From Acidobacteriaceae bacterium (GTDB taxonomy: Bacteria; Acidobacteriota; Terriglobia; Terriglobales; Acidobacteriaceae), in contig PLFY01000051.1 of assembly GCA_003138365.1 (NCBI GenBank), positions 1 to 48,639 of the forward strand: a stretch of DNA of 48,639 nt. Direction: 5' to 3'. This document shows positions 1-48,639 of the stretch, piece by piece (position 1 is the stretch's first letter; each line of letters opens with the position of its first letter). The position numbers were made by a program, and so were the translations under genes. The notes under the pieces are model-generated. The model was not told the DNA's origin. It saw only the letters and a list, made by a program, of their open reading frames with translations, and ran no database searches.

Positions 1-480
1 GGGCTAGACGACGGGGACGCTGGGAGGGCAGGAAAAGGCTTGAATTTGCCGAGTGCGCCCTTTTGAAGGCTACCAACCTTGGGGGGCTGTGTCAAAAATC
101 AGGAAGGCCCTGGCGGGAAGAGGCGAAACGGGATGATGGTCTGGTTCGGCGGTCTGGGCGGCGCTCTGGTCCGGTGGGCGGATTTGGGCGGCGCTTTGGC
201 TCGTGGCCCTCGGCGGCGAATGGGCCCCGGGCCCTGCGGAGTGGGCGGCGCGGAGATTTTTTGCGTCATCGGGCCGACTCCGACCGTCTGAATAGACAGG
301 CCTCAGTGAGACGATTCTCTACGGGTTGGCGGTGTGCGATCTATCCGCAACCGTCCGCAAATGCGGAAGTTGCAGCTTGGGCCGCAGTCTTCGAACCCGG
401 CATCGCACTCATTCCCGCACAAAGCGGAGCCGGGGCTGAAATAATCCAAGCAGAAGCGATTTGGCAAGAGGGACGACCGA
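1..480. other. Region without a recognisable gene
   Basis: No coding region is convincing here. The part from about 140 to 265 is G-rich and imperfectly repetitive, with variants of GGGCGGCGCTYTGG recurring. The open frames through it give low-complexity glycine/arginine peptides with no family resemblance. It may be the tail of an upstream intergenic region and probably carries the promoter of the efflux operon that starts at 481, but no convincing -35/-10 pair was found. Confidence 0.5.
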
Positions 481-1599
481 GTGAGGAAGAACGCGTTGAA
501 ACGCATTTTTGAGATTAGCTGTCTTGTTCTTGTGGGGCTTGCGGCTACGGGCTGCGAGAAGAAGGCTGCCGCGCCGCCTGCCGGAGCCGGGATGCAGGGC
601 TTGCCGGTGCAAACGGTGGCAGTGACGCTGGCGCCGGTGGCGCAGAGCAGCGAGTATGTGGCCACCATCAAGTCGCGCCGCTCGGCCACGGTGGAGCCGC
701 AGGTGATGGGGATGTTGACGCAGATTCGCGTCCACTCCGGCGACCACGTCAAGGCGGGACAGGTGATGATGGAGATCGATCCGCACCAGCAAATGGCCTC
801 AGTGGAAGCTGCGCGCGGGACCGAGCGGCAGAAGAAAGCCGTCTACGACTACAACACGGTGGAAGTGGAGCGGCAACGCAAGCTGTTTGAAGCAGGCGTG
901 ACCAGCCGTGATGTCTTCGAGCAGGAGCAGCAGGCATTTGAAAACGCCAAGGCGGATTACGAGTCGGCAGTGGGCCTGCGCAAGACGCAGGAGGAGCTTC
1001 TGGCCTTCTACACCATCCGCGCGCCGTTTGACGGAGTGGTGGGCGACGTTCCCATGCATGTGGGCGATTTTGTCGCGCCCATGAATTCTCCTCCCAATGT
1101 GCTCACCACCGTGGATGAGAGCAAGGATCTCGAAGCGTATATCTACATCCCCACCGAGCGCGCCGGCCAGGTGCGGCAGGGGTTGGGCGTGGATCTGATG
1201 GACACGAGCGGCAAACTTCTGGAGAAGACGAAGATCGATTTTCTGTCGCCCGAGGTTGATCCCACGATGCAGGAGATCCTAGTGAAGGCCCCGGTGCATG
1301 TTGCTCCGGAGGTTCTGCGCACTGCGCAAATGGTGAAGGCGCGGGTCATCTGGAGCACGACGCCGATGGCGGTGATTCCGGTGTTGGCGGTGACGCGCCT
1401 GGGCGGGCAGAGCTTCGTGTTTGTGGCGCGCCAGCAGGGTGGCCACGCTTTTGCCATTCAGACGCCGGTCACGCTGGGCGATACCGTGGGCAACAACTAT
1501 TCCATCACATCGGGATTGAACGTGGGCGACAAGGTCATCGTCTCCAGCACTCAGTTCCTGGTCAACAACATGCCGGTTATGCCGCTGCCGGGCGCCTAG
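481..1599 (+). CDS. RND efflux periplasmic adaptor (MFP) lipoprotein
   Basis: Membrane-fusion protein of about 372 aa that would link an inner-membrane RND pump to an outer-membrane channel. The GTG start gives a signal sequence with a lipobox ending at Cys25 (AATGC), so it is probably lipid-anchored. After it come a biotinyl/lipoyl-like half (PQVMGMLTQIRVHSGDHVKAG), a long alpha-helical hairpin around residues 100-170, the second lipoyl half (YTIRAPFDGVVGDVPMHVGD) and beta-barrel domains, in the normal AcrA/MexA order. The next gene, 95 bp downstream on the same strand, is the matching pump. No TolC-like gene and no dedicated regulator lie in the window, so the substrate is unknown. Family assignment is secure. 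Confidence 0.93.
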   Translation: MRKNALKRIFEISCLVLVGLAATGCEKKAAAPPAGAGMQGLPVQTVAVTLAPVAQSSEYVATIKSRRSATVEPQVMGMLTQIRVHSGDHVKAGQVMMEIDPHQQMASVEAARGTERQKKAVYDYNTVEVERQRKLFEAGVTSRDVFEQEQQAFENAKADYESAVGLRKTQEELLAFYTIRAPFDGVVGDVPMHVGDFVAPMNSPPNVLTTVDESKDLEAYIYIPTERAGQVRQGLGVDLMDTSGKLLEKTKIDFLSPEVDPTMQEILVKAPVHVAPEVLRTAQMVKARVIWSTTPMAVIPVLAVTRLGGQSFVFVARQQGGHAFAIQTPVTLGDTVGNNYSITSGLNVGDKVIVSSTQFLVNNMPVMPLPGA

Positions 1600-1694
1600 A
1601 GACAAGCTGGTCATGCGCCTTGGGCAGTGAGCCGAAGGCGGGTGCAGCGCGGTGTTTGCTACGCGCCCATTGCAAGTGAAAAGGAAGGCAACCC

Positions 1695-4600
1695 TTGTTT
1701 GTAGATTTCTTTATCCATCGGCCTGTTTTTGCCACGGTGTGCGCGCTGCTGATCATTCTGGCCGGGGCCGTGTGTATTCCCAACCTTCCCGTTGCCATGT
1801 ATCCCACCCTGGCCCCGCCGCAGGTGTCGGTAACCAGCAACTACGTGGGCGCCAATGCGGACACTGTCGAAAAGGCCGTAACCATTCCTCTTGAAGAGGC
1901 CATAAATGGCGTCGAGGGGATGCGCTACATCAGTTCATCCAGCACCAACAGCGGAACCAGCTCCATCACCACCACATTCACCACCGGCTACAACCTCGAC
2001 ATTGCCGCCGTCGATGTGCAGAACCGCGTGGCCAGCGTGGAAGGCCGGTTGCCCGCGGCGGTCAACTCCACCGGCATCACCATTACCAAGTCCAACAGCA
2101 ACTTTGTCTTGGGCGCAGGCTTTTATACGGAGGACGGACGCTATTCCAGCGAGTTCATCTCCAACTACCTCGATGTGTATGTGAAGGACGCCATCAAGCG
2201 CGTGCCCGGCGTTGGCGACGTCATCATCTTTGGCGAGCGCAAATACGCCATGCGCATCTGGCTTGACCCAGTGCGCCTGGCCGCTCACAGCCTGACCGCC
2301 ACCGATGTGGTCAATGCCTTGGTGGAGCAGAATGTCGAGATCCCGGCCGGGCAGCTCGGTCAGCCGCCGGCCGACTCGAAGCAGGCCTTCCAGATTCCAG
2401 TGCGCGTCGTGGGCCGGCTCACCAGTCCCGCCGAATTCGACAACATCATCGTGAAGAATTCCACAAATGGCCTGGTCCTCCTTAAAGATGTCGGCCACTC
2501 CGTAATCGGCGCCGAGGATTACAGTTCCTCACTCAAATATCTGGGGCACGACGCTCATGGTATCGGCGTCGAGCAGCTCTCCAACGCCAATGCCCTGGAA
2601 GTGGACCGTGCCGCCAAGGCTGCGCTGCAGGAACTCTCCAAGAGCTTTCCCCCCGGCCTCAAATACGCCATCGCTTTCGATTCCACAACCGTGGTCGGCG
2701 ACTCCATCCGCGAAGTGCTCGTGACCCTGTCCGAAGCCGTCGCCATCGTCATCGTGGTCATCTTCCTGTTCTTGTTGGACTGGCGCGCCACCATCATTCC
2801 CGCCGTCACTATTCCTGTTTCGTTGATCGGCACATTTGCCTTCATCAAGATCTTCGGCTTCTCCATCAACTCGCTCACCCTTTTCGGCATCACGCTGGCC
2901 ACAGGACTGGTAGTTGACGACGCCATCGTGGTCATCGAAAACGTGCAGCGACACATCGCCATGGAGCATTCCGATCCCCACGAAGCTACATCGCGGGCCA
3001 TGGGCGAAGTAACCAGCGCCGTCATCGCCACATCGCTGGTGCTCATCGCCGTCTTCGTTCCGGTTTCGTTCTTCCCAGGCACCACCGGCATTCTCTACCG
3101 CCAGTTCTCGCTGACGATTGCGTTTGCCATCGCCATCTCTGCCTTCAACGCCCTCACGCTTTCGCCGGCCCTGTCGGCTATGTTCCTGCGCGGCGAGGAA
3201 GAGCGTCCCCGTCAGATGGATTTCCTCCACATTCGCCCCGTGTCGCGCGCATTTTCCGCTTTCATCCATGGCGCCGATGCCGGGGTAAGTTGGCTGGCTC
3301 GCACCTACGCCAAATCAATTCATGTTGCGCTTAAACTGCGCTACTTGTTGCTATTGGTCTTCTTCGCCGGGTTGGGCGCTACGGTTTGGACCTACCAGCA
3401 CGTTCCCACCGGTTTCATTCCCCAGGAAGATCAAAGCTTCCTGATGGTGATTGTGCAGGCGCCCCCGGGTTCTTCGCTCGCCTATACCAGCGCATTGGCC
3501 GACCGCGCCCAGGCCATTATCTATTCCAATCCAGACATTGCAGGCGCCTTCTCAGTCATGGGTTTCAGCCTTTCCGGAGGCGCTTCCAACGCGGGCATGA
3601 TGTTTATTTCAACCACGCCCTCCGATAAACGGCGCGGCAAGGGCCACTCCACCGCCGACATTGTGAAAGATCTCTCGCCCAAGCTGCAAAGCCTGATGTT
3701 CGCTCCCAATGGCGGCCTTGTCGCCATGTTTGAGCCCCCCGCCGTCAACGGCGTCGGCAGCTACGGCGGCTTCCAGTTCATGCTTCAGGACCAGGGCAAG
3801 AACACCCTCGCCGACCTGGACCGCGTGGCACACAAGATTGTGAGTGCAAGCCGACAGAGCAAGGATCTGACCGGCCTGTTGACCACCTTCTCGGCCAACG
3901 ATCCGCAGGTGCTGGTCACCATCGATCGCGAAAAGGCCAAGGCGATGAGCGTTCCGCTTTCGCAGATCACCACCACGCTCAGCGTCTTCATGGGCTCGGA
4001 GTACATCAACGACTTCGACTACAACAACCGCACCTATCGCGTCTTTGTGCAGGCCGACCAGCCATTCCGCATGACGGCCAAGGACCTGCACAATTTTTAT
4101 GTGCGCTCCGACGGCGGCCAGATGGTTCCGCTGGACAACCTGGTCACAGTGGTGGAGAGCTCCGGTCCTCCGGTCATTACGCACTACAACCTTTTCCGTT
4201 CGGTTGAGATTGATGGCTCGCCCGCACCAGGTTACAGCTCCAGCGAGGGCCTCGCAGCCATGGATCAAGTGGCCAATCAAAACATGATGCCCGGCATGGC
4301 CTACCAATGGACGGGATTGACGTTGGATGAGATCGAATCCAGCGGCAAAGCGCTGATCATCTTCGGCCTCGGAATCCTGGTGGTCTATCTAACGCTCTCT
4401 GCGCTTTACGAGAGCTTCGCATTGCCCTTCATCATTCTGTTGGCCGTGCCTATGGCGGTGCTCGGTGCGTTGGGCCTGGTGGCGCTGCGTGGCCTTTCCA
4501 ACGATGTCTACTGCCAGATCGGCCTGGTGATGCTGATTGGCCTCTCCGCAAAGAATTCGATTCTCATTGTCGAGTTTGCCGAGCAACTGCGCCGCAAGGG

Positions 4601-4871
4601 CCGTTCCATTGCAGAGGCTGCCATTGAGGCTGCGGAACTCCGCCTGCGCCCCATTCTGATGACCTCGTTTGCCTTCATCCTCGGCGTTCTGCCGCTGGTG
4701 TTCGCCACCGGCGCGGGCGCCCTGGGACGGCGCTCCGTAGGAACCACCGTCGTGGGCGGGATGTTGCTCTCTACCGTGCTCAACCTGTTTTTCATCCCCG
4801 TGCTCTACGTGATTCTGAGCCGGCTGCTGAAGCGTGGGGACAAATCAACCGGAGAACCCGTCGAAGCATAG
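1695..4871 (+). CDS. RND multidrug efflux transporter, HAE1/AcrB type
   Basis: Inner-membrane proton-driven pump of 1058 aa, the usual length for the AcrB family. The TTG start follows an AAGGAAGG ribosome-binding site and gives the characteristic N-terminus FVDFFIHRPVFATVCALLII. Twelve membrane segments are implied, with two large periplasmic loops between TM1-2 and TM7-8. The proton-relay pair Asp408-Asp409 is present in GLVVDDAIVVIEN. The second half contains the typical FIPQEDQSFLMV and LIGLSAKNSILIVEFAEQ blocks. It forms a two-gene operon with the adaptor at 481. Long open frames on the opposite strand inside it are coding shadows. Confidence 0.95.
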   Translation: MFVDFFIHRPVFATVCALLIILAGAVCIPNLPVAMYPTLAPPQVSVTSNYVGANADTVEKAVTIPLEEAINGVEGMRYISSSSTNSGTSSITTTFTTGYNLDIAAVDVQNRVASVEGRLPAAVNSTGITITKSNSNFVLGAGFYTEDGRYSSEFISNYLDVYVKDAIKRVPGVGDVIIFGERKYAMRIWLDPVRLAAHSLTATDVVNALVEQNVEIPAGQLGQPPADSKQAFQIPVRVVGRLTSPAEFDNIIVKNSTNGLVLLKDVGHSVIGAEDYSSSLKYLGHDAHGIGVEQLSNANALEVDRAAKAALQELSKSFPPGLKYAIAFDSTTVVGDSIREVLVTLSEAVAIVIVVIFLFLLDWRATIIPAVTIPVSLIGTFAFIKIFGFSINSLTLFGITLATGLVVDDAIVVIENVQRHIAMEHSDPHEATSRAMGEVTSAVIATSLVLIAVFVPVSFFPGTTGILYRQFSLTIAFAIAISAFNALTLSPALSAMFLRGEEERPRQMDFLHIRPVSRAFSAFIHGADAGVSWLARTYAKSIHVALKLRYLLLLVFFAGLGATVWTYQHVPTGFIPQEDQSFLMVIVQAPPGSSLAYTSALADRAQAIIYSNPDIAGAFSVMGFSLSGGASNAGMMFISTTPSDKRRGKGHSTADIVKDLSPKLQSLMFAPNGGLVAMFEPPAVNGVGSYGGFQFMLQDQGKNTLADLDRVAHKIVSASRQSKDLTGLLTTFSANDPQVLVTIDREKAKAMSVPLSQITTTLSVFMGSEYINDFDYNNRTYRVFVQADQPFRMTAKDLHNFYVRSDGGQMVPLDNLVTVVESSGPPVITHYNLFRSVEIDGSPAPGYSSSEGLAAMDQVANQNMMPGMAYQWTGLTLDEIESSGKALIIFGLGILVVYLTLSALYESFALPFIILLAVPMAVLGALGLVALRGLSNDVYCQIGLVMLIGLSAKNSILIVEFAEQLRRKGRSIAEAAIEAAELRLRPILMTSFAFILGVLPLVFATGAGALGRRSVGTTVVGGMLLSTVLNLFFIPVLYVILSRLLKRGDKSTGEPVEA

Positions 4872-4896
4872 CGCCGCGCAGTTTGAGGAGATTGGC

Positions 4897-4974
4897 TTTG
4901 AAAGGGCGCGGGCTTCAGCCGCGCCAAATCAATGCCCTCAATAAACGGGGCTTCAGCCCCTGAGGGCACGGCTT
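4897..4974. repeat. Dispersed two-hairpin repeat, copy A
   Basis: Two palindromes in tandem. The first is GGCGCGG (4905-4911) / CCGCGCC (4919-4925) around GCTTCAG. The second is nested: CCCTCA (4935-4940) / TGAGGG (4961-4966), enclosing GGGG-CTTCAG-CCCC (4947-4960). The same arrangement recurs at 17897-17955 and 42385-42455. It lies between convergent genes, where it could also stop transcription. Confidence 0.75.
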
Positions 4975-4981
4975 TTTCCAG

Positions 4982-5308
4982 TCACTGCTTATCCCTGTGC
5001 GCGATCACATAATCCTTGATGCTGTCGTAGACTTCGCCGCTCACCACGCCCTTGTCCAGCAGGTCTTGCTTGGTGCGGTAGGGCCTGAAGCGAACAACGC
5101 GTCCGGCCCAACTGCGCGTCATGCCGGGAACTTTCAACAACTCCTCCACAGTCGCATGATTGATGTCGATCCGCGCTTCAGGCGGAGGGGCCGTCGCAGA
5201 TGTTTTGGGTACACCACGGGTATCGCGATCCTGGTTCTGGGCCATCCCGGCCAGACACAGGCACAGAATCGCCATCGCTCCAACCGCGAATCGTCTTCCA
5301 GCTCGCAC
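4982..5308 (-). CDS. Secreted helix-hairpin-helix (ComEA-like) protein
   Basis: Small protein of about 108 aa with a GTG start at 5308, chosen because it gives a good signal peptide (VRAGRRFAVGAMAILCLCLAG). The frame stays open upstream to 5419, and ATG 5275 with a GGAG site is an alternative. The mature part is one ComEA/HHH-type domain: INHATVEELLKVPGMTRSWA, then VVRFRPYRTKQDLLDKGVVS. In ComEA this fold binds DNA, but many short secreted homologues have no known role. It is convergent with the efflux pump and divergent from the his operon, and the his promoter lies just upstream of its start. Confidence 0.75.
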   Translation of the reverse strand: MRAGRRFAVGAMAILCLCLAGMAQNQDRDTRGVPKTSATAPPPEARIDINHATVEELLKVPGMTRSWAGRVVRFRPYRTKQDLLDKGVVSGEVYDSIKDYVIAHRDKQ

Positions 5309-5370
5309 GGCTCCATTCTCTGCCTCGCCCCGCGCCAGCCGCAAGCAGATCCCAGCAGCAAGCAAAGCAT

Positions 5371-5400
5371 TTGACACGCCATGGGGTTTTCCCTTACGTT
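5371..5400 (+). promoter_or_regulatory. Candidate promoter of the his operon
   Basis: A perfect -35 hexamer TTGACA (5371-5376) is followed 17-18 bp later by a weak -10 (TTACGT or TACGTT, 5394-5400). Transcription would start around 5406, only a few bases before the leader-peptide ATG at 5409, so the leader would be almost leaderless. The -35 match is seen directly. Its use is inferred from position. Confidence 0.45.
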
Positions 5401-5408
5401 TTAAACAG

Positions 5409-5486
5409 ATGCAGAGCAACCGCCATCACGGTCACCACCACCATCATGGGATCCCCATGCCGGCGGACTGCCATGGCCTGAACTAG
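5409..5486 (+). CDS. hisL: Histidine operon leader peptide
   Basis: A 25-codon frame beginning ATG CAG AGC and ending TAG at 5484-5486. The peptide is MQSNRHHGHHHHHGI followed by PMPADCHGLN. Seven of the eight codons at 5424-5447 are His, and an eighth is at 5472, which is far from chance for a GC-rich intergenic stretch. It lies directly upstream of a terminator hairpin (5515-5551) and of hisI. In enterobacteria, scarcity of charged tRNA-His stalls ribosomes on such a run and prevents termination. The same mechanism is inferred here from the layout. Confidence 0.85.
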   Translation: MQSNRHHGHHHHHGIPMPADCHGLN

Positions 5487-5551
5487 ACGGCCAGAGAGAT
5501 CTAAGAATCATCCAAGCCCGCCGGCGACCTTCGCTGGCGGGCTTTTTCACG
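5459..5551 (+). promoter_or_regulatory. his attenuator: antiterminator arms and terminator hairpin
   Basis: Terminator: a GC-rich stem at 5515-5526 pairs with 5532-5546 and runs into TTTTTC. Antiterminator: GCCGGCGG (5459-5466) is exactly complementary to CCGCCGGC (5518-5525), the left arm of the terminator. GGCGG (5462-5466) can alternatively pair with CCGCC (5420-5424), which overlaps the start of the His run. A ribosome stalled on the His codons would cover 5420-5424, free 5459-5466 and favour the antiterminator. The pairings are seen directly. The switching is inferred. Confidence 0.75.
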
Positions 5552-5591
5552 CCTCAAGCAAAATCTCAACCCAAGACTAGGACAAACGGCA

Positions 5592-5954
5592 ATGATCGAT
5601 TTCGACAAAATGGATGGCCTGGCGCCCGGCATCGTACAGGACGCGCACACAGGAGAGGTGCTGATGCTCGGTTTTCTAAACCCCATCAGCTATGCCAAAA
5701 CGCTGGAGACCGGCTTTGTAACCTTCTGGAGCCGCACCCGCCAAAAGCTGTGGATGAAAGGCGAAACCAGCGGCAACCGCCTCCGCGTAATCTCTGCCGC
5801 AACCGATTGCGACAACGATACCCTTCTGTTTAGGGTAGAGGTCGAGGGCGACGGCCTGGTGTGCCACGAGGGCACGGTCAGTTGCTTTACCAAACCGCTG
5901 CCGGTCGGCACTGCCAACCAGGAAGCAGACAAGAAAGAGGAAGCCCGTGGCTAA
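5592..5954 (+). CDS. hisI: Phosphoribosyl-AMP cyclohydrolase
   Basis: Step 3 of histidine biosynthesis: opens the purine ring of phosphoribosyl-AMP. At 120 aa it is a stand-alone HisI domain. The metal-site cysteines sit in [17 protein letters not shown] and TVSCF, and the conserved block [20 protein letters not shown] is intact. There is no fused HisE (phosphoribosyl-ATP pyrophosphatase) domain, unlike the bifunctional HisIE of enterobacteria. First structural gene after the attenuator, about 41 bp past its T-run. Its 3' end overlaps hisG by 8 bp. Placing hisI at the head of the operon is unusual compared with the enterobacterial order. Confidence 0.95.
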
Positions 5955-6822
5955 CAAACTCAGACTCGGCATTCCCAAGGGCAGCCTGCAGGATGCCACC
6001 ATCGCTCTCTTCAAGCGGGCCGGCTGGAATATTTACGCAGACGGCCGTTCCTACTTTCCCTCCATCGACGACAGCGAGATCGAGTGCATGTTGATTCGCG
6101 CGCAGGAGATGGCGCGCTACGTCGACCACGGTGTCCTCGACGCCGGTCTCACCGGCATCGACTGGGTTGTCGAGAGCGGCCTCGACGTTACCAGCATTAT
6201 TTCGCTCACCTATGCCAAGCAGAGCCGGCGCAAGGTGCGCTGGGTGCTGGCCGTTCCCGAGGGGAGCGGATTCGAGAAGGCCGAAGACCTCGAGGGGAAA
6301 ATCGTTGCCACCGAACTCGTCGAGGTAAGCAAGCGTTATTTCGCTGCCAAGGGCGTGAACGTCAAGGTCGAATTCAGTTGGGGCGCAACGGAAGTCAAGC
6401 CGCCCACTTTGGCCGACGCGATCGTCGAGGTCACTGAAACGGGCAGCTCGCTCAAGGCCAACCACCTCAAGATCATCGACACGGTGATGGAGAGCGAGAC
6501 CCATCTCATCGCCGGCAAGGCCACGCTCGCCGACGAGTGGAAGCGGCAGAAGATTGACCAGATTGCTCTCATGCTGCGCGGCGCAATCGATGCGCAATCG
6601 CAGGTGGGCTTGATGCTCAACGTCAAGCGCGAGGACCTGGAAACAGTCCTGTCCGTGCTGCCTGCATTGAACTCGCCTACAGTCTCGCAGTTGAGCAACT
6701 CGGAGTGGGTCGCGGTCAACACGATCGTGGATGAGCGCGTTGCACGCGATGTGATTCCCAGGCTCAAGGCGGCCAGGGCCACCGGTATCGTCGAATATCC
6801 GCTCAATAAAGTTGTTCTGTAA
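5947..6822 (+). CDS. hisG: ATP phosphoribosyltransferase, long form
   Basis: First committed step of histidine synthesis: ATP + PRPP to phosphoribosyl-ATP. GTG start inside the end of hisI (8-bp overlap), giving 291 aa. The N-terminal catalytic half begins [19 protein letters not shown] and contains the conserved [12 protein letters not shown] region and [18 protein letters not shown]. The C-terminal part of about 75 residues matches the HisG_C regulatory domain ([20 protein letters not shown]), so this is the hexameric, histidine-inhibited long form and should not need a HisZ partner. Feedback inhibition is expected from the family. Confidence 0.96.
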
Positions 6823-6833
6823 ATCGAAGGCAG

Positions 6834-8114
6834 ATGATGAAGCTGATCCGAACCAAAGGCCGTGGCGCAAAGGAAGCAGCGGAAGCGCTAGCCGCACTCG
6901 AGCGACGCGGCGGCGCGGCGCTCGACGCCGTGCTGCCCGCCGTCAAGCGCATTGTTGCCGGCGTGCGCAAGCAGGGTGACCGCGCCCTGCTCCGTTACGC
7001 AACCCAATTCGATGGGCTTGCGAGCACGAATGCATTGCGCGTGACGCAGCGGGAAATGGCCGCTTCATGGGAGGCCATCGATCCCGCGCTGCGCGATGCC
7101 TTGTCTACGGCGGCCGAGCAGATTCGCGGCTTTGCTCAGCGGCAATTGCCAGCCTCATGGAATGCCACGCCGATTGCCGGCCTCACCACAGGCCAGCTTG
7201 TGCGCCCGCTCGGCTCGGTCGGCTGCTACGTGCCCAGCGGCCGTCATCCTCTGCCTTCAACGTTGCTCATGACGGCCATTCCAGCGCAGGTTGCAGGTGT
7301 GGCGCGTGTTGCCGTTGTCTCTGCCAAGCCCGCGCCGGAGACACTCGCTGCCGCGCATCTACTCGGCATTACGGAGTTCTATCGGCTCGGAGGAGCGCAT
7401 GCCGTAGCCGCACTGGCCTACGGAACCGCAAGCGTCGAGCAGGTGGACAAGATCGTCGGCCCCGGCAATCTCTATGTCACCGCGGCCAAGCGTCTTGTAG
7501 CTTTCGATTGTGCCATCGACATGCTCGCCGGCCCCACCGAGATCGTCGTGACAAGCGAGCGCGGCAACGCGGCAGACATTGCTTCCGACCTGGTGGCGCA
7601 GGCGGAGCATGATCCCGAGGCGCTGGCCATCTTGATCACCACGCGCGTTGATCTTGCCAAAGAGGTCATAGCGGAAGCAAAGCTGCGCAGCCGCAACAAT
7701 GCCGTTGCGCGCCAGGCTCTCGATCGCAACGGCCTCGTCATCGTGGTTGCCAATATGGAAGAAGCGCGGCAGATCACCAATCGTCTCGCGCCCGAACACC
7801 TGACCGTGGATGCGCACAGCGATCTCGATTGGGTCGAGAACGTGGGCTCGGTGTTTGTGGGCCGCTGGTCCGCGCAGCCCATGGGCGATTACATCTCCGG
7901 ACCCAATCACACACTGCCTACTGGCGGCATGGCCCGTGTGCGCGGCGGCTTGAGCGTGAACGACTTCGTCAAGATCATCACCGTGCAAGAGTACACTGCA
8001 CAGGGCATCCGCTCACTTGGGCCGCCCGCTGCTCTCTTGGCCGAAGCCGAAGGGCTCGTTGGTCACGCCGGCGCCATTCGTGTTCGCTTGCAAAGAAGGA
8101 GGTCCCGTGGCTGA
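6834..8114 (+). CDS. hisD: Histidinol dehydrogenase
   Basis: Zinc enzyme for the last two steps, L-histidinol to L-histidine with two NAD. 426 aa, normal length. Conserved blocks include PLGSVGCYVPSGRHPLPST, GGAHAVAALAYGTASVEQVD, KIVGPGNLYVTAAKR and the catalytic pair Glu321-His322 in APEHLTVDA. The HTLPTGGMARVRGGLSVNDF block near the C-terminus is typical. ATG start 12 bp after the hisG stop. The last codons overlap the hisC start by 8 bp, and the hisC ribosome-binding site (AAGGAGG) lies inside hisD. Confidence 0.96.
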   Translation: MMKLIRTKGRGAKEAAEALAALERRGGAALDAVLPAVKRIVAGVRKQGDRALLRYATQFDGLASTNALRVTQREMAASWEAIDPALRDALSTAAEQIRGFAQRQLPASWNATPIAGLTTGQLVRPLGSVGCYVPSGRHPLPSTLLMTAIPAQVAGVARVAVVSAKPAPETLAAAHLLGITEFYRLGGAHAVAALAYGTASVEQVDKIVGPGNLYVTAAKRLVAFDCAIDMLAGPTEIVVTSERGNAADIASDLVAQAEHDPEALAILITTRVDLAKEVIAEAKLRSRNNAVARQALDRNGLVIVVANMEEARQITNRLAPEHLTVDAHSDLDWVENVGSVFVGRWSAQPMGDYISGPNHTLPTGGMARVRGGLSVNDFVKIITVQEYTAQGIRSLGPPAALLAEAEGLVGHAGAIRVRLQRRRSRG

Positions 8115-9204
8115 TACCGCTGTAGCAGCGAAACCAATCCCGCGCGCCCGCATACAGGCGATGAAGGAATATCACCCGCCGCTGGGCAGCCGCGATGCGC
8201 TGCGCCTGGACTTCAACGAGAACACGCTTGCCTGTTCCCCCAAGGTGCGCGAAGCGCTTGGCCGCATCTCTGCCGGCGCTCTTACGCGCTACCCCGAGCG
8301 CGAGCCCGTGGAAGCCATCGTAGCAGCGCATCTCGTTCTCGCCGCCGCGCAGGTGGCTCTTACGAATGGCGTGGACGAAGCTATTCATGTGCTCTTTGAG
8401 ACCTTCCTCGAAGAAGGCGACGAGTTGTTGCTGCCTGTGCCGACCTACACGATGTATGAGGTCTACGCATCGGCGACGGATGCGCGCGTAGTTGCGGTGC
8501 AAGCCGCCGACGATCTGCGATTTCCGTTCGAGCGCCTCCTCGACGCCATTACCCCGCGCACGAAGATCATCGCCATCGCCAATCCCAACAGCCCTTCTGG
8601 CAGCGTGGCCTCTCAAGGCCAACTCATCGAAATTGCAAAGCGAGCGCCGCAAGCAGTCGTGCTGGTGGATGAGGCGTACTTTCACTTCCATGGCGAGACC
8701 GTAATTGACTTGATCGGCGAGGTGCCAAATCTGATTGTTGCGCGGACCTTCTCGAAGGCATACGGACTCGCCGGATTGCGCCTCGGCCTGCTCGCGGGTC
8801 CTGTGGAGTTGATGCGCTGGGTGCGCCGCGTGCTTTCTCCTTACAGCGTGAACTCGCTGGCGCTGGCCTGCCTGCCGCCCGCGCTCGAAGACACTGCGTA
8901 TCTCGATTGGTACGTGAACGAAGTGCTTGCAGCGCGCCTCGAATTCGAAGCCGCTCTCGATGCGGCCAGATTGCGCCGCTGGCCCAGTCGAGCCAACTTT
9001 ATTCTCGTTGACATCGGCCCTCAACATGCGCAGTTTGTGCGCCTCATGCGCGCCGCGGACGTGCTGGTTCGCGACCGCTCCAGCGACTCCGGCTGCGATG
9101 GACGCGTGCGCATCACCATTGGAACGCGAGAGCAGATGCGGCAGGCCATTCTTGCTCTCAATCAAGCTGTGGCGGAATTGAACCTTGGAGGACGTGCACA
9201 ATGA
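8107..9204 (+). CDS. hisC: Histidinol-phosphate aminotransferase
   Basis: PLP enzyme converting imidazole-acetol phosphate and glutamate to histidinol phosphate. The GTG start at 8107 is chosen because AAGGAGG sits 5-6 bp upstream. A longer in-frame extension exists but has no homology. 365 aa. Fold-type I features: [14 protein letters not shown] near the N-terminus, the NPNSPSG block, VDEAYFHF with the PLP-contacting Asp, and the Schiff-base Lys217 in [14 protein letters not shown]. It sits between hisD and hisB with overlaps at both ends, which supports HisC over a generic aminotransferase. Confidence 0.93.
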
Positions 9205-9830
9205 CAACCAGGAAGAAGGCTGAATCCGCCATCGAGTCGAAGCCGCGCACTGCAATCCTCGAGCGCAACACCGCTGAAACGCGCATCGCGATCCATCTCA
9301 CCATCGAAGGTCGCGGCCAATACAAAATCGCGACCGGCATTCGCTTCTTCGATCACATGCTGGAGCTGTTCACGCGTCACGGCGCATTCGATCTGGAACT
9401 CAAGTGCGACGGAGACCTGGATGTGGACCAGCACCACACCGTCGAGGATGTGGGCATTGCGCTCGGCGAAGCCTTCGACCGCGCCCTTGGCGACAAGCGC
9501 GGCATCCTGCGCGCCGGATATTTCCTTATGCCCATGGACGAGACGCTCGCGATTGCAGCCGTAGACTTGAGCGGCCGCGCCGCCTTCGCTGTCGAAACCA
9601 AAGTACGCACGCGGCTGGTCGGCGATCTGCAAACCGAACTCGTCACGGATTTCTTTGAGGGATTCGCCCGCGGCGCCCGCGCCAATGTTCACGTAAAGAC
9701 GATGTACGGACGCTCGAATCATCACAAGATCGAGGCCATCTTCAAAGCCTTCGCGCGCGCCTTGCGCGTGGCCTGCTCGCGCGACAAACAACTGGCCGGA
9801 ATGCTGCCCTCAACAAAAGGACTGTTGTGA
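9201..9830 (+). CDS. hisB: Imidazoleglycerol-phosphate dehydratase
   Basis: Dehydrates imidazole glycerol phosphate to imidazole-acetol phosphate. 209 aa, monofunctional: the histidinol-phosphatase domain that E. coli HisB carries is absent, so that phosphatase must be encoded elsewhere. The metal-binding His motifs are visible as [27 protein letters not shown] and [16 protein letters not shown]. The ATG overlaps the hisC stop by 4 bp (ATGA). A short Lys/Arg-rich N-terminal extension precedes the usual start of the fold ([14 protein letters not shown]). Confidence 0.95.
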
Positions 9831-10444
9831 TGCGCGTAACCGTGATCGATTACAAGGCGGGCAACCTGACCTCGGTGCTGAAGGCGCTGCGTCATCTGGG
9901 CGCGGAGGCTGAGGTGACGGACGGCGACCTTGCGCCCGTTGAAGCAGCGGAGCGCATGGTGCTGCCGGGCGTGGGCCACTTCGCGGCCACTCAGCGGCTC
10001 GACGCGACTGGGCTCACGCCCGCAATTCGTGCAGCCATCGCGCGCGGCGTTCCCTTTCTCGGCATCTGCGTTGGCATGCAGTGGCTCTACGCGGGCTCAA
10101 GCGAAGCGCCGTCGCAGCCTGGACTCGCGCACTTCCCCGAGCATTGCACGCGCTTCTCCGAGAGCCGCGAAAAAGTCCCGCACGTAGGCTGGAATTCGCT
10201 CGAAGTGCGTCTCGGCTCGCGGCTGCTGGCCGGCGTCGAGCCCGGCGAGTTTGTCTATTTTACGCATTCCTACAAGGCTCCAGTTACATCTGATACTGCT
10301 GCGATCACGCAATACATCGAGCCGTTCGCGTCAGCCGTGGAGCGTGGCAACGTGATGGGCGTTCAGTTTCATCCGGAGAAGTCCGGCGCGACCGGCCTGA
10401 AGATTCTTGGCAATTTCCTCTCGTGGGAAGGGGCTTCATGCTGA
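9830..10444 (+). CDS. hisH: Imidazole glycerol phosphate synthase, glutaminase subunit
   Basis: Class I glutamine amidotransferase that supplies ammonia to HisF. ATG at 9830 overlaps the hisB stop by one base (TGATG). GTG at 9827 is an alternative in the same frame. 204 aa. The catalytic triad is visible: Cys80 in GICVGMQW, and His181/Glu183 in VQFHPEKSG. The [20 protein letters not shown] start and the LPGVGHF oxyanion-region block are conserved. It overlaps hisF by 7 bp, consistent with translational coupling of two subunits of one complex. Confidence 0.95.
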
Positions 10445-11217
10445 CCAAGCGAATCATCGCGTGCCTCGATGTGCACGGTGGTCGTGTTGTGAAGGGCGTG
10501 CAGTTCGTCGACCTCATTGATGCGGGCGATCCGGCTACGCAGGCCGCGCGCCACGCTCGCGAGGGCGCGGACGAAATTGTGCTGCTCGACATTACCGCGA
10601 CGCACGAGGGCCGAGCAACGCTGCTCGACACCGTGCGCCGGACAGCGAGGGAATTGTTTGTGCCCTTCGCGGTTGGCGGCGGCATCCGTTCGGCCGACGA
10701 TGCGGCGCAAGTCTTCGATGCTGGCGCGGACAAGGTGAGCGTGAACTCAGCGGCGCTGGCCAACCCCATGTTGATCGACGCCATCGGTCGCAGTTTCGGC
10801 GCGCAGGCCGTCGTCGTCGCCATTGACGCGCGGCGCGATCCCCAGGCTGCCGATCCGATCCGCGACGCTCAGGTGTTTGTGCAGGGCGGGCGCAAGCCGG
10901 CCGGCCGGCGCGTAGTCGAATGGGCGCGCGAGGCTGAAGCCCGCGGCGCCGGCGAGATTCTGCTCACGTCGATGGACTCCGACGGAATGCGCACGGGCTT
11001 CGATTGCGAACTGACCGCGGCGGTGAGTGAAGCGGTCGGCATTCCCGTTATTGCCTCCGGCGGCGCTGGAACTGTTGGCCACTTCACCGATGTATTCGGG
11101 CGTGGCAAGGCCGATGCAGCACTCGCGGCGAGCATCTTTCACTTCGGCATATCGAGCGCGCGTGCGCTCAAGGAAGAGCTGGCCAAAGCCGGCGTCTCCG
11201 TGAGGTTGCCATGCTGA
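10438..11217 (+). CDS. hisF: Imidazole glycerol phosphate synthase, cyclase subunit
   Basis: TIM-barrel partner of HisH that forms imidazole glycerol phosphate and AICAR from PRFAR. ATG at 10438 inside the end of hisH. 259 aa. The catalytic aspartates are Asp11 ([10 protein letters not shown]) and Asp130 (VVVAIDARR). Phosphate-binding loops are visible in [13 protein letters not shown] and [11 protein letters not shown]. The usual IIPCLDV has Ala in place of Pro. Here hisF precedes hisA, whereas most enterobacterial-type operons have hisA first. Confidence 0.95.
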
Positions 11218-11888
11218 TTCCTTCCATCGATTTGCTGGGCGGCCGCATTGTTCAGTTAGTGCAAGGCGAAAAACTGCGCCTGGCTTTTGATGACTTTGAA
11301 TACTGGATTGAAAAGTTTTCCAAGTTTCCTTTAGTCCAGTTGATCGACCTCGACGCAGCCATGCGCCAGGGCGACAATTCAGATCTTGTCGCGCGGATTG
11401 CAAAGCGGCTGCCCGTCCAGGCGGGCGGCGGCATTCACTCCATCGATCGCGCGCGGCAGGTGCTCGACGCCGGTGCAAGGCGCGTCATCATTGGCTCCGC
11501 GTTGTTCTCTGAGCAAGGCGCCGTCCATACCAAATTCGCCGCCGAACTGGCCGCCAGCGTGGGCGTGGAGCGTGTGGTGGCCGGCATCGACACAAAAAAT
11601 GGAAAGATTGCCGTGAAGGGTTGGAAGGCGCAGGTTGCCCTCACGCCCGACGAAGCGATTCCGCAACTCGAGGCCTACGCCGGCACATTTCTTTACACGC
11701 ACGTAGACGGCGAGGGACTGATGCAGGGCTTCCCCATCGAGACGGCTGCGCGCTTGCGCAAGCTCACACAAAAGAAACTCATCGTAGCCGGCGGCATCCG
11801 CAGTCAGCCTGAAGTGGATGCGCTGGATGCGCTGGGCGTCGATGCGGTGGTGGGCATGGCGGTTTACACGGAGCTGCTCGCGGTCTGA
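11211..11888 (+). CDS. hisA: ProFAR isomerase (HisA), divergent short form
   Basis: Amadori isomerase converting ProFAR to PRFAR. 225 aa, slightly shorter than the usual 240-245. Catalytic aspartates Asp7 (PSIDLLGG) and Asp127 (VAGIDTKNG) are present, as are the phosphate loops [12 protein letters not shown] and [12 protein letters not shown]. The stretch after strand 1 ([20 protein letters not shown]) differs clearly from the standard D-P-x-x-x-A form, so this belongs to a divergent branch. It overlaps hisF by 7 bp and ends the operon. No hisE or histidinol-phosphatase gene follows. Confidence 0.88.
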
Positions 11889-11960
11889 TCGGCGGCGCGA
11901 TCCTGAACGGCGGTGCGCAGGAATGTTGAAGGCCCCGCATCGGCCATCGGATATGTTGAA

Positions 11961-11975
11961 GGGGAAAGTTTCCCC
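11961..11975. promoter_or_regulatory. Perfect 15-bp palindrome upstream of an aminotransferase gene
   Basis: GGGGAAA-G-TTTCCCC, 26 bp before the ATG at 12002. The sequence could be an operator or a short RNA stem. There is no T-run, so it is not a typical terminator. Confidence 0.3.
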
Positions 11976-12001
11976 GATTCTGTAAGAAAGGAAACGGAAA
12001 C

Positions 12002-13174
12002 ATGGCGAAGAAGCAGAGCGGAATACGGTTGGCAAAACGGCTGGACGAAACTGGATTCTCTGGTATTGTGCAAATCCGCGACAAGGTGATGGAACTGCGC
12101 GCGGAGGGTCTCCAGGTTCATGCGATGAACGGGGGCGAGCCGTTCTTTGAGACGCCCGGCGACATCAAGTACGCGGCCATCAAGGCGCTCACTGAGAACC
12201 AGACGCACTATCCTCCGTCTTCCGGCCTGTTGCCCTTGCGCAAGGCGCTGACGGAGAAGTTGGCGGCCAAGAACGGCATCCACGTGACCGCCGACGAAGT
12301 GATCGCCACCGTGGGCGCTTCGCAGGGATTGTATGCGGCCTTTCAGAGCGTGCTCGATCCCGGCGACGACGCGCTAGTCTTCTCGCCTTACTGGACGCCT
12401 ATCCGCGACCTGGTGACCGGGGCGCAGGCGCGGCCATTGCAGGTGGCCACCATCAGCGCGCGCCGCAACGGCATCCGGAATACTTTGGAGCAGTTCTCCA
12501 CGCCCCAGACGCGGGCCATCTACTACAACACCCCGCAGAATCCGAGCGGCGTAGTCTTTATGCGCGCCGAGGCGGAAGAGGTTGCCGCGTTCGCCATTGA
12601 GCGCGATTTGATCGTCATTGCCGACGAGGCCTACGAGGATCTGGTCTATGACGGGGAGCACGTTTCCATTGCGTCGCTGCCCGGCATGGCGGAACGGACC
12701 ATCACCTGCTTCACTTTCTCGAAGACCTATGCAATGACCGGCTGGCGCGCAGGCTACGCAGTGGCCAAAGAACCGTTCATCACCGCGCTGCGGAAGATCG
12801 TGCTCTACTCCACCAACGGCGTCGCCACGCCGGTGCAGTATGCGATGATCCAGGCGCTCACAACGCACGAGACCGAGATCGCCCGGCTCCGCGAAGAGTA
12901 TCGCAAGCGGCGCGATCTGCTGGTGGCCGGCCTGAATGAAGTTGGCCTGGCGTGCGCGCCGCCGGCTGGCGCATTCTATGCTTTCCCCAACGCGGAAAAG
13001 ATTCACAAGGTCAGCCGCACGGCTGCGCAGATCCTGCTCGATAAGGCGCACATCGCCACCGTACCGGGTTCGGTCTTTGGCGCCCAGGGCGAGGGCCATT
13101 TGCGCTTCAGCTACGCAGTGACCATGGATGAGATCGAAGACTGCGTGGAGGCATTGCGCGCGTTCTTCGCGTAG
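12002..13174 (+). CDS. Class I/II pyridoxal-phosphate aminotransferase
   Basis: 390 aa fold-type I aminotransferase, aspartate-aminotransferase-like subgroup. Start chosen for the AAGGAAACGG site just upstream. Seen: the substrate/PLP block AMNGGEPFFETP, YYNTPQNPSGVV, the Asp in VIADEAYEDLVYDG, the Schiff-base Lys241 in FSKTYAMTGWRAGY, and the carboxylate-binding Arg in GHLRFSYAVTMDEIE. It follows the his operon by 113 bp but has its own leader with a palindrome, so co-transcription is uncertain. The substrate cannot be fixed from sequence. Confidence 0.85.
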   Translation: MAKKQSGIRLAKRLDETGFSGIVQIRDKVMELRAEGLQVHAMNGGEPFFETPGDIKYAAIKALTENQTHYPPSSGLLPLRKALTEKLAAKNGIHVTADEVIATVGASQGLYAAFQSVLDPGDDALVFSPYWTPIRDLVTGAQARPLQVATISARRNGIRNTLEQFSTPQTRAIYYNTPQNPSGVVFMRAEAEEVAAFAIERDLIVIADEAYEDLVYDGEHVSIASLPGMAERTITCFTFSKTYAMTGWRAGYAVAKEPFITALRKIVLYSTNGVATPVQYAMIQALTTHETEIARLREEYRKRRDLLVAGLNEVGLACAPPAGAFYAFPNAEKIHKVSRTAAQILLDKAHIATVPGSVFGAQGEGHLRFSYAVTMDEIEDCVEALRAFFA

Positions 13175-13187
13175 CTCCTGCTCGCAG

Positions 13188-14321
13188 CTACTCTTCCGCC
13201 TCACCGATGGCGCGGCTGGTCTCAACGCGCGAGGCCCTCAGCAGCCGGGCTATTTGTTTGAGATGGAGTTGCACGGCATAGGCGCGCAGAATCTCGGCCT
13301 GCGAGAACCCGATGCCGGTGTGCCGTACCGCGCTCATGCGGGCTTCGAGTTGGGCGATATCCTCTTCCAGATTCAGCCCTGGAGGCGGAACATTGAAGCG
13401 CCATTCGTGGATGCGTCCGGCCACGTGTTGAAAACCGCTGTGAATGTCCACGGCTAGCCGTCCAAGGGCCGGCTCCAGTTGTTGCGCAAATCCATCCTCA
13501 TTGCTGTCTTTGACCGCGAATTCCAACGCCACTAGCGCGTCGAAGAGGGAGCGTCCAAACTGCGAGAGCATGCCCAGTCCCTCGCGCCAGCCTGGGCCGC
13601 CAGAGGGCTCATTGCGCGCGGCCTCCAACAGTTGGTTGTTGCTGCGCAGCATGGCCAGCGCATCGTCGCGCAGCGTGGGCAGATTCTCAGCGGGTGCGCC
13701 TCGAAACCCTTGCAGAATCGCCTCAAAGAATGCTCCCAGCACCAGAAACTCCTGTGCCAGTCCGTCCCGCAGCCGCAGCCGGGCGCGATCGGGAAACACA
13801 AGCGTGGTCACGGTGAGAGCCACCACAATTCCCAGGACGACTTCGCCCACGCGGTCCAGCGCCAGACTCCAGCGCGGCCCCGCTTTCTGTACCAGCATGA
13901 TGATGGTGATCGTGACCCCGGCCAGCCGCGAACTGCTGCGCAGCCCCAGCAATCCGCAGACGATCACCGCCGAGAGCACGGCCAGGATGTAGTTCCACGG
14001 AAGCACGCCGAATAAGGAAAATGAGAAGCCCAGCAACGCGCCGATCAGCGTACCCAGAATGCGATCGCGCGAGGCGTTCACCGTGGAACCCACGTTCGAT
14101 TGCAGCACGATGATGGCGCTGATCGAACCCCAGTAGCCGTCATGGAGCCCGAGCCGCAGCGCCAGCCACCAGCACAGGGCCGCGGCCAGCGCGGTTTTTG
14201 CCGCGTGGATCAAAAGCCGCTGCCGCTCCCAGGAAAGAATCTGAGGCCGCTCCGTCTTTTCCACGCGCAGCTTGATGGCGAGCTGTTGCTGGGACCACGT
14301 CTTGTTTGTCTTCAGGCGCAT
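13188..14321 (-). CDS. FUSC-family (aromatic acid exporter-like) membrane protein
   Basis: 377 aa with ATG at 14321. The frame is open to 14423, but the extension lacks family character. The N-terminal half has about six closely spaced membrane segments (LLIHAAKTALAAALCWWLAL, GYWGSISAIIVLQSN, LGTLIGALLGFSFSLFGVLP and so on) with the VNASRDRILGT element typical of FUSC/ArAE proteins. The C-terminal half is a soluble helical domain. Homologues include AaeB/YccS-type proteins proposed to export aromatic acids. Convergent with the aminotransferase, with only 13 bp between stops. Confidence 0.75.
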   Translation of the reverse strand: MRLKTNKTWSQQQLAIKLRVEKTERPQILSWERQRLLIHAAKTALAAALCWWLALRLGLHDGYWGSISAIIVLQSNVGSTVNASRDRILGTLIGALLGFSFSLFGVLPWNYILAVLSAVIVCGLLGLRSSSRLAGVTITIIMLVQKAGPRWSLALDRVGEVVLGIVVALTVTTLVFPDRARLRLRDGLAQEFLVLGAFFEAILQGFRGAPAENLPTLRDDALAMLRSNNQLLEAARNEPSGGPGWREGLGMLSQFGRSLFDALVALEFAVKDSNEDGFAQQLEPALGRLAVDIHSGFQHVAGRIHEWRFNVPPPGLNLEEDIAQLEARMSAVRHTGIGFSQAEILRAYAVQLHLKQIARLLRASRVETSRAIGEAEE

Positions 14322-14625
14322 GAATCGAATCCGTTGTGGAAGATTCTCAGAGATACAGGATGACCCGGCGCGGCCGGTTCCGGCGGTGACCAGTCTCACG
14401 TTCTTTCCCTGGGGCCGCCTCAACCAAGGCTACCAGCCAGGGCCAAACGCATCTTGATTCCAGACAGAATTGGATTCGCCCGCCTCCCGTTCCACCGCGG
14501 CCGGTGGCCGCTGCTCTTGGCGCGCTGATCGACTAAGCTGATAGACTAATAGGGCTGCAGTCGTAATGCCTCCACTGGTACGGACCCGCCTGCAAGTCAG
14601 TTGAAGAAGGACAAGAAGAGACCCT
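14322..14625. other. Intergenic region between divergent genes
   Basis: Contains the promoters of the FUSC gene (minus) and the TPR gene (plus), but no clear -35/-10 pair, operator or RNA motif was recognised. Some AT-richer sequence (CTAAGCTGATAGACTAATAG) lies around 14535-14555. Confidence 0.3.
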
Positions 14626-15342
14626 GTGGATACTCAAACCCGTCACGCCCTCAAGAAAGATAAGTTTGCCCAGGCCACTGCCAGCAGTTTCAGTTGGCTG
14701 AGTGGTCATCGTTCCGGCGTTCTGCGTTGGGCCGTCAGTGTTGTACTCGTTGTTTTGCTGTTCATCGGCGCGCTGATTTTCTGGAACGTGCGCTCGGCTG
14801 CGGCCGACGTCGCCCTGGGCGCTGCGATGGACACCTACGGCTCGGCTCTGGCCCCGCCGGGCGCGCCGGCTGAAAATGGTGTTTTTGCCACCGCCAACGA
14901 CCGCTCCAAAGCCGCCAATGCGCAATTTGCGGCGGTTGCGCAGCAGTACGGCTGGCTGCCTGAGGGTGCCAAGGCTCACTACTTTGCGGGCATCACCGAC
15001 CAGGAGCTGGGGCAAACCGCCTCTGCTGAGACGGAGCTGAAGAAGGCTGCCGAGGCTTGGAGTTTTGGGGACCGCAATCTGTCCAACCTGGCCAAGCTGG
15101 CGTTGGCCAACCTCTACCACCAGACGGCCCGGGACTCCCAGGCCATCGATATCTACAACGCTCTGGTTGCCAAGCCGTCGGAGACGGTTTCAGCCAGCGT
15201 GGCGCAGCTTGACTTGGCCGACCTGTATGCGGAAACGGGCAAGCAGGACCAGGCTCGCGCCCTGTGGGCCAAGGTAAAAGACGCCGACAAGGATGGCGCC
15301 GCCGGCCAAATCGCCACGCAGAAGCTGGCCGGCAACAAATAG
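14626..15342 (+). CDS. Membrane-anchored TPR protein (YfgM-like)
   Basis: 238 aa, GTG start. One membrane segment near residues 33-52 (VLRWAVSVVLVVLLFIGALI) with a cytoplasmic positively charged N-terminus, followed by a periplasmic helical region that reads as tetratricopeptide repeats (AKLALANLYHQTARDSQAID; QLDLADLYAETGKQDQARAL). This is the layout of YfgM/TPR_21 proteins, which assist the Sec translocon and periplasmic chaperones in gamma-proteobacteria. That role is only suggested here. A strong terminator follows at 15364, so it is probably monocistronic. Confidence 0.65.
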   Translation: MDTQTRHALKKDKFAQATASSFSWLSGHRSGVLRWAVSVVLVVLLFIGALIFWNVRSAAADVALGAAMDTYGSALAPPGAPAENGVFATANDRSKAANAQFAAVAQQYGWLPEGAKAHYFAGITDQELGQTASAETELKKAAEAWSFGDRNLSNLAKLALANLYHQTARDSQAIDIYNALVAKPSETVSASVAQLDLADLYAETGKQDQARALWAKVKDADKDGAAGQIATQKLAGNK

Positions 15343-15363
15343 GGCACCCGCATTGCAATCAAG

Positions 15364-15394
15364 ACTCGCGGAGCCTGAGGCTTCGCGAGTTTTC
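15364..15394 (+). terminator. Rho-independent terminator
   Basis: Stem ACTCGCG (15364-15370) / CGCGAGT (15384-15390), extended inward by AGCC/GGCT with a TGA loop, followed by TTTTC. 22 bp after the stop of the TPR gene. Confidence 0.8.
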
Positions 15395-15480
15395 ATTGTG
15401 GGCGTTTTTCTTTTGCACCGCCTCACAGGATAGGGGCGGCAGCTTTGAGCATTTTCCCTTCCGCCTGCGTCTGGTGAACT

Positions 15481-16074
15481 ATGAGCGCCAGCCAGGCAGT
15501 ATTCTCAGGTTGGATGGAGATTCCAGACAGCACTGTGCTCGACCAATGCCGCCAACACGCGGATGAGGAGACGCTCGCGGCACTGGTCAGCCAGTACGCC
15601 GGCACACTCTACCGCGTGGCGTTTTCTGTCCTGCGCAATCCCGCGGACGCTGAAGACGCCGTGCAGGAGGCGTTTCTGCGCGTGTTACGCCACCGCGACA
15701 CGCTGGACGAAGTACGTGACCGGCGCGTCTGGCTGATTCGCATTGTTTGGAACATCGTGCTCGACCGCAAGCGCAGGGCCAAGACCCGCCCGGAGACCGA
15801 CGATGTGGCCGAGCTGGCGCGGGTGCTGCCCTCGGGCGGATTGAGCGCCGAGCAGATCGCCTCCGCCGCACAACACCACGCCCATGTGCTGGCCTGCGTC
15901 GACCGGCTGCCCGTCAAGGAGCGCCAGGTGCTGATGTTGTCAGCTTTTGAAGAGCTCAACAGCGTGGAGATCGCCTCGGTGCTGGACATCACCGAGTCCA
16001 GCGTCCGATCGCGCCTGTTTCGTGCGCGGAACCTGATGGCCGAACTGCTCCAACACACAAGGAGTTTGCGATGA
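15481..16074 (+). CDS. ECF-type RNA polymerase sigma factor
   Basis: 197 aa sigma-70 family protein with only regions 2 and 4. Region 2 is about residues 38-100 (LYRVAFSVLRNPADAEDAVQ, VWLIRIVWNIVLDRKRR). Region 4 is about 143-190 (LPVKERQVLMLSAFEELNSV, ITESSVRSRLFRARNLM), with the helix-turn-helix expected to bind the -35 element. Its stop overlaps the ATG of the next gene by 4 bp. That gene encodes a one-pass membrane protein and is a likely anti-sigma partner. The inducing signal is unknown. Confidence 0.92.
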   Translation: MSASQAVFSGWMEIPDSTVLDQCRQHADEETLAALVSQYAGTLYRVAFSVLRNPADAEDAVQEAFLRVLRHRDTLDEVRDRRVWLIRIVWNIVLDRKRRAKTRPETDDVAELARVLPSGGLSAEQIASAAQHHAHVLACVDRLPVKERQVLMLSAFEELNSVEIASVLDITESSVRSRLFRARNLMAELLQHTRSLR

Positions 16075-16613
16075 ATTACCCAGATCAGAATGCTCCCACG
16101 AACGACTCTGTTTCCGGTTCAGCTGAGGCTACGCTGCGGCTGATCGCCAAGCTGCCCGCGCCGGCGGGCCTTGAAGACCGCGTACACGCCGGCCTGCTCT
16201 CCAGTTTGTCTGTCCATCCGCACGCAACCCAGCGTACGGCCCGCGTGCTCTCCTGGCCTGCGACGGCGCGGGCAGGCAGCAGTTGGATGCGCAGCGCTGC
16301 CGCTGCAGCGATTGTGTTTGTGGTTGCCGGTGGTGGTTGGGGAATTTATTCGCGCGTCCAGCAGCCCCAGTCGGCAAAGGTGATCGTCCTGCCCCACGGG
16401 TCGGCGCCTGGTGAATTTACGAACGCCGGAGCCATGCGCACGCCGAAGACCCTGAACGGCCCGGTATTAGCTCATCCTGCGTTGGCTCAGCCCGCTCAGG
16501 CCAAAATCCCTGCCAAGGCCGCTGCACCGGCTGCGCCAACGCCGCTCCACAGCGTGCCGCATGGCATCACGAGCAAAGCTACCGTTCAGCCTGTTGAGCC
16601 GCTGGCCAAGTAG
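16071..16613 (+). CDS. Single-pass membrane protein, putative anti-sigma partner
   Basis: 180 aa. A short cytoplasmic N-terminal part with a conserved-looking helix (ATLRLIAKLPAPAGLEDRVH) is followed by one membrane segment near residues 77-95 (AAAAAIVFVVAGGGWGIYSR) and a Pro/Ala-rich, low-complexity periplasmic tail. No zinc-finger HxxxCxxC motif is seen, so it is not a ZAS-type anti-sigma. The partner role is inferred from the ATGA overlap with the ECF sigma gene and from topology. Confidence 0.6.
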   Translation: MNYPDQNAPTNDSVSGSAEATLRLIAKLPAPAGLEDRVHAGLLSSLSVHPHATQRTARVLSWPATARAGSSWMRSAAAAAIVFVVAGGGWGIYSRVQQPQSAKVIVLPHGSAPGEFTNAGAMRTPKTLNGPVLAHPALAQPAQAKIPAKAAAPAAPTPLHSVPHGITSKATVQPVEPLAK

Positions 16614-16654
16614 CCCTGCTCTCAGGTTCTGAAGTCGCCGTCCGATCAGAATTC

Positions 16655-16999
16655 TTAGGCCCGCTTCGTGAAAGCATGGATACCCATGCCAAGCAAGGCC
16701 AGCGCCACCGCACCCCACAACGCCGGAATCCATCCGTTCACATGGAAACCGGTTACGATGTGTGCCGCCAACCTGATCATCAACGCGTTGATCACAAGCA
16801 GGAACAGGCCCAGCGTGAGGATGGAGATGGGGAAGGTCACAATCTTCAGCAACAGGCCCAGTGTCCCATTCAGCAGGCCGATGACCAGCGCCGCAACCAA
16901 CGCAGGCTGCAAGCCATACACATGGAAGCCCGGCACAAAATGGGCAACAACCACCAAAACAACCGCACTCAAAAGCCAGTGAATCAAAAGCTTGAGCAT
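16655..16999 (-). CDS. Small four-TM membrane protein (phage holin 4_2-like family)
   Basis: 114 aa, almost entirely membrane: four hydrophobic helices with the family core VIGLLNGTLGLLLKIVTFPI and LTLGLFLLVINALMI. Such proteins are widespread in free-living bacterial genomes and are grouped with holin superfamily IV by similarity, but most have no phage context or proven lysis role. Preceded by an AGAAGGAGAAAT-type ribosome-binding site. Closely related to the protein encoded at 17305. Confidence 0.75.
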   Translation of the reverse strand: MLKLLIHWLLSAVVLVVVAHFVPGFHVYGLQPALVAALVIGLLNGTLGLLLKIVTFPISILTLGLFLLVINALMIRLAAHIVTGFHVNGWIPALWGAVALALLGMGIHAFTKRA

Positions 17000-17304
17000 T
17001 CTGTATTTCTCCTTCTTTCGGTTGCCGAGCCGTCTGGTTACGAACGGCCAACCCTGACCGCCGCCTCAGCACTTGGATATTGGGCGTGCCTCCAGAACTG
17101 CATGGACACTCACCATCCTGGATGGAGCCAGTCTGTTCTAGCTGGTCAAACTTGCACACATTTTTGCGGCGGCTCGTCAAACTTTGGAATTCTGCGTGTC
17201 CGGTGCGCGCACGCTCTTCACGTCTTTCGATCCGCGGAATTCATTCTGACCTTGCGGCCGAAACCGCTGGCGAATCAGGAATTGTCGCCCTTTGCCAGCA
17301 CGGC
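17000..17304. other. Spacer between two paralogous membrane-protein genes
   Basis: About 305 bp without a supported gene. It holds the leader of the 16655-16999 gene (purine-rich site at about 17003-17015 on the minus strand). Nothing else was recognised. Confidence 0.3.
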
Positions 17305-17652
17305 CTACGCGTCGTTCTTCGTAAACGCCCGGATCAACATGCCCAGAAGGGCCAGCACCACCGCACCCCAGAACGCCGGAATAAATCCGCGCACATGAAA
17401 GCCGCGCACGATGCTCGACGCCAGCATGATCATCAACGCGTTGATCACCAGCAGAAAAAGCCCCAAGGTGAGAATGCTAAGGGGGAAAGTGACGATCTTC
17501 AGAAGAAAGCCCACCGTCGCGTTCAGCAAGCCGATCACCAGCGAGGCGATCAGGGCAGGCCACAGTCCTTGCACGATAAAGCCAGGAACGATTCTGGAAA
17601 CAACCATCAGGGCGATGGCATACAACAGCCATTGAAACAGCAGTAAGAACAT
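17305..17652 (-). CDS. Paralogous four-TM membrane protein (phage holin 4_2-like family)
   Basis: 115 aa. Aligns end to end with the 16655 product: shared VIGLLNxTxGxLLKIVTFPx, SILTLGLFLLVINALMI, GFHVxGxIPAxWGAVxLALL and the C-terminal AFTK. The two are therefore a tandem duplication separated by 305 bp of unrelated sequence. A good ribosome-binding site (AAGGAGAAAGC) precedes the ATG. Function unknown. A membrane-homeostasis role has been suggested for such families but cannot be shown here. Confidence 0.75.
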   Translation of the reverse strand: MFLLLFQWLLYAIALMVVSRIVPGFIVQGLWPALIASLVIGLLNATVGFLLKIVTFPLSILTLGLFLLVINALMIMLASSIVRGFHVRGFIPAFWGAVVLALLGMLIRAFTKNDA

Positions 17653-17896
17653 GCTTTCTCCTTGTAAATGTCGGCGGGAGCTTCTGTGTGCGGGGCGTCT
17701 CCCGATCTGTTGGCCGCGCCGCCTTTATGCCTGAATGCGATCATCCGGCAAACCCTATAGCATGGTCAATGAAAAATGAATCCGGGACCGATTCATTTCC
17801 GGGTCCGCCACTTTTCCCAGCCGCGAGGGTCCAACAATAGGCGTCTTGGCGTCGCCCAACAATCCAGAGAGCTTTTCAAAAAAGCCGCTGTGCGTC

Positions 17897-17955
17897 AGGG
17901 CACGACTTCAGCCGTGCCAAAAGGGATCGGAAAAACAGGGCTTCAGCCCATGAGC
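17897..17955. repeat. Dispersed two-hairpin repeat, copy B
   Basis: Hairpin 1: GGCACG (17899-17904) / CGTGCC (17913-17918) around ACTTCAGC. Hairpin 2: GGG-CTTCAG-CCC (17938-17949) followed by ATGAG. Same order and CTTCAG loops as the copies at 4897 and 42385. It lies in the 382-bp gap 17653-18034, in which nothing else was recognised. Confidence 0.7.
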
Positions 17956-18034
17956 GATTCCAGCAACAATCAGCCAAGCCGTTTTTTTGCAACATGCTCC
18001 GGTTGGCTCAAATGATTCCTAAGGAATAGCATTC

Positions 18035-18919
18035 ATGAGATCGCTGCGCAGTTTTCTGTTCGCCGGTTTTGTTTCCTCGCTGCTGCTGGCAGAGCCGGCC
18101 CAGACCCAGACCCAGCCGCCAGCAGGACAGGCAGGACAAGCCGCTGCGGCCCTGCCGGAGATTCGCCAGCTCATGCGCGAAGTGCAGGAGCACCAGAAGC
18201 AGCTTGAAAAGGTTCGCGAGAATTACACTTACAGCTCGCTACAGACTACCCAGGACATCGACTCCAACGGCCAGGTGAAGAAGACGGAGGCCGAGGAGTT
18301 TGAGGAGTTCTATGTCAACGGCCACCCCATCGGGCGCCGGGTTAAGAAAGATGGCCAGCCGCTCGACGACCACGAACAGCAAAAGGAGACCGAGCGCGTA
18401 ACCAAGCTGGTGGAGAAGGCCCAGAATACCCCGTCCGATCAGCCGTTGGGGGAGCATACCATCACCGTCAGCCAGGTTTTGGAGATGATGGATGTGCGCA
18501 ATCCGCGCCGCGTCACGTTTCGTGGCCGGGCTACGATTGTCTTCGATTTCATTGGCCGCAAAGACGCCAAGACTCACGGCCTAGCCCAGGACGTCTCGAA
18601 GACGCTGCAGGGCACAATATGGGTGGATGAGGCCGATCGCCAGATTGCGCATCTTGAGGTCCGCTTCATCGACAACTTCGATGTCGGCGCCGGCTTGTTT
18701 GCGCGCATTGAAAAAGGCTCGAGCTTTTATTTCGATCAGGCACTGGTGAACGGTGAGGTCTGGCTCCCCGTCGGGGGCGAAGGTACCGTCCAGGCCCGCG
18801 TCCTGCTGTTCAAGACGGTTCGCCAGCACGGCACTGAGCGCGACTACGATTACAAGCGCTTCCACGTGGAAACCGAGCAGCAGAAAGACGCGAAGGTCGT
18901 GGTGGAAAAAAAGCCGTAA
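18035..18919 (+). CDS. Secreted protein of unknown function
   Basis: 294 aa with an N-terminal signal sequence (RSFLFAGFVSSLLLAEPAQT), then a Gln/Glu/Lys-rich helical stretch (residues about 45-130). The second half resembles outer-membrane lipoprotein-sorting-type (LolA/LolB-like) beta sheets: FRGRATIVFDFIGR, GTIWVDEADRQIAHLEVRF, NGEVWLPVGGEGTVQARVLL. Proteins of this shape are common in acidobacterial genomes and are annotated as hypothetical. No partner is evident in the neighbourhood. Confidence 0.65.
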   Translation: MRSLRSFLFAGFVSSLLLAEPAQTQTQPPAGQAGQAAAALPEIRQLMREVQEHQKQLEKVRENYTYSSLQTTQDIDSNGQVKKTEAEEFEEFYVNGHPIGRRVKKDGQPLDDHEQQKETERVTKLVEKAQNTPSDQPLGEHTITVSQVLEMMDVRNPRRVTFRGRATIVFDFIGRKDAKTHGLAQDVSKTLQGTIWVDEADRQIAHLEVRFIDNFDVGAGLFARIEKGSSFYFDQALVNGEVWLPVGGEGTVQARVLLFKTVRQHGTERDYDYKRFHVETEQQKDAKVVVEKKP

Positions 18920-18994
18920 AGCCCAACTTTGACGCGAAGAATCGCAGTCCATGGTTTCCAGCGAAGCTCAACGCAAATCCATTAGAGTAAAACC

Positions 18995-19270
18995 ATGTTT
19001 GCGCGTCGTCTCTCCATCCAGCGAATCGATCCCTCCGGCGCGGCGCACCCATGCCCCATCCGCTGGATCGATAACTTCGCCATGCGCAACTTCACCAACG
19101 ATGCGGTCTTTGACGACACGCTGCCCGTTGCCGATGGATTGCTCGAAGCCGGGCGCCGTGTTCCGCTCGACCGGCTTCAAACTGCCATGGAAGACTGGTT
19201 TCGCCGCAAAGGCTACATCAAGGCCGGCGAGCGGCTGGCGGTGTTGGAAATCGCTCCGGAAATCTCCTGA
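18995..19270 (+). CDS. Small hypothetical protein
   Basis: 91 aa beginning MFARRLSIQRIDPSG. No signal peptide or membrane segment. It ends in a compact alpha/beta stretch, PLDRLQTAMEDWFRRKGYIK then AGERLAVLEIAPEIS. The ribosome-binding site is weak. It is retained because the composition is that of a real, slightly basic globular protein and it fits neatly between neighbours. Function unknown. Confidence 0.45.
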   Translation: MFARRLSIQRIDPSGAAHPCPIRWIDNFAMRNFTNDAVFDDTLPVADGLLEAGRRVPLDRLQTAMEDWFRRKGYIKAGERLAVLEIAPEIS

Positions 19271-19294
19271 GCCTTTGCTGCTGAACCCGCGATT

Positions 19295-19753
19295 CTACGC
19301 GGCCGCTTCCTGTCTCGCCGCGTTGTCGCCCCAAAGCTGAAACTCCGCTTCCCTGCGCGCCTCGAGTCCTGCAATCTCCTGCGATCCAACGTGGTCCCAA
19401 CGCAGCAACTGTTCGGCAGCGGCGTCGTATTCGCCGGCGTTCAGGTCCTTCAGTAGCGTGGATGCCGCCAGCTTTCCCGAGCCGACATTGAAACAGAAGT
19501 CCACCAACGCGTCGAACTGGCCCTGGGTGAGCGCAGCCTTTACCAGCCGCACGACCGCCTGCTCGGAGTCGCGCAGGTCGCTGGCCAAAATCTCCGCTGC
19601 CTGCGCCTCCGTAATGCCGTTGGGAAAGCACTCAGGATGCACCAACTGGTGTCCATAGCCGATGGTCGGAAGCCCTGCGGCATCCAGATACGTACGACTG
19701 CGAAAACCCTCCGACCGCTTGAGTAAATCAAGCCCTGCCGCGCTCATTTGCAT
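19295..19753 (-). CDS. Glycoside hydrolase family 24 lysozyme (endolysin-like)
   Basis: Muramidase that cleaves the MurNAc-GlcNAc bond of peptidoglycan. About 152 aa from ATG 19753, which follows a GGGGGG site. T4/lambdoid-phage lysozyme motifs: catalytic Glu15 in LLKRSEGFR, then TIGYGHQLV and the QFDALVDFCFNVGSGKLAAS helix. No signal peptide is visible, so export would need a holin or another route. It stands alone, with no capsid, integrase or spanin genes nearby. It is either a domesticated phage gene or a housekeeping muramidase. Confidence 0.85.
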   Translation of the reverse strand: MQMSAAGLDLLKRSEGFRSRTYLDAAGLPTIGYGHQLVHPECFPNGITEAQAAEILASDLRDSEQAVVRLVKAALTQGQFDALVDFCFNVGSGKLAASTLLKDLNAGEYDAAAEQLLRWDHVGSQEIAGLEARREAEFQLWGDNAARQEAAA

Positions 19754-19864
19754 CGATTCCCCCCCGGCTGATGGCCGCATATGACCTAAGCTAGCAGGAT
19801 GCGGGAATTAATCTGCAAATTGGCCCCACTCCGGCCAATCCGGACAATTTAGCCGATTCGGACC

Positions 19865-20401
19865 TCAGTGGGCCGCCTTGCCGGAGAGTTCCTCAAACTC
19901 CAGCAGAATAGCCGTCAGCGCTTCGTCGAAGTTGCGGTCGTGGGTCTTCTGCAGGAGGGCGATTTCGATGGACTGGGTGAAAACCCACAGAACGTAGTGG
20001 GTCCTGCGGTCGTAGACCACCAGCCGGAACATGGGCACCGGGTCGGATGCGCCATTGATCTTGCTGCCGTTGGTTGGGCCGTTGGGCGCGGTGAGCTGCA
20101 ACTCCAACACCAGGTCGGCATCGGACGGATCGGCCACAAGTTCATACTGGCCCGTTGCTTTGAGTCCCGTGTAGAGCTGGCTGTAGCCACGATTCGGATC
20201 GCCGCTGAAGGGCGAAGGAAACAGTCCGCTGTCTGCCCCTGCGTTTGAAACGAAAATCTTCTTCGCGGCGCGGATGGCCGGCGGAACGGGGGCTACTGGC
20301 GTGGGAATTGGTTGTTGGGCGACTGCGGCAACCGCAGCGAGCAGCGCGGCGCAAACTGCTGCACGAAATCCAAGACTGGTCCTTCTCAATGGGTTCAACA
20401 C
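19865..20401 (-). CDS. Secreted hypothetical protein
   Basis: 178 aa from GTG 20401, which has a near-perfect AGGAGG site 6-7 bp upstream. Signal peptide RAAVCAALLAAVAAVAQQ. The mature protein has AAKKIFVSNAGADSG, a nucleotide-free alpha/beta pattern (YELVADPSDADLVLELQLTA) and MFRLVVYDRRTHYVLWVFTQ, a layout seen in many acidobacterial secreted proteins of unknown function. It lies 67 bp downstream of the M1-like gene on the same strand and may be co-transcribed with it. Confidence 0.65.
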   Translation of the reverse strand: MLNPLRRTSLGFRAAVCAALLAAVAAVAQQPIPTPVAPVPPAIRAAKKIFVSNAGADSGLFPSPFSGDPNRGYSQLYTGLKATGQYELVADPSDADLVLELQLTAPNGPTNGSKINGASDPVPMFRLVVYDRRTHYVLWVFTQSIEIALLQKTHDRNFDEALTAILLEFEELSGKAAH

Positions 20402-20468
20402 AAAACCCTCCTGGCGGTGCTTCGCATCCACTGAAGAAGACGCCGCAGGCAAGAGGATTGTTTCTGTT

Positions 20469-22508
20469 CTATTCGTTGTCGGGCAGCTTATACGGCTTCG
20501 TCAGCCATTGCCGTGCCTCGTTCACCGCGCCCTGGGTATTGTCGTTGGTCTGCACCGCAAGCCGGTATTCGTTCACCGCCCGGTCACGCTGGCCTGTGAT
20601 GTCGAAAATCTTGCCCAGTTGGATGTGGCTCCAGACCTCAGTCCAGCGCGGCTCGCCATCCCCTCGGAGCGCGTCTCGATAGGAATTCACGCTGGCCTGG
20701 TAGTTGCGCTGGGTAAACAGCAACTCGCCGATGCGGTAGTTGGCCAGGGAACTCGACGAGTTGGCTTCCAGAGCTTTCTGGTACTCGGCCAGCCCCCCGG
20801 TCAGGTCGCCCTGCGCCACCAGTTGCTGCCCCTTCAAGATGGCAATCCGCACCTGTAGATCGGGCGTGGACTTGAGCACCCAGTTGCCGGGATCGATGCT
20901 GATCCGGCGGGGTCGGCCAAAGGTGTCTACGACGTACTGGGTGTCGGTACCCACTACGTCGATCTTCTGGTTTTCGGTCTTGCCGTCGGTCTCCACCTGC
21001 AGCTCCACCGGCATCCGGAACAGATCAAGATCCTGCTGGATTTCGCCGATCGTGCGGAAGCCCTTGTTGTTGCCCAGCCGATAGACGGCATACTTGTCAG
21101 TGAACGCCGGCGCACCCGTGCCGTCGATCCATTGCGCAAAGAACGCGGTCAACTGCTGCTGGCTCTGCGCCTCGGCCACCTTCACAAAGTCCGAGCTTCT
21201 CATGCTGCTGTCGGCGTACTGGCTCAGAGCCCCCTTCAGCGTGGCCAGGAAGGCCTTGTCGCCAATTTCCCAGCGGAGCATGTGGAAGACCATGGCGCCC
21301 TTTTCCAGCGTCGCCGACTGGAACTCAGGCGAGAACGGGCTCAGCCGTGCGTCGCTCGACAAGGGAATGGTGTCGTACGCCAAAGCTCCGGCCGACACGT
21401 CCTGCAGCGCAGCCCGCATCGCACTCTTGCCGCTCTCATCTTCCAGGTACATCAGCTCGCCGTAGCGAGCCATGCCGTTGGTAATCCACGCGTCGTTCAT
21501 GGTGCGCGGGCTCACTTCAGAACCCCACCACTGGTGGGCAATGGTGTTGGCCAAGAGGCGCACGCCGCTCTTGTCGCTCACCCGCGAACCAAGAATCGCC
21601 GCCAGCTCAGGCGCCCACACGGCAGGCAAGGTATCGTCCGGCAGCTCGACCACATTCAAATGGCTCGTCTCCGCCGCGCCAAAGCTGTCAGTAAAGAAGT
21701 CGTACTCCCTGGCCGCCGTCTGTGCCAACTGGTTAGCCGCCCCCTGGTGGCTCACGGTCAGATAGACCTTCACGTTTCCCGGGCCGGCCGTCACCGGGCC
21801 CACATAGCGCCCGGCAATCACCGTCCCCGGAAATCCCGGCTTGGTCCAGTTAAAGTCGTACTGGTCGCCCGTTTTCCCGTTGGCCAGAGTTACCGGCTTT
21901 GAAGCTCCCGTGCTGCCGCTGGCAAAGACCCGCATCCCCTGCGGAACGCGGATATGCATCTCCGCCGTGAATCGGTCGGTCAGGTAGCCGGTCATGGGAA
22001 ACCAGCGCGCCGGATAGAGCAGGTAGGTGATGGGCTCCTGGATTGCGGCCAGCTTCAGCCCCTCCACCGGGCCGTCCTCGTTGCCGGTAATTGTGCCTTC
22101 GTACACGAAAGTCCAGTGCAATACTTGGCCTTTCGTAATGGGCGCAGCCGGGCTCACGCGAATGGTGCCGTCTGCCGACCGCTCGCCGGTGAGCACTTTG
22201 CCGCTCTCGTCGGAGATTTTCGTCACCTTCAGCGCAGGGTGAAAGCCAAAGCTCACCAGCTCCAGGTTCTCCGGCGCAGTAAAGCTCACCACCGCCTTGG
22301 CCGACAGGTGGTGCGTGGCTGGTTCCAGCTCGGCGTCGATCACGTAGCCGGTGATGGAAAGGGCAGGGCGCTCAGGGCGTTGCCCAGCCACGGGGAAAAC
22401 CTGCGCCCCGATCAGGAGAACGCCGGCCAAACCGCCCGCCAAACGCAACATTCGCTGTTTTCTGCGCATCGCAGTCATTATCGCAGTCACCGGCCTGGTT
22501 TCCTTCAT
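20469..22508 (-). CDS. Catalytically ablated M1-family peptidase homologue with TPR tail
   Basis: 679 aa, secreted (hydrophobic segment LRLAGGLAGVLLIGAQVFPV). The N-terminal beta domain and central domain follow the M1 aminopeptidase layout. The M1 zinc site HExxH-x18-E is replaced: the motif reads N321-T-I-A-H325 before QWWG, and the third ligand position, exactly 18 residues on, is Asn344 (AWITNGMARY). Two of three zinc ligands and the catalytic Glu are therefore missing, and no GAMEN motif is seen. A thermolysin-like helical domain follows, then TPR-type repeats from about residue 560. The start codon overlaps the lpxB stop (ATGA). It is probably a binding or scaffold protein at the envelope, but that is inference. 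Confidence 0.75.
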   Translation of the reverse strand: MKETRPVTAIMTAMRRKQRMLRLAGGLAGVLLIGAQVFPVAGQRPERPALSITGYVIDAELEPATHHLSAKAVVSFTAPENLELVSFGFHPALKVTKISDESGKVLTGERSADGTIRVSPAAPITKGQVLHWTFVYEGTITGNEDGPVEGLKLAAIQEPITYLLYPARWFPMTGYLTDRFTAEMHIRVPQGMRVFASGSTGASKPVTLANGKTGDQYDFNWTKPGFPGTVIAGRYVGPVTAGPGNVKVYLTVSHQGAANQLAQTAAREYDFFTDSFGAAETSHLNVVELPDDTLPAVWAPELAAILGSRVSDKSGVRLLANTIAHQWWGSEVSPRTMNDAWITNGMARYGELMYLEDESGKSAMRAALQDVSAGALAYDTIPLSSDARLSPFSPEFQSATLEKGAMVFHMLRWEIGDKAFLATLKGALSQYADSSMRSSDFVKVAEAQSQQQLTAFFAQWIDGTGAPAFTDKYAVYRLGNNKGFRTIGEIQQDLDLFRMPVELQVETDGKTENQKIDVVGTDTQYVVDTFGRPRRISIDPGNWVLKSTPDLQVRIAILKGQQLVAQGDLTGGLAEYQKALEANSSSSLANYRIGELLFTQRNYQASVNSYRDALRGDGEPRWTEVWSHIQLGKIFDITGQRDRAVNEYRLAVQTNDNTQGAVNEARQWLTKPYKLPDNE

Positions 22509-23773
22509 AGATGCACGGTTTCCTCTGTCGGCGCTGGGGAAGCGGCTCCAAGCTCGACTCCAAGCTGGACTCCAAGCTCATCGAGCGTAATCGCCGCCAC
22601 CCGATCAATGGCGCCCCCGCTTTCCCAGTCCCGTTCAGCCGGCCGGGTGTTCAGCAGACCCCGAATCGCCTTGAGCTCCTTCATCATGGACTGGCGAGGG
22701 GCCTTGTCCGGTAGCAGCCGCTCAAGCTGTTGGACGATTTTTGTGGCTGTGAAGTCATGCTGGATCAGTTCCGGCGTCACACGCTTGCCGGCAATCAGGT
22801 TGGCCATGGCCACGTGCGGCACCTTCACCACCCGTTTGACAATGGCATACGTGACGGCCGAAACCCGGTACACAACCACAAATGGGTTGCCGATCAGCGC
22901 CGCCTCCACGGTGGCCGTGCCGCTGGCCACCACCGAGGCTCGTGCATGCAAAAGCGCCGCGCGGGCATCCTCAACCAGCCGGATGTTCAACCCGCACCCC
23001 AACTCTTCCACCATATCCAGCACCGCCGCGCGCTGTTCCGCGTTCAGGGTGGGGGCCAGGGGCACCAGGTATTCAAAGTCGCCCAGTTCTCGATGCCCCC
23101 GCAATTCCAGCTCTTCCAGGCCCCACGCCGCCTCCAGCATCTCCGGCAGGTTGTCGCGAATCTCTTTTGGCCGGCTGCCCGGCAACAGGCCAATCCAGGT
23201 GCGGGTGGGCTCCAATCCGTTCTCTGCGGCGAACTGCTCGCGGCTGATGGCCGGCAGCGGCAACTCGGCCAGCGGGTGGCCCACAAACTCCGCCTCCACG
23301 CCACGCTCCTTGTAGAACGGCTCCTCGAACGGGAAGATCACCAGCATCCGGCGAACATATTGCTGCACCAGCTTGATGCGCTTCTTCTTCCAGGCCCACA
23401 ACTGCGGGCTGACGAAGAAAATCACCGGAACGCCCAGCCGGTGGAGCTCCTTGGCCAACTTGAAGTGAATGTCGGGAAAGTCGATGAGCACGGCCACGTC
23501 CGGCCGCCGCTCGCGTATGGACTGCTTCAGCTTGCGGAACTCGCGGTAAATGCGGGGCAGGTGGCGGAGGACCTCGGTAATGCCCATCACCGCCATATCG
23601 TCCGAGCGCACCACACGCTCCAGGCCGGTCTCCGCCATCCGCTCCCCGCCCATGCCGAAGAACTGCGCTGTTTGCCCAGCCGCCGCCAGCCGCTTTTTCA
23701 GCGCCTCAATCAGCAGCGCTCCGTAGTGCTCGCCGCTTGCCTCGCCTGCGGAAATGAAGATGGTGGGTGACAT
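22505..23773 (-). CDS. lpxB: Lipid-A-disaccharide synthase
   Basis: GT19 glycosyltransferase joining UDP-2,3-diacylglucosamine and lipid X into the lipid A disaccharide at the inner membrane. 422 aa from ATG 23773, chosen because it places TIFISAGEASGEHYGALLIE at the N-terminus as in the family (ATG 23815 is an in-frame alternative). Conserved blocks include FGMGGERMAETGLERV, VLIDFPDIHFKLAKELHRLG, PVIFFVSPQLWAWKKKRIK and LLPGSRPKEI, plus ASGTATVEAALIGNPFVVVY near the C-terminus. No other lpx gene is adjacent. It is translationally coupled to the dead M1 homologue, which is unusual. Confidence 0.94.
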   Translation of the reverse strand: MSPTIFISAGEASGEHYGALLIEALKKRLAAAGQTAQFFGMGGERMAETGLERVVRSDDMAVMGITEVLRHLPRIYREFRKLKQSIRERRPDVAVLIDFPDIHFKLAKELHRLGVPVIFFVSPQLWAWKKKRIKLVQQYVRRMLVIFPFEEPFYKERGVEAEFVGHPLAELPLPAISREQFAAENGLEPTRTWIGLLPGSRPKEIRDNLPEMLEAAWGLEELELRGHRELGDFEYLVPLAPTLNAEQRAAVLDMVEELGCGLNIRLVEDARAALLHARASVVASGTATVEAALIGNPFVVVYRVSAVTYAIVKRVVKVPHVAMANLIAGKRVTPELIQHDFTATKIVQQLERLLPDKAPRQSMMKELKAIRGLLNTRPAERDWESGGAIDRVAAITLDELGVQLGVELGAASPAPTEETVHL

Positions 23774-23916
23774 CGTCGCGCCAGCGCCGCCGGTGCCTGC
23801 GCTGGTCACCATCATAGCGGCTTCGCTGTGGATGCGCGGTGATCTCCTGTCCGGTTGCCGGTTCAGCCGGACGCCAAAGTACCTTGGGCAAGAGCAACTA
23901 CAGGTCCTGAATTGCG

Positions 23917-24294
23917 CTACGCAATCACCGGCAGCGTCGGCATTGCGCCGAAATCTTTGGCTTCGGCTACCACGGCGTCCAGGTGGTCCAGCACCTCGGC
24001 GACGGTCATGGTGTAGATCTCGCGGCGCGAGTCGTAGCCTTCTTCGACCAACTGTTTGAGGTAGCGGCCGGCGATCTGCGCCGCCAACTGATCGGTAATC
24101 ACCTTGCCGGAGCGCTGTTTCTGCTCCACCCACGCGGTGCAGGGCAGGGCAATCCACATGGGGCGGCCGTTCACGTCGTAGCGGACATCGACGGCGTCGG
24201 CGTGGCGGGTGGCGATGGCCACTATGGTGCCCTTCCAGCGGCAGTGCAGATCTTCGCCGCTCCAGCGGTCGCTTACGTGGAAGTCTTCGTACAT
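23917..24294 (-). CDS. Conserved hypothetical protein
   Basis: 125 aa, soluble. The N-terminal part looks like a small beta structure (LHCRWKGTIVAIATRHADAV; VNGRPMWIALPCTAWVEQKQ) and the C-terminal part is helical (DQLAAQIAGRYLKQLVEEGY; VAEVLDHLDAVVAEAK). No family name is recognised. Upstream of lpxB on the same strand, with a 143-bp gap. Confidence 0.55.
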   Translation of the reverse strand: MYEDFHVSDRWSGEDLHCRWKGTIVAIATRHADAVDVRYDVNGRPMWIALPCTAWVEQKQRSGKVITDQLAAQIAGRYLKQLVEEGYDSRREIYTMTVAEVLDHLDAVVAEAKDFGAMPTLPVIA

Positions 24295-24501
24295 GACACT
24301 AGCCTATCGCTCCGGGAAGGCAAGGGCAAGGGCAACGGCGAAATGAAGGAGCAGGATTGCCGGGGTACGGGTGCATTTATTCTCCTCATGAACCTGGGTC
24401 CGGCTTGAGAGCGGCATCTCCTCGGCGGCTGCCCTGTTCTGACACTTGCCCTCTGTAACCGCTTCGAGCTGCCGATAAGCCCGGCAGGGGAATCGCCAAT
24501 C

Positions 24502-24690
24502 ATGCAGATTACAGTCACTATTTCCGACGCAATCGTCCGCGAAGCTGCGGCTCGCAGCCTTCCTGTGATCGATTTTGTAGAATCGCTGATCGACAAGGGT
24601 ATGTTGGCCGCGTCGGAACCTCCGGTCTTCGACAGCGCCATCGAGCGCATCCGCCGCCTGCGTTCCGGGACGCCCGCTTCCAGACAGTAG
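24502..24690 (+). CDS. Small hypothetical protein
   Basis: 62 aa with an AGGGGAA site upstream. Starts MQITVTISDAIVREAAARSL, a strand-helix beginning reminiscent of small ribbon-helix-helix or antitoxin proteins, followed by IDFVESLIDKGMLAA and a basic tail (IERIRRLRSG). No toxin gene is adjacent, so an antitoxin call is not supported. Confidence 0.45.
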   Translation: MQITVTISDAIVREAAARSLPVIDFVESLIDKGMLAASEPPVFDSAIERIRRLRSGTPASRQ

Positions 24691-24786
24691 GCCTTCCAGC
24701 CGGCGGGGCCTGCAGGCGTTCCACCATTCGCCCTCCGCGTTTACCATGAGATTGAGGCGCCCACACCGGTCGGGCTGACGATCCCC

Positions 24787-25758
24787 ATGCTAAGAGTCGG
24801 ATACCCAGCAATATTTGCAGCGGAGTTGTTGAGCGATTTCCCCAAGGAGGTCGAACTCATTCCGCTGCCGGATTCATTGGACCACGAGGTAGACATCGAT
24901 GTCTGGATTCCCGATCCTTATACGGGGCGGGCCATGAGGACCTGGCCGCATTTGCGCGGAGTGCGCCTGGTGCTTGCGCTGCTGGCCGGCACGGAGTGGA
25001 TTCCTGAAGTGGTTGGGCCGCACGTGACCATTTGCAACGCCCACGGAGCGCACAACATCTCCACCGCCGAGTGGACCGTGGCCTCCATTCTGGCCATGCT
25101 CAAGTACTTTCCCTTTTATCTTGAAGTCCAACGCGCCGGCCAGTGGAAGCTCCGTTTCAAGGCAAGCCAACACTTCGTCGACCTCACCGGGGACACCCGC
25201 CCCATTTACCCCCCCGTCATGGTGGAGGAGCTGACCGGCAAGATCGTGCTTCTGGTGGGCTACGGCTCCATCGGGAAAGAGATTGAGCGGATGCTCGCGC
25301 CGTTCCACGTGGAATTGGTGCGTGTGGCTCGCAGCGCGCGCACTGAACCCAAGGTCCATGCCGTGGACGAACTCGACAGCCTGCTGCCGCAAGCCGAAAT
25401 AGTGATTCTGATTCTGCCTTCCACCGCGGAGACACGCGGGCTGATTGGCGCGTCACAATTTGCGTTGATGCGCCAGGGCGCGCTGCTGGTGAATGCCGCT
25501 CGCGGGCCGATCGTCGACACAAACGCATTGATGGCCGCGCTGCAATCGGGCAAAATCCGCGCCGCCCTCGACGTGACCGATCCCGAGCCGCTGCCCGACG
25601 GCCACCCGCTGTGGAGCTGCCCCAACCTGCTGATCACGCCTCACGTTGGCGGATCAAGCCCGCAGTTTTCCCCTCGCGCCCTCCGCGTGGCAGCGGACGA
25701 ACTGCGACGCTACATCAGCGGCGAACCGTTGCACAACGTTGTTCAGGCCGCTGTTTAG
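24787..25758 (+). CDS. D-2-hydroxyacid dehydrogenase, NAD-dependent
   Basis: 323 aa D-isomer-specific 2-hydroxyacid dehydrogenase. NAD-binding Rossmann motif VGYGSIGKEIERML around residue 157. Catalytic Arg in AARGPIVDTNAL, Glu in DVTDPEPLPDGHPLW and His in LLITPHVGG are all present, so it should be active. The N-terminal substrate domain is divergent (VDIDVWIPDPYTGRAMRTWP), and substrate cannot be assigned between glyoxylate/hydroxypyruvate, 2-ketoacids and phosphoglycerate-like compounds. Monocistronic, with a stem-loop and T-rich stretch downstream. Confidence 0.85.
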   Translation: MLRVGYPAIFAAELLSDFPKEVELIPLPDSLDHEVDIDVWIPDPYTGRAMRTWPHLRGVRLVLALLAGTEWIPEVVGPHVTICNAHGAHNISTAEWTVASILAMLKYFPFYLEVQRAGQWKLRFKASQHFVDLTGDTRPIYPPVMVEELTGKIVLLVGYGSIGKEIERMLAPFHVELVRVARSARTEPKVHAVDELDSLLPQAEIVILILPSTAETRGLIGASQFALMRQGALLVNAARGPIVDTNALMAALQSGKIRAALDVTDPEPLPDGHPLWSCPNLLITPHVGGSSPQFSPRALRVAADELRRYISGEPLHNVVQAAV

Positions 25759-25773
25759 TCAGAGCATTTTCAC

Positions 25774-25822
25774 TCGTGGCGTAAGGCCATGGGTGGGCAC
25801 ATTCGCCACGTCTTTGTTTTTG
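25774..25822 (+). terminator. Stem-loop with T-rich tail after the dehydrogenase gene
   Basis: CGTGGCG (25775-25781) pairs with CGCCACG (25804-25810), followed by TCTTTGTTTTTG. The loop contains ATGGGTGGGCAC, also found in related form in the hairpin at 37921-37958, so part of this may be a dispersed repeat used as a terminator. Confidence 0.5.
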
Positions 25823-25847
25823 TGGCTAAGGTGGAATCCTGGATGCC

Positions 25848-25887
25848 GGGTCACCCAGGATTCGCTCCCGAGACCCGGGAACTTGCA
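25848..25887. repeat. Diverged copy of the GGTCTC/GAGACC palindrome
   Basis: Resembles the palindromes at 32048-32080 and 45012-45046 (CCAGG, then TCG, then GAGACCnGGGAA). The minus-strand reading supplies the last residues of the transporter gene, RVSGANPG. Confidence 0.4.
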
Positions 25888-26459
25888 CGCCGCCAATCCA
25901 CCAGGCCCACCACCGCCAGAATCACAAGCAGCAGGTAGAGCAAGGCTGTGGCCCACAGGTCTTTGTAGAGATACTCGCCGATGTAGATCGCGTCCACCGC
26001 AATCCACAGCCACCAATTGGCCGTGTGCTTGCGCGCCTGCCACCAACTCGCCACCAGGCTATAGCTGGTCAGCGCGGCGTCCAGGTGGGGCAGCGCCGCG
26101 CCCACGCGCACCATCAACCACCCCAGCAGCACCGCGCCCACCGCGCCGGCAGCCAGCCCTGCAAGCCAGCCACGCATGCCCAGCGGAACCACGCGCACCT
26201 CGCCCTCTTCGCGGATGCCGCGCCACCAGTGCCACCAGCCGTAAAGCGTAAAGGCCACGAAGAAAACCTGCAGCAGCGAATCGGAAAACAGCCGCGCGCG
26301 ATAAAAAACCAGAAAGTAAATCAAGTCCGCAGCCAGCACTACCGGCCAGCAGATGAGCAAGCGGCGCGTGGTGAGCCAGATGCCGACGAGTGTGGTGATG
26401 AAGCCCGCAATCTCCAGCCAGTTTGCCGCAAGGTAGTTTGAAATCGCGATCCAGCTCAT
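25851..26459 (-). CDS. PnuC/PnuT-family vitamin transporter, probably thiamine
   Basis: About 202 aa inner-membrane protein with seven or so helices. Family signs are NYLAANWLEIAGFITTLVGI, TLYGWWHWWRG and the late ANWWLWIAVDAIYIGEYLYK block. PnuC proteins move nicotinamide riboside, while PnuT relatives move thiamine. Here the gene is third in an operon headed by a TPP riboswitch and a TonB receptor, so thiamine or a thiamine precursor is the likely substrate. ATG 26459 overlaps the kinase stop by 4 bp. The C-terminal tail derives from a dispersed palindrome. Confidence 0.8.
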   Translation of the reverse strand: MSWIAISNYLAANWLEIAGFITTLVGIWLTTRRLLICWPVVLAADLIYFLVFYRARLFSDSLLQVFFVAFTLYGWWHWWRGIREEGEVRVVPLGMRGWLAGLAAGAVGAVLLGWLMVRVGAALPHLDAALTSYSLVASWWQARKHTANWWLWIAVDAIYIGEYLYKDLWATALLYLLLVILAVVGLVDWRRASSRVSGANPG

Positions 26460-27685
26460 CGGTGTGGATCTCCGTGCGATTTCCGCGTGCGGTCTGCCGC
26501 CCATTGCCGCAACGCATCCAGCAGCTTTTCGCCGCCGGCGCCGCGGAACCAGCGCGCATGACCCACTAGCCAGCCCTCGCAGGCCATCGGCGCCTGATCC
26601 TCACGGTGCAGCACGCTCACGAAATAATCTGTCTCAGACAACGCAAACTCAGCGTGGCAGAGGGCAGTCATGGGAGCAAGCGCCGCGGCTTCTTCAGCTG
26701 AAAGCGGGCGCACCGACTCATAGCCGCCCAGCAGCGCGCTCAAATGATCCAGATGCACTGGTACGTTTTCCGCACCAGTCTCCACGCATTCTGATCCCTG
26801 ATCTCTGATCCCTGATCCCTGTTTTCCTTCCGCCAGAGCAAGCCACTCCACGATGTTGCGCTCAATGGCATGTGCCAGATCGTGCACGGCATTGGTGCGG
26901 TCGGCCAAGCCGAAGTCGATGATCGCTTTGGCCTCGGCATCGTCGCCGGCATCGTTCCAGAGAATGTTAGAAGCGTGCAGGTCGTTGTGCGTCCACAGCG
27001 GTGCAAGCGCGGGCAGCAGCGGCAGAAGCTGCGCATGAAACGGTGCAAGCAAATCCAGTGCTTCTTCGCAGCAGGAGCGCGTACCGAGAAAACGCATGAG
27101 CGCAGGCCGTGCCGCAAGATAACGCTCCAACTCTGTTCGTGGATCCCGCGTGGCAAAGATCGTGAAACTGGCTACCAGCGGGCGAGGCTTGCGGCGCGGT
27201 GCTACGAATCCCTCCGACGCACAATGCAGGCGTGCCAATGCCTGACCCGCGGAGTGTGCGTGCGCCGCGGTGCGGAACGGCGTCCACGAGAGCGCGTCTC
27301 CGTACAGGTCCACGCCCTCGGGCGCTTCGTGTACCTCATAGGTCCACTGGCGCCTCTCGATTGCGGTCTCGCCGGATGTGGCGCGAAACACGCTCGGCAC
27401 CGCCGCTCCGTGCGCCAGCAGATGCGCCATGAATCGATGCTCCTCCAGCAATCCCTCTCGATCGCGCACGGTCCGATGATGACGCTTGATGAAGATCCTT
27501 GCGCCGTGCGTCGCCACCACGCTGGCCGCTGAAAACGGCCGCGGGCTGACAGACAGTATCTCAACCGGCTCACCCAAACCGGGATACAAGCTCAACAGTG
27601 CGCGCACCTCGGCAAGGTCCAGTGGAAGCCAGTCGGGTTCCACCAGCGTGCCGTCCATTCCGTGCGCTCTTGCCGTTGTGCTCAT
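26456..27685 (-). CDS. APH-fold phosphotransferase, candidate thiamine (precursor) kinase
   Basis: 409 aa from ATG 27685, with an AAGGA site (TTG 27712 is an alternative). Kinase-like small-molecule phosphotransferase: ATP-binding Lys67 (IFIKRHHR), catalytic Asp235 in HNDLHASNIL and metal-binding Asp257 in IDFGLAD. The E. coli thiamine kinase ThiK has the same fold. The position between a TPP-controlled TonB receptor and a PnuT-like transporter suggests it traps imported thiamine or a pyrimidine precursor by phosphorylation. That is inference, and homoserine/choline-type kinases have similar motifs. A 31-bp heptamer repeat is inserted in frame after residue 289. Confidence 0.72.
   Translation of the reverse strand: MSTTARAHGMDGTLVEPDWLPLDLAEVRALLSLYPGLGEPVEILSVSPRPFSAASVVATHGARIFIKRHHRTVRDREGLLEEHRFMAHLLAHGAAVPSVFRATSGETAIERRQWTYEVHEAPEGVDLYGDALSWTPFRTAAHAHSAGQALARLHCASEGFVAPRRKPRPLVASFTIFATRDPRTELERYLAARPALMRFLGTRSCCEEALDLLAPFHAQLLPLLPALAPLWTHNDLHASNILWNDAGDDAEAKAIIDFGLADRTNAVHDLAHAIERNIVEWLALAEGKQGSGIRDQGSECVETGAENVPVHLDHLSALLGGYESVRPLSAEEAAALAPMTALCHAEFALSETDYFVSVLHREDQAPMACEGWLVGHARWFRGAGGEKLLDALRQWAADRTRKSHGDPHR
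26791..26821. repeat. In-frame heptamer tandem repeat inside the kinase gene
   Basis: CTGATCC-CTGATCT-CTGATCC-CTGATCC-CTG: four full 7-bp units plus three bases. Read on the minus strand it encodes GSGIRDQGSE in a loop between the DFG region and the C-terminal helices. The frame is kept across it. Confidence 0.85.
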
Positions 27686-27717
27686 TGCGGACTCATCCTT
27701 CAGCGGAGACAAAGAAC

Positions 27718-30108
27718 CTAGAAAGTATAATGCGCCGACAAGCGCACCGTCGTCGGAGCGCCCAGGTGGATGAATGTGTCGCCGTAACTCGCTCCCGTAT
27801 CTTTCCAGTAGCGTTTGTCGGTGATGTTATCGGCATAAAGTCTCAGAGTCACGCGCCCCTGCTCGCCGCCCGGTGTGTAGCGCGCCCCCAGATTGAAAAG
27901 GTTATAGCCAGGCACGGCCACAACATCGTCGCGCGTAGCCTCTTTGCGCCCTGTGTAACTCCAACCGGGCATCAGGTGCAGCCCGTGCGCATGTGGAAGT
28001 GCAATATCGGCAAAAGTCGACGTACGCAGATGCGGCACATTGAGCACCTGCTTGTTATCGAACGACGGCGTGCCCGTGTCGTCTGAGAGTGCACGGATGG
28101 CCGCTGCCGAAGCCGTCAACCGCAGCCACGAAGCAGCCTTTCCCTCCGCATTCACTTCGATGCCGTCGTGCGTCTCGCGGCCCTCCGACTCAAAGCACAA
28201 ATCGCCCGGCCCATAGAACTCATCTGCCGTGCAAAAGTTGTCGGGCGCTTGAATCACCTTGGGATAGAAGAACGGCGCGCGCATGTGAAACAGCGCGGTG
28301 GTCAGCAGGATACGCTGGCCCGGCTGGTACTTCGCACCCACCTCCGCCTGGCGCGTCATAAAGGGCGCTAGAAACTGATTTGCGTTGTCCACCCACCACG
28401 GCCCCTGCGGTCCCAACGACAGCAGGACTCCGTAGTTGCCATAGAGCGTAAGGCTGCTCACCGGGTTGAAGGTGATCGCATACTGCGGCAGCCAGATATG
28501 CTTGTCGGTAATAATCGGCGGTGTTCCGGGGCTGGTGGCGCTCAGCGAATAGTTGTTGTCGCGCAGAGAATCGAAGCGCCCGCCAGCAAGCAGCTGAATG
28601 CGGCCCGGTAAATGAATCCTGTCCTGCACAATTACTGCCGACTGATGATTGTCTTCCCAGAGCGCGCGCGGCCCGGCGGATTGTAATGGAGATTCGATGG
28701 AAAAAGGCGCGATGGGCTGGTAGATGTTCTCTGAACCAACGTAGGTGTACACTGCGCCATCCTGCACGGTAGAGGCTGCGTTTGCCGGCGGCGCACCGGG
28801 TTGCTGCACGCTGCGCAGAAAAAGCTCGCCCCCGCCCGTCACATCCTGGCTGATCGAGCCGGTCTTGATATGCCCAGTTACAAGCGCCTCGGCCTGGGCA
28901 TCGATGCGCAGCTCGCCGGGGTCGCGATAGTCGTAAATGTCATAGCCCCCATCGGGCGCAAAAAAGTAAGAAGGAGCAGTCCCGCCACTGCCCGTGCATA
29001 GCGCCTCATACGAGCAGCCATACGCGTAGATCACGTTGTCGTTGATCAACGAGTGGCTATAACTCACCGCCGCGAAGGCCCGCCACGCCGGCGTCAAATC
29101 ATCATCCAGACGCGCCCCGGTGTTGATTGTGTCGAACGTGTTTGGCAGAGCCCACGGCTGCTCGCCCAGCATGGTCGAAGGATGAACCAGGTTCAAATCG
29201 GGCACCGTCGTTCCGCCCAGCAACTGATAGCCGCAGACCGAGCGCTCCACTTTGTGCTGGTATTCAAAGTCGCCTTTCAGAATTGCTTTCGGACTCATCT
29301 TCCAATCAGCCGCGCCTGCGCCCACCGCGCGCCAGCCATTCGCGTCGTTCACATAGCTCTCAATGTTTTCGCCGGCAGCATTCATCCGCGCCCCCACCTG
29401 CTTGCGGCTGCCGAACAGCCATCCCAGGTCCGCAGCTCCGTAAGCAGTACCGCGTTGATCCGTTGCCAGGTCCACGGCCTCGAGCGCCGCGGGCCGCTTG
29501 GTGACGTAGTTGATGAGGCCGCCGCCCGAGGCCACGCCGCTCTCCACGCCCGCAATGCCCTTGAGAAACTCGACGCGCTCCTTGTTTTCGAGAGGCACAT
29601 CCTGCTCGCCGGCGATCGTCATGCCGTTGATCTGCAATCCCGTCGCCAGATCGATCGGGAATCCGCGTATCTCGAAGTCGCCGTAGTAGCCCACCGGCGC
29701 GTAGTCCTCGCCAATCGACGCGTCGTTCTTCACCACGTCGGAGAGCACACGCGCTCCCTGATCGGTCAGCAAGTCCCGCGTCACGATTGTGGCCGAAAGC
29801 GGCGTCTCCTTCAGCGTTGCGCCGTCCAGAGTGCCCACCTCAACAGTGTCGGGAAGATAATCGTCCTTCACCTCGCCATGAACGATTACGGTTGTGGTCA
29901 CGGGCTGCATCTGTTGCGTCGCTGGCTTTGCACCCGCCTGGGGAGTTGTGTTTGTGGGTGTCGCGCTTTGTGAAAATGCGCCAAGCGAAGTGCCCAGCAA
30001 GCACGCAAACATCAGCGCCAAAGCACGCAGCTCATCGCGTGCGGAATCGGCGCTTGCAATAGATTGAGATGGAATGCTTGCGGTCACGGCGGCTTCGAGT
30101 TCGAGCAT
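27718..30108 (-). CDS. TonB-dependent outer-membrane receptor under TPP control
   Basis: 796 aa from ATG 30108, which has an AAGGGGAG site. The open frame begins further up at 30150, but that start lies upstream of the site. Signal segment LALMFACLLGTSLGAFS, a TonB-box-like stretch (TTTVIVHGEV), plug domain (ETPLSATIVTRDLLTDQGAR ... RVEFLKGIAGVESGVASGGG) and a 22-strand-type barrel ending in Phe (TVRLSAHYTF). By sequence it resembles siderophore receptors, but the TPP riboswitch upstream and the coupled kinase and PnuT-like genes argue for uptake of thiamine or a derivative. First gene of the operon. The stop is 32 bp before the kinase ATG. Confidence 0.88.
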   Translation of the reverse strand: MLELEAAVTASIPSQSIASADSARDELRALALMFACLLGTSLGAFSQSATPTNTTPQAGAKPATQQMQPVTTTVIVHGEVKDDYLPDTVEVGTLDGATLKETPLSATIVTRDLLTDQGARVLSDVVKNDASIGEDYAPVGYYGDFEIRGFPIDLATGLQINGMTIAGEQDVPLENKERVEFLKGIAGVESGVASGGGLINYVTKRPAALEAVDLATDQRGTAYGAADLGWLFGSRKQVGARMNAAGENIESYVNDANGWRAVGAGAADWKMSPKAILKGDFEYQHKVERSVCGYQLLGGTTVPDLNLVHPSTMLGEQPWALPNTFDTINTGARLDDDLTPAWRAFAAVSYSHSLINDNVIYAYGCSYEALCTGSGGTAPSYFFAPDGGYDIYDYRDPGELRIDAQAEALVTGHIKTGSISQDVTGGGELFLRSVQQPGAPPANAASTVQDGAVYTYVGSENIYQPIAPFSIESPLQSAGPRALWEDNHQSAVIVQDRIHLPGRIQLLAGGRFDSLRDNNYSLSATSPGTPPIITDKHIWLPQYAITFNPVSSLTLYGNYGVLLSLGPQGPWWVDNANQFLAPFMTRQAEVGAKYQPGQRILLTTALFHMRAPFFYPKVIQAPDNFCTADEFYGPGDLCFESEGRETHDGIEVNAEGKAASWLRLTASAAAIRALSDDTGTPSFDNKQVLNVPHLRTSTFADIALPHAHGLHLMPGWSYTGRKEATRDDVVAVPGYNLFNLGARYTPGGEQGRVTLRLYADNITDKRYWKDTGASYGDTFIHLGAPTTVRLSAHYTF

Positions 30109-30112
30109 GGTC

Positions 30113-30141
30113 TCCCCTTGTTTCCAACAGAATGAAACAAG
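30113..30141 (-). promoter_or_regulatory. RBS-sequestering hairpin (riboswitch expression platform)
   Basis: On the minus strand CTTGTTTC pairs perfectly with GAAACAAG (plus positions 30134-30141 and 30117-30124). The second arm runs directly into the ribosome-binding site GGGGAG, and the stem can be extended by T-G and C-G pairs over part of it. This is a plausible OFF state for translational control by the TPP riboswitch. Confidence 0.6.
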
Positions 30142-30187
30142 AGAACTCACGCTGCGAATCGAGGAAGAGGGCCGTTCGGCTTCGAAA

Positions 30188-30260
30188 ACTTCCCACGCCG
30201 GTATTATCCGGATCGGGTTCTAGGGTATTTCTCAGCCCCACTTCGTGGAGCACCCCTGTT
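30188..30260 (-). ncRNA. TPP (thiamine pyrophosphate) riboswitch, Thi-box
   Basis: Read on the minus strand the region has, in order, GGGGTGC, a short P3-type stem (CCAC/GTGG), GGCTGAGA, ACCCTAGAACCCGATCCGG, ATAATACCGGCG and TGGGAAG. These match the conserved Thi-box consensus almost exactly, including the pyrimidine-sensing CTGAGA and the pyrophosphate-sensing CCGGATAAT..CCGG elements. It ends about 80 nt before the ATG of the TonB receptor and should lower expression of the receptor-kinase-transporter operon when TPP is plentiful. Confidence 0.95.
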
Positions 30261-30278
30261 TCAATGTTCCGATTGAAA

Positions 30279-30313
30279 CACTCCCGGCCCGGTTTTGCAA
30301 ATGGGCCGGGGCT
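30279..30313. terminator. GC-rich hairpin between CRTAC1-like gene and riboswitch
   Basis: CCCGGCCC pairs with GGGCCGGGG across GGTTTTGCAAAT. It lies just after the stop of the minus-strand gene at 30323 and could end that transcript, but it has no T-run, so the call is weak. Confidence 0.35.
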
Positions 30314-30322
30314 GCCGTGCTG

Positions 30323-32224
30323 TTATTTCCCAGTCCCCTCGGTGATCGTCACAATCCGGTCCACGCCCGGCACGGTGAACTTCTCCACCTTGCCGCTCGG
30401 CCAGTGTACCTCGATCGCATCCACCGTCGTAGCTTGGCCCAACCCAAAGTGCGGCCTCGGGTCGTTCGACGAGAGATAACTCCCACCGCTCAGCACATCC
30501 CCGCGTTGCTTCATGCCGTTGGCGGTCAAATAGACCGTAGCTCCCACGGCATCGCGCGGACTCTTTGGTCCGCCCACCAGCTTTAACTCCAACCAGTGGT
30601 TCTTATCTGGGTTCACATTGCGCAGCAACACCGGATGGCCGTCCATCACATTGATCACCGCGTCCAGCTTGCCGTCGTTGAACAGATCGCCCACAGCCAT
30701 GCCGCGCCCCGGAACCACCACCGCCAATCCGGAACCCTCCACCGCCGGAACCACCTCAAACTTCTTGCCTTCGATGTTGTGGAAGAGCATGGGCCGCTGC
30801 GCCCAGCTTGTGCCCCACGCGTATTTGTCGGCTTCCGGGTAGACGTGGCCGTCGGACATCAGCAGATCCTTCCAGCCGTCGTTGTCGTAGTCCAAAAAAG
30901 CGTCGCCCCAGCTGAGGAAGGGAACTGAAATCTCGGCTATCCCCAACTGGTAGCTGATATCGGTCAGGTTGCCGTCGCCCTCGTTGCGGTAGAACGGCTT
31001 GTAGTCGTCGGAGAAGGTGGTGTCGAAGACGGACAGTTGGCCATTGTTCTGGTAGTCGCCCACCGCTATGCCCATTGAAGCGGTCTCGCGCCCCGCCTCG
31101 TTCAATGCGAATCCCGACGCATAACTCACATCCTCAAACGTGCCGTCGCCCTTGTTCAGGTACATGTAGTTGGGCGTCGAGTCGTTGCCCACCAGCAGAT
31201 CGATCTTGCCGTCGTTATTGATGTCCACAAACACCGCGCCCAGGCCGTAGTAGCCCGGCTTGTCATCCACGCCGGCCTTCTCGCTCACATCGGTAAAGGT
31301 TCCGTCGCCGTTATTGTGAAACAAATGATCCGGCTCGCCCTTCAGGCCCCGCGGCCCGCAAGCCACAGCTTCGCCGCGGAAGGTGCAGAACGCATTGTTG
31401 CCCCCGCTCTCTTTGCTGTTTGGAAGATTGTTGCGATCCCAATGAATGTAGCCGGCAACAAACAGGTCCAGCCGCCCGTCACCGTCGTAGTCGCCCCACG
31501 TCGCGCCCGTCGACCAGTTGCCAAGCTGCACGCCGGCCTTCTCCGCCACATCGGTAAACGTGCCGTCGTGATTGTTGCGGTAAAGCCGGTTCTTTCCGTA
31601 ATTCGATACATAAATGTCCGGCCAGCCATCGTTGTTGAAGTCGGCAATGGCCACGCCAAAGCCCCAGCGGTCGTTGGTCACGCCGGCCTTGGCCGCTACG
31701 TCGGTAAATGTTCCGTCATGGTTGTTGCGGAAGAGAGCGGCGTGAGGCGGCGTCTCCTTGCCCGTCAGGGCGTCCACCGTCGAGCCGTTTACCACGTAGA
31801 TAGACAGCCATCCGCTGTTGTCGTAGTCGATCAGCCCCACGCCCGAGCCCTTGGTCTCGATGATGTAGCTCTTCTCCGGCGTGCCCATCTTGTGGGTCCA
31901 GTGGGTGAGTCCGGCCTTTTCCGAGTCGTCGATAAACACGATCGGCCCGCTCTTCACAAAGCCGCCCGCCGTGATGGGCCGGTGCTGCGCGTCGAGAACC
32001 GCGGGGTGTGGCGAACCGGTCTCCTGGCCCCCCGTAGCCGCGGGTGCCCCAGGTCTCGATTCTGAGACCTGGGAATCCACACCCTTCGCGGGCTTCTCAG
32101 GCTGTTGGTCAGGTTGCCGTTCTAGGGGAAGAGCAGCGGGACCGGTGGCTTGTGCGAAAAGAAGAGCGGGAATTCCCGCCGCCAGCAGTCCAAGGAAAGT
32201 GGTGGTGCGCAGTGCCTGAAACAT
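30323..32224 (-). CDS. Secreted FG-GAP/VCBS beta-propeller with ASPIC/UnbV domain (CRTAC1 family)
   Basis: 633 aa from ATG 32224 (ATG 32293 is possible). Signal peptide (FLGLLAAGIPALLFAQA), then a Pro/Gln-rich linker, then six or seven FG-GAP-type repeats of the form LFRNNHDGTFTDVAAKAG with calcium-binding DFNNDGWPDIY loops. The C-terminal ASPIC/UnbV domain (NHWLELKLVGGPKSPRDAVG, HFGLGQATTVDAIEVHWPSG) completes the usual CRTAC1 architecture. Such proteins are extracellular or periplasmic and abundant in acidobacteria, with unproven function. Part of the linker (GVDSQVSESRPGA) is encoded by a dispersed palindrome. Confidence 0.88.
   Translation of the reverse strand: MFQALRTTTFLGLLAAGIPALLFAQATGPAALPLERQPDQQPEKPAKGVDSQVSESRPGAPAATGGQETGSPHPAVLDAQHRPITAGGFVKSGPIVFIDDSEKAGLTHWTHKMGTPEKSYIIETKGSGVGLIDYDNSGWLSIYVVNGSTVDALTGKETPPHAALFRNNHDGTFTDVAAKAGVTNDRWGFGVAIADFNNDGWPDIYVSNYGKNRLYRNNHDGTFTDVAEKAGVQLGNWSTGATWGDYDGDGRLDLFVAGYIHWDRNNLPNSKESGGNNAFCTFRGEAVACGPRGLKGEPDHLFHNNGDGTFTDVSEKAGVDDKPGYYGLGAVFVDINNDGKIDLLVGNDSTPNYMYLNKGDGTFEDVSYASGFALNEAGRETASMGIAVGDYQNNGQLSVFDTTFSDDYKPFYRNEGDGNLTDISYQLGIAEISVPFLSWGDAFLDYDNDGWKDLLMSDGHVYPEADKYAWGTSWAQRPMLFHNIEGKKFEVVPAVEGSGLAVVVPGRGMAVGDLFNDGKLDAVINVMDGHPVLLRNVNPDKNHWLELKLVGGPKSPRDAVGATVYLTANGMKQRGDVLSGGSYLSSNDPRPHFGLGQATTVDAIEVHWPSGKVEKFTVPGVDRIVTITEGTGK
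32044..32085. repeat. Dispersed GGTCTC/GAGACC palindrome inside a coding region
   Basis: CCCAGGTCTC (32048-32057) and GAGACCTGGG (32064-32073) form a perfect 10-bp inverted repeat with a 6-base loop, followed by AATCCACA. The same unit, loop and flank occur at 45012-45046 between genes. Here it lies within the linker-coding part of the CRTAC1-like gene. Confidence 0.75.
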
Positions 32225-32463
32225 AGGCAGCCAGTATACGGGGATAGGTGTGAGCAAGTATCGACCGAAAGGTTGAGGGAGTTCCTCGGTCATATTCTGC
32301 GGATTTTGATTGAGAAATCGACCCATCCACCATCCGGATTTTGCCCCAAACGGCTTCTATGGGCCGGCTCAAACATCGCACCAACGCACGTGAGCCTCAT
32401 CACATTCGCCCGTTCAAGGACGCCTCTAGACTCAGAGACACTGCAAATGCTTTCAGGGGCGCC

Positions 32464-33600
32464 ATGCATCTCTTTCCCGCAGTAGATCCCATTCCTTTGC
32501 CGGCCCCGATATGGCTGCTGAAACTGCTCCATGTCGTGACCCTGGCGCTGCACTTTGTTGCTGTGGAAATGCTGCTCGGCGGACTGCTGCTTGCGGTTCT
32601 GTTCAGTCTCTTCCGTGGCTCGCCGCAATCGCTGGTTACCGCGCGGGCGCTGGCGCGCCGGCTTACGGTCGTCATGACCTTCGTCATCAACCTGGCCGTC
32701 CCGCCGCTCCTGTTTGCACAGGTCTTGTATGGCCGCGCGCTGTACACGAGCAGCGTCCTCATCGGCCTCTATTGGATTTCGATCATCGCCATCCTCACCC
32801 TCACGTACTGGTTGCTCTATCGGTTCACGGCACGCCTGGAGGCAGGCAAGGCTGCCTGGTGGGTTGGCCTGAGCGCCTGGGTGCTGGCCGGCTTCATCGC
32901 CCGCCTGCTCTCCACCAATATGACGCTCATGCTGAGGCCCGAGGTCTGGCGGGAGATGTACTCCGCATCGTCAATGGGAGCTTATCTGCCCACTGGCGAC
33001 CCCACGCTCACCCCGCGCTGGCTGCTCATGCTCGCCGGCGGCCTCTTCATCGGCGGGCTGTGGATGGTTTACCTTGCTGGCCGCAGCACCTTCACCGCGG
33101 AGGAGAAAAAGTTCGTCGCCGGCCTTGGCGGAAAGATCGCTGCGGTCTTCGGCCTGGTTTATCTGGCAGCCGGTTTGTGGGCCGCCAGCGTGCAGCCGGA
33201 TGCGGTCAAAGCCGGCCTCGCTGGTCAGTCCATCTATCCGCTCTACAAGTTTGCTGGTTTCGCCGGCTACGGCTGGTTGGCTCTTGTGGTCGTCGCCGTC
33301 CTTCTAGGCGCATTTGCCGGCTTCGCCAACCTCTCTGCGCGCATGTCCGGTTGGTTGGCATGGTCCGCGGTTCTCGTCGCCGTGCTCACTGAGATCATGT
33401 TCGCCGTCTATCGCGACGGCGTGCGCGACATGACCTTGCTCAGCAAAGGCTACGACGTATGGGACCGCGTCGTGGTGACTAACTGGAGTGTTGTTGGCCT
33501 CTTCCTGGCCCTCTTTGTTGCCGGCCTGGGCGTGGTTGCATGGCTCGTGTCCGTTGTGGCGCGCGCAAAGAAAGTGATGGAGGGCGCGGCTTCTATATGA
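32464..33600 (+). CDS. Degenerate CydA-like membrane protein (CydA' candidate)
   Basis: 378 aa with eight or nine membrane helices, ATG 32464. No family name is obvious, but the layout parallels the CydA-like protein at 36504. Its first helix LHVVTLALHFVAVEMLLGG places His30 9-10 residues before a Gly pair, as does FHVMISQFAVGGG in the other. INLAVPPLLFAQVLYG matches the CydA helix-2 region, and LTEIMFAVYRDGVRDMTLL matches the region that is AEYGRQPW in E. coli CydA. The two acidic residues of the CydA proton path are missing. Its stop overlaps the Rieske ATG (ATGA), so it is the first gene of the respiratory operon. The CydA' assignment is by eye and moderate. Confidence 0.5.
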   Translation: MHLFPAVDPIPLPAPIWLLKLLHVVTLALHFVAVEMLLGGLLLAVLFSLFRGSPQSLVTARALARRLTVVMTFVINLAVPPLLFAQVLYGRALYTSSVLIGLYWISIIAILTLTYWLLYRFTARLEAGKAAWWVGLSAWVLAGFIARLLSTNMTLMLRPEVWREMYSASSMGAYLPTGDPTLTPRWLLMLAGGLFIGGLWMVYLAGRSTFTAEEKKFVAGLGGKIAAVFGLVYLAAGLWAASVQPDAVKAGLAGQSIYPLYKFAGFAGYGWLALVVVAVLLGAFAGFANLSARMSGWLAWSAVLVAVLTEIMFAVYRDGVRDMTLLSKGYDVWDRVVVTNWSVVGLFLALFVAGLGVVAWLVSVVARAKKVMEGAASI

Positions 33601-34082
33601 GCGAAGAAATCAGCGTTGCCACCTTTATTCCCGAGGACCCGGGCGAACTAAATACGCGCCGGGCCTTCCTGGCTGCAGCCGGCGCAGCGGGCCTGCTCTA
33701 CGCCGCTGCCCTTGCCTATCCCATCTACCGATACCTGGCCTCGCCCGAGGAGATGGCGCTCTCTGCCACCGCCGTCACCGAGGTCACGCTCAAGGACGCG
33801 CAGAAGCTGCCCCTCGCCTCGGTGCTCATGTTCAAGTTCGGCACCGCGCCGGCCATGCTCATCCGCCATGCGGACGGCCGTTGGATTGCCTTGAGCGCGG
33901 TCTGCACGCACCTCGGCTGCACGGTGCAATATGAGCCCCAGGCCGACCGCATTCACTGCGCTTGCCACGGCGGCGTCTACAACGCCTACACCGGCGCCAA
34001 CGTCAGCGGGCCGCCGCCCAAGCCGCTCAAACTTTTCAAAGTTTCCGTCAACGATACCGGCGTTGAGGTCTCGCGGACGTAG
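33597..34082 (+). CDS. Rieske 2Fe-2S protein
   Basis: 161 aa. Twin-arginine-like N-terminus (NTRRAFLAAAGAAGLLYAAA) forming the membrane anchor, then a periplasmic Rieske domain with both cluster motifs, CTHLGC (103-108) and CACHGG (121-126), and the following proline-rich loop SGPPPKPL. It should take electrons from quinol at the Qo site of the cytochrome b encoded at 34959. ATG 33597 overlaps the upstream membrane-protein gene by 4 bp. The usual adjacent cytochrome b gene is displaced by a dehydrogenase gene. Confidence 0.93.
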   Translation: MSEEISVATFIPEDPGELNTRRAFLAAAGAAGLLYAAALAYPIYRYLASPEEMALSATAVTEVTLKDAQKLPLASVLMFKFGTAPAMLIRHADGRWIALSAVCTHLGCTVQYEPQADRIHCACHGGVYNAYTGANVSGPPPKPLKLFKVSVNDTGVEVSRT

Positions 34083-34129
34083 GCTGCTCGCGGCTCAAAA
34101 CGTTTCAGCTTTCATGAAGGAGCAATTCC

Positions 34130-34894
34130 ATGGCAATCCTCGATCTCTTCAGTCTCAAGGGCAAGAACGCGTTGGTCACAGGATCCGCGCAGGGCCTTGG
34201 CTCCGGCATCGCCATCGCATTTGCGCAGGCTGGCGCCAACGTCACGCTCCATGGCTACGACAACGTATTGGAATCGACCATCGAGGCTGTCAAGGAGACG
34301 GGCGTCAAATACATATCCATGACCGGCGATGTCTGCGACAAAGCTGTCTGTACAAGCCTCGTGGATGAAACGGTAAAGGCCTTCGGATCGATCGATATTC
34401 TTGTCAACAATGCAGGCACCATCCGCCGGGCTCCCGCTGCTGAACATTCTGAGGAGTTCTGGAACACCGTCATCGAAACCAATCTCAACAGTGTCTTTCG
34501 CATCAGCCAGTACGCGGGCAGAAAGATGCTGGCGCAGGGCTCGGGAAAAATCATCAACATCGCCTCGCTCCTTTCGTTTCAGGGCGGCATTCTGGTTCCG
34601 GGTTACGCGGCGGCCAAGGGCGCGGTTGCGCAATTGACCAAGGCGTTGGCCAATGAGTGGGCCGACAAGGGCCTGAACGTCAACGCCATCGCTCCCGGAT
34701 ATATGGCAACGGACAATACCGCGCCTTTGCGGGCCGATGCCGCCCGCTCCGCCGCCATTCTAGCCCGGATTCCCGCTGGAAGATGGGGCCTGCCTTCAGA
34801 CCTGGCCGGCGCCGCGGTGTTTCTTGCCTCCGAGGCTGGCAGCTATGTGAACGGTCACATCCTGGTCGTGGATGGTGGTTGGCTCTGCCGATGA
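34130..34894 (+). CDS. SDR dehydrogenase, 2-deoxy-D-gluconate 3-dehydrogenase/KduD-like
   Basis: 254 aa classical short-chain dehydrogenase. NAD-binding TGSAQGLGSG (18-27), NNAG at 93-96, catalytic Ser146, Tyr159 and Lys163 (YAAAKGA). The start AILDLFSLKGKNALVTG and the end GSYVNGHILVVDGGWLCR are typical of KduD (DKII isomerised-pectin/alginate breakdown). GAAGGAG ribosome-binding site. It lies between the Rieske and cytochrome b genes with no metabolic link to them. It may be an insertion into the operon or an uncharacterised partner. Exact substrate uncertain. Confidence 0.82.
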   Translation: MAILDLFSLKGKNALVTGSAQGLGSGIAIAFAQAGANVTLHGYDNVLESTIEAVKETGVKYISMTGDVCDKAVCTSLVDETVKAFGSIDILVNNAGTIRRAPAAEHSEEFWNTVIETNLNSVFRISQYAGRKMLAQGSGKIINIASLLSFQGGILVPGYAAAKGAVAQLTKALANEWADKGLNVNAIAPGYMATDNTAPLRADAARSAAILARIPAGRWGLPSDLAGAAVFLASEAGSYVNGHILVVDGGWLCR

Positions 34895-34958
34895 GCCGGT
34901 CCCTTTTGACGATCTGGAGCGATTTGGAAAGGAACCACGGATATCAAAGGATCATGGC

Positions 34959-36047
34959 ATGACTGAAAGAACCATCACGAGTTCCGCTTATAACTGGATC
35001 GATGAACGCCTGGGCCTCAGCGAGCTGGCCGCCTTTGCGCGTCACAAGACCGTCCCCGTCCACTCCCAATCCTTCTGGTACTACTGGGGCGGGATCTCTC
35101 TGTTCCTCTTCCTCGTCCAATGCTTCACCGGCGTGCTGCTGCTGGTCTACTACCGGCCCGGCGCCGAAGCCTACGAATCGGTCCGCCAGATCACTTTCGT
35201 CATGCACTTTGGCTGGCTCATCCGCTCGGCGCACGCATGGGCCGCCAACTTGTTCATCTTCGCCATCCTGGTGCACATGTTCTCAGTCTTCTTCATGAAG
35301 GCCTACCGCAAGCCGCGTGAGTTCGGCTGGCTCAGCGGCATGGTGCTTCTCGGCATCGCCTCGGTCTTCGGCTTCTCCGGCTACCTGCTGCCCATGGATG
35401 AGCTCAGCTACTTTGCCACCAAGGTCGGCCTGCAGATTCCTGTGGCAATTCCTTTCGTCGGTCCGGCCATCGCCAACATGCTGCGCGGCGGTCCTGAGGT
35501 CAGCGAGTTCACCGTGCAGCGTTTCTTCGCTTTGCACGTCGTGGTGCTGCCTGCCTTGTTCCTGCCGCTGCTTGCGTTTCATTTGTGGCTTGTCCAGCGC
35601 CACGGCAACGCCTCCCCGCCCAGCGAAGATGCCAAGCCCGCCAGTGAGCGCAAGAGCATTCCCTTCATGCCCAACTTCCTGCGCAAGGACCTGGCCATGT
35701 GGCTCATCTCGCTCAACATTCTCGCCCTGCTGGCCTCGGTCTTTCCGTGGGCGCTGGGCAGGCAGGCCGATTCCCTTGTACCCGCACCCGCCGGCATTCA
35801 TCCCGAGTGGTACTTCATGAGCCCCTTCGAGATGCTCAAACTGCTGGGAAATGTGCTCCCTGGCGAATTCGGCGAGATTGCGGGAATTCTGCTTTTCACC
35901 CTCGGCATTGCGCTGTGGATTTTGATTCCGTTCTACGACATCGGCAAGGAATCGGGTCAGCGCGCCCGTGCCGCACATTACTTCGGCCTGCTCGCGGTCT
36001 TCGCGCTGCTGGCCACCACCGTCATCGGCTATTGGACCATCCGGTAA
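34959..36047 (+). CDS. Cytochrome b, fused b6/subunit IV type
   Basis: 362 aa diheme quinol-oxidising subunit. Heme ligands His92/His106 and His193/His208: the second pair is 15 residues apart, the b6-type spacing. The Qo-site PEWY motif is intact (282-285, GIHPEWYFMSPFEML). About seven to eight helices are present, so the b6 and subunit-IV parts are in one chain. ATG 34959 follows an AAAGG site. It should pair with the Rieske protein at 33597. No cytochrome c1 gene is present. The only c-type heme domain in the cluster is on the CydA-like protein at 36504. Confidence 0.93.
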   Translation: MTERTITSSAYNWIDERLGLSELAAFARHKTVPVHSQSFWYYWGGISLFLFLVQCFTGVLLLVYYRPGAEAYESVRQITFVMHFGWLIRSAHAWAANLFIFAILVHMFSVFFMKAYRKPREFGWLSGMVLLGIASVFGFSGYLLPMDELSYFATKVGLQIPVAIPFVGPAIANMLRGGPEVSEFTVQRFFALHVVVLPALFLPLLAFHLWLVQRHGNASPPSEDAKPASERKSIPFMPNFLRKDLAMWLISLNILALLASVFPWALGRQADSLVPAPAGIHPEWYFMSPFEMLKLLGNVLPGEFGEIAGILLFTLGIALWILIPFYDIGKESGQRARAAHYFGLLAVFALLATTVIGYWTIR

Positions 36048-36050
36048 GGA

Positions 36051-36079
36051 AGTGAACAGTGAGCAGTGAACAGTGCGCA
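36051..36079. repeat. Left heptamer array of a four-helix-bundle element
   Basis: AGTGAAC-AGTGAGC-AGTGAAC-AGTGCGC-A, beginning 4 bp after the cytochrome b stop codon. It is the inverted counterpart of the array at 36467-36495. Confidence 0.85.
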
Positions 36080-36460
36080 GAGGGCGATACAGTGGGAAGC
36101 CCGAGAGTTCGATCCTTTCGCGATCTCCTGGTCTGGCAAAAGTCAATGAATCTGACCGTGGCCGTCTATCGCCTCACACAGAGTTTTCCGCGGGAAGAAG
36201 CATTTGGGCTCACGAGTCAGTTGCGGCGTTCCGCCATTTCGATCCCAAGCAACATCGCCGAAGGGCAGGGAAGGCTGAGCCCGCGCGAGTTTCGGCAGTT
36301 TCTGGGTATCGCTCGCGGCTCAACGTGCGAATTGCAGACGCAATTGGAAATCGCTCGCGGACTTGGGCTCGGGAACTCCCAACTTCTCAATGACGCCGAG
36401 AGCTTGTCGCATGAAATCGGCAAAATGATCTTCGCAATTCTAGGAAAGTTAAAGACATGA
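36059..36460 (+). CDS. Four-helix-bundle protein (S23/intervening-sequence family)
   Basis: 133 aa from GTG 36059, which lies inside the left repeat. GTG 36092 just before SPRVRSFRDLLVWQ is a likely truer start. The family pattern is clear: FRDLLVWQKSMNLTVAVYRL, FPREEAFGLTSQLRRSAISI, PSNIAEGQGR and the C-terminal helices. Homologues occur in 23S rRNA intervening sequences and, as Avd, beside diversity-generating retroelements. Stand-alone copies have unknown function. No reverse transcriptase or variable repeat is nearby. Flanked on both sides by inverted heptamer arrays, and it interrupts a respiratory operon without disrupting frames. Confidence 0.88.
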   Translation: MSSEQCAEGDTVGSPRVRSFRDLLVWQKSMNLTVAVYRLTQSFPREEAFGLTSQLRRSAISIPSNIAEGQGRLSPREFRQFLGIARGSTCELQTQLEIARGLGLGNSQLLNDAESLSHEIGKMIFAILGKLKT

Positions 36461-36466
36461 GCAACT

Positions 36467-36495
36467 GTTCACTGCCCACTGTCCACTGTCCACTG
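36467..36495. repeat. Right heptamer array of a four-helix-bundle element
   Basis: GTTCACT-GCCCACT-GTCCACT-GTCCACT-G. GTTCACT is the reverse complement of AGTGAAC in the left array. Its last bases overlap GGAG, the probable ribosome-binding site of the next gene at 36504. Confidence 0.85.
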
Positions 36496-36503
36496 GAGCA
36501 TCT

Positions 36504-37895
36504 ATGAACTATCCATTCTGGAACATTCCCTATCTCGGCTCGGGCTGGGTGATTGGCATCATCGCCATCTTCCACGTCATGATCTCGCAGTTTGCCGTCG
36601 GCGGCGGACTTTATCTTCCCCTGGCCGAGCGCAAGGCCATGCGCATGGCCGACAAGCAGATGGGCGCCGAGTGGCTCAAGCAACTGGCTCGGCACTCCAA
36701 GTTCTTCCTCATCCTTACCGCTGTCTTCGGCACCGTCTCCGGCGTCGGCATCTGGTTCGCCATCGGCCTCACTAATCCTGAAGCCACCAGCACGCTCATC
36801 CACAACTTCGTCTTCGGCTGGGCCATGGAGTGGGTCTTCTTCATGATCGAGCTCGCCACCGTCGCGGTCTACTACTACACCTGGGACCGCATCGATCCCA
36901 AGCTGCACTTGAAAGTGGGCTGGGTCTATGCCGGCGCTTCCATCGCCACGCTTGTCATCATCAACGGCATTCTCACCTTCATGCTCACGCCGGGCGACAC
37001 CTGGCTCGCCGTCGCCGGAACCGGCCACGAAGCCAGCAAGTTCTGGAACGCCTTCTTCAATCCCACCTACTGGCCCAGCCTTTTCCTGCGGGCCTGTGTG
37101 TGTGCTTCGCTGGCCGGCATCTGGGCGCTCATCACCTCCAGCCACATCGACGGCGACAAGCATCCCGCCCTCAAGACCTCGCTCGTCCAGTGGAGCGTCA
37201 AGTGGCTCGTGCCCTCCTTCGTCGCGATCCCGTTCCTGATGATCTGGTACCTCATGATGGTCCCCGAATCGCAGCGCGCACTTCTCTCCCTGGGCATTGA
37301 CACCATCGGCGCCGGCACGTTCTCGATCATTACGCGCATCGCCCTGGTCATCATCGTTACATCGGCTACCATCGTCGGCGTCGCCTACTATCTGGCCTAT
37401 CGCAACCCTGTGGAGTTCAATCTCTCCCACGCCATGGCCGTGCTGCTGCTGGCGCTCATCGCGACTGGATCGGGTGAATACGCGCGCGAGATGCTGCGCA
37501 AGCCCTACGTCATCGGCCGCTGGATGTATTCCAACGGCGTGCGGGTGCCCTACGTCGCCCGCATCAACCAGGAAGGCTACCTGGTCCATTCCGAGTGGGT
37601 CTGGAACAGCTCAACATCCAGCTACTCCCGAGGCGAAGCCATCTTCCGCGGCGAGTGCGGCTCATGCCACACGCTCTCCGGCTATCGCCCGCTCAAGACG
37701 CTCCTCGCCGGCCGCGACCAAGCCAACATCGGCAGCTTCATCACCATGCTCCACGACTACAAGCCCGACTCACCCTATCGCCGCTTCATGCCGCCCATGG
37801 TCGGGACGAAGCAAGACGTGGACGACCTCACCAACTATCTGAACGCTCAGGTCAACCCGCCAGCGCCAGCCAAGGTGCTGACGGCTCAGAAATAG
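36504..37895 (+). CDS. CydA-like membrane protein fused to a C-terminal cytochrome c domain
   Basis: 463 aa. Residues 1-345 follow the cytochrome bd subunit I layout: His24 (IFHVMISQFAVGGG) at the place of the b595 ligand, Glu109 and Glu116 (GWAMEWVFFMIELATVAVYY) near the acidic residues of the O2-side proton path, and EYAREMLRKP (Glu325) where E. coli has EYGRQPW. The residues aligned with the two b558 ligands (His186, Met393 in E. coli) look like Leu/Arg (about 195) and Ala280, and the quinol loop is short. Residues 370-463 are a cytochrome c domain: C385GSCH389, with Met429 or Met432 as likely sixth ligand. It probably accepts electrons through heme c from the Rieske/cytochrome b pair. Confidence 0.75.
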   Translation: MNYPFWNIPYLGSGWVIGIIAIFHVMISQFAVGGGLYLPLAERKAMRMADKQMGAEWLKQLARHSKFFLILTAVFGTVSGVGIWFAIGLTNPEATSTLIHNFVFGWAMEWVFFMIELATVAVYYYTWDRIDPKLHLKVGWVYAGASIATLVIINGILTFMLTPGDTWLAVAGTGHEASKFWNAFFNPTYWPSLFLRACVCASLAGIWALITSSHIDGDKHPALKTSLVQWSVKWLVPSFVAIPFLMIWYLMMVPESQRALLSLGIDTIGAGTFSIITRIALVIIVTSATIVGVAYYLAYRNPVEFNLSHAMAVLLLALIATGSGEYAREMLRKPYVIGRWMYSNGVRVPYVARINQEGYLVHSEWVWNSSTSSYSRGEAIFRGECGSCHTLSGYRPLKTLLAGRDQANIGSFITMLHDYKPDSPYRRFMPPMVGTKQDVDDLTNYLNAQVNPPAPAKVLTAQK

Positions 37896-37920
37896 AATGC
37901 CTGGTTTGTTTTGACGCCGC

Positions 37921-37958
37921 GTGCCCCATCCATCCGCGCTTTTTGCGGATGGGTGGGC
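37921..37958. terminator. Long hairpin between convergent genes, probably a dispersed palindrome
   Basis: A nearly perfect 13-bp stem: 37925-37937 (ending CATCCGC) pairs with 37945-37957 (starting GCGGATG), loop GCTTTTT. It sits 25 bp after the stop of the CydA-cytochrome c gene and faces the convergent gene at 38003. No T-run follows on the plus strand. The GCCCCAT/ATGGGTGGGC arms recur partly at 25788-25800. Confidence 0.55.
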
Positions 37959-38002
37959 GGCCACAAATCAAACAGAACTTGAGGCCTGGGAATCAGCGTC
38001 CC

Positions 38003-38551
38003 CTACTCTTCCCCTATCTCGTACGGTATTCCGAATCTGCCAATCTGAATCAGCGCCTTATCTCCCGGCGGCCAGATGTGCAAACTCTCCACGCGGCTCG
38101 ACCCCGCAATCCGGTGCGCGTCCGCTGTTCCCACCAGTGAGCCCGTTGCCGCCTCGTGAAAGTGAACGCTGAGCGCATCTCCCCCCTGCGTCCGCGTCCA
38201 TCCAAATGCATACTCCCCTGGCTTGAGTGCAATCCCGCCAATCCGCACTGGAACTTGCACAACCAGGTAGTGTGAATACTTGCCATCCGCCGAGTAGCCC
38301 GCCGTAAGCAGGACCACGCCCGCAATGAAGTGTCCTTTGCTGTTTACGATGCCCGATGCGGTGCGCATCTCAGTTTCGATGTGCTCCTTTTCGACCGGCG
38401 CACGCGCCGGCAACAGCGAAGCCAACTCCGCGTCCGTTGCCTGCCGCCATGCCGTCCTCTGCGCCCGCGCAAATGGAACAAGCACAAGCACAAGCGCAAT
38501 CAAAAGAAAAACTCCGCAAGATATCGCTCTCTTCATCTGTACTTTCATCAT
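38003..38551 (-). CDS. Secreted hypothetical protein of a two-component operon
   Basis: About 182 aa. Signal peptide AISCGVFLLIALVLVLVPFA ending AQR, then a beta-rich domain (FIAGVVLLTAGYSADGKYSH, LVVQVPVRIGGIALKPGEYA, SLHIWPPGDKALIQIGRFGI). It looks like small acidobacterial periplasmic proteins of unknown function. ATG 38551 (or 38548) overlaps the stop of the response-regulator gene, so it is the third gene of that operon and may be an accessory to, or readout of, the sensor kinase. Confidence 0.7.
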   Translation of the reverse strand: MMKVQMKRAISCGVFLLIALVLVLVPFARAQRTAWRQATDAELASLLPARAPVEKEHIETEMRTASGIVNSKGHFIAGVVLLTAGYSADGKYSHYLVVQVPVRIGGIALKPGEYAFGWTRTQGGDALSVHFHEAATGSLVGTADAHRIAGSSRVESLHIWPPGDKALIQIGRFGIPYEIGEE

Positions 38552-39198
38552 GGTCTCGTCTTTCTCAAGGATTCGAGCGGAACAATCCCGCGCTGGATCG
38601 CCGCTGTAGCGGCCTGTGTCCGGTCGGTCACTCCCAACTTGCCCAGCAAGCTGTTGATGTGAGTCTTCACGGTGGCTTCTGAAATCTCCAGCTCGGTTCC
38701 AATCTCCTTGTTGCTCTTGCCGTGCACAATCTGCTCGAGCACGTCGAATTCCCGCGGCGTCAGCTCCTCGGTGCCCATGCGCTCCGCCAGCTTCTGGGCA
38801 ATCGCCGGCGGAATGTGCGATTTGCCCGCGTGTACCGCGCGGATGGTCGTAATCAACTCTTCTGAAGTCATGCCCTTCAGCAGGTAGGCGCGCGCCCCGG
38901 CTTGCAATGCGCGGTAGATGTCCTCGTCGCCGTCGTAAGTGGTCAGCACGATGAGCCGCGCGTGCGGCGTCTCCATGCGGATGCGTTGAATTACGTCCAC
39001 GCCGCTCATGCGCGGCAGCCGCAGGTCGATCAGCGTGATGTCCGGCTGATGCTTGCGAAACTGCGTGATCGCTTCTACGCCGTCCGCTGCTTCGCCCACA
39101 ACTTCAAGGCCGTCCACCACGTTGAGCAGCGCAACCAGCCCCTGGCGCACCACGTGGTGGTCCTCGACAATCAGCACTCGAATCGATTCCTTCGTCAC
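38548..39198 (-). CDS. NarL/LuxR-family response regulator
   Basis: 216 aa. Receiver domain (1-125) with acidic pair Glu12/Asp13, phospho-acceptor Asp58 (DITLIDLRLPRM) and a conserved Lys in RAYLLKGMT. LuxR-type helix-turn-helix at about 145-205 (LTPREFDVLEQIVHGKSNKE, ISEATVKTHINSLLGKL). Overlaps the sensor-kinase stop by 4 bp, so the pair is cognate. Target promoters are unknown. Confidence 0.95.
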   Translation of the reverse strand: MTKESIRVLIVEDHHVVRQGLVALLNVVDGLEVVGEAADGVEAITQFRKHQPDITLIDLRLPRMSGVDVIQRIRMETPHARLIVLTTYDGDEDIYRALQAGARAYLLKGMTSEELITTIRAVHAGKSHIPPAIAQKLAERMGTEELTPREFDVLEQIVHGKSNKEIGTELEISEATVKTHINSLLGKLGVTDRTQAATAAIQRGIVPLESLRKTRP

Positions 39199-42100
39199 TG
39201 TTGCGCTCCCGTCTGCTCTCGTGTTTCTTTCGCCGCCGCCGCCCGCAGCCTCACGGTTGTTCCCGTCCCCTGCTCACTCGTCACTTCAAGCGTTCCGTCA
39301 ATAGCCGCCGCCCGTTCTTTCATTCCGGTAAGTCCATAATGCCCCACCTGCGATTCCAGATTCTCGCCCGCAACAAACCCACGCCCATCATCCCGCACTT
39401 CCAGCGCAATCTCCCCCGGCCCGTACTCCAACTGCACAAGCAAATGCTTTGCCCCCGCGTGCTTCTTCACATTATGGATGGCCTCCTGCCCGACGCGCAG
39501 AATTTCGCGCTCCGTGCCTGGAGGCAGCGGCCGGTAGGCGCCAAAGATGCTGAAGCTTGCTTCAAGCCCAACCCCTCCCGATGCCTCCACCATGCGCCGC
39601 AGCCTCACTGGCAGCGTGGTCTCGCCCGAGTCCTGCGAGCGCAGCGCCCAAATCGACTGCCGCGCGTCGGCCAGTCCGTCGCGCACGTAGCCGCGGGTCA
39701 GGTCCAGATGCTTCGCCGCGGCCTCCATCTTGCTCATGCGCAGCAACTCCGCCAGCACTTCCAACTGCACTGAAATTCCCACGTAGCCCTGAGCCAGCGT
39801 GTCGTGAATCTCGCGCGCGATGCGGCTACGCTCACCCAGCACGGCGCGGAACTCGCTCTCCGCACGCTTGAGCCGCAGCCTAAGCAGCAGCACAATCAGT
39901 CCCACCAACGCCGCCAACACCAGAACGTAAAACCAGGCAGTCTGATAAAAATGCGGCCGCAGCTCAAACACCAGCGCCGCTCCCGCCGTGCTCCACAGCC
40001 CGTCGTTGTTCGCCGCTTGCACGCGGAAGGTGTACCGTCCCGGCGGAATGGTTGTGTAGTAAGCAGTGCGCCGCGTGCCAGCCTCGGTCCAACTCTTGTC
40101 GAAGCCCTCCAGCATATAGCGGTAGCGCACCTTCTGCGGCGCGGTAAAGCTCAGCCCCGCGTAGTCGAATTGAAAATGCACATGACCCGCCGGAACCACC
40201 ACGGAAAGGCCTGCTACATGCAATGCCTGATCAACATCGTCTACCGCAAACCGCTCCAGCACCACCGGCGGCGGAACCATGTTCACCGGGAAGCGCTCCG
40301 GGTCCACTTCCACTAGGCCCTTCGGCGTGGCGAACCACAGGTGGCCGTCGCGGGAGCGCCAGGCCGAAGGGTGGCTGTTGATCGCAGTCTCCCGGCTGCG
40401 CAGCCCATCGGCCGCGCCAAACTCAATCCAATGCGAGCAGTCGGCCCCGCCCATTGCCCCGCCGCCGCTTGCAGTCTTGCCCATTCCACCGCAATCGCAG
40501 CGCGCAATCCCGTTTCCAGTGGCGAACCACAGATGGCCGCCGCCCCTCGCACCCATCTCGTCGAGAATCGCGTGGATGGTCGTCTGATCAAGCCCATCGT
40601 GCGTCACCGCGGAGAATCTTTGCCCATCCCACTGGTTCCATCCGTGGTCCTGCGTCCCGATCAGCAGCGTCCCATTTGACCGCGCCAAAAGCGCCGTAAT
40701 CACGTTGCTTGAGAGCCCATTGGCGGTGGTGTAGTTCTGAATCTTGCCGCTGTGCAGCCGCGACAGCCCAGCAAACGTGGCCACCCACAGGTCTCCGTTG
40801 GAGTCCCTGGCCATCGCGCCCACCAGATCGCTGCCCAGCCCGTTCGCCTGGGTAAAGGTCTCCATCTGCGCGCCGGAATGCGCCCCGCCCGACGCCCCAG
40901 CCCAGTGCGTGAGTCCGCGCCGTGTGCCAATCCATAGCGACCCATCGGCGTCAGCCAGCAGCGAGCGGATGAAGTCGTCCGGCAGCCCGTCTGCCGAAGT
41001 GAACGCATCAATCCTGCTTCCGCGAATCCGGTTCAACCCATCCGGCGTTCCCACCCACAGGTCGCCGTTCGGCGCAGCGGCCAGCGACAGAATTACGTCG
41101 CTCAGCAGGCCGGTGTGCACCGAGTAAGTTTTCACCGCTCCCGCAACTGAACCTGACCCCGCCCCAGCGTTTCCACTCGCCCCCACTCCGCCCCGGCGCA
41201 GTGCATTCAAGCCGGCCCCGCCGGTTCCCACCCACAGCGTTCCAGCACCGTCCTCGACCACAGTGGTCGTTGCGTCGGAAGAGAGCCCATCCCGCGCGCC
41301 GATGGTAAGAAAGCGCTGGTCGCGCAAAATGTGCAGGCCGCCCGTCTCCGTCCCCACCCACAGATTGCCCTCGTGGTCCTCCATCAGCGACAGCACCGAC
41401 GCCGTGGCCAGCGGATCGGTCACCGGCAGCAGTTGCACTTGGACGGGAAAAGCCCGCGCCAGCCCTCCGGCTGAGGCCATCGGATTCGTTTCGGGAGGCA
41501 GTAGCAGATGGCCGGGCAAGACCCGCGCCAGCCCTCCGTTGGTGCCGATCCACAAGCTGCCCTGGCGGTCGGCAAAAAGCGCTTGAATGCGGCTTCCGGG
41601 CAGCTCCTTACCCGCCGTCAGTCGCGCCAAAATCCCCTCGCGGATCAAGACCGCCGCAGTGTTCTTGCTGGCCACCGCCAGCGCTCCAGCCGCGGGAGAC
41701 GTAAGAAGCTCCTCACCGGCGTTGGGAAAGACTCCCGTATAGATCGGTCCGTTCCAGCGATCCTTCGACCAACTGAAGAGCCCTTGCGCCGTGGCCGTCC
41801 AAAGTTCTCCGTGCCTGTCCGTTGAGAGCAGGCTGATCGCTCCGCCTTGCAGCCCGTCGTTGGCATGATCGGCGGCAAACCGCTTCCCATTCCGCCGCGC
41901 CAACCCCTCATCCGTCCAAACCCACAGCACGCCGTTCGCGGCCTCCGCCAGCGCGCGAATCCCATTCCCTGGCAGGCCGTCTTTAGTTGTGAATGCAGTG
42001 ACGCTTCCGTCCTTCCACCGCGCCAGCCCCTCGCTGGTTCCAATCCACAGCGCCCCATCCTTGGCGGCCAGAAGGCAGTGCACATCGTTCCCCGGCAGCG

Positions 42101-42332
42101 CCGGCGTCGAGTTCCGGTCGAACACCTGAAACCCATTCCCGTCGAACCGCACCAGCCCCACCTCAGTCCCCAGCCAGACAAACCCATCCTGCGTCTGCGC
42201 CAGCGCCTGCACCGTATTCTGCGGTAGCCCATTCTCCATCACCCACGCCTGCTGCCCATAGTTTGCCAGCGGCGTAGACGGCTCCAGCGCCAGGCCTGCA
42301 AGCGCTCCGCCCGCGGCACAGCCCAGCATCAT
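39195..42332 (-). CDS. Beta-propeller (Y_Y_Y) sensor histidine kinase, HisKA_3 type
   Basis: 1045 aa from ATG 42332, preceded by AGGGG. The frame continues to 42626, but that extension is encoded by a dispersed repeat (42385-42455) and is rejected. Order: signal/anchor segment, start of propeller (QQAWVMENGLPQNTVQALAQ), about twelve Reg_prop repeats of the type GLARWKDGSVTAFTTKDGLP, a Y_Y_Y immunoglobulin-like domain (KVRYRYMLEGFDKSW), one membrane helix (WFYVLVLAALVGLIVLLLRL), a HisKA_3 dimerisation domain with phospho-acceptor His843 (IAREIHDTLAQG), and an HATPase_c domain (EAIHNVKKHAG, DDGRGF). Periplasmic ligand sensing is expected. Similar kinases in Bacteroidetes sense glycans. The ligand is unknown here. 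Confidence 0.9.
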   Translation of the reverse strand: MMLGCAAGGALAGLALEPSTPLANYGQQAWVMENGLPQNTVQALAQTQDGFVWLGTEVGLVRFDGNGFQVFDRNSTPALPGNDVHCLLAAKDGALWIGTSEGLARWKDGSVTAFTTKDGLPGNGIRALAEAANGVLWVWTDEGLARRNGKRFAADHANDGLQGGAISLLSTDRHGELWTATAQGLFSWSKDRWNGPIYTGVFPNAGEELLTSPAAGALAVASKNTAAVLIREGILARLTAGKELPGSRIQALFADRQGSLWIGTNGGLARVLPGHLLLPPETNPMASAGGLARAFPVQVQLLPVTDPLATASVLSLMEDHEGNLWVGTETGGLHILRDQRFLTIGARDGLSSDATTTVVEDGAGTLWVGTGGAGLNALRRGGVGASGNAGAGSGSVAGAVKTYSVHTGLLSDVILSLAAAPNGDLWVGTPDGLNRIRGSRIDAFTSADGLPDDFIRSLLADADGSLWIGTRRGLTHWAGASGGAHSGAQMETFTQANGLGSDLVGAMARDSNGDLWVATFAGLSRLHSGKIQNYTTANGLSSNVITALLARSNGTLLIGTQDHGWNQWDGQRFSAVTHDGLDQTTIHAILDEMGARGGGHLWFATGNGIARCDCGGMGKTASGGGAMGGADCSHWIEFGAADGLRSRETAINSHPSAWRSRDGHLWFATPKGLVEVDPERFPVNMVPPPVVLERFAVDDVDQALHVAGLSVVVPAGHVHFQFDYAGLSFTAPQKVRYRYMLEGFDKSWTEAGTRRTAYYTTIPPGRYTFRVQAANNDGLWSTAGAALVFELRPHFYQTAWFYVLVLAALVGLIVLLLRLRLKRAESEFRAVLGERSRIAREIHDTLAQGYVGISVQLEVLAELLRMSKMEAAAKHLDLTRGYVRDGLADARQSIWALRSQDSGETTLPVRLRRMVEASGGVGLEASFSIFGAYRPLPPGTEREILRVGQEAIHNVKKHAGAKHLLVQLEYGPGEIALEVRDDGRGFVAGENLESQVGHYGLTGMKERAAAIDGTLEVTSEQGTGTTVRLRAAAAKETREQTGAQQ

Positions 42333-42384
42333 CGCCCCTGCATATATACTGCGACGGATGGTTCGAGCAAGGGATTGCCTGTCT

Positions 42385-42455
42385 TTGAAAGGGCGCGGCT
42401 TGAGCCGCGCCGCAAAGCTGAGAAGAAAATCTCCGGGCTTTAGCCCCTGAGGGAC
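42385..42455. repeat. Dispersed two-hairpin repeat, copy C
   Basis: Hairpin 1: GGCGCGGCTtgAGCCGCGCC (42392-42411). Hairpin 2: GGG-CTTTAG-CCC (42435-42446) followed by CTGAGGG. Same order and spacing style as copy A at 4897, sharing CTTTGAAAGGGCGCGG at its left end. Confidence 0.75.
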
Positions 42456-42726
42456 CGCCTGATTGATCGAATTGGCATGATCGTAGGCCATAAGAGGAGC
42501 AGAAGGTTCCCCACTGGGAACTCCGCCGCGCGCAAAACCCGCGCACCTCCACACTAATGCGGCAGAGCCCTGAATGCACAGCAGTTCAGCCACATTCCGG
42601 TCCAAAACCGGCCCGTCTCCACCCATTGATGGAGTCCAGGCTCACTCGAATGGCCCAAGACACGCCCCCAGGCTGCCGATACTCTGTGAATGTCTCCTGA
42701 ACTGGTCAACTTCTTGAGTGTGACTT

Positions 42727-42770
42727 TCGGGTGGCCGCCCTTAAGCTGGCAGCCACCCGATTCCTTTTTT
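42727..42770 (+). terminator. Strong plus-strand terminator with no upstream gene
   Basis: TCGGGTGGC (42727-42735) pairs perfectly with GCCACCCGA (42752-42760), followed by TTCCTTTTTT. It points along the plus strand, away from any gene that could use it. It may end a small RNA transcribed from the 42600s. On the minus strand there is no U-run after the stem. Confidence 0.6.
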
Positions 42771-42809
42771 GGGGCTCCCGCAAGATGAGGCGCCGGGGAA
42801 CTGCCTGAT

Positions 42810-43544
42810 CTACTCGCTCCCGATCGTTGTCAATATCGTCGTAGCCCGATTCTTTGCGAAAGTAACCGTCCAGTGTTTCCCATCCTGGTCGTAAGTCACC
42901 GTGCGGTCGCCCTCTTTTTCGCCATCCGGGTGCATCTTCTGGCCGATTGCCATGCGCGTCTCCCGCTCACTCATGCCCTGCTTCACCTGGTGCGCATCGA
43001 TGGCCGCCCACACATCCTTCGGCCAGTGGGTGTAAATCGCGTGCGGGTCGTCGTAGAAGAACAGGATATCTGTGTAATAGGCTTCCTCGTTTCCCTGCAT
43101 GGCGCCAATTGGTGTGGCGAAGAGGCCCTTGCTGCCCGGGAGCGCAAACACCGCCAAAGCCTGGCGGCTGCCGTGCTCAATGCCGTCATCCACATTTGCA
43201 GGCACGCTCGCCTTGACGATCTTCTTCACATCCAGCCGCTGTGCCGAGGGGATCAGCCCCACCCGCTTGCTGAACTCCACTTGACCGCCCACGTAAGGGA
43301 AGTAGGGTATGGTGTAGCCGTTTTGCATCCACACCGTCGTCCCCTCCAGGCGCTGTAAATCGTCAAAGTGCGCCGGGAAAAACGAGCGCAGCACCACCAA
43401 GTCGTCTTGGCTCAGGGTCTGGCTGGCATTGTTCCGGCCGATCACTCCGGGGTCCTGGCGATGCTTCCACACTGAAAGCAGATAGAGGCCGCCGATGGCG
43501 AACGAGATCAGGGTAAGAATGAGGATTTTCTGCCACGTCTTCAT
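42810..43544 (-). CDS. Membrane-anchored hypothetical protein with BamE/SmpA-like C-terminus
   Basis: 244 aa from ATG 43544 (GGGAG site). One N-terminal membrane helix (ILILTLISFAIGGLYLLSVW), then a domain of unknown family. The last 60 residues (VKQGMSERETRMAIGQKMHP, VTYDQDGKHWTVTFAKNRAT) have the helix-then-beta pattern of BamE/SmpA/OmlA folds (KGMSexEVrxxLGxP ... V.F.nGrv). Function unknown. Probably periplasmic. Between the kinase operon and the MFS gene on the same strand. Confidence 0.6.
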   Translation of the reverse strand: MKTWQKILILTLISFAIGGLYLLSVWKHRQDPGVIGRNNASQTLSQDDLVVLRSFFPAHFDDLQRLEGTTVWMQNGYTIPYFPYVGGQVEFSKRVGLIPSAQRLDVKKIVKASVPANVDDGIEHGSRQALAVFALPGSKGLFATPIGAMQGNEEAYYTDILFFYDDPHAIYTHWPKDVWAAIDAHQVKQGMSERETRMAIGQKMHPDGEKEGDRTVTYDQDGKHWTVTFAKNRATTILTTIGSE

Positions 43545-43621
43545 GCAATCTCCCGGACGACTGTCACGAAGAGCTCCTCTTCGCAGGCCAGTCGCTTCAA
43601 GTCTCACCGGTTAAGCGTAAT

Positions 43622-44941
43622 TTATGACGGCGCTACCGGCACAGCCCGCGGGCGCAGCCTCGCGGAACTCAGCTCGTCGGCGCGGCGCAGGTCGGGGAAC
43701 AGCACGGCCCACAGCCCCGCCACGGCCAGCGCGCCCAGCCCGCCCGCTATCGTTGCCCGCACCACGCCCCACCACTGCGCGGTCAGCCCGCTCTCAAACT
43801 CGCCTAGCTCATTGGATGCGCCGATGAACAGCGAGTTCACCGCGCTGACTCTTCCGCGCATCTCCGGGGGCGTGGCCAGTTGCAGCAACGAGCCGCGGAT
43901 AATCACGCTGATCGTGTCCGCCGCGCCGGCAAAGGCAAGCGCTCCCAGCGAAAGCCACAGATTGCGTGAGACGCCGAAAACCACCGTAGCAGCCCCATAG
44001 ATCGCAACGCACACAAACAGCCGCAGTCCGGCCTTTCGCCGGAATGGGAACCGCGCCAGCAGCAGCGCCATGGTCAGCGCCCCGGCCGCTGGAGCCGCCC
44101 GCAGCAGCCCCAATCCCCGCGGCCCCTGGTGCAGAATATCGTGCGCAAAAAACGGCATCAGCGCCGTCGCTCCGCCCAGCAGCACCACAAAAAGGTCCAG
44201 GGATGACGCTCCCAGCAGCATCGGCGAGCGGCGCACATATTGGAACCCGGCCAGCACTACCTTCAGCGACGCGGCGCGGTGCTCCATCCGCCCCGGCCGC
44301 GTGTGCAGGCTGGCCACCAGCACCAGAAACCAGCCCAGCGAGCCCAGCGTAAACACATACACAATCCCTGCCCCTTGCAATGCTGTGTCGGGCACCCACT
44401 GCGCCAGCGGCAGCGTGAACAGCAGCCCCCCCAGCGCAGGTCCGGTGATGTTGGAGAACTGAAAGATAGCTCCGCCCCACGTCACCGCGTTCACAAAATG
44501 CGCCTCGGGAACCATGTGGGGAATCAGCGCCGAGCTGGCCGGCCCGGAGAATGCGCGCGCCGTCCCCATGAAGAACAGCACGCCATAAATGGGATAGACG
44601 GGATGAGCCCCGTGGAAGCCCATGCGCGTCAGCAACAGCAGCGCCGTGGTCGCAACCACCTGCAGTCCGTAGCAGACCAGAATGATCTGGCGCCGGTCGA
44701 AGCGATCGGCCACGTGTCCGGCCGGCAGCAGAAACAGCAACCCCGGCAAGAATAGCGCCAGCCCGGTAAACCCCAGGTCCAGCGGACGGTGGGTAATCGA
44801 GAACACCTGCCACGCCACAGCCACTGACTGAGCCTCGGCGCCCAGAATGGCCGTCACGCGTGCCAACTGGTACCGCCTGAAGTCGCGGGAGGCAAAAGCC
44901 TCCATGCCGCGTCTTGGCGCCTTTGGGGGAAGGGCTTCCAT
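43622..44941 (-). CDS. Major facilitator superfamily exporter (EntS/MFS_3-like)
   Basis: 439 aa, twelve membrane segments. The N-terminus FASRDFRRYQLARVTAILGA and the loop AGHVADRFDRRQIILVCYGL (MFS motif A) match the EntS/MFS_3 group of drug and siderophore exporters. Continuous with family layout through FSGPASSALIPHMVPEAHFV, NAVTWGGAIFQFSNITGPAL and the late ISVIIRGSLLQLATPPEMRG. No biosynthetic genes are nearby, so the exported compound is unknown. Monocistronic by spacing. Confidence 0.88.
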   Translation of the reverse strand: MEALPPKAPRRGMEAFASRDFRRYQLARVTAILGAEAQSVAVAWQVFSITHRPLDLGFTGLALFLPGLLFLLPAGHVADRFDRRQIILVCYGLQVVATTALLLLTRMGFHGAHPVYPIYGVLFFMGTARAFSGPASSALIPHMVPEAHFVNAVTWGGAIFQFSNITGPALGGLLFTLPLAQWVPDTALQGAGIVYVFTLGSLGWFLVLVASLHTRPGRMEHRAASLKVVLAGFQYVRRSPMLLGASSLDLFVVLLGGATALMPFFAHDILHQGPRGLGLLRAAPAAGALTMALLLARFPFRRKAGLRLFVCVAIYGAATVVFGVSRNLWLSLGALAFAGAADTISVIIRGSLLQLATPPEMRGRVSAVNSLFIGASNELGEFESGLTAQWWGVVRATIAGGLGALAVAGLWAVLFPDLRRADELSSARLRPRAVPVAPS

Positions 44942-45011
44942 GTCTTGTTTCTAGGGTATATCGCTCGCCCCGCGCCGTGGCTGAAAACCGCCTCGGCTGA
45001 CGGGCCATGAC

Positions 45012-45046
45012 TGTCAGGTCTCGCTTTTGAGACCTGGCAGTCCACA
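45012..45046. repeat. Dispersed GGTCTC/GAGACC palindrome, intergenic copy
   Basis: CAGGTCTC (45015-45022) / GAGACCTG (45029-45036), extended by CTG/CAG with one T-G mismatch, loop GCTTTT, followed by GTCCACA. Same family as 32044-32085. Confidence 0.75.
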
Positions 45047-45148
45047 GACCCCAACGAGCCGGGATATGGAAATCTCACGTTCCCGCCCGCATGTTAACCT
45101 GAAGTCCTGCCGGGCGGCCTGCCGCTCGTGCTGCGCGTCCAACTCTTC

Positions 45149-45844
45149 ATGAGCACGTTTGCACCCTCGCCGCCTCCTGTCCCTGCCCCTCGCGTACATC
45201 ATTCGCTGGTGCCGCAATGGCTCATGAAGCTCGGCCCCGTGGGACTGTTTTTGGTCGCGGTCGTCGATTCATCCATCGTCCCCATGCCCATCCCCGGCAG
45301 CACTGACCTGTTGCTGCTTCTGTTTGTCTCCCACCAGGGAAATCCCTGGCTCTTCGCCCTGACCGCCATCGCCGGCAGCATCGTGGGAGGATACACAACC
45401 TGGCACCTGGGCAGAAGAGGTGGCGAAGCGGCTCTGAACCGTTGGGTTTCCGCGCGCCTGCGTGCCCGCATCGTCTCGTGGGTACGGCTTCATCCCGTTC
45501 TCGCGGTCTTTCTTCCCGCCGTGCTGCCTCCGCCCATTCCACTTTCCCCCTTTATCCTCGCATCCGGTGCGCTGGGCGTCTCACGTCGCCGCTTCCTTAT
45601 CGTCTTCACGACGGCGCGTAGCCTGCGTTATGGGCTCGTCGCGTGGCTCGCCGTGGTGTACGGACGCCATGTGGTGCGCCTTTGGAACACATTGCTTCAG
45701 AAGTGGTCCACTCCGCTGCTCTGGGTGTTCTCGGTGGTATTAGTTGCCGCCTTCGCGTACGCGGTCTGGAAACTCCGCCACCCGGCCAAATCCAAAATCG
45801 CTGAAGATCCCGCCGTCGACACAAGCAGAGCGCAGGCAAGCTGA
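45149..45844 (+). CDS. DedA/VTT-domain membrane protein
   Basis: About 231 aa from ATG 45149 (GTG 45128 is in frame upstream, and neither has a strong ribosome-binding site). DedA-superfamily signs are the re-entrant first half (LFLVAVVDSSIVPMPIPGST), GGYTTWHLGRRGGEAALNRW and the conserved AVLPPPIPLSPFILASGALG block with a following Arg (FTTARSLRYGLVAWLAVVYG). Family members flip lipids such as undecaprenyl phosphate or phosphatidylethanolamine or support membrane energetics. The specific substrate is unknown. Confidence 0.82.
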   Translation: MSTFAPSPPPVPAPRVHHSLVPQWLMKLGPVGLFLVAVVDSSIVPMPIPGSTDLLLLLFVSHQGNPWLFALTAIAGSIVGGYTTWHLGRRGGEAALNRWVSARLRARIVSWVRLHPVLAVFLPAVLPPPIPLSPFILASGALGVSRRRFLIVFTTARSLRYGLVAWLAVVYGRHVVRLWNTLLQKWSTPLLWVFSVVLVAAFAYAVWKLRHPAKSKIAEDPAVDTSRAQAS

Positions 45845-45906
45845 GGCGTTCTCCGCATCATTCCGTGCAACTCCGCGGCATACAGTATTGCGATGAGCTT
45901 TGATTC

Positions 45907-46947
45907 TTATGAGGAGGGATTCTGCGCCCAATCGCGCGCGCGATCGAAGAACTGGCGATCCCGCCACACACCGCGCGTCCAGTGATCCCCAATCAGATTG
46001 AACTGCTGCCGCGCAAAGGCCGCATCGCGGAACTTGTAAGCCATATAGGCGATCCTGTTTTCTATCAAGTGCGTGGCTCCGTACTGCGCCGAAAGAGCCT
46101 GGTATCCCCTCTGAATCCGCTCCCAGTCCATCTCATGCACCGGAAAATTGCCGTTGCCACGGCTGATGAGCACGGTTGCAATCTGAAAATAAAGCTCATC
46201 GCCCGCATCACCGCCCAGATTATCCGCGGAAGTTTTGGCGAAAGCCGACGCATCGCCGGGTTTTCCGTCCCACTTGGGCAGAAGATAATTCGCGTATTGA
46301 CGGTATAGATAGAAGTAGTCGGGCTCAGACCGGATGCCGCGATCGAATATATCCTTCATGCGCCCCGCGTCCCAACTCTGCGCCAGGCCGACGATCATCA
46401 TCTCGGAATACCACTGCGGGCACAGCTTGAGCAGTTTTTCCGCGCTCTCAAGAATGGACTGGGACTGCTGCATTCGCTCATTGAAAAGACGCCAACCCTC
46501 TTCCGTCACCGTGGGCGCCAGGCCGTTGCCGCGTGCCACCCACGCCCAGCGGTGCAGGCTTGTGGACAGGGCAACACGCGCCGTGATGGACTCCGGGCGC
46601 TGTTGCATCCAGTGCTCCAGATGCGCAATGTGGTCGAGGGAGTCTTTATCGGTCAACTGCGGTGCGTCCAGCGCTCCATAGAATTCCCGAAGTTTCCACT
46701 CCCCGCCTGGGAAGCGGCTTTTCTCACTGCGATACTCGGCGGCCATGCGGTCCAGTTCATCGAATTTCTCTTGAATCAGATTGGATTCGACCAGGTGGAC
46801 CCAATTGCTTCCGCTCAGAGCGGACTCATCGTTCTCTGAAGCTGTGTTTTCCGCGGCCGCCGGGGTCTGCGAAGAGAGAGGTTTAGAGACGAAAAGAAAG
46901 AGGGCAGGAGCCAATACAAGAATCCAGGCGAATTTAGAGACGGGCAT
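45907..46947 (-). CDS. Secreted helical repeat protein, DUF4034-like
   Basis: 346 aa from ATG 46947, preceded by GGGGAGG. Signal peptide FAWILVLAPALFLFVSKPLS. Mature protein almost all helical: VESNLIQEKFDELDRMAAEY, RFPGGEWKLREFYGALDAP, MQQRPESITARVALSTSLHR, WYSEMMIVGLAQSWD. The pattern LIQEKFDELDxMAxxYR with RFPGGxWKLxxFY is what I remember of DUF4034 proteins, but the name is from memory. No known function. Convergent with the DedA gene. Confidence 0.7.
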   Translation of the reverse strand: MPVSKFAWILVLAPALFLFVSKPLSSQTPAAAENTASENDESALSGSNWVHLVESNLIQEKFDELDRMAAEYRSEKSRFPGGEWKLREFYGALDAPQLTDKDSLDHIAHLEHWMQQRPESITARVALSTSLHRWAWVARGNGLAPTVTEEGWRLFNERMQQSQSILESAEKLLKLCPQWYSEMMIVGLAQSWDAGRMKDIFDRGIRSEPDYFYLYRQYANYLLPKWDGKPGDASAFAKTSADNLGGDAGDELYFQIATVLISRGNGNFPVHEMDWERIQRGYQALSAQYGATHLIENRIAYMAYKFRDAAFARQQFNLIGDHWTRGVWRDRQFFDRARDWAQNPSS

Positions 46948-47054
46948 GGTGAGCCTCCCCAAAACGACACCATCTTAGAACACTCCCTGCGCCAGTACAA
47001 GATGCTTGCAATGCCTGCCCAATAACTTGGCTTGCGCGAAGGGTACGGGCTTCA

Positions 47055-47111
47055 CAGGCTGCGGAAAAACTCGGGACTTTCGCCCGTTTTGCTCCCTTTT
47101 TCCGCAGCCTG
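47055..47111. repeat. 15-bp perfect inverted repeat with 27-bp spacer
   Basis: CAGGCTGCGGAAAAA (47055-47069) and TTTTTCCGCAGCCTG (47097-47111). In either direction a transcript would form a stem ending in A/T-rich pairs. Lies in the 225-bp gap between two minus-strand genes. Could be a terminator or a small palindromic mobile repeat. Confidence 0.8.
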
Positions 47112-47172
47112 TTCAGTGGCGCCGCGTGGTCAGCGATAGAACTCATGGACCCTTCCCACCCCAAAGGGATCA

Positions 47173-48099
47173 CTATAACTTCGCTGCTTCTGTGGGCTTG
47201 CTGACCTCGTGGCAGACTGGAGAGATTGCAGACTGATTGGCCGGCGTTTGGTCGGGGATCGAGTTGCTGGCCATGGGCGCACTCTTCATCGCCTTCAGCA
47301 GAGCGACGAGGCGCGAGAATCCTTGCTCGCGAGCGGTCTTGTTGCCGGGGACGGTGTTGCCGGGATCCTCGCCGGCCCGCATGAAGCCGTGGCCTGCGCC
47401 ATCGTAAGTCACGGGCTCATATTTTTTGCCCGCGGCCTTCATCGCTTCCACGGTGGCCGGAACCGTTGCGCCGATGCGGGCATCGTTGCCTGCGTAGAAG
47501 CCGTACACCGGAGCAGTAATCGTGGTCACGTCCGACGGTCCGGGTCCGTAAAACACGAAGGCCGCGGAGAGGTCTTTGCGGTGGGTGGCGAAGGCGAAGG
47601 ACTTGCCGCCGCCCCAGCAGAATCCAACCGTGGCGATCTTCCCGTTGCCTGCGGGAATGTGCTTTGCGTAGTCCGCCGCGGCGTCCAGGTCGGCGCTCAC
47701 TCCGGCGGCATCAAGGCCGGAGACAGCCTTGACGGTGGCGTCCTGGCTGGGGAACTCGCTGGAGCCGCCCCCACCGGGCCCAAAGCCGGAGAGCAGGTCA
47801 GGCGCGACAACAATAAACCCCTCCGCGGCCAGTTCGTCGGCCATCTCCTTGGCCCAGTCGCTGAGGCCGAAGATCTCGTGAATCAGGATCACGACCGGCG
47901 CCTTGCCTTTCACTTCCGGATAGACAACGAAGGCCTGTACGGTGCGGTTGCCGTGCTTCAGGGCAACGTATTCGCGGTGGCGCGGCGAGGCTTCGAGGCG
48001 AGCTTTGGCCCAGTCCTGTGCTTGAACGGACACGGTGGCGAGGCAAAGAAGCAGAACGCCGGCGAAGAGCCTGAGGGGAAGGGGAATCGAAGTCTTCAT
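47173..48099 (-). CDS. Secreted dienelactone hydrolase-family protein
   Basis: 308 aa alpha/beta hydrolase. Signal peptide LRLFAGVLLLCLATVSVQAQ. DLH catalytic triad visible: Cys161 in VGFCWGGG, Asp206 in YAGNDARIG and His237 in GAGHGFM. The associated Glu75 in LIHEIFGL is present. Unlike cytoplasmic carboxymethylenebutenolidase of chlorocatechol pathways, this one is exported and has a 40-residue tail, so a general ester or lactone hydrolase is likely. No aromatic-degradation genes are nearby. Confidence 0.85.
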   Translation of the reverse strand: MKTSIPLPLRLFAGVLLLCLATVSVQAQDWAKARLEASPRHREYVALKHGNRTVQAFVVYPEVKGKAPVVILIHEIFGLSDWAKEMADELAAEGFIVVAPDLLSGFGPGGGGSSEFPSQDATVKAVSGLDAAGVSADLDAAADYAKHIPAGNGKIATVGFCWGGGKSFAFATHRKDLSAAFVFYGPGPSDVTTITAPVYGFYAGNDARIGATVPATVEAMKAAGKKYEPVTYDGAGHGFMRAGEDPGNTVPGNKTAREQGFSRLVALLKAMKSAPMASNSIPDQTPANQSAISPVCHEVSKPTEAAKL

Positions 48100-48182
48100 G
48101 CGGAAGATGATAGTTCCACGGAACATCCTCACACAAGAGGGCGTAACAATTCTGTGCGACCCGGCCGCTCATCCATTTCAAA

Positions 48183-48230
48183 CTTTCCTATTGCATCCCC
48201 ATAGGAAAGTCGATATATTGCTCCTATGGG
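48183..48230. promoter_or_regulatory. Overlapping palindromic operators upstream of the PadR gene
   Basis: CTTTCCTAT (48183-48191) is the exact reverse complement of ATAGGAAAG (48201-48209). CCCATAGGA (48198-48206) is the exact reverse complement of TCCTATGGG (48222-48230). The middle half-site is shared, giving three half-sites. It lies 29 bp before the PadR ATG and is a good candidate autoregulatory site. Confidence 0.7.
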
Positions 48231-48258
48231 TTGGCAACAGGAGCAAGAGGAGAAAACA

Positions 48259-48600
48259 ATGGGCGAAAAATCAGACGTCTGGCAAGGCACACTGGCGCTG
48301 ATGGTCCTGCGCACGCTTGAGACTCTGGGGCCGCTCCATGGTTACGGCCTGGCGCGGCGCATTGAGCAAACCAGCGGCGATCTGCTGCAGTTGAACTACG
48401 GCACTCTCTATCCGTCGCTGCTCAAGTTGGAGCAGGAGGGATTCATCCGTTCACGCTGGGGCGTCTCGGAGAACAACCGCCGCGCCAAATTCTACGAACT
48501 GACCAAAGCCGGCCAGCGCCAGTTGAAGAAAGCCGCCGCCGAGTGGGAGCAGACCACCGGAATTCTGGCGCGCTTCCTCACCCCGGCTCAGGAAGGATAG
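48259..48600 (+). CDS. PadR-family transcriptional regulator
   Basis: 113 aa from ATG 48259, with an AGGAG site 6-7 bp upstream. Winged helix-turn-helix of the short PadR type: QGTLALMVLRTLETLGPLHG then YGLARRIEQTSGDLL, LNYGTLYPSLLKLEQEGFIR and the wing WGVSENNRRAKFYELTKAGQ, followed by one dimerisation helix. Acidobacterial genomes carry many such genes directly in front of large ABC-type permeases, and a new frame starts 9 bp after this stop. Autoregulation through 48183-48230 is likely. Confidence 0.93.
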   Translation: MGEKSDVWQGTLALMVLRTLETLGPLHGYGLARRIEQTSGDLLQLNYGTLYPSLLKLEQEGFIRSRWGVSENNRRAKFYELTKAGQRQLKKAAAEWEQTTGILARFLTPAQEG

Positions 48601-48609
48601 GGAAGCGTG

Positions 48610-48639
48610 ATGCCAAAAGTCAGAGCATTTTGGATTCGC
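48610..48639 (+). CDS. Start of a gene cut by the window edge, possibly an ABC permease
   Basis: ATG at 48610 (GTG 48607 in the same frame) begins MPKVRAFWIR, then the window ends. The position directly after an acidobacterial-type PadR gene and the short basic start are what is seen for the large ADOP/MacB-like permeases of this phylum. Only ten codons are visible, so this is a contextual guess. Confidence 0.4.
   Translation, partial: MPKVRAFWIR

Follow-up and report, generated by a model that had tools for sequence, protein, structure and literature searches.

A probable histidine attenuator with a predicted near-leaderless start before the his operon in Acidobacteriota

Introduction

Does the short, histidine-rich reading frame just before the his genes of an Acidobacteriaceae bacterium control their transcription, and if so, how does a ribosome begin to translate it? 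To address this, we analysed the window, which is the whole 48,639-nucleotide stretch of DNA in which the element lies (assembly GCA_003138365.1, contig PLFY01000051.1), and followed up an earlier note that had read the region as a classical histidine attenuator. Judged from sequence, the feature is very probably a ribosome-mediated transcription attenuator for histidine; this reading is carried by the parts themselves and their conservation, by two competing RNA pairings that share one segment, and by the spacing of the promoter.

Results

A histidine-rich reading frame stands before a his operon

The assembly that holds the window comprises 4.78 Mb and is 93% complete, and the closest named contigs encoding HisI belong to Acidobacteriaceae, including Terracidiphilus and Granulicella. 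The first structural gene is hisI (5592-5954, forward strand), recognized by a match above the cut-off to the NCBIfam phosphoribosyl-AMP cyclohydrolase profile. It is followed on the same strand by hisG, hisD, hisC, hisB, hisH, hisF and hisA, in that order (5947-11888), all assigned by NCBIfam profile matches, with hisC and hisA being best hits whose scores fall below the curated cut-offs. No hisE is present in the operon (5592-11888), and a search of the 93% complete genome with TIGR03188, which we take to be the hisE family, gave no match, while the control search was positive in 13 of 14 genomes; another enzyme may perform this step. Downstream, about 110 nucleotides beyond hisA, lies an aminotransferase class I/II gene (12002-13171, forward strand), which may be part of the operon because a simple scan called neither promoter nor terminator in the gap. 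Elsewhere in the window, a TPP riboswitch (30173-30267, reverse strand, 68.3 bits) is the sole Rfam family to score above its gathering threshold.

The leader reading frame (5409-5486, forward strand) consists of 25 sense codons and a TAG stop, and would encode MQSNRHHGHHHHHGIPMPADCHGLN. Histidine is specified by codons 6, 7, 9-13 and 22, so that codons 6-13 hold seven histidines in eight and the frame holds eight in total, just as the earlier note had counted. Such clustering, in a short reading frame, of codons for the amino acid that the operon makes is the first mark of an attenuator. At least seven histidines within eight codons would arise by chance at about 3e-11 per position, assuming a histidine frequency of 2.3%, but conservation is the stronger argument for the leader.

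The leader is conserved within and probably beyond the window's class

To examine conservation, we gathered 30 loci at hisG, 19 further stretches, 80 named loci and 29 loci from the phylum, and 126 distinct regions were left once duplicates had been dropped, together with loci that had under 260 nucleotides upstream or no hisI start. A His-rich leader precedes hisI in 120 of these (118 with an ATG start and two, L015 and L155, with GTG), most of them being close relatives rather than independent cases. In an earlier pass with a 330-nucleotide window, a leader was found in 97 of 100 regions; in L086 and L104 the histidine run was visible and its start was cut off. Fifteen of the loci with leaders belong to other families of the order or class. 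A leader of the same kind is present in cultured relatives, among them Terracidiphilus gabretensis S55, Occallatibacter savannae AB23, Silvibacterium bohemicum S15 and strain AB60. In addition, nine loci labelled only as 'same phylum' (L147-L155) have His-rich leaders, and from this label we take them to lie outside the window's class.

The earlier note held that homologous upstream regions lacking the run or the pairing would speak against its reading. The run is kept in 120 of the 126 regions, and the pairing of the antiterminator is kept as well (see below), but there are exceptions. Specifically, six of the 126 regions have no His-rich leader (L042 and L156-L160): in L042, a hisI-hisG locus, another gene abuts hisI, and in L156-L160 the flank examined showed no hisG, with L158 located at a contig edge. 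Two further hisI-hisG loci, L194 and L195, which are labelled 'same phylum', are likewise taken to lie outside the class and belong to one family, have no leader in the approximately 760-790 nucleotides upstream.

Among 20 further stretches upstream of hisI or hisG, a script gave a His-rich short reading frame in ten (L197, L200, L201, L203, L205, L207-L210 and L213) and none in the other ten. The frame in L197 looks like chance; in L203 and L208 the leaderless spacing was not fitted when inspected by eye, and among the loci of other architecture the terminators of L200, L201, L207 and L209 were absent or weak by script. In L205, from another class, two consecutive His-rich short frames, each followed by a terminator-like hairpin, lie upstream of a distant hisG; these are perhaps two attenuators in tandem.

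A conserved promoter predicts a start at or near the leader ATG

The candidate promoter of the window (5371-5400, forward strand), recognized from sequence and by scanning, has a -35 element TTGACA (5371-5376), an 18-nucleotide spacer and a -10 element TACGTT (5395-5400) that ends 8 nucleotides before the leader ATG. To ask how general this spacing is, we scored sigma-70-like promoters from -100 to +40 of each leader without regard to distance and took the top one. In 98 of 118 leaders its -10 element falls 8 or 9 nucleotides before the ATG, and in 110 the distance is 6-11 nucleotides; a strong promoter (score of at least 8) stands at 6-11 nucleotides in 108 of 118 leaders, compared with 11 of 2360 shuffles. 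By eye, eight of the nine other-class loci also have a TAnnnT box 8-10 nucleotides upstream, L152 being the exception.

Anti-Shine-Dalgarno pairing is absent before the leader. Across the 118 leaders, its energy has a median of -0.2 in front of the leader, compared with -3.3 in front of hisI, and reaches -4.5 or lower in nine and 46 cases, respectively. In 18 of 97 leaders an in-frame stop directly precedes the start codon, which excludes a longer reading frame there.

In Streptomyces lividans, the part of PMC8079986 drawn on here places the -10 element on average 6.3 nucleotides from the transcription start; if this distance applies, the 5′ end would lie about 1-4 nucleotides before the leader ATG. 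Leaderless messages are those whose transcript starts 0-3 nucleotides before the start codon and that have no Shine-Dalgarno site, and the conserved promoter spacing and the lack of a Shine-Dalgarno site are compatible with such a start. Within the phylum, PMC3160421 puts the predicted share of such genes at 13.3% in three Acidobacteria genomes. The suggestion that the leader peptide might be translated from a nearly leaderless message is supported, in that the promoter predicts a start within a few nucleotides of the ATG across relatives. By the same prediction, transcripts would not begin downstream of 5486, which the earlier note had named as a finding that would count against its reading.

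An alternative is that the attenuator is correctly identified and is transcribed from a promoter farther upstream, giving it an ordinary 5′ UTR and a leader peptide that is not leaderless. A strict rule-based scan of 5200-5700 indeed reported no promoter, presumably because TACGTT, a weak -10 element, matches TATAAT at only three of six positions. We nevertheless consider this alternative unlikely, as it leaves unexplained both the position of the best promoter across the leaders, far above what shuffles give, and the lack of anti-Shine-Dalgarno pairing before the leader where hisI has it.

The leader RNA is predicted to form mutually exclusive structures

The fold of the leader RNA contains a predicted intrinsic terminator (5514-5547, forward strand), in which arms E (5514-5527) and F (5531-5544) form a GC-rich stem of 14 base pairs followed by a T run; a terminator between the leader frame and the first gene is a second mark of an attenuator, found here by folding, by a search of the related leaders for hairpin-plus-T sites and by conservation of E:F. 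The gene upstream of the leader, which encodes a helix-hairpin-helix domain, is divergent, ruling out the hairpin as a terminator of that neighbour; it would therefore act on the leader transcript. Just after the histidine run, segment B (GCCGGCGG, 5459-5466) is exactly complementary over 8 nucleotides to CCGCCGGC (5518-5525) within the left arm of the terminator, and in the minimum free energy fold CCGCC at the start of the run (segment A, 5420-5424) pairs with GGCGG (5462-5466) inside B. Both pairings agree with what the earlier note had proposed, and the folding that it called for also returns the terminator hairpin. A further hairpin, C:D (5474-5493), is formed by TGGCC (5474-5478) and GGCCA (5489-5493) and encloses the stop codon of the leader frame.

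Folded in full, the leader forms A:B, C:D and the terminator and lies 3.8 standard deviations below shuffles, none of 200 being as stable. When the stretch beyond a ribosome stalled on the run is folded without F, it forms B:E with C:D inside; masking the 5′ part and removing F thus replaces A:B and the terminator by B:E. The B:E pairing is likewise preferred over A:B with A unmasked, provided that F is absent, and A:B forms as long as E has not been made, so the outcome must depend on the relative timing of ribosome and polymerase.

The 13-mer GGCCAGAGAGATC (5489-5501), which comprises arm D and an unpaired AGAGATC box, is conserved in the genus, occurs exactly in 38 of 62 related leaders and only once in its own genome, and lies partly outside any predicted pairing. 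This raises the possibility that the terminated leader RNA, approximately 140 nucleotides long and carrying the box, also acts on other messages, as the trpL leader RNA of Sinorhizobium meliloti does in trans (PMC7298713, in the excerpt cited). But the box is altered in Granulicella-type leaders and was not seen in the other families shown, and pausing or processing would explain it equally well; we regard a second role in trans as improbable. A polymerase pause at C:D together with the box was a further reading, set aside because the sequence just beyond the hairpin departs from the pause consensus.

Comparative evidence supports the pairings of antiterminator and terminator

For the attenuator itself, whose antiterminator should exclude the terminator, we examined 30 leaders chosen for diversity from 82 within the genus and family. 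Pairing of B with E holds at 97.8%, and in three pairs both partners have changed; versions slid along the alignment are 30-62% paired. None of 500 column shuffles reaches the real value in paired cells, doubly changed cells or covariation score, and in the count of doubly changed pairs 36 of 500 do so, in the count of pair types 46. The pairing of B with the terminator arm is thus kept in homologous regions by compensatory changes, and together with the fold without F this indicates an antiterminator that excludes the terminator, the third mark of an attenuator. For E:F, the paired share is 89.4%, and both partners have changed in five pairs. Specifically, five inner E positions are compatible with B:E in 28-30 of the 30 leaders and with E:F in 19-25, which argues that these bases are maintained by the antiterminator. 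In C:D, pairing holds at 71.3%, with changes of both partners in four pairs.

A:B, by contrast with these, has no covariation in this set, and for arm A we turned to silent sites in the 62 of the 82 leaders that have Arg5-His6. Codon 4 encodes nine different amino acids, yet 61 of the 62 leaders have C at its third base, and 60 of the 62 have CGC as codon 5. The putative protector arm is thus supported by silent-site constraint and by the fold, but not by covariation. Folding energies rank within the best 5 of 100 shuffles for B:E in 77 of 96 leaders and for A:B in ten of 96; energy alone would not have settled the case in such GC-rich RNA.

In four leaders (L013, L077, L084 and L100) the frame is shifted or cut short after the histidine run with B intact as RNA. 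The frame-shifted L013 and L084 count for B acting as RNA: the peptide sequence is lost and B is kept. A script found a hairpin-plus-T site in 96 of 97 leaders, the site of L043 being a hairpin farther downstream and none being found for L045. It found one in nine of the nine other-class loci, that of L147 being doubtful; in these loci the rank of B:E among 200 is 5-12 for four of them and 45-84 for the other five.

That the leader controls hisI translation or RNA processing instead of transcription, with a hairpin that is no working terminator, is highly improbable: actinobacterial leader peptides without terminators exist (PMC1262725, in part) and the strict scan of 5200-5700 missed the terminator too, presumably because the T run lies partly inside the stem, but the 14-base-pair GC-rich stem with its T's, the changes on both sides of E:F and the near-universal hairpin-plus-T site all point to termination.

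Discussion

A model for histidine-dependent attenuation

For the preferred reading, transcription attenuation, we infer the start site, translation, stalling, read-through and histidine response. Transcription would start at the leader ATG or a few bases from it, and a ribosome would load without a Shine-Dalgarno site. With enough charged His-tRNA, the ribosome would reach the stop codon, A:B and E:F would form, and transcription would end ahead of hisI. A shortage of charged His-tRNA would instead make the ribosome stall on the histidine run and cover A, leaving B free to pair with E as it emerges, with the stop-codon hairpin nested inside; no terminator would then form and the his operon would be transcribed.

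A bolder idea, which we offer tentatively and think may well not hold, is that leaderless initiation is itself a working part of the switch. Ribosomes would load directly at the exposed ATG once the end of the RNA appears, which would set the timing between ribosome and polymerase without a Shine-Dalgarno site, and Acidobacteriota within and beyond the window's class would have retained this design despite turnover of the RNA sequence. If so, his expression would respond not only to charged His-tRNA but also to how many ribosomes capable of leaderless initiation are available.

These results have implications for the phylum. The attenuator offers a testable regulator of an essential pathway, and approximately 100 aligned natural variants are now at hand that combine predicted leaderless initiation with attenuation, relatives within Acidobacteriota keeping the leader design while its letters change. 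Scripted searches upstream of leuA, ilvB and trpE in the same genome and eight relatives gave no convincing Leu-, Ile/Val- or Trp-rich reading frame, a weak negative in that leuA, ilvB and trpE need not be the genes that open their operons; a few weak candidates were seen (L161, L164, L184, L187, L189 and L190).

Comparison with known attenuators

Similarity to the enterobacterial hisL leader (Rfam RF00514, His_leader), whose arrangement the earlier note saw here with a different sequence, is one of mechanism and not of layout. Both have a run of seven histidines (E. coli MTRVQFKHHHHHHHPD), competing hairpins and a terminator before the his operon. In contrast, the sequence differs, the layout here is A:B, B:E and E:F with an extra stop-codon hairpin, the first gene is hisI instead of hisG, and the presumed -10 element of E. 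coli hisL (TAGGTT) lies, by eye, 38 nucleotides before the ATG as opposed to 8. The window scores 34.7 bits against His_leader, below the gathering score of 49 (the E. coli leader, as a control, scores 131.6 bits), so the element is not filed in that family although it appears to work like hisL.

Ribosome-mediated attenuation is established, as are leaderless leader peptides in Corynebacterium, Streptomyces and Sinorhizobium, according to the portions of the literature cited here. In C. glutamicum ilvBNC and S. lividans ilvL and leuL2, leader transcripts start at or one nucleotide from the start codon with a terminator behind (excerpts of PMC11857589 and PMC8079986), but these serve other amino acids in another phylum; for the C. 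glutamicum his operons, the cited part of PMC3896937 proposes T-box or translational control and no His leader peptide before hisD. In S. meliloti trpL (rnTrpL), the attenuated RNA begins directly at the start codon ATG of the leader frame, and the system differs in its amino acid, tryptophan, in belonging to Alphaproteobacteria and in its demonstrated action in trans (PMC7298713, same excerpt). Sequence-based predictions of leaders with His codons beyond Proteobacteria and Actinobacteria also exist for bacilli, where they stand in front of hisS and hisZ (PMC2965389); these precede tRNA-synthetase-type genes in Firmicutes, and the same source states that, for phyla such as Acidobacteria, hardly any predicted attenuator had an associated function. 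In the open-licence PMC literature we found no report of such an attenuator for Acidobacteria or Acidobacteriota. Leader-peptide attenuation, described in these partial sources for Proteobacteria, Actinobacteria and some Firmicutes, would thus extend to an abundant and little-studied soil phylum, and what is new is the predicted his attenuator of this design spread through Acidobacteriota, distinguished from the known systems by its putative leaderless start and its spread across the phylum.
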